This document shows positions 1 to 43,736 of a DNA stretch of 43,736 bases, piece after piece; position 1 is the first letter of the stretch, and each line of letters starts with the position of its first letter. The position numbers and the translations under genes are program-made. The stretch is taken from the NCBI RefSeq assembly GCF_028290105.1, contig NZ_JAQGKL010000142.1, positions 1 through 43,736 of the forward strand. Direction: 5' to 3'. The notes beneath the pieces were generated by a model. That model worked only from the letters and a program-made list of their open reading frames with translations, did no database searches and was not told where the DNA came from. Origin of the DNA: Methylobacterium sp. Lineage in GTDB: Bacteria; Pseudomonadota; Alphaproteobacteria; Rhizobiales; Beijerinckiaceae.

Positions 1-48
1 AAAGTGATGTGAGTATGACGGATCAGCGAACATGCCAGCATGGATCCG

Positions 49-92
49 TTGCAGCCCAGTTGCAGCCCCAGTCTGCTAAGGCTGGGCTGCAA
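49..92. repeat. Inverted repeat beside tRNA-Lys
   Basis: The 11 bases at 49-59 (TTGCAGCCCAG) are exactly complementary to 82-92 (CTGGGCTGCAA), with 22 bases between. The first arm is also partly repeated in direct orientation at 60-69 (TTGCAGCCCC). The element lies just beyond the 3' end of tRNA-Lys, which is transcribed leftwards, so it could be a terminator stem or part of an integrase or attachment region. The sequence to the left is outside the window, so the choice cannot be made here. Confidence 0.5.
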
Positions 93-116
93 ATTCGTTT
101 AAGTTATTGAAATGCT

Positions 117-192
<76 letters not shown>

Positions 193-254
193 ATCGCCTT
201 GCGGCGGTCGCTGCGGCCACCAAGTCCGCCTCGACGAGGGGGCTGATACCAAAG

Positions 255-281
255 GCCCCCGGGGGTGTCCACCCCCGGGGC
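255..281 (-). terminator. Terminator-like hairpin after leuA
   Basis: Positions 255-266 and 271-281 pair over about 11 GC-rich base pairs with one bulged C and a four-base loop. It begins 14 bases past the leuA stop codon on the reverse strand. The T run after it is short (TTT), so it is a weak intrinsic terminator by the classic definition, but its position fits transcript ending between leuA and tRNA-Lys. Confidence 0.6.
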
Positions 282-294
282 GATATTTTCTCGG

Positions 295-1872
<1,578 letters not shown>

Positions 1873-1980
1873 GTGGAAAAATCCTGTCGCGGCGCTGTCC
1901 CGGTCGGGGAACGGCACCTCTGGAGTCGAGGCAGCCCGTGCGGCGTTGCGATGCCGGCGCGGGTCTCGTGAAAGACAATC

Positions 1981-2021
1981 CCCTGAGAGCCCAGGCGCAG
2001 GCGCCCGGACGGCCCTCAGGG
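1981..2021 (-). promoter_or_regulatory. Candidate leucine attenuator hairpin
   Basis: On the reverse strand the arms CCCTGAG (2021-2015) and CTCAGGG (1987-1981) close a long GC-rich stem with inner pairing of GGGCGC with GCGCC. The 5' arm overlaps the stop codon of the leader peptide, and the 3' side is followed by GGATTGTCTTTC, a broken T-rich stretch. A ribosome stalled on the leucine codons just upstream would change whether this stem forms. I infer attenuation from the layout; no alternative antiterminator pairing was computed. Confidence 0.5.
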
Positions 2022-2066
2022 GCGGGTAAGGAGAAGCAGGGCGGCAAGAGACGCGCGCGACCGCAC
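2016..2066 (-). CDS. Leucine leader peptide (leuA attenuation)
   Basis: A 16-codon reading frame upstream of leuA encodes MRSRASLAALLLLTRP. Five of 16 residues are leucine and four are consecutive (CTG CTT CTC CTT), directly before the attenuator hairpin. That is the typical form of a leader peptide whose translation senses charged tRNA-Leu. The GTG start at 2066 has no obvious Shine-Dalgarno sequence. A TTG at 2117 in the same frame would give a 33-residue version and has GGGAG nine bases upstream, so that longer form may be the real one. Confidence 0.5.
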   Translation of the reverse strand: MRSRASLAALLLLTRP

Positions 2067-2182
2067 GACCGCGAATGCGGCGGCGGTAATGCGGCGCGTG
2101 GAGCCGGCGCTGGCCAAGGCTCGTCTCTCCCGAGGGGCAACGGCACGTCTAAGGGGCGCGCGAAGCCATTGCGAAGGCGAGT

Positions 2183-2211
2183 TCCGTAGACCTTGAACGC
2201 CGGCTTGACAA
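2183..2211 (-). promoter_or_regulatory. Possible leuA promoter
   Basis: On the reverse strand TTGTCA (2211-2206) is followed after 17 bases by TACGGA (2188-2183). Start of transcription would be near 2176, which places both possible leader-peptide starts inside the transcript. The -10 match is only partial, so this is a weak call based mainly on position. Confidence 0.3.
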
Positions 2212-2646
2212 GCTTCGGCGCAGGCTCGGACGCATGCATCCTTGCTGGAGACACCGACTGCGCAATCCTAGGCTGTCGAGCGTGGTTCCCGGGCACGGAG
2301 GCAGGCCCGCGATCGGCCGGAGCGACCCGAGATCGGCCTGGATACCTTTCGAGAACGGCAAGCAATTTCGTGGGCCCGGCGGCACCGCTTTCGTCGGCAA
2401 TCGTACAAAGCGTCTGGTCTTAAGATACGCGACAGAGGATCTCCTGCTGCATTAGGTAGCAACCGCAGCCTGATCTGGCAGGCCGGCGATACTTTCTCGC
2501 AGGGAATTTCCGAAACCACGGATCGTCGCACAGAGACGCGGCGAAAAACCCTGGCTAAGCGCAAAACTCCGGTGTCGAGTCACGAAGTCTTAGCGTTTCA
2601 CCGAGACTTTGGCCGGCAACGCATACGTGTGGGCAGGTCGGAACCG
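2212..2646. other. Intergenic stretch without a clear gene
   Basis: About 430 bases lie between the leuA promoter region and the first Tad gene. Short open frames occur on both strands, but none has a convincing start, a Shine-Dalgarno sequence or a recognisable product. An alternative GTG at 2572 for the Tad gene falls here. I see no repeat, tRNA or strong hairpin. Confidence 0.5.
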
Positions 2647-3741
2647 GTGACGACATTCAACGACGACGATTCCGGCTCGATCGCCGTCATCTTTGCCCTC
2701 GCGCTGCCGGTGCTCCTCGCTGCGGTGAGCGGGGCAGTCGAGATGACGCGGGCCACCGCCTACAAGCAACGACTGACCAGCGCCACGGAACTCGCCTGCA
2801 ATCAGGCGGCAATCTATGTCAGGACGCAGCGAAAGACCGATCTGACGAAGAATTATACACCCGACATCCAGACGATTATGACCGCCAACCTGAAGGAGAA
2901 GGCAATCACCGATGTGGTCTCCAAAACGCCGACGATCTCGCTGACGAACGTTCACGTGGAGAACGCCGGAACCTTCAAATCCGTGCTGAGCGGGTTCCTG
3001 CCGCAGCCGAACCTGGATTTCTCCGTCTCACGTGATTGCCCACTGATCCCGGTCTCGGACGGGACCGGGACAGGCGAATCCAAGCTGCTCTTTTCCGAGT
3101 CGTTCGAGGTCAACCACTCGGTCGCGCCGAACGCGTGGGATGTTCTGAAGAACTGGAACGGGTGGACCACGACCAATGCCGGCGTGGAGATCAACGGACA
3201 GCGTGCACTCGCGGGCAACGCCGTGAAGAACGGCGATTTCTTTGCCGAACTCGACAGCGATTGCAGCACCTCCGCCAATCGTAACACCGCGAACTGTCAG
3301 GCCAACTCCGCCATGACGCGGACGATGGCGCTGGACGCAGGGGATCACGAGATCCGATACTGGTACGTGGCCCGGCAGGGTTACATCGATACGAGCGGAT
3401 ATGGCACGCAGCCGATCTGCTCGGACCTGACCAAGCCCAAGGGCACGGCCCGGGACAATTTCGCTGCGCGCGCGCTCAAGGAATCTACCGTCCGCGAGGC
3501 GACGGACGACGGCCAGACCTTCCGGATCGAGGTCTATGTCGATGGACAGTCGGACGCGAACTTCACGCAGTCCAATCTTCTCGATGCCTGCATCTGGGCC
3601 AATGCCTGGATCGAGCGGAAGATCAACTTCACGGTGACGCGGCAGGGGACCTACCGGGTCAGCTGGAGGGCGGCTGGACGACAGGATACCTATGGAGGTC
3701 TGATCGACTATCTCCGGATCTGTCGCGGCACCTGCCCATGA
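2647..3741 (+). CDS. TadG/TadE-type pilus assembly protein
   Basis: The N-terminus has the pattern of TadE/TadG pseudopilin-like proteins: a short charged leader, then GSIAVIFALALPVLLAAVSG as one membrane segment, then a large extracytoplasmic part. In the Flp/Tad system such proteins act at the pilus assembly machinery in the envelope. The product is 364 residues with the GTG start at 2647, chosen because GGA lies 5-7 bases upstream and the membrane segment then begins near residue 10; in-frame GTGs at 2572 and 2629 are alternatives. The region after about residue 130 is not one I recognise and lacks an obvious VWA motif. The stop overlaps the next gene (ATGA), so the three Tad-like genes are probably one operon. 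Confidence 0.7.
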   Translation: MTTFNDDDSGSIAVIFALALPVLLAAVSGAVEMTRATAYKQRLTSATELACNQAAIYVRTQRKTDLTKNYTPDIQTIMTANLKEKAITDVVSKTPTISLTNVHVENAGTFKSVLSGFLPQPNLDFSVSRDCPLIPVSDGTGTGESKLLFSESFEVNHSVAPNAWDVLKNWNGWTTTNAGVEINGQRALAGNAVKNGDFFAELDSDCSTSANRNTANCQANSAMTRTMALDAGDHEIRYWYVARQGYIDTSGYGTQPICSDLTKPKGTARDNFAARALKESTVREATDDGQTFRIEVYVDGQSDANFTQSNLLDACIWANAWIERKINFTVTRQGTYRVSWRAAGRQDTYGGLIDYLRICRGTCP

Positions 3742-4229
3742 GGTCGAGGCTCCGCGCGCGGGCTGCCTCGACCCGGGCGGACCGGCGTTCCGGCTCGATC
3801 CTGCGCCAGACCGGCGGCGCGACCTCAGTCGAGTTCAGCCTGCTCTGCCTGCCGTTCATCCTGATCCTGCTCTCGATCCTGCAATATTTCAGCTTTCACG
3901 TGATGCGCAGCACCCTGAGCGATGCCCTCTACCAATCCGCGGCCAGTCCCGAGACGGCGCTGCTGCTCGGGCAGAAGGAGGCCTACAAGAACATCCTCTG
4001 CGCCCAGACCATCTTCTCCCAGACATGCCTCGACACCCTCAAGCTGGAGATGCAGCCCTTGGCGAACGTGCCCACGAGCGCGACCCCCATCACCGGGACG
4101 ATCTTCGATCCCGGCTCCACAAACGACGTGCTTCTGCTGCGCTCCTCGTCCAGCGTCATCAACATCCTGCCGATGTTCCCGACCCTCACGGTGAAGGCCT
4201 CGGTGGTCTTCAGGCGCCCGACACCATGA
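3738..4229 (+). CDS. TadE-like pilus assembly protein
   Basis: A 163-residue protein with a basic N-terminus, the TadE-type motif GGATSVEFSLLCLPF (Glu32 marks the position typical for these pseudopilins) and one membrane segment at about residues 33-55, followed by a small outer domain with two cysteines (ILCAQ, TCLDT). It starts on the ATG that overlaps the previous stop by four bases and ends overlapping the next gene in the same way, so translation is likely coupled. It probably works as a minor pseudopilin partner of the two flanking proteins. No Tad ATPase, secretin or prepilin peptidase is in the window. Confidence 0.78.
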   Translation: MRSRLRARAASTRADRRSGSILRQTGGATSVEFSLLCLPFILILLSILQYFSFHVMRSTLSDALYQSAASPETALLLGQKEAYKNILCAQTIFSQTCLDTLKLEMQPLANVPTSATPITGTIFDPGSTNDVLLLRSSSSVINILPMFPTLTVKASVVFRRPTP

Positions 4230-4816
4230 AGTGGCGGCCTCGCATCACGACCCTTGGCCTCCTCCCTCGCTTCCGGGCCGCGCGCGACGGCGCGATCGCG
4301 GTGGAGTTCGCCCTCATCAGCACGGTGCTGTTGACCCTCTTCGCCGTCACCCTCGACCTCAGCTTCATGTTCTACGCCAAGCGTGACGCGGAGCGCGCCT
4401 CGACCTTCCTGACGCATACGCTGACGTCCTGTCCGGCCAACACGACGACGAACACCGCGCTGGCGTGGCGGGGCACCGATTGCGTGACCGCGACCATGAA
4501 CCTGCTCAAGGACCGGATGCCCAACGTCCTCGTGAACTTTCCCGACGTGACCTTCGGGATGGCATCGATTCAGCGCGTCAGCGGCGCGATCCGGATGTGT
4601 CCCGGCAACATGACCTATCTCGAAGGCGACATGCAGACGTCGGCCCTGTCCGTTCTCAAGGACAACGACGCGGGCGCCCTCGCCTACCTGACGATCACCT
4701 ACAAGCCGTTTCTTCCGCAACTCGTCTACACCTACATGTCGAGTTCCAACGCGATCTTCCGGCAATATACGGTCGATGTTCGGGGGAACGGCGACGGCTA
4801 CGCATGCGCAACCTGA
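4226..4816 (+). CDS. TadE/TadG-like pilus assembly protein
   Basis: The third protein of the set, 196 residues. The segment DGAIAVEFALISTVLLTLF (Glu27) gives the TadE-like motif and single membrane span; the outer part contains four cysteines (SCPAN, DCVTA, MCPGN, YACAT), which could form disulfides in the periplasm. The ATG at 4226 overlaps the upstream stop codon. No gene follows on the same strand for about 240 bases, so this ends the three-gene unit. Having three related pseudopilin-like genes away from a tad locus is common in alphaproteobacteria. Confidence 0.78.
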   Translation: MKWRPRITTLGLLPRFRAARDGAIAVEFALISTVLLTLFAVTLDLSFMFYAKRDAERASTFLTHTLTSCPANTTTNTALAWRGTDCVTATMNLLKDRMPNVLVNFPDVTFGMASIQRVSGAIRMCPGNMTYLEGDMQTSALSVLKDNDAGALAYLTITYKPFLPQLVYTYMSSSNAIFRQYTVDVRGNGDGYACAT

Positions 4817-5057
4817 CATCGTGCCGCGACACTCATTCGCGCCGCGAGCGCCTGAACGAAGGATCTCATGCCGCCATTGCCATGCCCGGCAGCGCGAAAG
4901 CTTGGGGAAGTTCCGCCCGCACGCATTGCCGTTCCGGAATCGCCGCCTAGCTTGGCGAGTGGGCCGCACACGGCCCGGCGGCCAGAACAATCCGTCCGCC
5001 CACGATAAAAGTTCGCGACAACAACGTCGCAAGAAAAACCAGGAAGGAATCCCCATC

Positions 5058-5543
5058 ATGCAGCGGACGCTTTCGCGCACCCTCGCGCTCCCCGCCCTCG
5101 CGCTTCTGGCCGGAACGGTGCCGGGTTTCGCCCTCGACGTCGCCAAGTCCGTCGACGTCGCGGCGCCCCCGGCCAAGGTCTGGTCGACGATCGGCGATTT
5201 CTGCGGGATCGGCCAATGGCACCCGGCTATCGAGAAGTGCGCCCTGTCCAAGGATGGCGGCAAGACCCTGCGCACCCTCAACCTGAAGGGCGGCGGTACC
5301 ATCGTCGAGTCGCAGACTGCGCGCGACGACAAGGCCATGAGCTACACCTACGCCATCGTCTCCGGGCCGCTGCCGGTGACCGACTACAGCTCCACGATCT
5401 CCGTCGTACCGAAGGGCACAGGCTCCACGGTGAACTGGACCGGCAGCTTCAAGGCCAAGGGCGCGCCGGACCCGGTCGCGGTCGATGCCATCACGGGCAT
5501 CTACGATTCCGGCCTGAAGGCGATCGCCGACAAGGCGAAATGA
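5058..5543 (+). CDS. Secreted SRPBCC (MxaD-like) protein
   Basis: A 161-residue protein with a Sec signal peptide (about residues 1-25, ending GFA) and a START/Bet v1-type SRPBCC fold: the sequence runs KSVDVAAPPAKVWSTIGDF, then IGQWHPAIEKC, as in polyketide cyclase/dehydrase-like proteins. In methylotrophs a periplasmic protein of this type, MxaD, belongs to the methanol oxidation system, but this copy is not beside mxa genes, so its role is open. ATG at 5058 is preceded by AGGAAGGA at 5041-5048. It is a single-gene unit ending in a 9-bp hairpin. Confidence 0.8.
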   Translation: MQRTLSRTLALPALALLAGTVPGFALDVAKSVDVAAPPAKVWSTIGDFCGIGQWHPAIEKCALSKDGGKTLRTLNLKGGGTIVESQTARDDKAMSYTYAIVSGPLPVTDYSSTISVVPKGTGSTVNWTGSFKAKGAPDPVAVDAITGIYDSGLKAIADKAK

Positions 5544-5554
5544 GCCTGCGGCTC

Positions 5555-5578
5555 GAGGGCGGCCCCACTGCCGCCCTC
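5555..5578 (+). terminator. Hairpin after SRPBCC gene
   Basis: GAGGGCGGC (5555-5563) and GCCGCCCTC (5570-5578) form a perfect 9-bp stem with a six-base loop, 11 bases past the SRPBCC stop codon. No T run follows; in GC-rich genomes such stems often still mark transcript ends. Confidence 0.5.
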
Positions 5579-5699
5579 CCCTCGGCCCGACGCGAAAAGC
5601 CGCCATTGGGCTGATTGACCGGCCGTCCGGCACGGGCCAGAACCGGCCTTGATCCAAGCTGTGCCGTAGCCACGGCGCGCTGTGATGTCAGGAGCCCCC

Positions 5700-6026
5700 G
5701 TGTCCCGCGTCAGCCTCGCCGTCGCCACCCTCCTCGCCGCCGTATCGCTCGGTGCCTGCAAGCCGACCGCGTCGGCGCCCACCGCCGCGCCGGCGGTCGC
5801 CACACCGGCCGTCGCCTCCCTTCCGCAAGGCAGCGGCTGCGGTCCGGCCATCGCCCGCACCCAGGCCGTGGTGGACAGCGACGTCGCCACGGGCAACCTG
5901 AACTCACCCGTGGGCGAGCGTTTCAGCGCAGACCTTCGCAATGCGGCGGGCGCCTGCCAGGGTGGACGCGAGCGCGAGGCGCTCGGCCTGCTCGCGGCGG
6001 CGAAGGCACGCTACGGCTACCCGTAG
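5700..6026 (+). CDS. Small lipoprotein, unknown function
   Basis: A 108-residue protein with a lipoprotein signal peptide: hydrophobic core then LGAC, so Cys20 would be lipidated after cleavage by signal peptidase II. It continues with an Ala/Pro-rich linker and a compact domain with two further cysteines (SGCGP, AACQG) and conserved-looking TGNLNSPVGERFSADLRNA. I chose GTG at 5700 because AGGAG lies five bases upstream; an ATG at 5685 in the same frame covers that site. The 3' end overlaps the convergent NUDIX gene by 10 bases. I do not recognise the family. Confidence 0.7.
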   Translation: MSRVSLAVATLLAAVSLGACKPTASAPTAAPAVATPAVASLPQGSGCGPAIARTQAVVDSDVATGNLNSPVGERFSADLRNAAGACQGGREREALGLLAAAKARYGYP

Positions 6027-6751
6027 CGACCGGAAAATTCGTGGGCCAGATAGGCGCGCACGAAGCCAGGCATCCGGGCGGCATCGATGTCGCTCGGTCC
6101 CCGAGCGGCCAGGAAGCCCGCGAGCTCCGGGGCTTTCTCCGCTTGGCGATGCGCTTCCATGCGGGCGAGAAGCGTCGCGCTGTCCTCGGCAAACCGGATG
6201 GGACGCAGAAAGGCCCTCTGGCCGTGTCCGCTGACGAGGACCCAATCCTCCGGCTTGCCGGGCTCCAAGACGATGCTGGGCTCCAAGACGATGCCCGTCT
6301 CCTCGCGCAGTTCTCGCAGCGCGCTGCCGGCGAGATCGACACAATCGCCGTCGCGAAGGTCGTTCCGGTCGGGCGTGCCGCAGGGGAAGTAGGCTTGGCC
6401 GGCATTGGCGGTGTGACAGCCCATGATGCCGAGAAGCGCGGCTCCGTCCGCCGTCCACGGCACCACAGCCGCGAAGGCGTTGGTCACGGTTGAATCGGGC
6501 GAGCCCGCGTCGCGAAAGCCGAGGAAGCGCGAGTAGGCGGTCTCGAACAGGTCGACATCACACGCATCACCTTCGATCCGGCAGGCGCAGGCCAGGAGGA
6601 CCGAGCCGTCGAACATATTCGGCGCGGCGGCACGGCGGCGGTTCCAGTTCTGCGCGATGGCATCCCGGTTGTCTTCGGCCCAGACCCATCGATGCGGAAC
6701 CAGCCGGGCGGTGAGGCGACGAAGGCGTTTCAGCGAGAAGGCGTCAGACAA
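6017..6751 (-). CDS. NUDIX hydrolase
   Basis: A 244-residue protein with a Nudix core segment ALRELREETGI near residue 165, matching the REuxEExGu half of the Nudix box (hydrolysis of nucleoside diphosphate-linked compounds, Mg-dependent). The first half of the box is stretched and lacks the usual spaced Gly and Glu, as seen in GTPDR followed by a loop, so the substrate cannot be guessed. TTG at 6751 is the likely start: AAGGAA is just upstream, and it overlaps the phzF stop by eight bases. An unusual direct repeat encodes IVLEPSIVLEP. It is the last gene of the pdxY-phzF-NUDIX unit and converges on the lipoprotein gene. Confidence 0.75.
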   Translation of the reverse strand: MSDAFSLKRLRRLTARLVPHRWVWAEDNRDAIAQNWNRRRAAAPNMFDGSVLLACACRIEGDACDVDLFETAYSRFLGFRDAGSPDSTVTNAFAAVVPWTADGAALLGIMGCHTANAGQAYFPCGTPDRNDLRDGDCVDLAGSALRELREETGIVLEPSIVLEPGKPEDWVLVSGHGQRAFLRPIRFAEDSATLLARMEAHRQAEKAPELAGFLAARGPSDIDAARMPGFVRAYLAHEFSGRYG

Positions 6752-7640
6752 GCAGGGTTCCTTCGCTGACGAGCACGGCGCTGCCGCTGATCTCCACGGA
6801 GCGCAGGGCGCCCGCCTCGATGCAGAGCTGCACCCCGATGGTGCTGGGGCGGCCCATCGCGACGCCCTGGCGCAGGACGATGTCGTGCTCGCCGTCCCCA
6901 AGGGGCTCGAACTGCATCATCACGCCGGCAAACGCCGCTGCCGCCGAGCCGGTGGCCGGGTCTTCAGAGATACCGAGTTGAGGGGCGAACATCCGGGCCT
7001 GGTAGCGATGACCGACGCCCTCCGGGTCCGGTGCGTAACAATAGAGTGCCACAGGCGGGCCGAGTTCATCGAGGGCGGCCGACATCACGCGGGCACCATC
7101 GAGGACCGCCCGGGTCGCGACCGGCACGAACAGGAAGCTTGGGCCCGCCCCGTGCCTGCTGGGCGCGTGGCGCGCGAAACCGATCTCCGCTGGCTCCAGG
7201 CCGAGGGCAGCGGCCACCAGGGCCGCCGCCGGCCCGTCGCCGAGAAATTCCGGCAGCACCGGCATCTTGAAGCGTCCAGTGCCGCGCCCTTCGCCCGGCT
7301 CGACCACGCAGGCCAGCGTGCCGAGCGTCGCCTCAAGCCCGAAGGCCACGGCGTCGGTCAGGCCCGCCCGCCGGTCGCGCAGCGCCAGGAGCACGGCGGT
7401 GCCGAGGGTGGGATGGCCGGCGAAGGGCAACTCGGAGGCCGGTGTAAAGATGCGCAGGCGCGCCCGGTGGCGCGGCACCTCCGGGGGCAACACGAACACC
7501 GTCTCGGAGAGGTTGAACTCGGCCGCGATCGCCTGCATCGCGGCCGAGTCGAGCCCCTCGGCATCCAGCACCACGGCCAGCGGATTTCCGGTGAGCGCGG
7601 TGTCGGTGAAGACGTCGAGGGTCACGAAGCGGCGCGGCAT
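6744..7640 (-). CDS. PhzF family isomerase/epimerase
   Basis: A 298-residue PhzF-fold protein of usual length (two-lobed, diaminopimelate-epimerase-like). Family hallmarks are the start RFVTLDVFTDTALTGNPLAV, the catalytic glutamate in EFNLSETVF (Glu46), FAGHPTLGTA, and SEDPATGSAAAAFAG in the second lobe. PhzF itself isomerises a phenazine precursor, but most members outside phenazine clusters have unknown substrates; no phenazine genes are here. The gene lies 33 bases after pdxY and overlaps the NUDIX gene, so the three are likely cotranscribed. Confidence 0.88.
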   Translation of the reverse strand: MPRRFVTLDVFTDTALTGNPLAVVLDAEGLDSAAMQAIAAEFNLSETVFVLPPEVPRHRARLRIFTPASELPFAGHPTLGTAVLLALRDRRAGLTDAVAFGLEATLGTLACVVEPGEGRGTGRFKMPVLPEFLGDGPAAALVAAALGLEPAEIGFARHAPSRHGAGPSFLFVPVATRAVLDGARVMSAALDELGPPVALYCYAPDPEGVGHRYQARMFAPQLGISEDPATGSAAAAFAGVMMQFEPLGDGEHDIVLRQGVAMGRPSTIGVQLCIEAGALRSVEISGSAVLVSEGTLLV

Positions 7641-7673
7641 GGGCGGGTTCTCCGGGCGGATGCTCCCCGGAGC

Positions 7674-8522
7674 TTAGACCGTCTCCACCGGGAACGTCTC
7701 GCTCGGCGCCACGAACTCGTCCTGGGCCGCCACGGTGAGGATCTCGCGCGAACCGGCCTCAGCCGTGCGCCGCAGAAGCCCGTAGACGGAGGCACCCGCC
7801 ATGCCGAGCGCCAGGGCGGCCGAGCCGGTGCGGGCGTAATGCACCAGAAAAAGCGCCGCGATGGCATCCCCGGCCCCGTTCACGTCGAGGTGCAGGCGTG
7901 GCGTGCGCAGGCGCCAGAACCGGCCGCCCTCACCGGCCATCAGGTCGATGGCCTCGGCGGGGGTGTCGTCGGTGACGAGGGAGGTGACGAGGACGACACG
8001 CGGCCCGAGCGCCTGGACCGCGGCCACCGCGTGCTTGGCCTGCGCCAAGGTACCGGTGGGCAGCCCCGAGAGGTAATTCAGCTCGAACTGGTTCGGCGTC
8101 ACGATATCGGCGGCGGGCACCGCTTGGTCGCGCATGAATTCGGGAATGCCGGGGCGCACGTAGATGCCTCGGTCCGTGTCGCCCATCACGGGATCGCAGG
8201 CATAGAGCGCTTTGGGGTTGGCCGCGCGCACGGAGGCCACCGCCGCCACGATGGCGGTGCCGATATCGGCCGAGCCCATGTAGCCCGAGAGCACGCCATC
8301 GCAAGCGCCGAGCACGCCGCGCTCCTTGATGCCGGCAACGAGATCCTCAATCGCAGGGCCGTCGAAGACCCGCCCGCGCCAGGCGCCGTAGCCGGTGTGG
8401 TTGGAGAACTGCACCGTGTGGATCGCCCAGACCTCGACGCCGAGGCGCTGCATCGGAAACACCGCCGAGGCGTTGCCCACGTGGCCGAAGGCGACGTGCG
8501 ACTGAATCGAGAGGATGTTCAA
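7674..8522 (-). CDS. pdxY: Pyridoxal kinase PdxY
   Basis: Vitamin B6 salvage in the cytosol: ATP-dependent phosphorylation of pyridoxal. The 282-residue protein opens with ILSIQSHVAFGHVGNASA, as PdxY does, and has the ribokinase-superfamily features DPVMGD, TPNQFEL and the NGAGDAIAALF anion hole with the catalytic aspartate. The start ATG at 8522 has no competing start. It leads a reverse-strand unit with phzF and the NUDIX gene, suggesting small-molecule salvage or clean-up. Confidence 0.93.
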   Translation of the reverse strand: MNILSIQSHVAFGHVGNASAVFPMQRLGVEVWAIHTVQFSNHTGYGAWRGRVFDGPAIEDLVAGIKERGVLGACDGVLSGYMGSADIGTAIVAAVASVRAANPKALYACDPVMGDTDRGIYVRPGIPEFMRDQAVPAADIVTPNQFELNYLSGLPTGTLAQAKHAVAAVQALGPRVVLVTSLVTDDTPAEAIDLMAGEGGRFWRLRTPRLHLDVNGAGDAIAALFLVHYARTGSAALALGMAGASVYGLLRRTAEAGSREILTVAAQDEFVAPSETFPVETV

Positions 8523-8619
8523 GCCGGTCTCTCCGGTAGGCCCACGGCGACGGATCGGTCAGGCCAAGCCCTTACTCCAGTTTTTCCTGCCCTCGCACCC
8601 CTCACCGCGATCCAGGCCG

Positions 8620-8674
8620 CTTGCCCTGGCGCAGAGCTCTTGCCCTGGCGCAGAGCCCTTGCCCTGGCACAGAG
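8620..8674. repeat. Three tandem 19-bp repeats
   Basis: CTTGCCCTGGCGCAGAG occurs at 8620-8636 and 8639-8655, and with one change (CTTGCCCTGGCACAGAG) at 8658-8674, giving an exact 19-base period. The array lies in the divergent gap between pdxY and the DedA gene, 40 bases before the DedA start. It has no spacers and is not a CRISPR array. It could be a multi-site operator or a simple duplication. Confidence 0.85.
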
Positions 8675-8715
8675 CTTAAGCCACAGCGATACGCCCGCGA
8701 CGACAAGCGAGATCC

Positions 8716-9237
8716 ATGGACTTCGATTCCCTGCGCTCCAGCACCCTCGCCTTCGTGGAGGCGAACCAGGCCTGGACACCGCTCATCGTCGGCGTTCTCG
8801 CCTTCTGCGAATCCCTCGCGTTCCTCTCGCTGCTGGTGCCCGCCACCGTCCTGCTGCTGGGCATCGGTGCCCTGATGGGGACGGTCGGCATCCCGTTCTG
8901 GCCGGTGATGCTCGCCGGGGCGCTCGGGGCGGCGCTCGGCGACTGGGTCTCTTACGAATTCGGGCACCACTACAAGGAGGGCGCCAAGCAGATGTGGCCC
9001 ATGCGGCGCTACCCCGCGATCGTCGAACGCGCGGAGGCGTTCTGCCGGAAATGGGGCGCCGGCGGCATCGTGATCGGCCGTTTCATCGGCCCGGCCCGCG
9101 CCGTCGTCCCGCTGGTCGCCGGTGTGTTCGGGGTCAAGCGGTTGCCGTTCCAGATCGCGAACGTGACTTCGGCCCTCGCCTGGGCCTTTCTGATGTTGGC
9201 ACCGGGCGCCGGGCTGCTCGCCTATTTCAAGGGCTGA
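8716..9237 (+). CDS. DedA family membrane protein
   Basis: A 173-residue inner-membrane protein of the DedA/VTT superfamily, whose members act as flippases for polyprenyl phosphate or phospholipids. Seen here: the family start with hydrophobic FCESLAFLSLLVPATVLL, then GDWVSYEFGHHY, and the diagnostic GRFIGPARAVVPLVAG. It is shorter than many DedA proteins (about 200 residues) but contains the full core. The next gene begins seven bases after the stop, so the two are probably coupled. Confidence 0.88.
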   Translation: MDFDSLRSSTLAFVEANQAWTPLIVGVLAFCESLAFLSLLVPATVLLLGIGALMGTVGIPFWPVMLAGALGAALGDWVSYEFGHHYKEGAKQMWPMRRYPAIVERAEAFCRKWGAGGIVIGRFIGPARAVVPLVAGVFGVKRLPFQIANVTSALAWAFLMLAPGAGLLAYFKG

Positions 9238-9243
9238 GGCGCG

Positions 9244-10044
9244 GTGCGCCGGTTTCCGCCCGAGCGCATCGTCTGCCTGACGGAGGAGACCGTCGAGACG
9301 CTCTACCTGCTGGGGCAGGAGGACCGCATCGTCGGCGTGTCCGGCTATGCCGTGCGGCCGGCGCGGGTCCGGCGGGAGAAACCGCGTGTCTCGGCCTTCA
9401 CCTCCGCGGACATTCCCAAGATCCTGGCGCTCTGCCCGGACCTCGTCCTCGCCTTCTCCGATCTCCAAGCTAAGATCGTGGCCGATCTGGCCCGCGCGGG
9501 CATCGCCGTGCACCTCTTCAACCAGCGCGATCTGCCCGGCTGCCTCGCGATGATCCGCACCCTCGGGGCGCTGGTCGGCGCGCCGGGGGAAGCCGATGCC
9601 CTCGCCACGCGGCTTTCCGGGCGCATCGACGACGCGGCTTCCAAAAACCTCGGCCGGCCGCGGCCGCGTGTCTATTTCGAGGAATGGGACGCGCCCATGA
9701 TTTCGGGCATCGGCTGGGTCTCGGACCTGATCGCGCAAGCGGGAGGCGACGATGTCTTCGCCGATCTCAGTCGCCAGCCGGCGGCCAAGGACCGGATCGT
9801 CACGCCGGAGGCCGTGATCGCGGCGCGGCCGGACGTGATCCTCGCCTCCTGGTGCGGAAAGCGCGTGAACCCCGACCGCATCCGCGCACGTCCGGGCTGG
9901 GACGCGATCCCGGCCGTGGCTTCAGGGCGCATCCACGAGATCAAGTCGCCGCTGATCCTCCAGCCGGGGCCCGCCGCACTGACCGATGGCTTCGACGCGA
10001 TCCGCGCAGCCCTGCACCCCGTGAAGGAAGCCCTCGTGCCCTAG
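9244..10044 (+). CDS. BtuF-like cobalamin-binding protein, no signal
   Basis: A 266-residue member of the helical-backbone periplasmic binding fold (BtuF/FhuD type): PPERIVCLTEETVETLYLLG at the N-terminus, then SADIPKILALCPDLVLAFSD, and RPDVILASWCGK in the second lobe. Such proteins are usually annotated as cobalamin or corrinoid binding. There is no signal peptide with this GTG start, only seven bases from the DedA stop, so the protein would stay in the cytoplasm unless another system exports it. No BtuC/BtuD genes or B12 riboswitch are nearby. The substrate is therefore uncertain. Confidence 0.78.
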   Translation: MRRFPPERIVCLTEETVETLYLLGQEDRIVGVSGYAVRPARVRREKPRVSAFTSADIPKILALCPDLVLAFSDLQAKIVADLARAGIAVHLFNQRDLPGCLAMIRTLGALVGAPGEADALATRLSGRIDDAASKNLGRPRPRVYFEEWDAPMISGIGWVSDLIAQAGGDDVFADLSRQPAAKDRIVTPEAVIAARPDVILASWCGKRVNPDRIRARPGWDAIPAVASGRIHEIKSPLILQPGPAALTDGFDAIRAALHPVKEALVP

Positions 10045-10451
10045 GGAAGGCGCGGATGCAGGACGCTCGGAGCAGCCCCCGAAGGCGCGTCGAGCCAAGC
10101 CCGCCGCTGGGCGATGAGGTGCTTCAGCCGAGCCGCCCGCTTCTCACGCCGGTCGCAGCCGCAATCGCAGGATCCGTCGGGACACTCGACGTTGCCCTCC
10201 CCGAACAGGCTCAGGATCGCCAGCACGAGGCCGAAGACGAAGAGCACCGCCAGGGCAACGAAGGGCCAGGCGAGTCCGAGCCCCACGAGGGCGGCGATCC
10301 CGAGCTTGAGCGCGAGGGATCCCGCCAGCTTCAGCTTGATCAGCGTCGCCAGGGTGGCGCCGGCCCCGAGGGACCCACGCAGGCCTCGCAGGACGCGTAC
10401 GCGCCATCGCCGACGCGCGGCGAGCGCTTCCAGACGCTGCAGTTCACGCAC
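10041..10451 (-). CDS. Small membrane protein with Cys cluster; start unclear
   Basis: The readable frame gives 136 residues with two hydrophobic stretches (LIKLKLAGSLALKLGIAALV and WPFVALAVLFVFGLVLAILS) and then a cysteine-rich CPDGSCDCGCD turn, which could bind metal, and a basic tail. I do not recognise it. The GTG start at 10451 has no Shine-Dalgarno sequence, and codons upstream in this frame read like real protein (GDTDLLDDRLEERERATG) back to a TGA. An ATG at 10539 in another frame (MATVSG) would join it with a one-base shift, so the gene may be frameshifted. It converges on the BtuF-like gene with a four-base overlap. Confidence 0.5.
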   Translation of the reverse strand: MRELQRLEALAARRRWRVRVLRGLRGSLGAGATLATLIKLKLAGSLALKLGIAALVGLGLAWPFVALAVLFVFGLVLAILSLFGEGNVECPDGSCDCGCDRREKRAARLKHLIAQRRAWLDAPSGAAPSVLHPRLP

Positions 10452-10654
10452 GACGCGGCCGGTGGCCCGCTCCCGTTCCTCGAGCCGATCGTCAAGCAGG
10501 TCCGTGTCTCCCGGGCCGAAATCCGCTCACCGTCGCCATGATCCGAACACGGCCGATCGATGCGCGCAACCGGGTCGCAGGTGACAAGCCGCATGGCGGC
10601 TGATTTCCTGGGCGAGGTCCCGATTCGGGACAGTGGTCCACGCATCAGAACCGC

Positions 10655-11140
10655 ATGTCAGCAGCCCTCGCGAACGTCATTCTCCCGCCCGACCGGCGCC
10701 AGTCGGCCACCGCGCTCCAGGTTCAGCGCGGGGTCCGGCGGCTCTTTGCCGAACTCGGGCACGTCACGATCCCGGAATTCTCCCTGGCCAACGGCCGGCG
10801 CGCCGACGTCATCGCCCTGTGCCCGGCCGGTCGGCTGACCATCGTGGAGATCAAGTCGAGCGTGGCCGATTTCCGCGCCGACCGGAAATGGCCGGACTAC
10901 CGCGATTATTGCGACCGCTTCTATTTCGCGATCCCCGAGACGCTCTCCACCACCCTGACGCCGGAGGATGCGGGCCTCATCGTCGCCGACGCTTTTGGCG
11001 GCGCCATCCTGCGCGATCCGGCGGATCACGCCCTGAGCGGCGCCCGGCGCAAGGCCGTGACCCTGCGCTTTGCCCACAGTGCGGCACGCCTGCTGCATGC
11101 CCTGGCCGACCCCGGCGCCATCCGCGAGGGAGCGCTCTGA
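10655..11140 (+). CDS. mmcB: MmcB family DNA repair protein
   Basis: A 161-residue protein matching MmcB, an alphaproteobacterial PD-(D/E)XK-type protein first linked to mitomycin C damage repair in Caulobacter. The putative nuclease core is visible as RRADVIAL followed by TIVEIKSSVADFRADRKW (Asp, then Glu-x-Lys), with WPDYRDYCDRFYFAIP after it. Length is normal. The start ATG at 10655 has only a weak Shine-Dalgarno match. It is followed 70 bases later by the cyclase gene on the same strand; in this group mmcB is often SOS-regulated, but I did not identify a LexA site. Confidence 0.85.
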   Translation: MSAALANVILPPDRRQSATALQVQRGVRRLFAELGHVTIPEFSLANGRRADVIALCPAGRLTIVEIKSSVADFRADRKWPDYRDYCDRFYFAIPETLSTTLTPEDAGLIVADAFGGAILRDPADHALSGARRKAVTLRFAHSAARLLHALADPGAIREGAL

Positions 11141-11210
11141 AGCTGCGGGCGGTGCCGGCCTTGCGCGAGGTGTGGTAGGAGCCGCCCCCGTCCAGATCGA
11201 TCGCCCCGTC

Positions 11211-12548
11211 ATGCGCCTACCAGTCCGACGCCGTCCGAACCTGGGGGATCCCGCCATCCTGCGTGGGCTCCAGGCCGCCTCGGGGCGCCGGTCTCTGGTC
11301 CTGCATCTCCTCATCGTGCTGGTGCTGCTCGCCACGGCGCAGGGCTACGACGGGTCGAACCACTCGGCCCTTCATGGGATCGGGCTGGGGATCTACGCCT
11401 TCGTCTCCCTCGGTCTCGGGATCACCGACTGGCGGACATCGCATCGCGCCGGCGAGGCGGAGCGCACGACGGAATGGCTGGCCTGGACCGCGACACTGCT
11501 CAATGCCGGCGTGGCGTTGCTCCTGGTGGTCGAGCACATGCTGATGGGGTCCGCCGAGACGGAGGAGACCGCCACGGCGGTGAGCCGCCTGCCGGCCTTC
11601 CTGCTGCTGCTCCAGACGGGGCTCACCATGCGGGTCTGGCACACGGCCGCATTCGCGGGTCTGGTGAGTCTGGCCTGGGGCGGCACCATCCTGCTGGTCG
11701 TCCTGGCCGCGGAAAGCTCCCTGCTTGGCCCCCATGTGACGCTGGCGGAGGAGGTGCCGGGCCTCCTGACCTTCCTGGCCGCGAGTGTCGTCGTCATCGA
11801 CGGGGTGCGCCGCCTTCAGGCGGCGGTGACCACGGCCCTGCGGATGGAGCGGGAGCGCACCAACCTCGCGCGCTTCGTGCCGGGCCGGGTGGCAGGCGAA
11901 CTGGCGGAAGTCGGCGGCGTCGGCACCGTCCAGTCCCGCCACGCATGCCTGTTCGGCCTCGACCTGCGGGGCTTCTCGGCTTTCTCGCGGGATCACGCCC
12001 AGGAGGAGGTGGTGCGGGCGCTGCTCGACGTCCGTGCCCTGACCCACGTGGCCGTCACGGAGCACGGTGGCATCGTCGACAAGTATGTGGGCGACGGCAT
12101 CCTGGCGCAGTTCATCGTCGGGCGACCGCAGGCGCAAGCGCAAGCCGCCCTGGCCTGCGCCCAGACGATCGCGGCACGCCTCGGCGGGTTGAATGCGGAG
12201 CGCGAGCGTGAAGGCCGCCCGCAACTGCGTGTCACCATGGCGCTGCATGCCGGCGAGGTTCTGGTCGGCGTCTTCGACGATGGATACAGGGCCGAGTTCA
12301 CGGTGCTGGGGACCGCGATGAACCGGCTCGCGCGGATCGAGGCCCGAGCCAAGGCGGCGGACCTGACGCTCGCGGCCTCCGACGACGTCGTCCGCCTGCT
12401 GAGCCCGGCGATCCGGTCCACCCTTCACCTCTCGGGCATGCCGCCCTCGGATTGCCGCGACACCCGCGACCTTCTTCTGTTCGCCGTATCCTGGAGCGAG
12501 GCCGCCGCAGCGCCGCCGGAGCATCGGGCCGCCATGCCCGTTCCGTAA
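11211..12548 (+). CDS. Membrane class III adenylate/guanylate cyclase
   Basis: A 445-residue inner-membrane signalling enzyme that should make cAMP (or cGMP) from the nucleoside triphosphate. The first half has about six hydrophobic segments. The C-terminal catalytic domain shows ACLFGLDLRGFSAFS (first metal-binding Asp), GGIVDKYVGDGILAQF (second metal Asp), and LHAGEVLVGVF, then TVLGTAMNRLARIE, the segment carrying the transition-state Asn and Arg. ATG at 11211 is the best start although its Shine-Dalgarno is poor; AGGAG sits 30 bases upstream. What the membrane part senses is unknown. Confidence 0.85.
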   Translation: MRLPVRRRPNLGDPAILRGLQAASGRRSLVLHLLIVLVLLATAQGYDGSNHSALHGIGLGIYAFVSLGLGITDWRTSHRAGEAERTTEWLAWTATLLNAGVALLLVVEHMLMGSAETEETATAVSRLPAFLLLLQTGLTMRVWHTAAFAGLVSLAWGGTILLVVLAAESSLLGPHVTLAEEVPGLLTFLAASVVVIDGVRRLQAAVTTALRMERERTNLARFVPGRVAGELAEVGGVGTVQSRHACLFGLDLRGFSAFSRDHAQEEVVRALLDVRALTHVAVTEHGGIVDKYVGDGILAQFIVGRPQAQAQAALACAQTIAARLGGLNAEREREGRPQLRVTMALHAGEVLVGVFDDGYRAEFTVLGTAMNRLARIEARAKAADLTLAASDDVVRLLSPAIRSTLHLSGMPPSDCRDTRDLLLFAVSWSEAAAAPPEHRAAMPVP

Positions 12549-12637
12549 ATGAGTCGACCTCCGGAGCCACGCAGTCCAGCGGTGCCGGTCGGCGATGGCT
12601 CGTCGGCGCCCCGGTCGGCGTCGACGAGCGGGTCCGT

Positions 12638-12826
12638 TCAGCCGGAGAAGGAGCCGAATCCCTCGAAGGCGCTGAACTTGCCGGCGGCGGATTCCGGCGC
12701 CGGACGATCGGCGGACGCGGCATCCCGCTCGGTGGGCTCGGCCTCGGCCGGAGCGGTGTCCGGCGGTACGGTCGTCTCCGGGATGGGGGGCCAGATCGGG
12801 CGATCCGGCTTCAGTGTCTGGCTCAT
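12638..12826 (-). CDS. Small proline-rich protein, unknown
   Basis: A 62-residue protein starting MSQTLKPDRPIWPPIPETT, then an Ala/Pro/Glu-rich middle and a glycine-phenylalanine tail (FSAFEGFGSFSG). ATG at 12826 follows AAGGGG about nine bases upstream on the reverse strand. No signal peptide or membrane span; it is probably disordered. Just upstream the sequence turns AT-richer, with GGAATAC repeated at 12850 and 12860, which could be promoter or operator. It is last in a row of reverse-strand genes from selO onward but may have its own promoter. Confidence 0.5.
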   Translation of the reverse strand: MSQTLKPDRPIWPPIPETTVPPDTAPAEAEPTERDAASADRPAPESAAGKFSAFEGFGSFSG

Positions 12827-12934
12827 CGATGCACCCCTTGCTGTGACGCGGGAATACTTTGGAATACGATATACCAAAGCCGATGAAAACCACGTTGCGG
12901 AGCCTTTCCCGATCCGCCATCGCAGCGCGGCGGA

Positions 12935-13228
12935 TCAGCCCTCCGCCTTGTCGGTCTGACCTGTCTTCACCCCGCCCATCGGATCGGTCTCGTCCTCACC
13001 CGACGCGTCCTCGCCGGTGCGGCCCTGCGGCGTCAGGCGCGGGCCGTCGATGGCGCCCTCGGTGCCCAGCCGATCCATCGGCTCGGCGGGCGTCTCCCTG
13101 ATCCTACCGCTCGCGGTGTCACGCGGCCCGGAGGCCAGCCCGCCCGCGTTCGCCGAGGCGGCGTCGCGCGATCCCTCGTCGATCGCCCGGGACGGGAAAG
13201 CGGTGGTGGGCGTCTGCGCCTCGGCCAT
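12935..13228 (-). CDS. Small hydrophilic protein, unknown
   Basis: A 97-residue hydrophilic protein beginning MAEAQTPTTAFPSRAIDEG and ending in acidic EDETDPMGGVKTGQTDKAEG. ATG at 13228 is preceded by AGAGGAGAT, a strong Shine-Dalgarno. It is rich in Gly, Ala, Asp and Thr with no membrane segment, and looks disordered like the small proteins at 28-31 kb. It starts 23 bases after the DUF4267 gene and is likely cotranscribed with it and selO. I cannot assign a function. Confidence 0.55.
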   Translation of the reverse strand: MAEAQTPTTAFPSRAIDEGSRDAASANAGGLASGPRDTASGRIRETPAEPMDRLGTEGAIDGPRLTPQGRTGEDASGEDETDPMGGVKTGQTDKAEG

Positions 13229-13251
13229 GAGCGGATCTCCTCTGTGGATGA

Positions 13252-13695
13252 TCAACCTCGCGGGCGGGGAGCCGGTTCTGGCTCGCGCGCCGGGCGTTGC
13301 AGGCAGAACGACAGAGAAAGAAGGACGATCCCGCTCGCGAGATGCAGCGCGATCGGCCAGTTCGACGGACCGGAGGATGCGACGAGCACGAAATCGCAGG
13401 CGGGGATCACGAGGCTCACGCGCAGGACCAGAACGACGGCGGATTGGCGCGCCCGCCACCCGAGCCCCGCGAGCATCAGCGCGAGCGCCGCGTCGCGAAA
13501 CCCAATGGCCCGGACATAGCCGACCGCGACGCCCTCCGGCGCGGGCAAGCCGAAGATCGCGGCACCGATGCTCGGGGCGAGGACGAAGAGCAACGCCAGC
13601 CCGGCAAAGACCGCCGCGAGACCGAGGATGCACGCGAGGCGCCATCCCCGCGCAGGACGGGATGAAACCTCGGTCCTCTCGCCCTCGAAACTCAT
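13252..13695 (-). CDS. DUF4267-like small membrane protein
   Basis: A 147-residue inner-membrane protein with about four hydrophobic segments (near residues 20-50, 60-85, 88-105 and 113-132). The segments VLAPSIGAAIFGLPAP, YVRAIGFRDAALALMLAGL and ACDFVLVASSG give the look of DUF4267 proteins, a family with no known activity. It begins 27 bases after selO on the same strand and is followed 23 bases later by a 97-residue hydrophilic protein, so it belongs to the selO unit. Confidence 0.65.
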   Translation of the reverse strand: MSFEGERTEVSSRPARGWRLACILGLAAVFAGLALLFVLAPSIGAAIFGLPAPEGVAVGYVRAIGFRDAALALMLAGLGWRARQSAVVLVLRVSLVIPACDFVLVASSGPSNWPIALHLASGIVLLSLSFCLQRPAREPEPAPRPRG

Positions 13696-13722
13696 CGGCC
13701 CGGCCCCACGCTTCGGACGGAC

Positions 13723-15201
13723 TCAGGTGCCGCAGAACGTGCGAAGGACGCGCTCGTGCGCCTGCGGCGGGTCTGCATAGGCCGCGAAGGCAGGCTGGTC
13801 GTCGTAGGGTTTGGCAAGCACCGTCACGAGCTCGTGGAAGGGCGCGAAGTCGTCACGTGAGATCGCCGCCTCGATCACCGCCTCGACCCGGTGGTTGCGC
13901 GGGATGAAGGCCGGGTTGACCCGGTTCATCGCCGCCCGACGCTCAGCCGGATCCAAGGGCTCCTTCGCGAGCCGGGCCCGCCAGCCGGTCCGCCAGGAAT
14001 CATAGGCACCGGGATCGTCGAACAGGGTGCGGATGGCCGCATCGCCCTCCAAGCCGAGGGCGGCGTCTCCGAGGCGGCGGAACGTCAGGGTGAAGTCGGC
14101 GTGGTTGGCGCTCATCGCCTCGAGGAGAGAGCCCGCGAGGGTCATGTCGGCCTCCTCCACGGTGGTGAGGCCGAGTTTCGCCCGCAGGCCCCCGTAATAG
14201 GCTGCCTCGAAGCGCGGCCCGAAAGCGGCCAGGAGATCCTGCGCCACCGCGATGCCGTCCTCGGTCTCGGGCGCCAGAAGAGGGAGCAGCGCCTCGGCGA
14301 AGCGTGTCAGATTCCAGTGCAGGATGCCGGGCTGATTGCCGTAGGCGTAGCGGCCCTGCTCGTCGATGGCGCTGAACACGGCGGCCGGATCGTAGGCGTC
14401 GAGGAAGGCACAAGGGCCGAAATCGATGGTCTCGCCGGAGACTGCGCAATTGTCGGTGTTCATCACCCCATGGATGAAGCCGACGAGGAGCCAGCGCGCG
14501 ACGAGGTCCGCCTGCCGCTCGACCACCCGCGTGAGCAGCGCCCGGTAGGGGTTTTCCGCCTCAATCAGGTCCGGATAGTGCCGGCCGATGATGTGGTCGG
14601 CGAGATCGCGTATTCCGTCGACATCGCCCCGCATGGCGAAGAACTGGAAGGTGCCGACGCGGATGTGGCTCGTGGCGACGCGGGTCAGTACCCCGCCGGG
14701 CAGCATCGTCTCGCGTATCACGGATTCGCCCGTGAGCACAGCGGCGAGAGCGCGGGTGGTCGGGATGCCCAGAGCCGCCATGGCCTCGCTGACCACGTAT
14801 TCGCGCAGGACCGGCCCGAGGGCGGCGCGCCCGTCGCCCCGGCGCGAGAACGGTGTGGGTCCCGAACCCTTGAGCTGAATGTCGCGGCGGATGCCATCGC
14901 GGCCCAAGACCTCGCCGAGCAGGATCGCGCGGCCGTCGCCGAGTTGCGGCACGCGGTTGCCGAACTGGTGGCCGGCATACGCCATGGCGAGGGGCTCGGC
15001 CCCCTCGGGCACCCGGTTGCCCGCCAGCACCGCGACGCCCTCCGGGCTGGCGAGCCAGTCGGGATCGATCCCGAGCAGATCAGCCAGCTTCCGGTTCACC
15101 TGGATGAGCCGGGGCGCGACAACCGGCGTCGGCGAGACCTTCGCGAAGAAGCGCTCCGGCAAGCGGGCATAGGTGTTGGCGAAGGGAATGGCGGGTGTCA
15201 T
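13723..15201 (-). CDS. selO: Protein adenylyltransferase SelO
   Basis: A pseudokinase-fold enzyme that transfers AMP from ATP to Ser, Thr or Tyr of target proteins, with a role in oxidative stress in studied bacteria. The 492-residue length is normal. Typical segments are AYAGHQFGNRVPQLGDGRA, DIQLKGSGPTPFSRRGDGRA (catalytic Lys) and GVMNTDNCAVSGETIDFGPC (metal-binding Asn and Asp). The tail ends TFCGT: Cys, third from the end, sits where eukaryotic SelO has selenocysteine. It leads a reverse-strand unit with the DUF4267 gene. ATG at 15201 starts directly with the conserved N-terminus. Confidence 0.95.
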   Translation of the reverse strand: MTPAIPFANTYARLPERFFAKVSPTPVVAPRLIQVNRKLADLLGIDPDWLASPEGVAVLAGNRVPEGAEPLAMAYAGHQFGNRVPQLGDGRAILLGEVLGRDGIRRDIQLKGSGPTPFSRRGDGRAALGPVLREYVVSEAMAALGIPTTRALAAVLTGESVIRETMLPGGVLTRVATSHIRVGTFQFFAMRGDVDGIRDLADHIIGRHYPDLIEAENPYRALLTRVVERQADLVARWLLVGFIHGVMNTDNCAVSGETIDFGPCAFLDAYDPAAVFSAIDEQGRYAYGNQPGILHWNLTRFAEALLPLLAPETEDGIAVAQDLLAAFGPRFEAAYYGGLRAKLGLTTVEEADMTLAGSLLEAMSANHADFTLTFRRLGDAALGLEGDAAIRTLFDDPGAYDSWRTGWRARLAKEPLDPAERRAAMNRVNPAFIPRNHRVEAVIEAAISRDDFAPFHELVTVLAKPYDDQPAFAAYADPPQAHERVLRTFCGT

Positions 15202-15313
15202 CGAGGGGGTGATCCCGTGTGCTCGGCGGTCGGCGCGTGTCGTGCCTCAGGTGGCGCGCGCCGGCGCCCAAGGCAAATCATGGCAGCCATCGCGGCGGTA
15301 GTCCGCATCGGCT

Positions 15314-15706
15314 TCAGCGCGGTAGGTCCCGATTCCGGGACGGGTGACGGGCCGCCCGCCGACTGGGCCGAGGCACCCGGTCGATCTCTGGGTCCGGCGC
15401 ATAGCGGGCGCCGCGCATGCCGCTGCCCTGGACCGCATCGTAGGGCCCGCGTCCGGTGCGGGCGCGATGGGCGGCGCCGGCTTGATCCCCCGGCGTCGGC
15501 GGCGTGCCGGGCTGCGAAAAGCTGGTCTCGGGGCGATAGGCCGGCCCCCAGCCGATTTCGTCGTCGCCAGCCGGGTCCTTGCCCGGAAAGCCCGTGACGT
15601 AGCCGGTGCTCTGGGCGGACGCCGGCAGCGGCAGGCCGGCGATGGAGACGAGCGCTACGGCGAGGCCGAGAATGGGCATACGCAGATCGCGGGTGGGGAA
15701 GCGCAT
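15314..15706 (-). CDS. Secreted hypothetical protein, 3' end uncertain
   Basis: A 130-residue product with a clear signal peptide (hydrophobic LGLAVALVSIAGLPL, cleavage after ASA) and a mature part that is Pro/Gly-rich with short motifs (GFPGKDPAGDDEIGWGPAYRP). I do not recognise it. After about residue 105 this frame becomes Arg/Pro-rich, while the -1 or +1 frame continues with a more protein-like tail (GRPVTRPGIGTYRAEADADY, ending at about 15247). A frameshift near 15370-15390 is therefore possible. It lies between PAP2 and selO on the same strand, separated from each by more than 100 bases. Confidence 0.5.
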   Translation of the reverse strand: MRFPTRDLRMPILGLAVALVSIAGLPLPASAQSTGYVTGFPGKDPAGDDEIGWGPAYRPETSFSQPGTPPTPGDQAGAAHRARTGRGPYDAVQGSGMRGARYAPDPEIDRVPRPSRRAARHPSRNRDLPR

Positions 15707-15845
15707 GGGCGATCCTTTCCGACGGGCCTAGGTGAGGCGGGGCGCTGAACGGCTTCGCCGACAGCAAGCGCGGACGTCCAGGCGCATCGGCGATGTCGGC
15801 AAGCACGCTCGTTCACGAGAAGAACGCCAGCCGTATCGGGGGGGT

Positions 15846-16895
15846 TCACCTCCGCCCCGGCACCTGGGCGAGCCGGCGCCGGTCGAGAACCGCGCGGCCG
15901 CCGATGACGAGGGCGGAAAGGGCGAGGCCTGCGAGGAGATCGGGCAGGTAGTGCCCACCGGCGCCGAGCGTCGCCACCATGATGATCGCGTTGAGCGCGA
16001 CCGCCACCGGGCCGAGGACCCGGACCGGCGCCAGTGCCCAGGCAGTCAGGGCCGCGAGGCAGACGTGGAAGGACGGGAAGGTCACGAGACCGCGGATGTC
16101 GCCGAGCGCCAGGGTCTGCATCGTTCCGGCGCGCAGTTTTGTCAGGGCGTCGAGGTGCCAGAGGGCGCCGGTGGTCTCGAGGGAACCCTCCGCGAAGGCG
16201 GTGACGCCGTAATGCGCGAAGGGTCCGGCCGCCGGTACCAGGGCGGCGATCGCCACCACGGCGAGAAGCAGCACCCCGAACATCCGCACGTAGGCCCAGA
16301 GCCGGCCGACGCGCCGGGTGGCCGCCAGAACCACCACCGTGAGCCCTACCTGCGGCCCGCTCGTGTGGTAGGCCAGGGCCAGCCACCGGGCCAGGCCCGG
16401 ATGCGCCTCCAGCACGCCGAGCCAGGCGGGCCAGTCGAAGCCGATGGCCGCCTCGAAACCGGCGAGTTGCGGGTCGGCCAGGGGCAGACTCCACGTTGCG
16501 GTAAGGTAGTGAAGCACGGCGATGGGCAGCGTGATCGCGATGAGGCCGGCGCTTGCCAGCGCCATCGTCCGCAGTTTCGGCTCGGACTTGATCGGCCCGA
16601 ACAGGAACGCCAGCGCGAGCAACGCCGCGACGAGGCCCGCCGCCCTGACGAAACCGTCCGGAACCAGGGTGATGCCGGAACGTGTGAGCCAGACGGCGTC
16701 GAGGAGCGTGATCGCGAGAGCCACGACCCACAGGCCCGGATGCGGCGCGGCGAGGGCAGACCGGACAGGGTCGAGGTGGCCGATCGGTCCTCGCGGCCTG
16801 GAGCGGGCGGACGCGTCCTCTTCGGGCCAGAGATGCCTTGCGAGCCAGGCGCCCCCACCCCGTGGGGGCAGGGAAATCGGTGTTGCGTCGCTCAC
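15846..16895 (-). CDS. PAP2 family membrane phosphatase
   Basis: A 349-residue inner-membrane protein with about eight hydrophobic segments and the C-terminal PAP2 core: TFPSFHVCLAALTAWAL (catalytic His in PSxH) and GAGGHYLPDLLAGLALS (His and Asp of the last motif). The arrangement resembles inositolphosphotransferase-type PAP2 proteins, which act on lipid phosphates on the periplasmic face; substrate unknown. GTG at 16895 is taken as start, with AGGG upstream; longer frames to 17138 overlap the divergent exonuclease and are unlikely. It is divergent from the exonuclease with about 100 bases between. Confidence 0.8.
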   Translation of the reverse strand: MSDATPISLPPRGGGAWLARHLWPEEDASARSRPRGPIGHLDPVRSALAAPHPGLWVVALAITLLDAVWLTRSGITLVPDGFVRAAGLVAALLALAFLFGPIKSEPKLRTMALASAGLIAITLPIAVLHYLTATWSLPLADPQLAGFEAAIGFDWPAWLGVLEAHPGLARWLALAYHTSGPQVGLTVVVLAATRRVGRLWAYVRMFGVLLLAVVAIAALVPAAGPFAHYGVTAFAEGSLETTGALWHLDALTKLRAGTMQTLALGDIRGLVTFPSFHVCLAALTAWALAPVRVLGPVAVALNAIIMVATLGAGGHYLPDLLAGLALSALVIGGRAVLDRRRLAQVPGRR

Positions 16896-16924
16896 CCGGA
16901 CCCTTTCGCTGGTTCGTCGAAGCC

Positions 16925-16950
16925 GGAACTCGACTTCCCGGCCGTTGGTT
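16925..16950 (+). promoter_or_regulatory. EcfG-type promoter candidate (exonuclease)
   Basis: GGAAC (16925-16929), 17 bases, GGTT (16947-16950). The alphaproteobacterial general stress sigma factor EcfG recognises GGAAC-N16/17-(C)GTT. The site reads toward the exonuclease gene and would start transcription about 40 bases before its ATG. The -10 first base differs from the usual C, and a chance match in a 70 percent GC genome is possible. Confidence 0.4.
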
Positions 16951-16996
16951 TCCGGGCGGCGCGCCCGCGCCGACGTTTCCCTCGGTGAAGCCGCCC

Positions 16997-17590
16997 ATGA
17001 CCCGCATCGCATTCCTGGATTTCGAAGCGTCGTCCCTCGGCAAGGCCAGCTACCCGATCGAGGTCGCGTGGGTCTTCGCGGATGGGGCGTCGGAAAGCTT
17101 CCTGATCCGCCCCGCACCGGCCTGGACGGACTGGGCACCCGAGGCCGAGGCGGTCCACGGCATTCCGCGCCAGCGCCTGATGCGAGAGGGTGTGCCGCAC
17201 GATTGGGTGGCCCTGCACATGCTCACGACCCTGAGGGACGCGGCCGTCTACGCCTCAGCGCCCTCCTGGGACGGCCAATGGCTCAGCCGGCTTCTGCGCG
17301 CGTCCGGCCTGCCTCGGCACGCCCTTCGGCTGAACGCGACGGCCGAAGCGCAGCGCCGCGCCGTCCTCGATGTCCTGGCGGCGGGCGGGTTGGCGGCAAG
17401 CCACCGCGACGGGGTCGCGGGCCGCGTGATGGCGGACCTCCGGCGGGAGGCGAAGGACGATCCATCCCCCGAGCACCGGGCGCTGTCGGATGCCCGGCGC
17501 GAGTGGCGGCGCTGGCAGCGCGCACGGGCTCGGGCGGAAGCTTTTCTGCGCGACAGCGCCCCTGATGCGCGTCAGGCCGCCCCGAGATAG
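16997..17590 (+). CDS. DEDD-type 3'-5' exonuclease
   Basis: A 197-residue protein with the start of an RNase T/DEDD exonuclease fold: FLDFEASSL carries the first Asp and Glu (residues 8 and 10), SYPIEVAWVF follows, SAPSWDGQWLSRLL holds the third Asp, and HRALSDARR the last His and Asp (DEDDh type). Such enzymes trim DNA or RNA from the 3' end with two metal ions. ATG at 16997 was chosen because the first motif begins six residues later. Its last 19 bases overlap the convergent ABC transporter gene. Confidence 0.75.
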   Translation: MTRIAFLDFEASSLGKASYPIEVAWVFADGASESFLIRPAPAWTDWAPEAEAVHGIPRQRLMREGVPHDWVALHMLTTLRDAAVYASAPSWDGQWLSRLLRASGLPRHALRLNATAEAQRRAVLDVLAAGGLAASHRDGVAGRVMADLRREAKDDPSPEHRALSDARREWRRWQRARARAEAFLRDSAPDARQAAPR

Positions 17591-20040
17591 GCGGCCTCCA
17601 GCCCCGTGTCGGCGGCGAGCTCGGCGGCGGTACCGGCGGTGACGACGCGGCCCTGTTCCAGAACGTAGCCCCGGTCGGCCACGGTCAGCGCGAGCGCCGC
17701 CATCTGGTCGACGATGAGGATGGTGACGCGTTGGTCGCGCAGGTCCGCCACCACGGCGTAGAGGGCGTTGATCATCGCTGGCGCCAGGCCCAGCGACGGC
17801 TCGTCGAGGAGGAGGATGCGCGGGCGCGCCATCATCCCGCGCGCGATGGCGAGCATCTGCTGCTCGCCGCCCGAGAGCAGGCCCGCCCGGCTCGCCGCGC
17901 GATCGCGCAGGCGCGGGAAACGGGTGAGCAGCACCTCGATCTCGGCCGGATCGATCGGGTCCTCACGGCCATGCGCTCCGAGGCGGAGGTTCTCGATGAC
18001 GGTGAGTTCGGGAAAGACCTGCCGGCCCTCCGGCACCAGGGCGAGGCCGAGGCGGGCGATCGTCTGGGCCGGAAGTCCCGCGATGGCCCGGTCCTCCAGC
18101 ACGATGCCGCCCTCGACCGGGCGAAGCAGGCCGGCGAGCGCGCGCATGGCCGTGGATTTGCCGGCCCCGTTGGCGCCGAGGAGCGCCACGGTCTCACCAG
18201 GGCGGACTTCGAGAGTCAGGGCGTCGAGGACGGGCGCGGCGCCGTAGCCGGCGGTGAGGCGCTGCGTCGAGAGCACCGCGTCGGCGGGCCCCCGCCAGGG
18301 CGTGGCGCGAGGACGCGCCGGCGTATCGGCCCCGCCGAGATAGGCGCGGATCACAGCCGGATCGCGCCGGATCGCGGCGGGTGTTCCTTGGGCGATCGGC
18401 CGGCCGGCATCCATGACCAGGATGTGGTCGGAGACGCTCATCACGAGCGGCATGTCGTGCTCCACCAGCACCACGGCGACGCCCTGCCCGGCGATCCGGC
18501 GCAGGAGACCGCCCAAGCCGTCGGTGTCGGCACGCGTGAGGCCGGCGGCGGGCTCGTCGAGGAGGAGGATGCGGGGCCGGCCGGCGAGCGCGCGGGCGAT
18601 CTCCACGAGGCGGCGGTCCACGTGCGGGAGTTCCGAGGCCGGTCGGTCGAGGGCGCCCGCATAGCCGACGAAGGCCAGCAGGGCGGCGGCGGCCTCCCGG
18701 TCCCCGGCGCGTGAGCGACGCCAGAGGCGGCCCGGCTCGACGGCGAGGGCGACGTTGTCGAGGACGGAGGCCGAGCCGAACAGGCGCGTGGTCTGGTAGG
18801 TGCGGGCGATGCCGGCCCGCGCGATGGCATGCGCCGGGGCACCGGCGAGATCGCGCGTGCCGAGGCGGATCGCCCCGGCTTGGGGCCGGTAGAAGCCCGA
18901 GATCATGTTGAGCACGGTGGTCTTGCCGGCGCCGTTGGGCCCGATCAGGCTCGTGACCGCGCCTGGTTGCGCGGTGACGCAGACGCCTTCGGCCGCGCGG
19001 ATGCCGCCGAAGCTGATGCCGATACCCTCGACCACGAGGGCGTCACCCCCGCGCTGTCCCAGGAGCGTGGCGAAGTCCGCGCTTCGCGGCACGTCCGCGC
19101 TCCGAGCTCGGGGCATGATACGCGCCTCACTGCCGACGAGGCCCGACGTTACCAGCCAGATCACGAACAGCGTGGCGAGCCCGATGAAGAGCAGCCGATA
19201 CTCGGCCAAGCCCGCCAGGGTCTCGGGCAACAGCACGGTGACGAGGGCGCCGAACAGGGGCCCGAGCACGGTGCCGGCCCCGCCCACGACGACGGAGAGG
19301 ACGAACAGGATCGATTGCGAGAACGGGAACGAACTCGGTGCGATGAACAGCATCAGGGGCGGCAGTACCGCGCCGGCGAGGCCCGTGAGCGCGGCCGAGA
19401 TCGCGAAGGCCAGGGTCTTCACCCGTACCGGATCGAAGCCGAGGGAGGCGGCCGCCACGTCGGCGTCGCGCACCGCCCGCATCGCCCCGCCGAGGCGGCT
19501 CAACGCAAGGCGATGAAAGCCATAGAGACCGAGGCCCGCGCCGAGGACCGCGAGGAATGCGAGGTCGCGCTCGGCGAAAACGTGACCGAACAGGATCGGG
19601 CCGGCGGTGACGACGAGACCGTTCTGGCCGCCGGTGAGCGCGCCGCCCTCGATCAGCGCGTGCTCGACGATGAACCCGAACGCGATGGTGACCATCGCGA
19701 GGTAGGGCCCCTTCACCCGCATGGCCGGAATCGCGAGCCCGATCCCGACGAGGCCCGAGAGCAGGCCGGCCGCCGGCACGGCGAGCCAGAAGTTCAGGCC
19801 CGCCCCGGTGAGGATCGCGCTGGCATAGGCCCCGATGGCGTAGAAGCCCGCATGGCCGAAGGAGATCAGCCCGGTCAGGCCCAGCAGAACGTTCAGCCCC
19901 GTCCCCGCCACGGTGGTGAGTGCCACCAGGGCGATGACGAAGTGGCTGTAGCCACCGGTCGCCGCCACCAGGGCACATCCCGCCAGCGTGAGCGCCACGA
20001 TGGTGAGCGGCATCGCGGCCGGCGCGCGCAAGGTCTGCAT
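17572..20040 (-). CDS. Fused LivM-LivG-LivF branched-chain-type ABC transporter
   Basis: One 822-residue chain joins three normally separate parts. Residues 1-305 are a LivM-like permease (LLGLTGLISFGHAGFYAIGA). Residues about 335-570 are a LivG-like ATPase with Walker A GPNGAGKTT (367-375) and Walker B ILLLDEP (491-497). Residues about 588-822 are a LivF-like ATPase with GANGAGKST (622-630), LLSGGEQQ (721-728) and ILLLDEP (742-748). The first ATPase lacks a normal signature: ELPHVDRRLVEIARAL replaces LSxGxQ. The gene starts five bases after the LivH gene, in an operon with the binding protein. Imports of this family take up branched-chain amino acids, amides or other small organic acids; the ligand is unknown. 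Confidence 0.92.
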   Translation of the reverse strand: MQTLRAPAAMPLTIVALTLAGCALVAATGGYSHFVIALVALTTVAGTGLNVLLGLTGLISFGHAGFYAIGAYASAILTGAGLNFWLAVPAAGLLSGLVGIGLAIPAMRVKGPYLAMVTIAFGFIVEHALIEGGALTGGQNGLVVTAGPILFGHVFAERDLAFLAVLGAGLGLYGFHRLALSRLGGAMRAVRDADVAAASLGFDPVRVKTLAFAISAALTGLAGAVLPPLMLFIAPSSFPFSQSILFVLSVVVGGAGTVLGPLFGALVTVLLPETLAGLAEYRLLFIGLATLFVIWLVTSGLVGSEARIMPRARSADVPRSADFATLLGQRGGDALVVEGIGISFGGIRAAEGVCVTAQPGAVTSLIGPNGAGKTTVLNMISGFYRPQAGAIRLGTRDLAGAPAHAIARAGIARTYQTTRLFGSASVLDNVALAVEPGRLWRRSRAGDREAAAALLAFVGYAGALDRPASELPHVDRRLVEIARALAGRPRILLLDEPAAGLTRADTDGLGGLLRRIAGQGVAVVLVEHDMPLVMSVSDHILVMDAGRPIAQGTPAAIRRDPAVIRAYLGGADTPARPRATPWRGPADAVLSTQRLTAGYGAAPVLDALTLEVRPGETVALLGANGAGKSTAMRALAGLLRPVEGGIVLEDRAIAGLPAQTIARLGLALVPEGRQVFPELTVIENLRLGAHGREDPIDPAEIEVLLTRFPRLRDRAASRAGLLSGGEQQMLAIARGMMARPRILLLDEPSLGLAPAMINALYAVVADLRDQRVTILIVDQMAALALTVADRGYVLEQGRVVTAGTAAELAADTGLEAAYLGAA

Positions 20041-20045
20041 GGGAA

Positions 20046-20915
20046 TCAGACCTTGTTGATCGCGGCGCGACCGAGGAGCCCGTCGGGGCGCAGCGCCAGG
20101 GCCAGGATGATCACCGAGAACACGACGAGCTGCGTGTAGGTCGAGCCGAGCGTCGCGGTGACGCCGGCCTCCACGAGGCCGTAGAGGAGGCCCGCCAGCA
20201 CCACGCCGGTTGCCGAGCCGATACCGCCCAGGATCGCCACCGCGAAGGCCTTGATCCCGAACAGCGCGCCCATCTCGGCCGAGACCGAGAACAGCGGCGC
20301 GATCAGGAGGCCGGCGCCCCCTGCCAGCAGAGCCGAAAGCGCGAACGCGCAGGCGACCGTGCGCCGGACGTCGATGCCCATGAGCCGGGCGGCCTCCGCG
20401 TTCTGCGCCACGGCCAGCAGCACGCGGCCGAGGTCGGTGCGCCGGAACAGGGTCTGGATCGCCACGGCCACGGAGAGGCCGACCAGGGGAATGAGAAGCT
20501 GAAGGGGGTAGATGCCGGTGCCGAGGAACTCGACCGGCTTGACGGCGAGCGCGGAGGGCAGGCTGCGTGGCTCCTTGCCGAAGGTGAACAGCATCGCGTT
20601 GTCGAGGACGATGCCGCCCGCCACGGTGGCCAGCAGCCAAGCCTCCGACCCCTTCTTGACGAAGGGCCGCACCAACAGGCGCTCGACGACGAGGCCGAGG
20701 AGCGCGCAGCCGGCGAGCGCGCCCAAGATCGCCGCCGGCGTGGGCCAGCCCAGCGTTACGCCGAGCGCGTATCCGAGCACGGCGCCGAGGGTGACGGCGC
20801 TCCCTTGCGCGAAGTTCACCGTGCCGGACACCGCGAAGGTGATGTGGAATCCGAGCGCCACCAGCCCGTACATGCTGCCGAGGCCGAGACCCGTGATGAG
20901 CGTGCCGGTGAGCAT
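20046..20915 (-). CDS. LivH-type ABC permease
   Basis: A 289-residue inner-membrane permease of the branched-chain amino acid type. It begins LTGTLITGLGLGSMYGLVALG and has GTVNFAQGSAVTLGA, the ARLMGIDVRR loop (EAA-like coupling region) and AILGGIGSATGVVLAGLLYG. Length and pattern match LivH. It lies between the binding-protein gene (13 bases upstream) and the fused LivM-G-F gene (5 bases downstream), so all three form one operon. ATG at 20915 is the first plausible start. Confidence 0.92.
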   Translation of the reverse strand: MLTGTLITGLGLGSMYGLVALGFHITFAVSGTVNFAQGSAVTLGAVLGYALGVTLGWPTPAAILGALAGCALLGLVVERLLVRPFVKKGSEAWLLATVAGGIVLDNAMLFTFGKEPRSLPSALAVKPVEFLGTGIYPLQLLIPLVGLSVAVAIQTLFRRTDLGRVLLAVAQNAEAARLMGIDVRRTVACAFALSALLAGGAGLLIAPLFSVSAEMGALFGIKAFAVAILGGIGSATGVVLAGLLYGLVEAGVTATLGSTYTQLVVFSVIILALALRPDGLLGRAAINKV

Positions 20916-20928
20916 CCGCGGGCCGCCG

Positions 20929-22116
20929 TCAGTTGGTGACGGCGACGATCTCGCCGTTCTGGAAGCGGGTGAAGACGTAGTCCTGCGGCCCGAGCGCATC
21001 GTGCTGGCCGGGCGCGAAGGGCTTGTCGTAGGTCTTGATCAGGCCCGGATAGGTCGAGACCTTGTAGAATCCGTCGCGCACCTCCGGCCCCTTGGTGGAG
21101 CCGGCGGCCTTGATGGCCAGCGCCAGCAGGTGCGTGGCGTCGTAGGCGTTGGCGATGCCGACCGCCGGGGTCACGTCGGCCATGGACTTGATCGCCGGAT
21201 ACTTCTTCTTCAGCGCGTCGAGGACGGCGAGCGCCTTCGGGCTGGCATTGCCCGCGAAGGTGAAGGTCTGGATGAAGTGGACCTTGGACGCGCTCGGCCC
21301 GGCGAGTTCATCGAAACGCCCGCCCGCCGGGCCCCAATGCGACACCACCGGCACGCTCCAGCCCATGCGGTCGAGGGATTTCACCACCTGAGCCGAGGGG
21401 CCGACATTGCCGACGAGGAACAGCGTGTCGGCGCCCGCCTCCTTCAGGCGGGTGAGCTGGGGCACCATGTCGAGGTCGGCCGCCTCGTACTTCTCGATGC
21501 CGGCGGCGGGCAGGTTGGCGGCCTTCAGCGCCGCGGTCAGTCCCTGCTGGTTCGACTCGCCCCAGGCGTTGTTGACCAGGATCATGCCGGGCTTCTTCGC
21601 GCCGTGGGACTTGACCGCGTAGGCCACCAGCGCCTCGTCCACGAGGGCATCCACGGCCGAGACCCGGAAGGCGTAGTTGTCGGCGGCCCCGTTGCGGGTG
21701 ATGCCGGTGCCGGCGGCCCAGGGTCCCAGGAACGGGACCTTCATCTGGTTGGCGATGGGCACCAGCGCCATCGAGACCGGCGTGTCGAGCCCGCCGATGA
21801 GCGCCACGACACCGACGCGCTGGATCAACTCGCGAGCGGCGAGCACGCCCTTCGACGGATTGGCCTCGTCGTCGCGCGCCACGAGTTCGAGTGGCTGCCC
21901 CAGCACGCCGCCGCCCGCGTTGATCTCGTCGATGGCGAGCCCGATGCCGCGCGAGATCGCCTCGCCCGACTTGGCCGATTGCCCGCTCAGCGCGGTCACG
22001 AGCCCGATCCGGATCGGCTCCTCCGCCCGAGCACGCGACGCCAGCGGCAACCCGAGGAGCAGGCACGCGCCGAGCGCGAGGCGGCGGGTCAGATGCGGCA
22101 GGGCGCGCGTGGGCAT
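20929..22116 (-). CDS. LivK-like ABC substrate-binding protein
   Basis: A 395-residue periplasmic type I binding protein. The signal peptide covers about residues 1-31 (RRLALGACLLLGLPLASRARA), then IRIGLVTALSGQSAKSGEAISRG begins the mature domain as in Leu/Ile/Val-binding proteins; AIDEINAGGGVLGQPLELVARDDE and GGLDTPVSMALVPIANQ follow. ATG at 22116 is preceded by GGAGAG. It is first in the transporter operon. The gene faces a SnoaL-like gene across a 190-base region containing a palindrome. The ligand cannot be told from sequence. Confidence 0.92.
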   Translation of the reverse strand: MPTRALPHLTRRLALGACLLLGLPLASRARAEEPIRIGLVTALSGQSAKSGEAISRGIGLAIDEINAGGGVLGQPLELVARDDEANPSKGVLAARELIQRVGVVALIGGLDTPVSMALVPIANQMKVPFLGPWAAGTGITRNGAADNYAFRVSAVDALVDEALVAYAVKSHGAKKPGMILVNNAWGESNQQGLTAALKAANLPAAGIEKYEAADLDMVPQLTRLKEAGADTLFLVGNVGPSAQVVKSLDRMGWSVPVVSHWGPAGGRFDELAGPSASKVHFIQTFTFAGNASPKALAVLDALKKKYPAIKSMADVTPAVGIANAYDATHLLALAIKAAGSTKGPEVRDGFYKVSTYPGLIKTYDKPFAPGQHDALGPQDYVFTRFQNGEIVAVTN

Positions 22117-22234
22117 GGGGTCTCTCCGGCGGCGGAATTGCACCTCGGTCCGCAACCCCCGTGCCAGTGCGTTCGGCCTTGAATTTGCTCGGCAATCCTG
22201 CGGTGCCGAAGCGCCTCTGCCTCTCGATGCGCCA

Positions 22235-22261
22235 AAGTGCATACACTTGATGCATGCACTT
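22235..22261. promoter_or_regulatory. Palindrome, possible GntR operator
   Basis: AAGTGCAT (22235-22242) and ATGCACTT (22254-22261) are exact inverted copies around an 11-base centre, and the arms contain the shorter palindromes TGCATACA and TGCATGCA. GntR/FCD regulators bind short palindromes of this kind. It lies between the divergent transporter operon and the SnoaL-like gene, with a GntR/FCD gene next door. Binding is inferred only from position and symmetry. Confidence 0.45.
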
Positions 22262-22306
22262 GCAGAACGCTTGCGGCAGGTAGACCGCAGTCCCGGAGAT
22301 CCCGTC

Positions 22307-22723
22307 ATGACCGATGCCACACACGATGCCATCACGGCCCGCGATGCCGCCAACGTCACGGCCTATCTCGAAGCCTCGATGGTGCCGGATCCGGAGCGCG
22401 CCGCGACCTACATGGCGCCAGGGATCACCATCGTGTTCACGGGCGCCCGAACCTTCGCGCATCCGCGTGAGGTCACGGCCTTCAATGCCGGGCGCTACGC
22501 CTGGGTGAAGAAGCGGATGGAGCGCCTCGACGTGGTGCCGGGGGACGGGCTCACCACGGTCTACAGTCTCGGTACGCTCTATGGGGCCTGGCCCGACGGC
22601 ACGCTCTTCGAGGGAAACCGTTACGTCGACCGCTTCACCGTGCGGGACGGGCTGATCGTGACCATGGAGGTCTGGAACGACAGCGCCGAGCGGCTGCTCA
22701 CCCGCGCCGGCCTGAACACCTGA
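22307..22723 (+). CDS. SnoaL/NTF2-like protein
   Basis: A 138-residue protein with the NTF2/SnoaL cone-fold look: an N-terminal helix with NVTAYLEASMVPDPERAATY, then PGITIVFTGARTF, and C-terminal strands NRYVDRFTVRDGLIVTMEVWND. Members are often isomerases or dehydratases for small ligands, or simple binding proteins. ATG at 22307 is preceded by CGGAGAT. It is divergent from the transporter operon and ends seven bases from the convergent GntR gene, so it may act on the imported compound. The compound is unknown. Confidence 0.75.
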   Translation: MTDATHDAITARDAANVTAYLEASMVPDPERAATYMAPGITIVFTGARTFAHPREVTAFNAGRYAWVKKRMERLDVVPGDGLTTVYSLGTLYGAWPDGTLFEGNRYVDRFTVRDGLIVTMEVWNDSAERLLTRAGLNT

Positions 22724-22730
22724 ACGGGAA

Positions 22731-23459
22731 TCATCCGCCGACGGTCTCGACATAGGGCGCGAGCAGGCGCCCGAGATCGCGTTCGCGCGGCGGGGCCGCG
22801 ACGATGCGGGCACGCTCGGCCACCGCGTCGAGATGGTGGTCCATCAGGGACACCGCGCGCTCCGCATCGCCCGCGATCAGGGCCGCCACCAGGGCGCGGT
22901 GCTCGGCCACCCCGCATTCGGCGGAATGGGGCCGGCTGTAGAGGGACAATACGAGGGCGCAGCGATAGCCGAGTTCGGCCACGTAGCGCTCCAGCACGGG
23001 GCTGCGGGTCATCTCGGCCAGGAGCAGGTGAAACTCGGTGGCGAGGCGGATCGAGGCGGCCTCGGATCCGCCCTGTGCCGCCTCCTCTCGCGCGATGTGC
23101 GCGTGCAACTCCCCCTGCTGCGCCTGCGTGAGGCGTCCAGCGAGGCGGCCGACCACGAGGCGCTCCAGGCTGATACGGACATCGAAGGTGTCGCGGGCCT
23201 CCTCCCAGCTCGGGGTCGCCACGACGGCGATGCGGTTGCGCCGGAGTTCCACCAGCCCCTCTCCGGCGAGTTGGCCCAGGGCCTGGCGCGCGATGGTCCG
23301 GCTGACGCCGAAGCGCTCGCCCAGCGCATCCTCCGGCAGGCGGTCGCCGGGCCGGATCGCCCGCTCGACGATCGCCCGGCGCAAGGAACGGCAGATCGAG
23401 CCGACCCGGCCCTTGGCTTCCACCCGCGTGGTCTCGTCCCGTGTGATCTCGTCCCGCAT
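22731..23459 (-). CDS. GntR family regulator, FCD domain
   Basis: A 242-residue transcription factor. The N-terminal winged helix has ICRSLRRAIVERAIRPGDRL and LGERFGVSRTIARQALGQLA (recognition helix); the C-terminal FCD domain is all helical with the metal- or ligand-binding histidines in ATEFHLLLAEM, AEHRALVAALIAGD and MDHHLDAVAE. FCD regulators usually respond to organic acids or amino acids. ATG at 23459 has GAGG upstream. By position it most likely controls the adjacent transporter operon and SnoaL-like gene through the palindrome at 22235-22261. Confidence 0.88.
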   Translation of the reverse strand: MRDEITRDETTRVEAKGRVGSICRSLRRAIVERAIRPGDRLPEDALGERFGVSRTIARQALGQLAGEGLVELRRNRIAVVATPSWEEARDTFDVRISLERLVVGRLAGRLTQAQQGELHAHIAREEAAQGGSEAASIRLATEFHLLLAEMTRSPVLERYVAELGYRCALVLSLYSRPHSAECGVAEHRALVAALIAGDAERAVSLMDHHLDAVAERARIVAAPPRERDLGRLLAPYVETVGG

Positions 23460-24114
23460 ATCGCCTCGACTCGTCGCGTCCGCCCCGAATGCCGCGAAAG
23501 CACGAGCGGGACCAAAGTCTTTCCTGCGCATCGCGTCGCATCTTCGAAAGACGGGATCGGACCATGGCTTGGCGGCGACCTCTTTCCGATGAAACCGCTG
23601 CCATCCGCCCTTGATACCGCCCACATCACGTCCGCACGGCCACGAACGCGGGACACGCGGGATTACCCAAGGGTCGCAACTTAGTTGCTCCAAACAAAGA
23701 CTGTATTGCTTATGTAATGAATTATATAGATTTCTAATTGCAACGGATAAATAACATTCATAATATAATATCTGTAACGCTCGGAGTATATTTGATCGAT
23801 AGTGGGACAATATATTTCTACAATCTCAAATCCGCATCCAAAACTCTTAGTGGAACCACGAAATCGTGATCACATGCGGCTGCGAGATCCGGAATACCCT
23901 GGATTTCGAGCATCGGATTAACGCGATCTTGAGGCGGCTCGTTCAGCTTGGCCGTGGACGGATTACCGGGGACAATCGCGATGGCACCGAGTTTCGAACG
24001 CCGCCCCGCCGGGGCCGGCGCGCCAGCGAACCCGTGCCCGACGCGCGCCTTTGCCGACGCCACGGCGTCGCACGCGCGCCGGTGCCTGCCGGCCTGCATC
24101 CGATAACCATCCGT
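23460..24114. other. Gene-free region with AT-rich island
   Basis: No convincing gene lies between the GntR start and the TIGR02285-type gene. Positions about 23670-23860 are strikingly AT-rich: 23701-23820 has 33 G or C in 120 bases (27.5 percent) in an otherwise strongly GC-rich window. It contains an exact small palindrome GCAAC-TTA-GTTGC at 23676-23688. Open frames run through it on both strands but have no start signal or protein-like composition. It may hold promoters for both flanking genes or be a remnant of acquired DNA. Confidence 0.7.
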
Positions 24115-25050
24115 ATGCTCGCGCTCTCACGGTCCCTGCGCTTGGCGAGCGCCGCGGCACTTCTCTGCCTCACGGCATCTACTTCCGGTCAGGCCGAGGC
24201 GCCGGACGCGGATCTCCGAGCCGGGCCCTCCCTGCCGACGGACAAGCCGGTGAGCGGGCAGGTGCGCAAGCAGGTGAGCAAGCAGGTGACCTGGGCGGTC
24301 TACGACGCCGCCCCCTACATGATCACCGACGGCCCGGAGGCCGGGATGGGAATTTCCGACCAGGTCCGGCAGATCCTGACGGAGCGGCTCGACGACTACA
24401 CCCACAGCGTCCTGATCGTTCCGTTTCCGCGCATCGTGAGTTTTCTGAAGCAGGGCGCCGAATGGTGCTTCGTGGGCGGCGTTCGGACTGAAGAGCGTGA
24501 CGCCTTCGCGTATTTCTCACGCCCCACCGGCATGTTCTATCCCCTGCGCATCCTGGTGCGGGCCGACCGGCGCGCGCGCTTCGAGGCGCTGGCGCCCCTG
24601 TCCCTGCGCTCCCTCGTCGAGGAGCATCCGGACCTCCGCACCAGCGTCCTGCGCAGCCGCGCCCTGGCGCCGCGCGTCGACGCGATCCTGCGGCGATCCC
24701 CGGTGCCGCAGGCGCATTCGGAATTCGGCGAGGCGTTCCGGATGCTCCAGAACGACCGGCTCGACTACCTGGTCGAGTTCGCGAACATCGCGGCCTACTA
24801 TGAGAAGTCCTTCGGGCCGTCGGCGTCCTGGGTCGGGCTGCCCATGACGGAGGACCCTGAACCCGTCTTGAGCCGGGTGATGTGCTCGCGCACGCCCTGG
24901 GGACGCGCCATCATCGACCGGATCGACGCGATCCTGCCGGAGGAGCGGGTGACCGACCGGTATCGCCGCATCGTGGAGGCATGGTCGGCGGAGGAAGACC
25001 TCGGCAAGCTCAGGGCCGTCTACGAATCCTCCTTCCTGTCGAGCGAGTAG
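24115..25050 (+). CDS. TIGR02285-like periplasmic sensor/binding protein
   Basis: A 311-residue protein with an N-terminal signal peptide (LASAAALLCLTASTSGQAEA) and a family-3-like solute-binding domain. The segments VTWAVYDAAPYMI, FPRIVSFLKQGAEWCFVGG and RTEERDAFAYFSRPTGMFYPL are those I associate with TIGR02285 proteins, which have no defined ligand. A direct repeat encodes RKQVSKQV. ATG at 24115 is chosen because the signal peptide begins there; its Shine-Dalgarno is poor. The diguanylate cyclase gene starts eight bases after the stop, suggesting this protein passes a periplasmic signal to it. Confidence 0.7.
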   Translation: MLALSRSLRLASAAALLCLTASTSGQAEAPDADLRAGPSLPTDKPVSGQVRKQVSKQVTWAVYDAAPYMITDGPEAGMGISDQVRQILTERLDDYTHSVLIVPFPRIVSFLKQGAEWCFVGGVRTEERDAFAYFSRPTGMFYPLRILVRADRRARFEALAPLSLRSLVEEHPDLRTSVLRSRALAPRVDAILRRSPVPQAHSEFGEAFRMLQNDRLDYLVEFANIAAYYEKSFGPSASWVGLPMTEDPEPVLSRVMCSRTPWGRAIIDRIDAILPEERVTDRYRRIVEAWSAEEDLGKLRAVYESSFLSSE

Positions 25051-25058
25051 CGCCCCGG

Positions 25059-26486
25059 ATGCCGGCTTCACCGTTCCGATCTGGGCTGTTCGCGCGGCGC
25101 AGGCCCTCGGCGCAAGGCGAGAGCGCCGTGCCGAGCCGCGCCCTGGCGACACGCCTGATCCGGGTGATCCTCGGCTGCTACATCGTGGTGGCAGTCACGC
25201 TGACCGGCATCCAGATGGTGATCGAGTATCGGCGCGCCAGCGACCGCCTCAAGGACGAGGTCGCGGCGATGCAGCGGACCTTCAGCCCGGGCCTCGAGGA
25301 TGCCCTCTGGCGCTTCAACGCGGCGGTGCTGAGCGGAATCCTCACCGGAATGAAGGAGATCCCCGTGGTCCTCGGCGTCGAGGTGCGGGACGAGAACGGC
25401 AAGCGCGTCCAGGCACTCGGCACCGTGACGGCTTCCGACGGCCGCGCGTCGCGGGTCGATGTCGAGGGTCGCGAGAGCCCCGTCACCCGGAGTCCGGTCA
25501 CCCAGGGCTTTGGCCGCCCGTTCAGCCAGACCTTCCCGCTCGTCCACACGGAGCGGAACGGCCAGCGCTTCCCGGTCGGTTCCTGGACGATCCATTCGGA
25601 CGACGCCATCGCCATCGATCAGGTGAAGAACACGCTGATCGTGATCCTGATCAATTCGGCGCTGAAGTCCCTGGTGCTCGGGCTCATCTTCTTCGCCGTG
25701 ATCCGTCACATGGTCGGGCGGCCGCTGGCGCAGATCGAGGGCTACCTGGGGCGGCTCGACGCGGACAACCTCGACGCGCCGCCCCTGAGCCTCACGGCCG
25801 GGGGACGCCACGAACTCCACGCGTTGACGGCCTCCCTCAACACCATGGTGCTCCGGCTACGCCGTGCGTTCGAGGACAACGCGCACCTCATGCAGGAACT
25901 GCGCGAGATGAACGCTTCCCTGCAGGAGCGCATCACCGAGCGGACGCGCGACCTCGAACGCCTCGCCCACACCGACCTCCTCACCGGGTTGAACAACCGG
26001 CGCAAGCTCGACCTGGCGCTCGAGCGGGCCGCGTTGCAGGCGTCGAGCGACGGCACGCCGCTCTGCGTGATCGTGGCCGACGTCGACCACTTCAAGGCGA
26101 TCAACGATCTCTACGGCCACAAGGTCGGCGACCGGGTGCTCGTCGCCATCGCGGGGATCCTCGCCGAAGGTGTCCGCACCGGCGACACCCTCGGCCGTTG
26201 GGGCGGCGAGGAATTCCTGATCGTCTGCCCGGGCACCCGCCTCAGCGAGGGCGCGGCCTGCGCCGAGGCCTTGCGTCAGCGCATCGAGGCGACGGCCCTC
26301 CCCCTCATCGGCTCTCGGACCTGCTCCTTCGGCGTCGCGGAACTCAGGCCCGGCGAGACCACCGACGGCCTGGTCACCCGCGCCGATGCCGCGCTCTATC
26401 GCTGCAAGCGCAACGGCCGCAACCACGTCGAGACGCGGGCCATCGCCCAGTCGGACCTGGAAACCTGGGAGCGGGGCGCCGCCTGA
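25059..26486 (+). CDS. Membrane diguanylate cyclase (HAMP-GGDEF)
   Basis: A 475-residue inner-membrane enzyme that makes cyclic di-GMP from two GTP. One membrane segment near residues 35-55 (VILGCYIVVAVTLTGIQMVI), a periplasmic domain of about 150 residues, a second segment near 195-217, then a HAMP-like linker with coiled coil (MQELREMNASLQERITERT). The GGDEF domain begins HTDLLTGLNNRRKLDLALE, with the active-site variant GGEEF near residue 382 and an I-site RTGD five residues before it, so product inhibition is expected. It is cotranscribed with the preceding periplasmic protein (eight-base gap). Confidence 0.93.
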   Translation: MPASPFRSGLFARRRPSAQGESAVPSRALATRLIRVILGCYIVVAVTLTGIQMVIEYRRASDRLKDEVAAMQRTFSPGLEDALWRFNAAVLSGILTGMKEIPVVLGVEVRDENGKRVQALGTVTASDGRASRVDVEGRESPVTRSPVTQGFGRPFSQTFPLVHTERNGQRFPVGSWTIHSDDAIAIDQVKNTLIVILINSALKSLVLGLIFFAVIRHMVGRPLAQIEGYLGRLDADNLDAPPLSLTAGGRHELHALTASLNTMVLRLRRAFEDNAHLMQELREMNASLQERITERTRDLERLAHTDLLTGLNNRRKLDLALERAALQASSDGTPLCVIVADVDHFKAINDLYGHKVGDRVLVAIAGILAEGVRTGDTLGRWGGEEFLIVCPGTRLSEGAACAEALRQRIEATALPLIGSRTCSFGVAELRPGETTDGLVTRADAALYRCKRNGRNHVETRAIAQSDLETWERGAA

Positions 26487-26530
26487 GACCGAGGCACCGT
26501 GCTCGTCGAGCCGAAATCCAGATAAAGTCT

Positions 26531-26550
26531 TGCTTCACAGACTTGAAGCA
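26531..26550 (+). terminator. Weak hairpin after diguanylate cyclase
   Basis: TGCTTCA (26531-26537) and TGAAGCA (26544-26550) form a 7-bp stem with a six-base loop 45 bases past the stop codon. No T run follows, so terminator function is uncertain. It lies in a 240-base gap with no gene. Confidence 0.3.
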
Positions 26551-26729
26551 GAGCTTCGATCTTCCGACGCGGCGATTAACATAGATCAAAGGCAAATTCT
26601 CGAAACAAACAGGTTCGGTCGCGGTTCTCGTGTCAGATCCGCCACTCCGCGACCCTGATGCTTAGGCCAGCCTCGGCGGAAGCGCTGCTGCGTCGTCGGG
26701 GCCGCCCAACCTTCGAGAGATAGCCGCCC

Positions 26730-27188
26730 GTGCCCTCAATCCTGTCTTCGTTGTCTCGCCTCGCCCTCCTCGGCGCCCTGGCCGCCGGCCCGGCGCTCGC
26801 CGTGGAGAAACCCGCGGCTCCGCCTCGGAATGCGGGCATGATGCCACCCGTCTCCCTGACCGTTGAGGAGGCGGACGGCGCGGTCCGATGCGCTCCGGCC
26901 GAGCTGAACCTGCCCGCCGAAAGCAACGTCGAGATCACGATCAACAACACCACCAAGAATCAGGTCACCCTGACCGCGCCCCACCAGTTCGAGAACAAGA
27001 ACGTTCTCCACCACGACGGCGACCTCGTCCATGTGGCGAGCGACGATGGTTACCTGATCAAGGCGAACGGCAAGGGTGTCCTGCGCATCCGCACCATCAA
27101 CGAAGGGCAGTATCCCTATGGCTGCACCTCCGTTTCGAAGCAGAGCAAGCCGTTCGAGGGCAAGCTGACGCTGACCAAGTCGCAGTAG
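26730..27188 (+). CDS. Secreted cupredoxin-like protein
   Basis: A 152-residue exported protein: signal peptide to about residue 24 (GALAAGPALA), then a beta-rich domain with VEITINNTTKNQVTLTAPHQ, FENKNVLHHDGDL and a late cysteine in YPYGCTSVSKQ. The pattern of early His, then Cys near the C-terminus, resembles cupredoxin-like folds, but a full type I copper site is not proven. GTG at 26730 has GAGAG upstream. It lies 50 bases before the SDR gene on the same strand. Confidence 0.6.
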   Translation: MPSILSSLSRLALLGALAAGPALAVEKPAAPPRNAGMMPPVSLTVEEADGAVRCAPAELNLPAESNVEITINNTTKNQVTLTAPHQFENKNVLHHDGDLVHVASDDGYLIKANGKGVLRIRTINEGQYPYGCTSVSKQSKPFEGKLTLTKSQ

Positions 27189-27239
27189 CCGGCACCCCTT
27201 CCGCCTTCGACATTCCCAGATTGGAAGAGGTCCCGCGCA

Positions 27240-28100
27240 ATGACGGATTTTCCGAAGCCACCCTTCGACCGCCAGCGCCGGTTGAACCCGCCCGGTCGCG
27301 ACGCGGAAATGGACCCGCGCCCCGATTACGGCGAGGCGCATTATCGCGGATCAGGGCGACTGACCGGGCGCAAGACCGTGATCACCGGCGCCGACAGCGG
27401 CATCGGTCGCGCCGTCGCCCTGGCCTTCGCCCGTGAAGGGGCCGACGTGCTCATCAGCTATTACGACGAGCACGAGGACGCGACGGAGACCTGCCGCCTC
27501 GTCGAGGAAGCCGGGCGCAAGGCCGTGGCGATGCCGGGCGACATCAAGGACGCGGGCCATTGCCGGGCGATCATCGAGCGGGCGGTGGCCGAGTTCGGGC
27601 AGGTCGATGTGCTGGTCAACAATGCGGCGCACCAGAAGACGTTCGCGAAACCCGAGGACATCTCCGACGAGGAGTGGGAGGTCACCTTCGCCACCAACAT
27701 CCACGCGATGTTCTACCTCGTGAAGGCCGCCCTGCCGCAGATGAAGGCTGGCGCCGCCATCATCAACACCACGTCGGTGAACGCCGACACCCCGAGTCCG
27801 CAATTGTTGGCCTATGCCACCACGAAAGGGGCGATCCAGAACTTCACCGGCGGTCTCGCGCAGGCCCTGGCGGAGCGCGAGATCCGGGTGAACTGCGTCG
27901 CGCCCGGCCCGATCTGGACGCCACTGATCCCCTCGACCATGCCGATGGAGAAGGTGCGGAGCTTCGGCTCGCAGGTGCCGATGCAGCGCCCCGGCCAGCC
28001 CTGTGAACTCGCTCCCGTCTACGTCCTGCTGGCGAGCCCGGAATCGAGCTACGTCTCGGGCGCGACCATCGCGGTGACGGGCGGAAAGCCGATCATCTGA
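27240..28100 (+). CDS. SDR oxidoreductase (YghA-like)
   Basis: A 286-residue NAD(P)-dependent short-chain dehydrogenase with the extended N-terminus of the YghA/general-stress-protein-39 group. Cofactor motif TGADSGIG, then DVLVNNAAHQ, catalytic Ser in NTTSVNADTPS and Tyr/Lys in LAYATTKGA, and RVNCVAPGPIWTPLI. Proteins of this group are often stress-induced aldehyde or ketone reductases. ATG at 27240 has AGAGGT upstream. It stands at the head of the run of small genes at 28-31 kb on the same strand. Confidence 0.93.
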   Translation: MTDFPKPPFDRQRRLNPPGRDAEMDPRPDYGEAHYRGSGRLTGRKTVITGADSGIGRAVALAFAREGADVLISYYDEHEDATETCRLVEEAGRKAVAMPGDIKDAGHCRAIIERAVAEFGQVDVLVNNAAHQKTFAKPEDISDEEWEVTFATNIHAMFYLVKAALPQMKAGAAIINTTSVNADTPSPQLLAYATTKGAIQNFTGGLAQALAEREIRVNCVAPGPIWTPLIPSTMPMEKVRSFGSQVPMQRPGQPCELAPVYVLLASPESSYVSGATIAVTGGKPII

Positions 28101-28136
28101 TCCTCCGATCCTGTGATTTCACGAGGAGAGCACGCG

Positions 28137-28472
28137 ATGGACGACCCCCGCGAGAAACGCACCGAGACGAAGCGCCCGAACCTGCGCGACTTCGATGCCG
28201 ATGCGGACCGGAACGGCCAGGATCTCGGGCAGGACGAGGCCCGCGATGTCGGGCGCCCCGAGATCCTGCGGAAGGCGCTGGAATCGGATCCGAGCTGGCA
28301 GGCCGAGACGGCCAGGGTCGCCTCGGACTTCCAGCGCCTCGACTCGGTCGGCGGCGGCAGCGTCTCGAGCGTCGAGGCGACAGAGGCGGAAACCCCGCCG
28401 GAGAACCTGCGCCACATCTCAGACCCGAGCCCGGCCGCTGCGACCCCAACGCCCCCGAAGAAAGCCCCCTGA
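28137..28472 (+). CDS. Small hydrophilic protein, unknown
   Basis: A 111-residue highly charged protein (MDDPREKRTETKRPNLRDFD at the start), with a central helix-like part (RPEILRKALESDPSWQAETARV) and a proline-rich tail ending PTPPKKAP. GAGGAGAG lies seven bases before ATG 28137, a very strong ribosome site. No cysteine, signal or membrane segment. It follows the SDR gene by 36 bases and is probably in the same transcript. I do not recognise the family. Confidence 0.65.
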   Translation: MDDPREKRTETKRPNLRDFDADADRNGQDLGQDEARDVGRPEILRKALESDPSWQAETARVASDFQRLDSVGGGSVSSVEATEAETPPENLRHISDPSPAAATPTPPKKAP

Positions 28473-28488
28473 CGCGAGGTCGTCCGCG

Positions 28489-28857
28489 ATGATCCCCACC
28501 CGCCGACACGCGCTCGCCGACCACCTGCTGCCGGCGGGCATCGCCGCCCTCTCGTACTCACCCCGGCGCGGGCGAGGCACGCGCCGGATCATGCGGGTCG
28601 GCCCGCTCTGGCACCACGGCTACACGCTGCTCACCCGCCACGAGGGCGGCCTCGTCCCGGCGACCGGCATGCGCACGCACCTCGCCTGCGACGCCCTGGG
28701 TGCCCTGACTTTCGTGGGGGCGGCCCCTCTCCTGCGGGAGGAGCCCGCCCGGGACCGGCTGCTGCTCGCCGCCCTCGGGCTCGGCGAACTCGTCCTCATC
28801 GCCGCGAGCGACCGGCATGCGCCGCGCCCCGACATCATCGATCACCGACGCCGCTGA
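28489..28857 (+). CDS. Small membrane protein, SPW-like pattern
   Basis: A 122-residue protein with hydrophobic stretches near residues 65-83 (HLACDALGALTFVGAAPLL) and 90-105 (LLLAALGLGELVLIAAS). The order IPT...H...D, then YTLLTRHEGG, then MRTHLACDALGA and LGLGELVLIA resembles the small SPW-type membrane proteins found with stress genes, but half of the first hydrophobic repeat is replaced by an Arg-rich segment (SPRRGRGTRRI). ATG at 28489 is 16 bases after the previous stop. Function unknown. Confidence 0.55.
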   Translation: MIPTRRHALADHLLPAGIAALSYSPRRGRGTRRIMRVGPLWHHGYTLLTRHEGGLVPATGMRTHLACDALGALTFVGAAPLLREEPARDRLLLAALGLGELVLIAASDRHAPRPDIIDHRRR

Positions 28858-28869
28858 AAGGAACGCGCC

Positions 28870-29046
28870 ATGGACCGCGAGACCCCGGACCCGCCGGAGA
28901 AACCTGATTCCACGGGCACCAATTCGCGCCCGCGTGACACCACGATCGCGCAGACCGGCGAAGGTATTCCCGACGATTCCGCCTACCCGGTTCAGGTCGA
29001 CGAGGAGGAGGCCAAGCGTATCGAGGAGAAAATTCGCAAGCTATAG
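28870..29046 (+). CDS. Very small acidic protein, unknown
   Basis: A 58-residue protein starting MDRETPDPPEKPDSTGTNS and ending with a charged helix (DEEEAKRIEEKIRKL). AAGGAACG lies just upstream of ATG 28870, only 12 bases after the previous stop. No membrane segment or cysteine. It looks disordered with a helical tail, like its neighbours. I do not recognise it. Confidence 0.6.
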   Translation: MDRETPDPPEKPDSTGTNSRPRDTTIAQTGEGIPDDSAYPVQVDEEEAKRIEEKIRKL

Positions 29047-29138
29047 CCTCCTTCCGACGAACGATCCTGACTTCGGAACAGTCGGACTCCAGTGAGATTG
29101 ACGTACTTGCCACTCCACGACGCTGACAGGAGCCAAGC

Positions 29139-29324
29139 ATGACGGCGAAGCCACCGCCCGTTCCACCGGCCAACCAGTCCGACAAAGGTCCCGGAAGCGC
29201 CACCGACGCGCCACTCGCCACGGGACCGAAGGGATCGAGCCAGACCAAGGATCCCGACAAGATCGGGCAGGCCGGCAATTCCAAGGTGAACACCACCCAC
29301 CAGGGCTATCAGCAGGATCGCTAA
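29139..29324 (+). CDS. Very small Gly/Pro-rich protein, unknown
   Basis: A 61-residue hydrophilic protein (MTAKPPPVPPANQSDKGPG at the start, NTTHQGYQQDR at the end) with no membrane segment. ATG at 29139 follows CAGGAG at seven bases. The TAA stop shares its last A with the next gene's ATG, so translation is coupled. Composition (Lys, Gln, Asn, Gly, Thr, no bulky core) indicates a disordered, hydrophilin-like chain. Confidence 0.65.
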   Translation: MTAKPPPVPPANQSDKGPGSATDAPLATGPKGSSQTKDPDKIGQAGNSKVNTTHQGYQQDR

Positions 29325-29542
29325 TGAGCACCTCGAAGAAGACGCCCGCCGCCGACCGTCACCACGGCGGCCCCGGCAGCAGCCATCAGGACGCCACCAA
29401 ACCGCAGGCGGAGGGTCATCACGGGCCGACCCCCGGCGGCCCCACCAGCGACACGAAATCCCATGTGTCCGGCGGCGGCGGTGAGCGCGACAGCCACCAC
29501 GCGCACGACCCCGCCGGCAAGGCCGCCGACCGTTCGCACTGA
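29324..29542 (+). CDS. Very small His/Gly-rich protein, unknown
   Basis: A 72-residue protein with 11 histidines spread in pairs (DRHHGGPG, EGHHGPTPGGP, SHHAHDP, DRSH) and many Gly, Ser and Asp. Such a composition could bind metal ions or water; there is no signal peptide or membrane span. It begins on TAATG with the previous gene, so the two are coupled. Not a family I know. Confidence 0.65.
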   Translation: MSTSKKTPAADRHHGGPGSSHQDATKPQAEGHHGPTPGGPTSDTKSHVSGGGGERDSHHAHDPAGKAADRSH

Positions 29543-29593
29543 AACGGCAGGTACTGAAACGAAAAGCCCACAGGTCCAGGAGGGAGAGTCAGA

Positions 29594-29914
29594 ATGGCCA
29601 ACGCCGACCGCCACAAGATGGGTGCCGCCACCCAGGGCAAGGGCACCGGGACCGGTGCCATGACGGATCTGCCCGATGGCATCCTCGAAGAGAACATGGT
29701 GCTGAGCAATCGCGACAAGTCCCGTCACAGTGACGAGCGCGGACTCGACAGCAAGATGGTCCAGACCGAGCAGTACCAGGACCACGCCGCCAACCGCGAG
29801 ATCGAACCCGATGCCATCGAGTCCGGCGTGTCGGGCAACACCTCCGGCCTCGCCGGCACGAAGACCAACGTGTCCGGATCCCAGAGCAGCCTCGCCAGCC
29901 AGGACAAAAGCTGA
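29594..29914 (+). CDS. Small hydrophilic protein, unknown
   Basis: A 106-residue hydrophilic protein. The middle (MTDLPDGILEENMVLSNRDK) and (RGLDSKMVQTEQYQDHAANR) reads as a real conserved-type sequence, while both ends are Gly/Ser/Thr-rich. AGGAGGGAGA precedes ATG 29594, one of the strongest ribosome sites in the window, suggesting abundant product. No membrane segment or cysteine. I cannot assign a family. Confidence 0.65.
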   Translation: MANADRHKMGAATQGKGTGTGAMTDLPDGILEENMVLSNRDKSRHSDERGLDSKMVQTEQYQDHAANREIEPDAIESGVSGNTSGLAGTKTNVSGSQSSLASQDKS

Positions 29915-29981
29915 CGCCCGGACGCGCGACGGCGCTCCTCCAGAGTGCCGTCGCTACCGATTCCCATGACAGGATTACCCG

Positions 29982-30140
29982 ATGAAGACCACGGTCCAGA
30001 CCCTGATCAGCGGCCCCAATGGCCTTCGTGGCAACGGTCAGACCGTCGACCGGGTCGATCAACTCAGCAGCGTGGTGCTGCTCGGCCTCGCCGTGACGGG
30101 GGCCGTCGTGGCGCTCGGCTTGCTGGAACTCATTCACTGA
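29982..30140 (+). CDS. Single-span membrane peptide
   Basis: A 52-residue protein: a short N-terminal part (MKTTVQTLISGPNGLRGNG), then one membrane span (LSSVVLLGLAVTGAVVALGL) that ends almost at the C-terminus (LELIH). AGGATT lies about ten bases before ATG 29982. It is 67 bases after the previous small gene. Function unknown. Confidence 0.55.
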   Translation: MKTTVQTLISGPNGLRGNGQTVDRVDQLSSVVLLGLAVTGAVVALGLLELIH

Positions 30141-30190
30141 CGTCCGGCAACGCACCGTTCATCGCCGAGACGTCCCAGGAGACTCCCGAA

Positions 30191-30328
30191 GTGCCGCCCA
30201 TCGACCATAGGCCCAGTCCGGTTCGCACCAACCGTTTCGGTATGATCGCCGCCGCCCTGATGTTCGCGGCTCTGGTGGCTTACGCGATCTACTTCGTGAT
30301 GATCCCCGCGCCGCTACCACCGCAATAG
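30191..30328 (+). CDS. Single-span membrane peptide
   Basis: A 45-residue protein with a short basic-proline N-terminus (MPPIDHRPSPVRTNRFG) and one hydrophobic span (MIAAALMFAALVAYAIYFVM), ending PAPLPPQ. GTG at 30191 has AGGAG about 12 bases upstream; no ATG is better placed. It is about 50 bases after the previous single-span peptide, and the two could form a pair. Function unknown. Confidence 0.5.
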   Translation: MPPIDHRPSPVRTNRFGMIAAALMFAALVAYAIYFVMIPAPLPPQ

Positions 30329-30396
30329 CTCCGAGGCCCCCTCGGCGCTGGCACGCGGACGGACGCACCGCCGCCGCGTGCAGACATGGATGCACC

Positions 30397-30564
30397 CTAT
30401 CCCCCGCCGATCCCGCTCGTGACGGTCCCGGTACCCTGACATTCGGGGCAGGGTTTGGCGTCCACCGTGCCGGTCCCTTGGCAGTTACGACAGAGATTCT
30501 CGCCGGTGCCGGGGGCGCCTGGCGTCGCTTCGTCTCCTGGTTTTGTGGGATCACCGTCTGGCAT
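30397..30564 (-). CDS. 55-residue zinc-ribbon peptide (DnaJ-type CxxCxGxG)
   Basis: A 55-residue protein whose C-terminal half holds CRNCQGTGTV and CPECQGTGTV, two CxxCxGxG units as in the zinc-binding region of DnaJ. Two units can form one four-cysteine zinc site. There is no J domain or other part, so it is a free-standing mini-ribbon. ATG at 30564 follows GGGAGCG. It is the only reverse-strand gene within the small-gene run and has its own stress-type promoter candidate upstream. Confidence 0.7.
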   Translation of the reverse strand: MPDGDPTKPGDEATPGAPGTGENLCRNCQGTGTVDAKPCPECQGTGTVTSGIGGG

Positions 30565-30604
30565 GATTCGCTCCCAAAACATCGATTTGCTTAGGCGAGA
30601 AGCA

Positions 30605-30630
30605 AACCCTTGTACTTGGACGCATGTTCC
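30605..30630 (-). promoter_or_regulatory. EcfG-type promoter candidate (zinc-ribbon peptide)
   Basis: Reverse strand: GGAAC (30630-30626), 17 bases, GGTT (30608-30605), then about 40 bases to the ATG of the zinc-ribbon peptide. It matches the GGAAC-N16/17-(C)GTT pattern of the general stress sigma factor EcfG except for the first -10 base. Confidence 0.5.
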
Positions 30631-30700
30631 TCGTATGATTTTACGATGAATAGTCTCTCCGTATGATTCAGGACCGTGTCGTATCAGGACAGATGGCTTC

Positions 30701-30725
30701 GGAACGTGGCCCCATTCCTCCGGTT
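30701..30725 (+). promoter_or_regulatory. EcfG-type promoter candidate (secreted peptide)
   Basis: Forward strand: GGAAC (30701-30705), 16 bases, GGTT (30722-30725), with the ATG of the secreted 92-residue protein 33 bases downstream. It forms a divergent pair with the similar site at 30605-30630, which makes a chance match less likely than for a lone site. Confidence 0.5.
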
Positions 30726-30758
30726 CTCTCCGTATACCCATACAATACGGAGATCACC

Positions 30759-31037
30759 ATGAAGCACGTCCAACCCTTGATCGCGTCCGCATTCCTCCTC
30801 GGAGCCATGGGACTCTCGGCTTCCGCGCAGACGGGACTGTTTCCCGAGGGGCGCTCGCGGGGCGATACCGTCGTGCAGAACCAGCCGAACACCACCGGCA
30901 ACGACCGGGACGTCATCATCGCCCGCGGCGCCACCGGAGCCGATACGATCACCACGGATTCCGCCGCCGGCGGTAACGCCAACCTGCCGGAGCGTGCGGT
31001 CCCGAACGGCAGTGCCGGCGGCGGCTCCAGCCGCTAA
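30759..31037 (+). CDS. Small secreted protein, unknown
   Basis: A 92-residue exported protein: signal peptide to about residue 23 (IASAFLLGAMGLSASAQ), then a low-complexity mature part rich in Gly, Asn, Thr and Asp (QNQPNTTGNDRDVIIARGAT) with no cysteine. CGGAGA lies eight bases before ATG 30759. The stress-type promoter candidate at 30701-30725 should drive it, and a 10-bp hairpin follows the stop. Function unknown. Confidence 0.65.
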   Translation: MKHVQPLIASAFLLGAMGLSASAQTGLFPEGRSRGDTVVQNQPNTTGNDRDVIIARGATGADTITTDSAAGGNANLPERAVPNGSAGGGSSR

Positions 31038-31053
31038 CCCTTCACCGGACGTG

Positions 31054-31077
31054 CCGGGCTGCGTCACCGCAGCCCGG
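31054..31077 (+). terminator. Hairpin after secreted peptide gene
   Basis: CCGGGCTGCG (31054-31063) and CGCAGCCCGG (31068-31077) form a perfect 10-bp stem with loop TCAC, 17 bases past the stop codon. No T run follows, but stem strength and position fit a transcript end. Confidence 0.6.
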
Positions 31078-31143
31078 TCGCCGCAGAGCGCGAACAGTCC
31101 CGAACCTGACGCGTTGGCCCTCGACAACGACGCGGAGGCTTCC

Positions 31144-31503
31144 ATGGCAATGCAATCCGAAACCCCACCGGCGCCCGGCAATCTCGCCGTCGAGACACCA
31201 CCAGATTCCGACAAGCCCACCACAGCGATGCTGAAGGCGGACATCGACAGCGGGCGCACCGGAGACAAGATTTCCCACTACGACGTTGGCCTGTCGCAGC
31301 TCGGCACGGACGACGAGGCCGCCGGCAACGCCCCCTCGCACGAGCGCATCGCGCTGGCGCGCAAGACGGAAGCGGCTTCGCCCCGGGTTCGCAAATCCTC
31401 GAAGCCCGAAGGCCACAACACCTGGATCATGCCGTTGTTCATCGGCTTTGCCGCCATGGTGCCGGTGGTGGTCGGCGTTTCCCTTTTCGTGTTCAACCGG
31501 TAG
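31144..31503 (+). CDS. C-terminally anchored small membrane protein
   Basis: A 119-residue protein: about 85 hydrophilic residues (AMLKADIDSGRTGDKISHYD, then LSQLGTDDEAAGNAPSHERI), a basic KSSKPEGHNTW junction, and one C-terminal membrane span (IMPLFIGFAAMVPVVVGVSL). The cytoplasmic part would be tail-anchored in the inner membrane. GCGGAGG lies nine bases before ATG 31144. It is the last of the small-gene run. The family is not one I recognise. Confidence 0.65.
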   Translation: MAMQSETPPAPGNLAVETPPDSDKPTTAMLKADIDSGRTGDKISHYDVGLSQLGTDDEAAGNAPSHERIALARKTEAASPRVRKSSKPEGHNTWIMPLFIGFAAMVPVVVGVSLFVFNR

Positions 31504-31566
31504 TCCCGCGAACGCCTGGGCCAGTCTCGCGCGACCCAGGTACTCGGGATTCAGGTGGCTCGGGGC

Positions 31567-32436
31567 TCAGTTGGCTCGGGCGCGGCGGCGCGTGATTTCG
31601 GCCAGGGCGGCGAGATCCTTGTCGGCATCGCCCTGCGCGATCGCCTCTGCGAGATTGTCGCGCAGCACGTCGGCGAACGGCATCGGCACTCCGGCGGCAC
31701 CCGCCGCGGCGAGGGCCAGCCCGATATCCTTGGCCCCGAGCTTGAGGTTGAAGCCCGGGGGCTCGTAGCGCTGGGCCGCGATCAGGGCACCGTAGTTCTT
31801 GTAGACCGGCGAGGCGAACAGCGTGTTGGTGAGAAGGTCGAGGAGATCGGCTCCGGTCACGCCGTACCCTTCGGCCAAAGCCGCTGCCTCGCCCATCGCT
31901 TCGATCGCCGAGACCAGCATGAAGTTCCCCGCCAGCTTGACCGCGTTGGCTCGGTGCGGCTCATGCCCGAACTCCCAGGTCTTGGCTCCCATGGCGTCGA
32001 AAAGCGGTTTTGCGCGCGCGACGGCCTGTGGATCACCCGCCGCCACGATGTTGAGGGCGCCTTTCTCGGCGACGTCCGGCCGCCCGAAGACCGGAGCGGC
32101 GATGTAGGGCACCCCTGCGCGAGCGTGGATCGCCGCCAGATCCTGCGCCAACGCCACCGAGATCGTGCTCATCGAGAGGTGCAGGCCCGGCGGGTTCCCG
32201 CCATCGAGAAGACCGCCTTCCACGATCACCGCGCGCAGGCCCGCGTCGTCGGCCAGCATGGTGATGGCCGCATCCCCGGCAAAGGCCTCGGCGGCTTCGG
32301 ACACCGGCGTCACACCCGTAAGCCCCTCGGCCGCCCCCGGCGATCGGTTCCAGACCCGCACATGGTGCCCGGCCCGCACCAGGCTCGCCGCCATGCCGCG
32401 TCCCATCCGGCCGAGGCCGATCAATCCGACGTCCAT
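31567..32436 (-). CDS. NAD(P)-dependent beta-hydroxyacid dehydrogenase
   Basis: A 289-residue cytosolic enzyme of the 3-hydroxyisobutyrate dehydrogenase family, which oxidises small beta-hydroxyacids or reduces succinic-semialdehyde-like substrates. Motifs: GLIGLGRMGRGMA (nucleotide-binding), the substrate-site segment IAAPVFGRPDVAEKGAL, and the catalytic lysine in NAVKLAGNF. ATG at 32436 follows GGGAGA. It lies 31 bases downstream of the alpha/beta hydrolase gene on the same strand, so the two are probably cotranscribed. Confidence 0.88.
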   Translation of the reverse strand: MDVGLIGLGRMGRGMAASLVRAGHHVRVWNRSPGAAEGLTGVTPVSEAAEAFAGDAAITMLADDAGLRAVIVEGGLLDGGNPPGLHLSMSTISVALAQDLAAIHARAGVPYIAAPVFGRPDVAEKGALNIVAAGDPQAVARAKPLFDAMGAKTWEFGHEPHRANAVKLAGNFMLVSAIEAMGEAAALAEGYGVTGADLLDLLTNTLFASPVYKNYGALIAAQRYEPPGFNLKLGAKDIGLALAAAGAAGVPMPFADVLRDNLAEAIAQGDADKDLAALAEITRRRARAN

Positions 32437-32467
32437 CTTTCGTCTCCCTACGCTGTGGTGCCGTGGT

Positions 32468-33487
32468 TCAATGGCGGTTAAGGAAGTCAAGCATCAGCCC
32501 GTTGAAGCGGTCGGTCGCCTCCATGTGGACGAGGTGGCCGATGCCGGGCAGCACCTCGGCGCGGGCGTTCGGCATCTGGCCGGCGAGGGTCCGCGCATGC
32601 TCGGCGTTCCGGCCCATGCCGGCGCGCAGGCCTTCGGGCGCGAAGGGCTTGCCGGGGGCGTTGTGGTCGTTCTCGCCCATGACGAAGAGGGTCGGAGCCT
32701 GGATCAGCGGGATCTCGTGCACGACCGGCTGCCCCCAGATGGCCTGGTAGGAATTGACGAAGGACTGGAGCCAGCGCGGGTACTCGCCCGACCCCTTCAC
32801 GCGCTCCCGCAGCGACACGAAGGGCTCGATGGCCGAGGCCGGCAGAGACAGGGCGTAGTTCGTCATCAGCTGCTGGCGATAGGATTCCGCCGTGGAATTT
32901 CCTTCTAGGCGCAGCAGGGTGGCGTTCGAGACCGGCGGCACCGCGAAGCGGTAATCCTCCAGGCCGATGGGCGCTTCGAGGACGAGGCTGTTGACGCGGG
33001 CCGGCGCGTTGCGCGTAAGCCGCACCGCCAGCATGCCACCCATGGAATGGGCCACCACATCGACGCGCGGCAGGCCGAGAGAGTCGAGGAGGGCCACGGT
33101 GTCGGCCGCCATGGTGTCGAAGCTGTACGGCCCCACCGGCTTGGCCGACTTGCCGAATCCGAGCTGGTCGGGCGCCACCACGCGGTACCCGGCGCGGGCG
33201 AGCGCCTGGATCACGGGTTGCCAATAGCTCGCCGGGAAATTGCGCCCGTGCAGCAGCAGAGCGGTGCGGCCGTTGGCCGAGCCCTCCGCCGGCACGTCCA
33301 TGTAGGCGAGGCGCTGGCCCTCGCCGTCGCGCGTCAGGTCGAGGAAGCGCACCGGATAGGGGTAGGCGAAGCCCTCCAGGCCGATGCCGAGCGGTCCGGT
33401 ATCGTCGGACGCCGCCGCGGCGGGCAACGGCGTCAGGCAGAGTTGGGCCGCCAGCATCGCGGCGGAGATTTTGACGAACGCGTCCAT
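32468..33487 (-). CDS. Secreted alpha/beta hydrolase
   Basis: A 339-residue exported hydrolase: signal peptide to about residue 26 (MLAAQLCLTPLPAAAA), then the fold with LLLHGRNFPASYW (oxyanion region), PDQLGFGKSAKP, nucleophile Ser in VVAHSMGGMLA, acid Asp in VMGENDHNAPG and catalytic His in LPGIGHLVHME. Substrate unknown; esters or lactones are possible. ATG at 33487 follows AGGAA. It is divergent from the MFS gene and leads into the dehydrogenase gene. Confidence 0.88.
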   Translation of the reverse strand: MDAFVKISAAMLAAQLCLTPLPAAAASDDTGPLGIGLEGFAYPYPVRFLDLTRDGEGQRLAYMDVPAEGSANGRTALLLHGRNFPASYWQPVIQALARAGYRVVAPDQLGFGKSAKPVGPYSFDTMAADTVALLDSLGLPRVDVVAHSMGGMLAVRLTRNAPARVNSLVLEAPIGLEDYRFAVPPVSNATLLRLEGNSTAESYRQQLMTNYALSLPASAIEPFVSLRERVKGSGEYPRWLQSFVNSYQAIWGQPVVHEIPLIQAPTLFVMGENDHNAPGKPFAPEGLRAGMGRNAEHARTLAGQMPNARAEVLPGIGHLVHMEATDRFNGLMLDFLNRH

Positions 33488-33631
33488 GGCAATTCCTGGC
33501 GGCGGCGCGCAGACGCGCGGGGTGACGGCGCCTGTGGGTTTAAGCCTCGGCCGCCGTTTGGAAGTGACATAGGACACTTGCGAAAATAGCGGCCCTTGCG
33601 AAACCCGGCCAAGCGTCCCAGGGGTCCGTGC

Positions 33632-35029
33632 ATGTCCACCGATCCTTCCATCCCAGCATCGCCGGAGCCCGCGATGGACGGTCTGCCGGTCCGGGAACGC
33701 ATGCTGGCGTTCCTGGCGATCGCGCTCGCCATGACCATGGCGGTGCTCGACGGGGCCATCGTCAACGTGGCCCTGCCAGTGATGGCCAAGGACCTGTCGG
33801 TCGAGCCCTCCGCCGCGATCTTCGTGACCAACAGCTTCCAGATCGCCGTCACGGCCTCCCTGCTGCCGCTGGCTTCGCTCGGCGACATCCTGGGCTATCG
33901 TCGGGTCTATCTCGCGGGCCTGGTGCTGTTCACCCTCGCCTCCCTCGCCTGCGCCTTCGCGCCTTCTCTGGATTGGCTCGTGGCGGCGCGGATCGCGCAG
34001 GGGCTCGGGGCCGCCGGCATCATGAGCGTGAACATCGCGCTCGTGCGCTTCATCTATCCGCACAAGCTGATCGGTCGGGGGGTCGGCAACGTCGCCCTGG
34101 TGGTGGCGATGGCCTCCGCCGCCGGGCCGACGGTGGCGGCCGCGATCCTCTCGGTGGCGACCTGGCCCTGGCTGTTCCTCGTCAACCTGCCGGTAGGGCT
34201 CATCGCCCTGACGGTGGGCGCGCGCACCTTGCCGCTGACGCCGACGAGCGGGGACCGCTTCGACATCCGCAGCGCAATTCTCAACGCCCTGACCTTCGGC
34301 CTCCTCATCATCGGTGTCGACGGGCTCGGCGAGCCTGCCACCCGGAGGCTGGCGCTCGCCGAGATCGCCGCGGCCCTGGCGGTGGGCGCGGTCTTCGTCT
34401 GGACGCAGACCCGCATGGCGCGTCCGCTCCTGCCCGTCGATCTTCTGCGCATCCCGGCCTTCGCGCTCTCGATGGCCACCTCGATCGCGTCGTTCGGGGC
34501 GCAGATGATGGCCTACGTCGCCCTCCCCTTCTACTTCCAGGACGTGCTGCACCTCTCGGAGACGCAGACCGGTTTCCTGATGACGCCGTGGCCCATCGCC
34601 ATCGCCGTGATGGCGCCGATCTCGGGGCGGCTGGCCGACCGGTACGCCCCGGGCCTCCTTGGCGGTCTCGGCCTCGCCCTGATGGCCACGGGCCTGACCG
34701 CGATTGCCCTGCTACCCCTGGGTGCTTCCTATCCCGACATCGCCTGGCGCCTGACCCTCTGCGGCCTCGGCTTCGGACTGTTCCAGTCGCCCAACAACAA
34801 GGTGATCATCACGAGTGCCCCGCGCGACCGCAGCGGCGGGGCGAGCGGCATGCAATCCACCGCCCGCCTCACCGGGCAATCCTTCGGCGCCGCCCTGGTG
34901 GCGGTCATCTTCGGCCTGCACCAGGGGGCCGCGCCGGCTGGCCCTGTCTCCGCCACCCTGTGGTGCGCGGTGGGGCTTGCCGCCTTCGGTGCGCTGGCGA
35001 GCGTGCTGCGGCGCCAGCCCGAGGGCTGA
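33632..35029 (+). CDS. MFS transporter, DHA2-type
   Basis: A 465-residue inner-membrane exporter of the major facilitator superfamily, with about 12-14 hydrophobic helices and the drug:H+ antiporter motifs: AVLDGAIVNVALPVM in helix 1, SLGDILGYRRVYL (motif A, loop 2-3), ARIAQGLGAAGIM in helix 4 and motif C-like AMASAAGPTVAAAI in helix 5. Multidrug-type export is likely; the ligand is unknown. ATG at 33632 follows AGGGG. It shares a 144-base divergent region with the hydrolase gene. Confidence 0.9.
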   Translation: MSTDPSIPASPEPAMDGLPVRERMLAFLAIALAMTMAVLDGAIVNVALPVMAKDLSVEPSAAIFVTNSFQIAVTASLLPLASLGDILGYRRVYLAGLVLFTLASLACAFAPSLDWLVAARIAQGLGAAGIMSVNIALVRFIYPHKLIGRGVGNVALVVAMASAAGPTVAAAILSVATWPWLFLVNLPVGLIALTVGARTLPLTPTSGDRFDIRSAILNALTFGLLIIGVDGLGEPATRRLALAEIAAALAVGAVFVWTQTRMARPLLPVDLLRIPAFALSMATSIASFGAQMMAYVALPFYFQDVLHLSETQTGFLMTPWPIAIAVMAPISGRLADRYAPGLLGGLGLALMATGLTAIALLPLGASYPDIAWRLTLCGLGFGLFQSPNNKVIITSAPRDRSGGASGMQSTARLTGQSFGAALVAVIFGLHQGAAPAGPVSATLWCAVGLAAFGALASVLRRQPEG

Positions 35030-35134
35030 GGGACCGATGCAGACGCCCGTGACATCGCACCAACGCGTGCTCCGGGCGTTGATGCGAGAACTAGGCCTTC
35101 AAGGGTACGACTGCGCTTTTCAAAGGACGCCTTC

Positions 35135-35947
35135 ATGCAACTCGACCTGTCGGGCCGGCGCGCCCTCGTCACCGGTTCCACGAGCGGTATCGGCTACGCC
35201 ATCGCCAAGGCCCTGGCCGAACTCGGCGCGACCGTGGCGATCAACGGGCGTACCCCGGAGCGGGTGCGCGATGCCATCGAGCGCCTGAAACGCGAGACCG
35301 GGCAAGCCGGCTTCATCGCAGCGCCCGGTGACGTCGCCAATCCGGACGGTGCGGCCCGCGTGGTCTCGGGGCTTCCGGACATCGACATCCTCGTCAACAA
35401 CACCGGCATCTTCGAGCCCAAACCCTTCTTCGAGATCCCGGACGAGGATTGGCACCGCTTCTTCGACACCAACGTGATGAGCGGCGTGCGGCTCTCGCGC
35501 GCCTACACGCCCGGCATGGTGAAGCGCGGTTGGGGCCGCGTGGTCTTCATCTCTAGCGAATCGGGCGTGAACATTCCCGTCGAGATGGTCCATTACGGCA
35601 TGACGAAGACGGCACAGCTCGCCATCAGCCGGGGCCTCGCCGAGACCGTGGCAGGCAGCGGCGTCACCGTGAACAGCGTGCTGCCCGGACCGACCCTCTC
35701 GGAGGGGGTCGCCGACTTCATGAAGAGCATGGCTGCAGGAGCCGACGGCGGCACGGCCGGCGAGGTCGACCTCGATGCGGCCGGGCGCGCCTTCGTGGCG
35801 GAACATCGCCCGACCTCGCTGATCGGGCGCCTCGCCACCGTCGAGGAGGTGGCCAGCATGGTGGCCTACATCTGCAGCCCGGCCGCGAGCGCCACCAGCG
35901 GCGCCGCGCTGCGGGTCGATGGGGGCGTGGTGCGCAGCATCGTGTGA
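35135..35947 (+). CDS. SDR family oxidoreductase
   Basis: A 270-residue short-chain dehydrogenase. Cofactor motif TGSTSGIG, DILVNNTGIF, catalytic Ser in FISSESGVNIP and Tyr/Lys in VHYGMTKTAQL, then TVNSVLPGPTLSEGV. The insertion GADGGTAGEVDLDAAGRAF is typical for a subgroup of about 265-270 residues. The likely cofactor is NADP (Arg after the second strand, NGRTPERV). AAAGGA precedes ATG 35135. It ends nine bases from the convergent phoB. Confidence 0.92.
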   Translation: MQLDLSGRRALVTGSTSGIGYAIAKALAELGATVAINGRTPERVRDAIERLKRETGQAGFIAAPGDVANPDGAARVVSGLPDIDILVNNTGIFEPKPFFEIPDEDWHRFFDTNVMSGVRLSRAYTPGMVKRGWGRVVFISSESGVNIPVEMVHYGMTKTAQLAISRGLAETVAGSGVTVNSVLPGPTLSEGVADFMKSMAAGADGGTAGEVDLDAAGRAFVAEHRPTSLIGRLATVEEVASMVAYICSPAASATSGAALRVDGGVVRSIV

Positions 35948-35956
35948 GGGGCGCCC

Positions 35957-36655
35957 TTACTCGCCTTCGAACATCTCGTCGAAGGAGTAGCCCGAACCGC
36001 GCACGGTGCGGATCGGGTCGCTCTGGCGCGGGCGGTTGAGGGCCTTGCGCAGGCGCCCGACATGCACGTCCACGGTACGCTCGACGATGTAGACGTCGTG
36101 GCCCCAGACCCCGTCGAGGAGCTGCTCGCGGGAAAAGACCCGGCCGGGGCTCTGCATCAGGAATTCGAGGAGCTTGAACTCCGTCGGCCCGAGGTGAATC
36201 TCGCGACCCTCGCGGCGAATGCGGTGGCTGACCCGATCGAGCTCGATATCGCCGGCCACCAGGAGGTTGGCCACATGCGCGGGCTTGGCCCGCCGCAGCA
36301 GGGCACGTACCCGGGCCAGAAGCTCCGGCACCGAGAACGGCTTGACGATGTAGTCGTCCGCCCCCGTGCCGAGGCCCCGGATGCGGTCGCCCTCCTCGCC
36401 CCGGGCGGTGAGCATGATCACCGGCAGGCGCTCTGTCTCGCGCCGCGCTCGGATGCGCCGGCACAGCTCGATGCCCGAGAGGGCCGGCAGCATCCAGTCG
36501 AGCAGGACGAGGTCGGGGACCTGCTCCTGCAGGCGCAGGTCCGCCTCGTCGCCCCGCGCGGCCGAATCGACGATGAAACCCTTGGCTTCGAGGTTGTAGC
36601 GGAGGAGGAGGGTCAGGGCCTCCTCGTCCTCGACGATCAGGATACGCGTACTCAT
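35957..36655 (-). CDS. phoB: Phosphate response regulator PhoB
   Basis: A 232-residue OmpR-family regulator that activates the Pho regulon when phosphate is scarce. Receiver domain: acidic pocket VEDEEAL, phosphoacceptor Asp53 in LLDWMLP, Lys in DDYIVKPF. The DNA-binding winged helix has LGPTEFKLLEFLMQSPGRVF, then RTVDVHVGRLRKAL and RGSGYSF. It is last in the pst-pho operon, 29 bases after phoU, so it is expected to be autoregulated through the Pho box before pstS. The partner kinase PhoR is not in the window. Confidence 0.96.
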   Translation of the reverse strand: MSTRILIVEDEEALTLLLRYNLEAKGFIVDSAARGDEADLRLQEQVPDLVLLDWMLPALSGIELCRRIRARRETERLPVIMLTARGEEGDRIRGLGTGADDYIVKPFSVPELLARVRALLRRAKPAHVANLLVAGDIELDRVSHRIRREGREIHLGPTEFKLLEFLMQSPGRVFSREQLLDGVWGHDVYIVERTVDVHVGRLRKALNRPRQSDPIRTVRGSGYSFDEMFEGE

Positions 36656-36684
36656 CGAATGCTTTCGCTCAGGCGGTCAGGGGG

Positions 36685-37410
36685 TCAGGCCGCGCCGGGC
36701 ATCTCCACCGTGGCGTAGTTCGAGGCGTCGTTCTTGGGGCGCTCCCGCTCGGCGAGAAGGTTCTCGCCCGTAACGAGGTAGTGGATCGTCTCGGCGATAT
36801 TGGTGGTGTGGTCGCCGATACGCTCGATATTCTTGGCGACGAACAACAGGTGCGTGCAGAACGAGATGTTGCGCGGGTCTTCCATCATGTAGGTCAGAAG
36901 CTCGCGGAAGAGCGAGTTGTAGAGCGCGTCGATGGCGTCGTCCCGCTCCCAGACGTCCAGCGCCGCCGCGATGTCCCGGCTGGCATAGGCGTCGAGCACG
37001 TCCTTGAGCTGCTCCTGCACGAGGTCGCTCATGTGCTGGACGCCGATGACGATCTTCTGCGGCTGGATCTGGTCGGAGATCGCGACCACGCGCTTGGCGA
37101 CGTTCTTGGCCAGATCCCCGATGCGCTCGAGGTCGTTCGAGACGCGGATCGCCGTTACCGTTTCGCGCAGGTCGATGGCGAGCGGCTGGCGCCGGGCGAT
37201 GAGCAGGATCGCCCGCTCCTCGATCTCGCGCTGGAGGGTGTCGAGGCGGGCATCCGCGGCAATCACCGCCTGGGCGAGCGGCGCGTCGCGGCGCACCAGG
37301 GCCTCGCCGGCTTCGGTCATCATCTTCTCGGCGATGCCGCCCATCTCGGAGATCGAGCGGCGCAGGTCTTCGAGGTCCGTGTCGTAGGATCTGACGATGT
37401 GGTCGGGCAT
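36685..37410 (-). CDS. phoU: Phosphate system regulator PhoU
   Basis: A 241-residue cytosolic protein with two PhoU three-helix bundles; it links PstSCAB to PhoR and turns the system down when phosphate is plentiful. Both repeat signatures are visible: RVSNDLERIGDLAKNVAKR and LLFVAKNIERIGDHTTNIAE, which bind metal clusters in studied members. ATG at 37410 follows CGAGGAG. It lies between pstB and phoB; a strong hairpin sits in the 108-base gap after pstB. Confidence 0.96.
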   Translation of the reverse strand: MPDHIVRSYDTDLEDLRRSISEMGGIAEKMMTEAGEALVRRDAPLAQAVIAADARLDTLQREIEERAILLIARRQPLAIDLRETVTAIRVSNDLERIGDLAKNVAKRVVAISDQIQPQKIVIGVQHMSDLVQEQLKDVLDAYASRDIAAALDVWERDDAIDALYNSLFRELLTYMMEDPRNISFCTHLLFVAKNIERIGDHTTNIAETIHYLVTGENLLAERERPKNDASNYATVEMPGAA

Positions 37411-37483
37411 GTCGCACTCCTCGATCGGGCCCGCCTGTCGGGAGCCCGCCATGGTGGTGGAATCAGGTGCGGGCCGGCTCCCC

Positions 37484-37520
37484 GATCCGCTGTGGACCGA
37501 CATCCGGTCCGCAGAGGATC
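37484..37520 (-). promoter_or_regulatory. Intercistronic hairpin between pstB and phoU
   Basis: CTGTGGACCG (37490-37499) and CGGTCCGCAG (37505-37514) pair with one mismatch around a five-base loop, extended by GATCC/GGATC at 37484-37488 and 37516-37520. It begins at the pstB stop codon. It may protect the upstream transcript or lower phoU-phoB expression relative to the transporter; this is inferred from position only. Confidence 0.45.
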
Positions 37521-38337
37521 AGCCGAAGCGGCCGGTGATGTAATCCTGGGTCTGGCGCTTCTCCGGATTCATGAAGATGCGCGTGGTGGGCCCGAACTCC
37601 ACGAGTTCACCGAGATACATGAAGGCGGTGAACTGAGAGATGCGCGCGGCCTGCTGCATGTTGTGGGTCACGATGACGATCGTGAATTCCGAGCGCAACT
37701 GCTCGATCAGTTCCTCGATGCGGCCGGTGGAGATCGGGTCGAGGGCCGAGGTCGGCTCGTCGAACAGGATCACTTCCGGGCGCTGGGCCACGGTGCGGGC
37801 GATGCACAGACGCTGCTGCTGGCCGCCGGAGAGACCCATTCCGGACTGCTTGAGCTTGTCCTTCACCTCGTCCCACAGCGCCGCCTTGCGCAGGCTTTCC
37901 TCGACGCGCACGTCGAGGTCGGCCTTGGGCAGCTTCTCGTAGAGGCGCAGGCCGAAGGCGACGTTGTCGTAGATCGACATCGGGAACGGCGTCGGCTTCT
38001 GGAACACCATGCCGATGCGCGAACGCAGCTCGTTGAGGTCGATCTTGGGATCGAGGACGTTCTCGCCGTCGAGGAGGATCTCGCCTTCGGCGCGCTGGTC
38101 CGGATAGAGGCTGTAGATCCGGTTGAAGGTGCGCAGCAGGGTCGACTTCCCGCAGCCCGATGGGCCGATGAGCGCCGTGACCTGGCGGTCGTGGAAATTG
38201 AGGTTGACCGACTTCAGGCCGTGGAAGCTGCCGTAATAGAAGTTTAGGTCCTTGACGGCGATACGGATCGGCGAGGTCTCGTCGGCCTTGTGGCGTCCGG
38301 TGAGCTGCGCGGAGGTGATCCCGGGGGCGGCGTTCAT
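37519..38337 (-). CDS. pstB: Phosphate ABC transporter ATPase PstB
   Basis: A 272-residue ATPase powering phosphate uptake at the inner membrane with PstA and PstC. Walker [11 protein letters not shown]-loop [13 protein letters not shown] (diagnostic for PstB), signature [13 protein letters not shown], Walker [14 protein letters not shown] and H-loop VTHNMQQA are all intact. Length is normal. It starts 50 bases after pstA in the same operon. Confidence 0.97.
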
Positions 38338-38387
38338 CGATTCGGCGTCCTATCGATCGAAGGGCGGGAGAGAAGGCGCGCTGACGG

Positions 38388-39281
38388 TCAGCGCGACCGC
38401 TCGGTCTTGATGACGAACCGGGCCACGACCGAGAGGGCGAGGATCGTGACGGTGATGAGGAGGGCGCCGGCCCAGGCGAGCTGCTGCCAGTTCGGGTAGG
38501 GCGAGAGCGCGAACTGGTAGATCATCACCGGGAGGTTCGGGATGCCGCCCATGAGGTCGGCGCGGAACCAGCTGTTGTTGTTGAGTGCCGTGAACAGCAG
38601 CGGCGCGGTCTCGCCGGCGATGCGGGCGAGCGCCAGGATGATGCCGGTGACGATGCCCGCGCTGGCGCCGCGCCAGGTGATGCTCTTGATGACGATGGAT
38701 GGGGGCGCGCCGAGCGCCGCGCCGGCCTCGCGCAGCGTCGAGGGCACGAGGCGGAGCATGTCCTCGGTGGTCCGCACGATCACCGGAGTGGCGATGATGG
38801 CGAGCGCCACCGCACCGGCCCAGCCGGAATAGGTCCCCATCGGCCGCACCATCAGCGTGTAGACGAACAGGCCGATGAGGATGGACGGCGCCGAGAGCAG
38901 GATGTCGTTGAGGAACCGGATGACGTCGGCGAGCTTCGAGTTGCGGCCGTACTCGGCAAGGTAGGTGCCCGCCATCACGCCGACGGGGGTGGCCACGAGG
39001 ATGCCGAGGGTGGTCAGCACGAGGCTGCCGAGGATCGCGTTGGCGATGCCACCGCCTTCGGAGCCGGGGCCCGGGGTCGGTTCGGTGAAGAGCATCGGCG
39101 AGAAGCCCTTGATGCCCTCGACCACCAGCATGAACAGGATCGAGCCCAGAACCACGATGCCGATGAGCGTGGCGAGCGTGCTCGCCAGGATCAGGGTCTT
39201 GTCGGCGATACGCCGGCCGGGGCGGACGCGGCTGATCCGGGCCGGAGCGGCGGCGGTCGCGAGGGGATTGGTGGCGTCCAT
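38388..39281 (-). CDS. pstA: Phosphate ABC transporter permease PstA
   Basis: A 297-residue inner-membrane permease. About six helices; the segments [38 protein letters not shown] and the EAA coupling loop [20 protein letters not shown], followed by [18 protein letters not shown], are those of PstA. ATG at 39281 is 30 bases after pstC. Confidence 0.96.
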
Positions 39282-39311
39282 GTGCGGTTCCTGACGTCTC
39301 GGTGAAGGGCC

Positions 39312-40286
39312 TCAGGCGACCTTCGCCCGGCGGGTGAGGAGTCGGGCGATGATCAGGACGACGAAGGTGATGACGAACAGGATGCAGCCCAGCGCCATCA
39401 AGGAGTTCAGCTGCAGGCCGTCGGCCTCGTTGAACTCGTTGGCGATGCGGGACGCGATGGTGGAGCCCGGATCGAAGACCGAGCCGGAGAGGCGGTTGGC
39501 GTTGCCGATGACGAAGGTCACCGCCATGGTCTCGCCGAGCGCCCGGCCGAGACCCAGCATGATCGCGCCGATGATCGAGACCGAGGCCTGGGGCACGAGC
39601 ACGTGGCGCACCACCTCCCAGGTTGTGCAGCCGATGCCGTAGGCGCTCTCGCGCAGGACCGTGGGGATCTGGTCCAGCATGTCGCGGGTGATCGAGGCCA
39701 CGAAGGGCACGATCATGATGGCCAGGATGAAGCCGGCGGTGAGGATGCCGACGCCCGAGGGAACGCGGGCATAGAAAAGGGTGCCGACGATGGGCATGCC
39801 CTCGACCACGTTCGAGACGGGCACCTGCACGAAGCGGGCGAACAGCGGGGCGAATACGAACAGGCCCCACATGCCGTAGATGATGCTCGGCACCGAGGCG
39901 AGGAGTTCGATCGTCATCGCGACGGGCTTGCGCGCCCAGCCGGGGCAGAGCTGCGTCAGGTAGACTGCGATGCCGAGCGAGAGCGGCACGCCGATCAGCA
40001 GGGCGAGGAAGGCGGAGGCCAGGGTGCCGACGATGGCCACGAAGGCCCCGTACTGTTCCTGCCCGATGTTCCAGACGCTCGAGGTGACGAAGCCGAAGCC
40101 GAATTCGTTGAAGGCCGGCCAAGCGCCATAGGCGATGGAGGCCAGGATGCCTGCGAGCACGAACAGCACCAGCAGCGCCGAGCCGTAGGAGGCCGCGCGG
40201 AACAGGCTGTCGCCGAGACCGCCAGGCTTCTTCCGGGCGGAGGCGCGGTCGCGCGTCAGGGCGATCTGGTCAGTCAAGGCGGCCAT
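39312..40286 (-). CDS. pstC: Phosphate ABC transporter permease PstC
   Basis: A 324-residue inner-membrane permease. The N-terminal helix (YGSALLVLFVLAGILASIAY), the lumenal AFNEFGFGFVTSSVWNIG loop, IYLTQ-type YLTQLCPGWARKPV, ELLASVPSIIYGMWGLFVF, the EAA loop LRESAYGIGCTTWEVVRHV and LGRALGETMAVTFVIGNA all match PstC. It lies 205 bases after pstS, with a 10-bp hairpin in the gap that could set the ratio of binding protein to membrane complex. Confidence 0.96.
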   Translation of the reverse strand: MAALTDQIALTRDRASARKKPGGLGDSLFRAASYGSALLVLFVLAGILASIAYGAWPAFNEFGFGFVTSSVWNIGQEQYGAFVAIVGTLASAFLALLIGVPLSLGIAVYLTQLCPGWARKPVAMTIELLASVPSIIYGMWGLFVFAPLFARFVQVPVSNVVEGMPIVGTLFYARVPSGVGILTAGFILAIMIVPFVASITRDMLDQIPTVLRESAYGIGCTTWEVVRHVLVPQASVSIIGAIMLGLGRALGETMAVTFVIGNANRLSGSVFDPGSTIASRIANEFNEADGLQLNSLMALGCILFVITFVVLIIARLLTRRAKVA

Positions 40287-40370
40287 CCGAAAGTCTTCTC
40301 TTCACCGTGCGGCGTCCTACCGCGCGCCGATCATCGGCGCGAGGGGGGATCACCGGATCGTTTCCAAGGG

Positions 40371-40396
40371 AGGCCCGGCGGCTTGGCGCCGGGCCT
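40371..40396 (-). promoter_or_regulatory. Hairpin between pstS and pstC
   Basis: AGGCCCGGCG (40371-40380) and CGCCGGGCCT (40387-40396) form a perfect 10-bp stem with a six-base loop, about 95 bases past the pstS stop codon. No T run follows in either direction. Such hairpins in binding-protein operons usually cause partial termination or protect the pstS message, giving excess PstS. Confidence 0.6.
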
Positions 40397-40474
40397 CGTC
40401 TGTCTCGATCACGCGGGGACGCGGTGGCTCGTCCCCGATCTCGCCGGCTCGAAAGCCCGCGAGGGTTGAGGCTC

Positions 40475-40512
40475 ACATGTCGAAGACGGGCTTACATGTT
40501 GAAGACGGGCTT
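40475..40512. repeat. Tandem 19-bp duplication at pstS 3' end
   Basis: ACATGTCGAAGACGGGCTT (40475-40493) is followed directly by ACATGTTGAAGACGGGCTT (40494-40512), one mismatch in 19. The second copy is the last coding stretch of pstS (KPVFNM); the first lies after its stop codon, so an older 3' end may have been duplicated. Confidence 0.85.
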
Positions 40513-41529
40513 GCCGTCCTTGCCCTTGATCTCCTTCCACGCGTCGTGGATCTGGCCGACGACGGCGTCGGGCAGCGGCACGTAGTCGAGGTCGGTGGCG
40601 AGCTTGTCGCCGTTCTTGTAGGCCCAGTCGAAGAACTTCAGCACATCGGCGGTCTTGGCCGGGTCGGCCGGCTCCTTGTAGACGAGGATGAAGGTGGCGG
40701 CGGTGATCGGCCAGGCGCCCTCACCGGCCTGATCGGTCAGCGAGATGCCGAAGCCGGGGGCGGACTTCCAGTCGGCGCTGGCGGCGGCGGCCTGGAAGGC
40801 CTTGTCGTCGGGCTGCGGGAACTTGCCGGCCTTGTTCTGGATCAGGGTGTGGCTGAGCTTGTTCTGCTTGGCGTAGGCGGACTCGACGTAGCCGATGGCG
40901 TTGGGGACCTGCTTGACGGTGGCGGTCACGCCCTCGTTGCCCTTGCCGCCCTGGCCCACCGGCCAGCTCACCGTGGTGGCCGCGCCGAACTCCTTCTTCC
41001 AGGCCTCGGACGCCTGCGTCAGGTAGGTGGTGAAGATGTTGGTCGTGCCCGACGCGTCCGAGCGGTAGACCGGGGTGATGTTGGCGTCGGGGAGCTTCAC
41101 GCCCTCGTTCAGCTTGGCGATCTTGGCATCCGACCACTTGGCGATCTTGCCGGCGTAGATTTCGGCGATGATCTCACCGGTGAGCTTGAGCTTGCCCGGC
41201 TCGACGCCCGCGATGTTCACCACGGTGACGACGCCGCCCATTACGGTCGGGAATTGAACGAGGCCGTCCTTCTCCAGGGCAGGCCCCTTGAGGGGCGCGT
41301 CGGTGGCGCCGAAATCGACGGTCTTGGCCTGGATCTGCTTGATGCCGCCGCCCGAGCCGATCGACTGGTAGTTCAGGCCCATGCCGCTGTCCTTGCGGTA
41401 GGCTTCCGCCCATTTCGAGTAGACCGGAAAGGGGAAGGTCGCGCCGGCACCCGTGATGTCGGCTGCATGGGCAGGCGCGAGGGTGGCGAGGCCGAGGCTC
41501 GCGAGGACGGCGAGGGTCGTGAATTTCAT
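40492..41529 (-). CDS. pstS: Phosphate-binding protein PstS
   Basis: A 345-residue periplasmic phosphate-binding protein. Signal peptide to about residue 22 (LAVLASLGLATLAPAHA), then ITGAGATFPFPVYSKWAEAY, NYQSIGSGGGIKQI, VDFGATDAPL and YRSDASGTTNIFTTYL, which carry the phosphate-binding Thr, Ser, Asp and Arg contacts. ATG at 41529 follows AGGAG. It is the first gene of the operon, directly behind a Pho box, so it should be strongly induced under phosphate limitation. The last codons are repeated after the stop. Confidence 0.97.
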   Translation of the reverse strand: MKFTTLAVLASLGLATLAPAHAADITGAGATFPFPVYSKWAEAYRKDSGMGLNYQSIGSGGGIKQIQAKTVDFGATDAPLKGPALEKDGLVQFPTVMGGVVTVVNIAGVEPGKLKLTGEIIAEIYAGKIAKWSDAKIAKLNEGVKLPDANITPVYRSDASGTTNIFTTYLTQASEAWKKEFGAATTVSWPVGQGGKGNEGVTATVKQVPNAIGYVESAYAKQNKLSHTLIQNKAGKFPQPDDKAFQAAAASADWKSAPGFGISLTDQAGEGAWPITAATFILVYKEPADPAKTADVLKFFDWAYKNGDKLATDLDYVPLPDAVVGQIHDAWKEIKGKDGKPVFNM

Positions 41530-41595
41530 GTGCTGGTCTCCTGAGGGAGCGTGCTCCGAACGACGGGGTAGAGCACGTCGTCCGTTGTGCACCGC

Positions 41596-41651
41596 GCCAT
41601 ACGTCCGGTTGGGCCAAGGCGGTATGACGAATGCGCGACAGTTCGATGACA
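41596..41651 (-). promoter_or_regulatory. Pho box (three repeats) and -10 for pstS
   Basis: On the reverse strand three 11-base-spaced repeats begin TGTCATC (41651), TGTCGCG (41640) and CGTCATA (41629). This matches the PhoB site, CTGTCAT plus four bases plus CTGTCAC, extended by a third unit. A -10 candidate TATGGC lies at 41601-41596, 17 bases after the last unit, and the transcript would start about 60 bases before the pstS ATG. The rest of the 365-base gap to the CoA ester lyase gene (41652-41894) holds no gene I can support. Confidence 0.8.
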
Positions 41652-41894
41652 CACGCCGCGGCAGTGCCCAGGCGCGGTGCAATCCCGCATTTTGCCGGTG
41701 AACAGCCCGAGCGCGACCGAGCCGGACCCCGGTGGAACCGCCGCCTTGAATCGCGATGCCCGGGACGCTATCGCCGGATCGAGGGCGAATCGTCGTGGGC
41801 CGGAGCATCGCCCGTGCCAGAGCTGCCGCAGGGTCCGGTCCTGCGCGGCCTGATCTGCAAGACGCCGTCGCGGGATGCGCCCAGGAGCCTGACC

Positions 41895-42782
41895 ATGACC
41901 GAGATCCGCCCCCGCCGCAGCGTGCTCGCCATGCCGGGCTCGAATCCCCGGTTGCTGGAGAAGGCCCGGACGCTGCCCGCCGACGTCATCATGATCGACC
42001 TCGAGGACGGCGTCGCGCCCGAGACGCGGGCCGCCACGCGCGAGGCCGTCGCCCGGGCGGTGGCGGAGCGGGGCTTCGGCCGGCGCGAAGTGCTGGTGCG
42101 CATCAACGCCCTCGACACGCCCTACGGCGAGGCCGATCTCGCGGCCATCGCGCCGGCCGGTCCCGACGCGATCGTGGTGCCGAAGGTGACCGGGGCCGAC
42201 GCCCTGGTGGCGGTGGGCTCGCGCCTGCGCCGTCTCGGTGCGCCGGACCGGACCCGAACCTGGGCTATGATCGAGAGCCCGATGGCGATCCTGCATCTGG
42301 CCGAGATCGCCAGTTCGGCCCGGGACGTGGACACCCGCCTCGCCTGCCTCATGGTCGGACCGAACGATCTGGCCAAGGCCAGTCGCCTGCGCCTCGGGGT
42401 GCCGGGCCGTCCGGCGCTGATGCCCTGGCTGATGAGCGTGATCGCTGCGGCCCGCGCCTACGAGATCAACGTCATCGACGGCATCTACAACGACTTTCGC
42501 GATTCCGATGGATTCGCGGCCGAGTGCGCACAGGGGCGCGATTGTGGCTTCGACGGCAAGATGCTGATCCATCCCGACCAGATCGGCCCCGCCAACGCGA
42601 CCTTCGGCCCGAGCGCGGACGAGATCACATGGGCCCGGCGCGTTCAGGCCGCCTTCGCCGAGCCCGAGAACCGGGCTCGCGGCGTCATCGCCCTCGACGG
42701 TCGGATGGTCGAGCGCCTGCACCTGGGCGAAGCCGCCCGCACCGTCGCCCTGGCAGAGGCCATCGCGGCGCGGGCCGCATGA
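41895..42782 (+). CDS. HpcH/HpaI-type CoA ester lyase
   Basis: A 295-residue TIM-barrel enzyme of the citrate lyase beta/malyl-CoA lyase family, which cleaves or forms C-C bonds of CoA esters with Mg. Visible: RRSVLAMPGSNPRLLEKAR, MIDLEDGVAPETRAATREAV, WAMIESPMAILHLAEI (metal-binding Glu), ACLMVGPNDLAKASR and FDGKMLIHPDQIGPAN. Its exact substrate is open: serine-cycle malyl-CoA lyase is a different subgroup, so it may act on other acyl-CoAs or as a thioesterase. CAGGAG precedes ATG 41895. Its stop overlaps the dut start. Confidence 0.85.
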   Translation: MTEIRPRRSVLAMPGSNPRLLEKARTLPADVIMIDLEDGVAPETRAATREAVARAVAERGFGRREVLVRINALDTPYGEADLAAIAPAGPDAIVVPKVTGADALVAVGSRLRRLGAPDRTRTWAMIESPMAILHLAEIASSARDVDTRLACLMVGPNDLAKASRLRLGVPGRPALMPWLMSVIAAARAYEINVIDGIYNDFRDSDGFAAECAQGRDCGFDGKMLIHPDQIGPANATFGPSADEITWARRVQAAFAEPENRARGVIALDGRMVERLHLGEAARTVALAEAIAARAA

Positions 42783-43273
42783 GCGCCGAGCTCGCGATCG
42801 ACCTGCGCCTGCTCGATCCTCGCCTCAGGGACTGGGGGTTCCCCCGCTGGGGCTCGGCGCAGGCCGCCGGCCTCGACCTGCATGCCTGCCTCAATGCACC
42901 GCTGGTGCTGGCGCCCCAGGGCCCGCCAGCCTTGATCCCGGCGGGCTTTGCGGTGGCGATCCGTGATCCCCACTGGTGCGGCCTCGTCTTTCCCCGCTCT
43001 GGGCTCGGCCATCGCGAGGGCCTCGTGCTCGGCAACGGCACGGGGGTGATCGACGCCGATTACGAGGGGCCGCTGATGATCTCTGCCTGGAACCGCAATC
43101 CCGGCGCCTCGGCCGCCATCCGGATCGAGCCCGGCGACCGCATCGCCCAGCTCGTCTTCACCCGGGTGACGCGGCCCGCCCTGTCGGTGCGCGAGGCGTT
43201 CGGCGATTCCGAACTCGCCGAAGAGGCCGGACGGCGCGGCAGCGGAGGCTTCGGCTCCACCGGACGCCGCTGA
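42779..43273 (+). CDS. dut: dUTP diphosphatase (dUTPase)
   Basis: A 164-residue trimeric-type dUTPase that hydrolyses dUTP to dUMP and keeps uracil out of DNA. The five motifs appear in order: AAGLDLHA, PRSGLGHREG, GNGTGVIDADYEGPL (motif 3, catalytic Asp and the uracil hairpin; slightly atypical at the first positions), GDRIAQLVF, and the C-terminal RGSGGFGSTG. ATG at 42779 overlaps the stop of the CoA ester lyase (ATGA), so translation is coupled although the two functions are unrelated. Confidence 0.92.
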   Translation: MSAELAIDLRLLDPRLRDWGFPRWGSAQAAGLDLHACLNAPLVLAPQGPPALIPAGFAVAIRDPHWCGLVFPRSGLGHREGLVLGNGTGVIDADYEGPLMISAWNRNPGASAAIRIEPGDRIAQLVFTRVTRPALSVREAFGDSELAEEAGRRGSGGFGSTGRR

Positions 43274-43288
43274 CATCCGTCGGCATGC

Positions 43289-43495
43289 TCAGACGATGCC
43301 ACTGCCCTCGAACGGCCAGGGCTTGCCGAGTTGGGCCGCCACGCGCGCGGGCTCATGGCCGACCGCATCGACCGCTGCCTGGACCTCCTCGATCGGCACT
43401 TCGAAGCGGCGCGCCCAGTAGGCGCGCGTCCAGGGCTCGGACACGTTGACGGTGGCGGGCTCGTGGTCGTTGTCGGGGGTCGCGCTGCTGCTCAT
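43289..43495 (-). CDS. DUF3606-like small protein
   Basis: A 68-residue hydrophilic protein; the core EPWTRAYWARRFEVPIEEVQ followed by AAVDAVGHEPARVAAQLGK is the pattern of DUF3606, a short helical domain of unknown function common in alphaproteobacteria. ATG at 43495 is chosen since the conserved part begins 20 residues later; its ribosome site is weak. It converges on dut with 15 bases between. Confidence 0.7.
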   Translation of the reverse strand: MSSSATPDNDHEPATVNVSEPWTRAYWARRFEVPIEEVQAAVDAVGHEPARVAAQLGKPWPFEGSGIV

Positions 43496-43645
43496 GGCGT
43501 GTCTCGCTGCGGTGTCGGGTCCCTCCCTAACGCGCGGCCCGGCCGACGGTGCGTTTTCACGCGCGTCATCCATCCAGCCCCGCGCAAGCCATCCTGCGTA
43601 GGTCGACGGCATCGGATTCCACATCCCCATCGGAGGCTTTGAGCC

Positions 43646-43736
43646 TTGGGCGTTCTGATCGGCCTCGTCATCGCAATCGGCTGCATGCTCGGCGGCTTCG
43701 TCGCCATGGGCGGCCACCTCGTCGTGCTCTGGCAGC
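43646..43736 (+). CDS. motA: Flagellar motor stator MotA (5' part)
   Basis: The window ends after 30 codons. The sequence LIGLVIAIGCMLGGFVAMGG is the first membrane helix of MotA, part of the proton-driven stator of the flagellum. TTG at 43646 is the start, with GGAGG at 43632-43636. About 260 further residues would be expected beyond the right edge. Confidence 0.75.
   Translation, partial: MGVLIGLVIAIGCMLGGFVAMGGHLVVLWQ

Follow-up and report, generated by a model that had tools for sequence, protein, structure and literature searches.

Among the closest described systems is the alphaproteobacterial general stress (GSR) regulon of PhyR, NepR and sigma-EcfG, mapped in M. extorquens AM1, for which the promoter consensus is reported as GAAC-N16,17-C/GGTT (PMC4814048). 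According to the account for S. meliloti, 202 protein-coding genes rise in expression when RpoE2 is overexpressed, and 150 of these have no predicted function (PMC3616915). Since a function is lacking for many genes of such regulons, the gene products behind alphaproteobacterial multi-stress resistance are largely open. A precedent for a role in heat survival is the Salmonella KGG-family gene SEN1538, described as being controlled by the general stress sigma factor (PMC7161692).

Here we describe a run of eleven small frames, g1–g11, at positions 28137–31503 of the window, the whole 43,736-nucleotide stretch of Methylobacterium sp. DNA that was analysed. The run is a compact, conserved set with candidate promoters, both chromosomal and plasmid-borne, in bacteria related to leaf isolates and rhizobia. 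Since it can be removed or transferred in one piece, the question of which products confer stress resistance becomes directly testable.

Eleven Small Genes under Purifying Selection

The genes of the run, the adjoining SDR gene and the candidate promoters are as follows.

27240..28100, plus strand: SDR oxidoreductase (Pfam adh_short_C2, 7e-60), left-hand neighbour of g1 in a number of species
28137..28472, plus strand: g1, 111 aa, acidic and hydrophilic; dN/dS 0.26–0.49 against four relatives
28489..28857, plus strand: g2, 122 aa, helical, possibly a membrane protein; dN/dS 0.32–0.37 against two relatives
28870..29046, plus strand: g3, 58 aa, acidic and hydrophilic; dN/dS 0.20–0.30, alignment
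29075..29099, plus strand: near-consensus sigma-EcfG promoter of g4-g5-g6, GGAAC-N16-GATT, one −10 mismatch
29139..29324, plus strand: g4, 61 aa, rich in Gly, Pro and Gln, of disorder-prone composition, part of the module core; dN/dS 0.08–0.28
29324..29542, plus strand: g5, 72 aa, Gly/His-rich, module core, 1-base overlap with g4; dN/dS 0.18–0.21, alignment
29594..29914, plus strand: g6, 106 aa, module core; dN/dS 0.10–0.22, alignments
29982..30140, plus strand: g7, 52 aa, single-span membrane peptide, the weakest case; dN/dS 0.21, 0.41 and 0.68 against three relatives
30191..30328, plus strand: g8, 45 aa, single-span membrane peptide, GTG start; dN/dS 0.14 and 0.35 against two relatives, alignment
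30397..30564, minus strand: g9, 55 aa, with a pair of CxxCxGxG motifs, equal to half a DnaJ zinc centre; dN/dS 0.07–0.11
30605..30630, minus strand: exact sigma-EcfG-type promoter of g9, GGAAC-N17-GGTT, exact in the window and L039
30701..30725, plus strand: exact sigma-EcfG-type promoter of g10, GGAAC-N16-GGTT, exact in the window and 4/4 relatives
30759..31037, plus strand: g10, 92 aa, signal-like N terminus; dN/dS 0.22–0.32
31092..31115, plus strand: exact sigma-EcfG-type promoter of g11, GAAC-N16-CGTT, exact in the window and 5/5 close relatives
31144..31503, plus strand: g11, 119 aa, hydrophilic, with a C-terminal hydrophobic span; dN/dS 0.10–0.17, alignment

The eleven genes, of 45–122 codons, account for 2712 of the 3367 bases, about 80% of the DNA. 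Each is under purifying selection, with NG86 dN/dS values of 0.07–0.49 against two to four Methylobacterium relatives, the signal being weak for g7 (up to 0.68). Codon position 3 is the main site of substitution in nearly all comparisons, the exception being g7 against L041, where the three positions are flat (17, 17, 18). Since the orthologs in other species keep the same reading frame and substitutions concentrate at codon position 3, these frames are not chance. Curated Pfam and NCBIfam models recognise none of them at their cut-offs, and among the matches listed from the open-access literature no title or abstract is about these proteins. The preliminary description, which had proposed about eleven tiny, mostly unrecognised genes rather than random open frames, with synonymous bias to be expected if the frames were real, is thus borne out, with g7 as its weak member. 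Part of the run's DNA is matched in 108 of the 111 genomes of the genus, that of the window included.

The same description had also proposed strong ribosome sites and coupled starts. By eye, purine-rich ribosome sites precede most of the starts; coupling is confined to g4 and g5, which overlap (TAATG). The g1-g2 and g2-g3 gaps are 16 and 12 bp, and the remaining gaps are 50–194 bp. Rfam models find no RNA in 26000–33000, and scans for sigma-70-like promoters and terminators remain at chance level. In the low-confidence AF2 model of g2 (pLDDT 57), the chain forms four long helices.

Sigma-EcfG-Type Promoters

Exact consensus matches lie 52–65 bp upstream of g9, g10 and g11, close to the genes and with the AM1 spacing. 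The g10 site is exact in all five close genomes and the g11 site, at −52 to −63, in all six, the window being counted in both cases. In a wider set the g11 site is exact in four of eight cases by the GAAC form and in none of eight by the stricter GGAAC form. The g9 site is exact in only two of four genomes (the window and L039), has one mismatch in L041 and is absent from L040. Among ten g4 upstream regions, four hold an exact site and six, including that of the window, a site with one mismatch; in the window and its close relatives it reads GATT instead of [CG]GTT. No sigma-EcfG site is found within 140 bp upstream of the SDR gene, g1, g3, g7 or g8, or directly before g6, in the window and the relatives compared.

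A lone match to this motif means little, because its genome-wide count is hardly above that of the reversed-pattern control (1511 versus 1314 in 12 genomes, with the control higher in 5 of the 12). Counted regardless of place, the whole window yields one match against 0.99 expected, or six against 8.2 for a looser form. Only position, spacer and conservation are informative. Upstream of g4, a 16-base spacer occurs in 12 of 29 copies, a 17-base spacer in one and any other length between 10 and 24 in at most one; upstream of g6, the 16-base spacer occurs in 11 of 68 copies and other spacers in at most one. An exact site within 150 bp is nevertheless absent from most copies (16/29 for g4 and 57/68 for g6). 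Permuted motifs reach maxima of 10/29 and 9/68, which fall to 3 and 6 once shifted readings of the real site are removed; the high permuted counts are mostly such readings. Across 46 g4/g6 loci outside the genus (656 kb), there are 88 GGAAC-N16-[CG]GTT sites, versus a control-spacer mean of 8.5 and maximum of 19, and 36 Methylobacterium g4/g6 loci hold 24 (N16) and 29 (N17) sites, versus a mean of 6.3 and maximum of 15.

NepR has five matches in this genome, three of them over the cut-off, one of the three only with its neighbours in frame. The promoter sites suggest general-stress (sigma-EcfG) control of g9, g10 and g11 and, by a near-exact site, of g4-g5-g6. The AM1 regulon has been mapped (PMC4814048); membership is here predicted from promoter sequence. 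The same reading of the promoters would place these genes beside SEN1538, under a general stress sigma factor (PMC7161692); Pfam KGG itself gives no match, either to g1–g10 at E up to 1 or to g11 at 0.01.

The g4-g5-g6 Module and Its Surroundings

The genes g4, g5 and g6 lie on one strand and closely linked in ten loci outside the genus. These comprise loci from families f36 and f50 in our sample of the order to which the genus belongs, Rhizobium, plasmids of R. etli and R. leguminosarum, and one Rubellimicrobium MAG, which belongs to another order. In R. etli CFN 42, the triad is located immediately 3′ of treZ-malQ; the passages searched in R. etli papers do not name these p42f genes. In all 14 loci listing both, g5 directly follows g4; elsewhere, in G165 and G202, the two are apart. 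Many genomes have g6 without g4, and within the genus g4 and g6 lie at most 2 kb apart in only 22 of the 60 genomes having both (counted by hand). Judged by this linkage, g4, g5 and g6 are an uncharacterised module, inherited as a group by other bacteria of soil and plants. S. meliloti pSymB carries a g4-g5 copy.

Conservation of gene order had been put forward as a check on the run: the g4-g5-g6 linkage recurs outside the genus, the gene content of the run differs among relatives, and modules also occur apart. Of 20 mapped loci, seven have the SDR gene beside g1 (L039, L041, L051, L052, L053, L055 and L056) and three contain g7. Because the SDR gene, g1, g3, g7 and g8 lack a sigma-EcfG site and the parts are often apart, the run, as far as these comparisons go, is not one fixed system. 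Of the earlier proposal of a stress-protection island, stress control is suggested for g4-g5-g6, g9, g10 and g11; the whole run as a single system is not supported.

Hydrophilins are delimited by at least 8% Gly and a mean hydropathy of at most −1. Both g4 (Gly 11.5%, hydropathy −1.27) and g5 (16.7%, −1.48) fall within these limits and, like hydrophilins and LEA-like proteins, are Gly-rich, strongly hydrophilic and of disorder-prone composition. Gly content in g6 is 11.3%, but its hydropathy of −0.93 narrowly misses; the other eight small proteins lie outside. Unlike proteins defined by composition alone, g4–g6 are conserved in sequence: 15 aligned g4 rows have a mean column identity of 87%, and in g6 the N-terminal part is conserved with an invariant VLSNRDK core. 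The AF2 model of g6 (pLDDT 58) has its main helix at 39–48, and the protein is mostly disordered by prediction.

DnaJ zinc centres have four CxxCxGxG motifs. With only two such motifs and no J domain, g9 differs from DnaJ, and its anti-TRAP/DnaJ matches fall below the Pfam cut-offs (22.1 versus 32.7 and 21.4 versus 32) and below the NCBIfam RtpA cut-off (32.7 versus 65). It resembles the DnaJ central zinc domain, anti-TRAP and the redox chaperone Ruc, as the latter is described, in having four cysteines in two CxxC motifs with flexible flanks (PMC7448276).

Discussion

The run could be a hot spot of insertion in which unrelated small accessory genes have collected, some of them stress-regulated by chance and with no further shared job. 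The distance from the GGDEF gene to g11, about 4.7 kb in the window versus about 160 bp in G074 (L057), where the island is absent, fits this, as do the variable content, the modules found elsewhere and the lack of a sigma-EcfG site at the SDR gene, g1, g3, g7 and g8. Against it stand the common strand and close linkage of g4-g5-g6 in ten loci outside the genus, the recurrent stress-type promoters, and g9 convergent to the triad both in the window and in Rhizobium sp. NFR03; we consider this account possible but doubtful. Tiny-gene runs are also common in phage and defence clusters, and PHROGs and PADLOC models match g9 weakly. These matches span its CxxC region, which probably causes them, and the other ten proteins have no match in either collection at E up to 0.01. 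A phage-derived or anti-phage origin is highly improbable on these grounds, and both readings were rejected.

It is quite unlikely, in our estimate, that g4, g5 and g6 form a specific complex whose invariant motifs bind each other or a common partner (ribosome, RNA polymerase or chaperone) in stress. Motifs that are near-invariant over great distance, a short predicted helix across the invariant g6 core and the position of g4 directly 5′ of g5 in all 14 loci listing both would suit a complex; the low predicted order of g6, its lack of a PDB sequence match and the genomes in which g4 and g5 are separate, or g6 stands without g4, argue against it. A bolder version, which we hold to be unlikely, is a hitherto undescribed alphaproteobacterial stress machine of three proteins, on chromosomes and plasmids, in which g4-g5-g6 are made under sigma-EcfG and assemble via their invariant motifs on one target, with g9 as zinc-ribbon partner, instead of acting as generic protectants.

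We favour, as the probable though far from certain explanation, a modular sigma-EcfG-controlled gene set whose core consists of hydrophilic, largely disordered protectants in drying, salt or heat. The sequences establish that the genes are real and subject to purifying selection, that the linkage of g4-g5-g6 spans families and reaches one additional order, and that sigma-EcfG-type promoters and, in this genome, NepR are present; from these we infer sigma-EcfG regulation, co-transcription, accumulation and protection. Stress would act through the PhyR/NepR switch to free sigma-EcfG, which would read several short units: g4-g5-g6 (perhaps into g7-g8), g9, g10 and g11. The small, very hydrophilic products of g4-g5-g6 would build up in the cell and protect its proteins or other contents. 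The sequence conservation of g4–g6 exceeds the need of a composition-only protectant and counts against a bulk role. Around this putative core, g9 would supply a small protein with a zinc ribbon, perhaps acting on unfolded protein, g7, g8 and g11 would contribute membrane-anchored peptides, and g10, whose product is probably exported, would contribute an exported peptide. The g10 DNA also has partial matches at two other sites in the genome.

Coding Potential and Surroundings of the Small-Gene Run

Contig C41 makes up the entire window and belongs to a genome of 4.16 Mb in 316 contigs. Eleven small frames, g1–g11, occupy ∼80% of positions 28137–31503, in the following surroundings:

Left flank: cupredoxin-like gene, just below the Pfam cut-off
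Left flank of the small-gene run: SDR oxidoreductase gene (Pfam)
Right flank, minus strand: GarR-like dehydrogenase (Pfam)

The preliminary description took these frames to be genes rather than random open frames, and their dN/dS values, spanning 0.07–0.68, bear this out, with g7 the sole doubtful member. Orthologs came from G015, G055, G056 and G057, plus G074 for g11.

dN/dS (NG86) of the small genes and, for comparison, SDR; ortholog sets are incomplete where a number of relatives is given
g1: 0.26–0.49
g2: 0.32–0.37 (two relatives)
g3: 0.20–0.30
g4: 0.08–0.28
g5: 0.18–0.21
g6: 0.10–0.22
g7: 0.21–0.68 (three relatives)
g8: 0.14–0.35 (two relatives)
g9: 0.07–0.11
g10: 0.22–0.32
g11: 0.10–0.17 (G074 included)
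SDR: 0.11

Gene Order within the Genus

Gene order is conserved in part: SDR and g1 to g11 lie in unchanged order in G015 and G056, but intact SDR, g2 and g8 are missing from G055 and, together with g7, from G057 (tblastn mapping), and elsewhere parts are found as SDR-g1-g2, g4-g5, or g4-g6 divergent from SDR-g1. Over the 20 loci mapped by tblastn, which are no fair sample because they were chosen from the best DNA matches, g4 is present in 14, g6 in 12, g1 in 11, g5 in 10, g2 in 8, g3 and g11 in 7 each, g10 in 5, g9 in 4, and g7 and g8 in 3 each. In the genus sample of 110 genomes, g4 occurs in 62, g6 in 78 and g11 in 86; among named relatives, those closest in g6 are Methylobacterium sp. Leaf104, Leaf117, Leaf125 and Leaf91. 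The idea that the run forms one system is not supported.

The site between a GGDEF gene (window 24882–26486) and g11 (31144) is variable. In G074 (L057) the island is absent, with ∼160 bp separating the GGDEF gene from g11; locus mapping did not find the GGDEF gene in L039 or L041. C-terminal remnants of SDR, the rest of which is gone, lie upstream of g1 in L040, L042 (by eye) and L054. By eye, the stretch between SDR and g1 in relatives contains repeats of short CCTGTGATC-like words; one example lies upstream of L042:4202.

Carriers beyond the Genus

In the order sample of 249 genomes, genus members included, g6 occurs in 23, g4 in 17 and g5 in 13; in the class sample, g6 occurs in 5/240, counting the window's own genome. 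By hand count, g4 and g5 are adjacent in 10 of the 12 order genomes with both, and apart in G165 and G202. The triad lies on a single strand as g4-g5-g6 in L089, L091, L092, L093 and L094 (families f36 and f50), and as g6-g4-g5 in Rhizobium sp. NFR03 (L143), R. leguminosarum WSM1325 (L176), R. etli CIAT 652 (L178), R. etli CFN 42 (L186) and a Rubellimicrobium MAG (L152; Rhodobacterales). In NFR03, g9 is convergent to the triad, matching the window arrangement. S. meliloti pSymB carries g4-g5 with an exact promoter match 88 bp upstream. Beside g6 in many further carriers, no other tested small family was found. A PLD-family protein, an endonuclease/phosphatase, DUF3008 and an HWE histidine kinase are among the neighbors found in distant carriers. 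Where the listed plasmid records annotate these genes, the entries read "hypothetical protein" or "hypothetical conserved protein".

On R. etli CFN 42 p42f (L186, 5106–12503), g6-g4-g5 is immediately downstream of treZ-malQ and is followed by seven further small genes annotated as hypothetical. Twelve GAAC-N16,17-[CG]GTT sites, some being one palindrome read twice, lie in 14 kb of WSM1325 pR132503 (L176), where g6-g4-g5 is accompanied by a relative of g11, a DUF4267 gene and a different SDR.

Candidate Stress Promoters

The M. extorquens (AM1) consensus for σEcfG, the general stress response sigma factor, is GAAC-N16,17-C/GGTT (PMC4814048). Counts of the motif over the window as a whole are, by themselves, at chance level. 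Nine matches to this form fall in the window; four lie inside the 3.45 kb island, one being the g10 site read antisense. Fifteen control spacers give 25 window matches in total, 1 of them within the island. Orientation and distance suit g9, g10 and g11, and in close relatives the g10 site is kept in 5/5, the g11 site in 6/6 and the g9 site partly (exact in 2/4).

More widely, the same form lies within 150 bp of 13/29 g4, 11/68 g6, 4/4 g10, 4/8 g11 and 1/3 g9 copies, and a 16-base spacer is sharply preferred at g4 and g6. Permuted-motif controls reach maxima of 10 at g4 and 9 at g6, mostly shifted readings of real sites; with these removed, the maxima are 3 and 6 (means 0.37 and 0.49). Around g4 and g6, GGAAC-N16-[CG]GTT exceeds the control-spacer mean ∼10-fold outside the genus and ∼4-fold inside. 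Loci outside the genus hold ∼134 sites per Mb versus ∼21 across twelve whole genomes (1511 sites, ∼72 Mb; 1314 for the reversed pattern and 1059 for a 13-base spacer), two genome sets that overlap only partly. Stress control is likely for g9, g10 and g11 and probable for g4–g6. To that extent the suggested stress island gains support; its unity does not.

Protein Products

Against the hydrophilin limits, g4 and g5 fall within and g6 just outside. Modeling predicts disorder throughout g6, save for a short helix covering its invariant core, VLSNRDK, and a single turn (64–67). A protective, hydrophilin-like role is our best guess for the g4-g5-g6 core. The g9 product has two CxxCxGxG motifs, with profile scores under every cut-off. 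By eye, g7, g8 and g11 each have one strongly hydrophobic span, and the N terminus of g10 is signal-like.

The conserved part of g10 (window 30868–31034) has 79% and 70% DNA identity to G000:C74 and G000:C187 in the same genome, and g10 may therefore belong to a small family.
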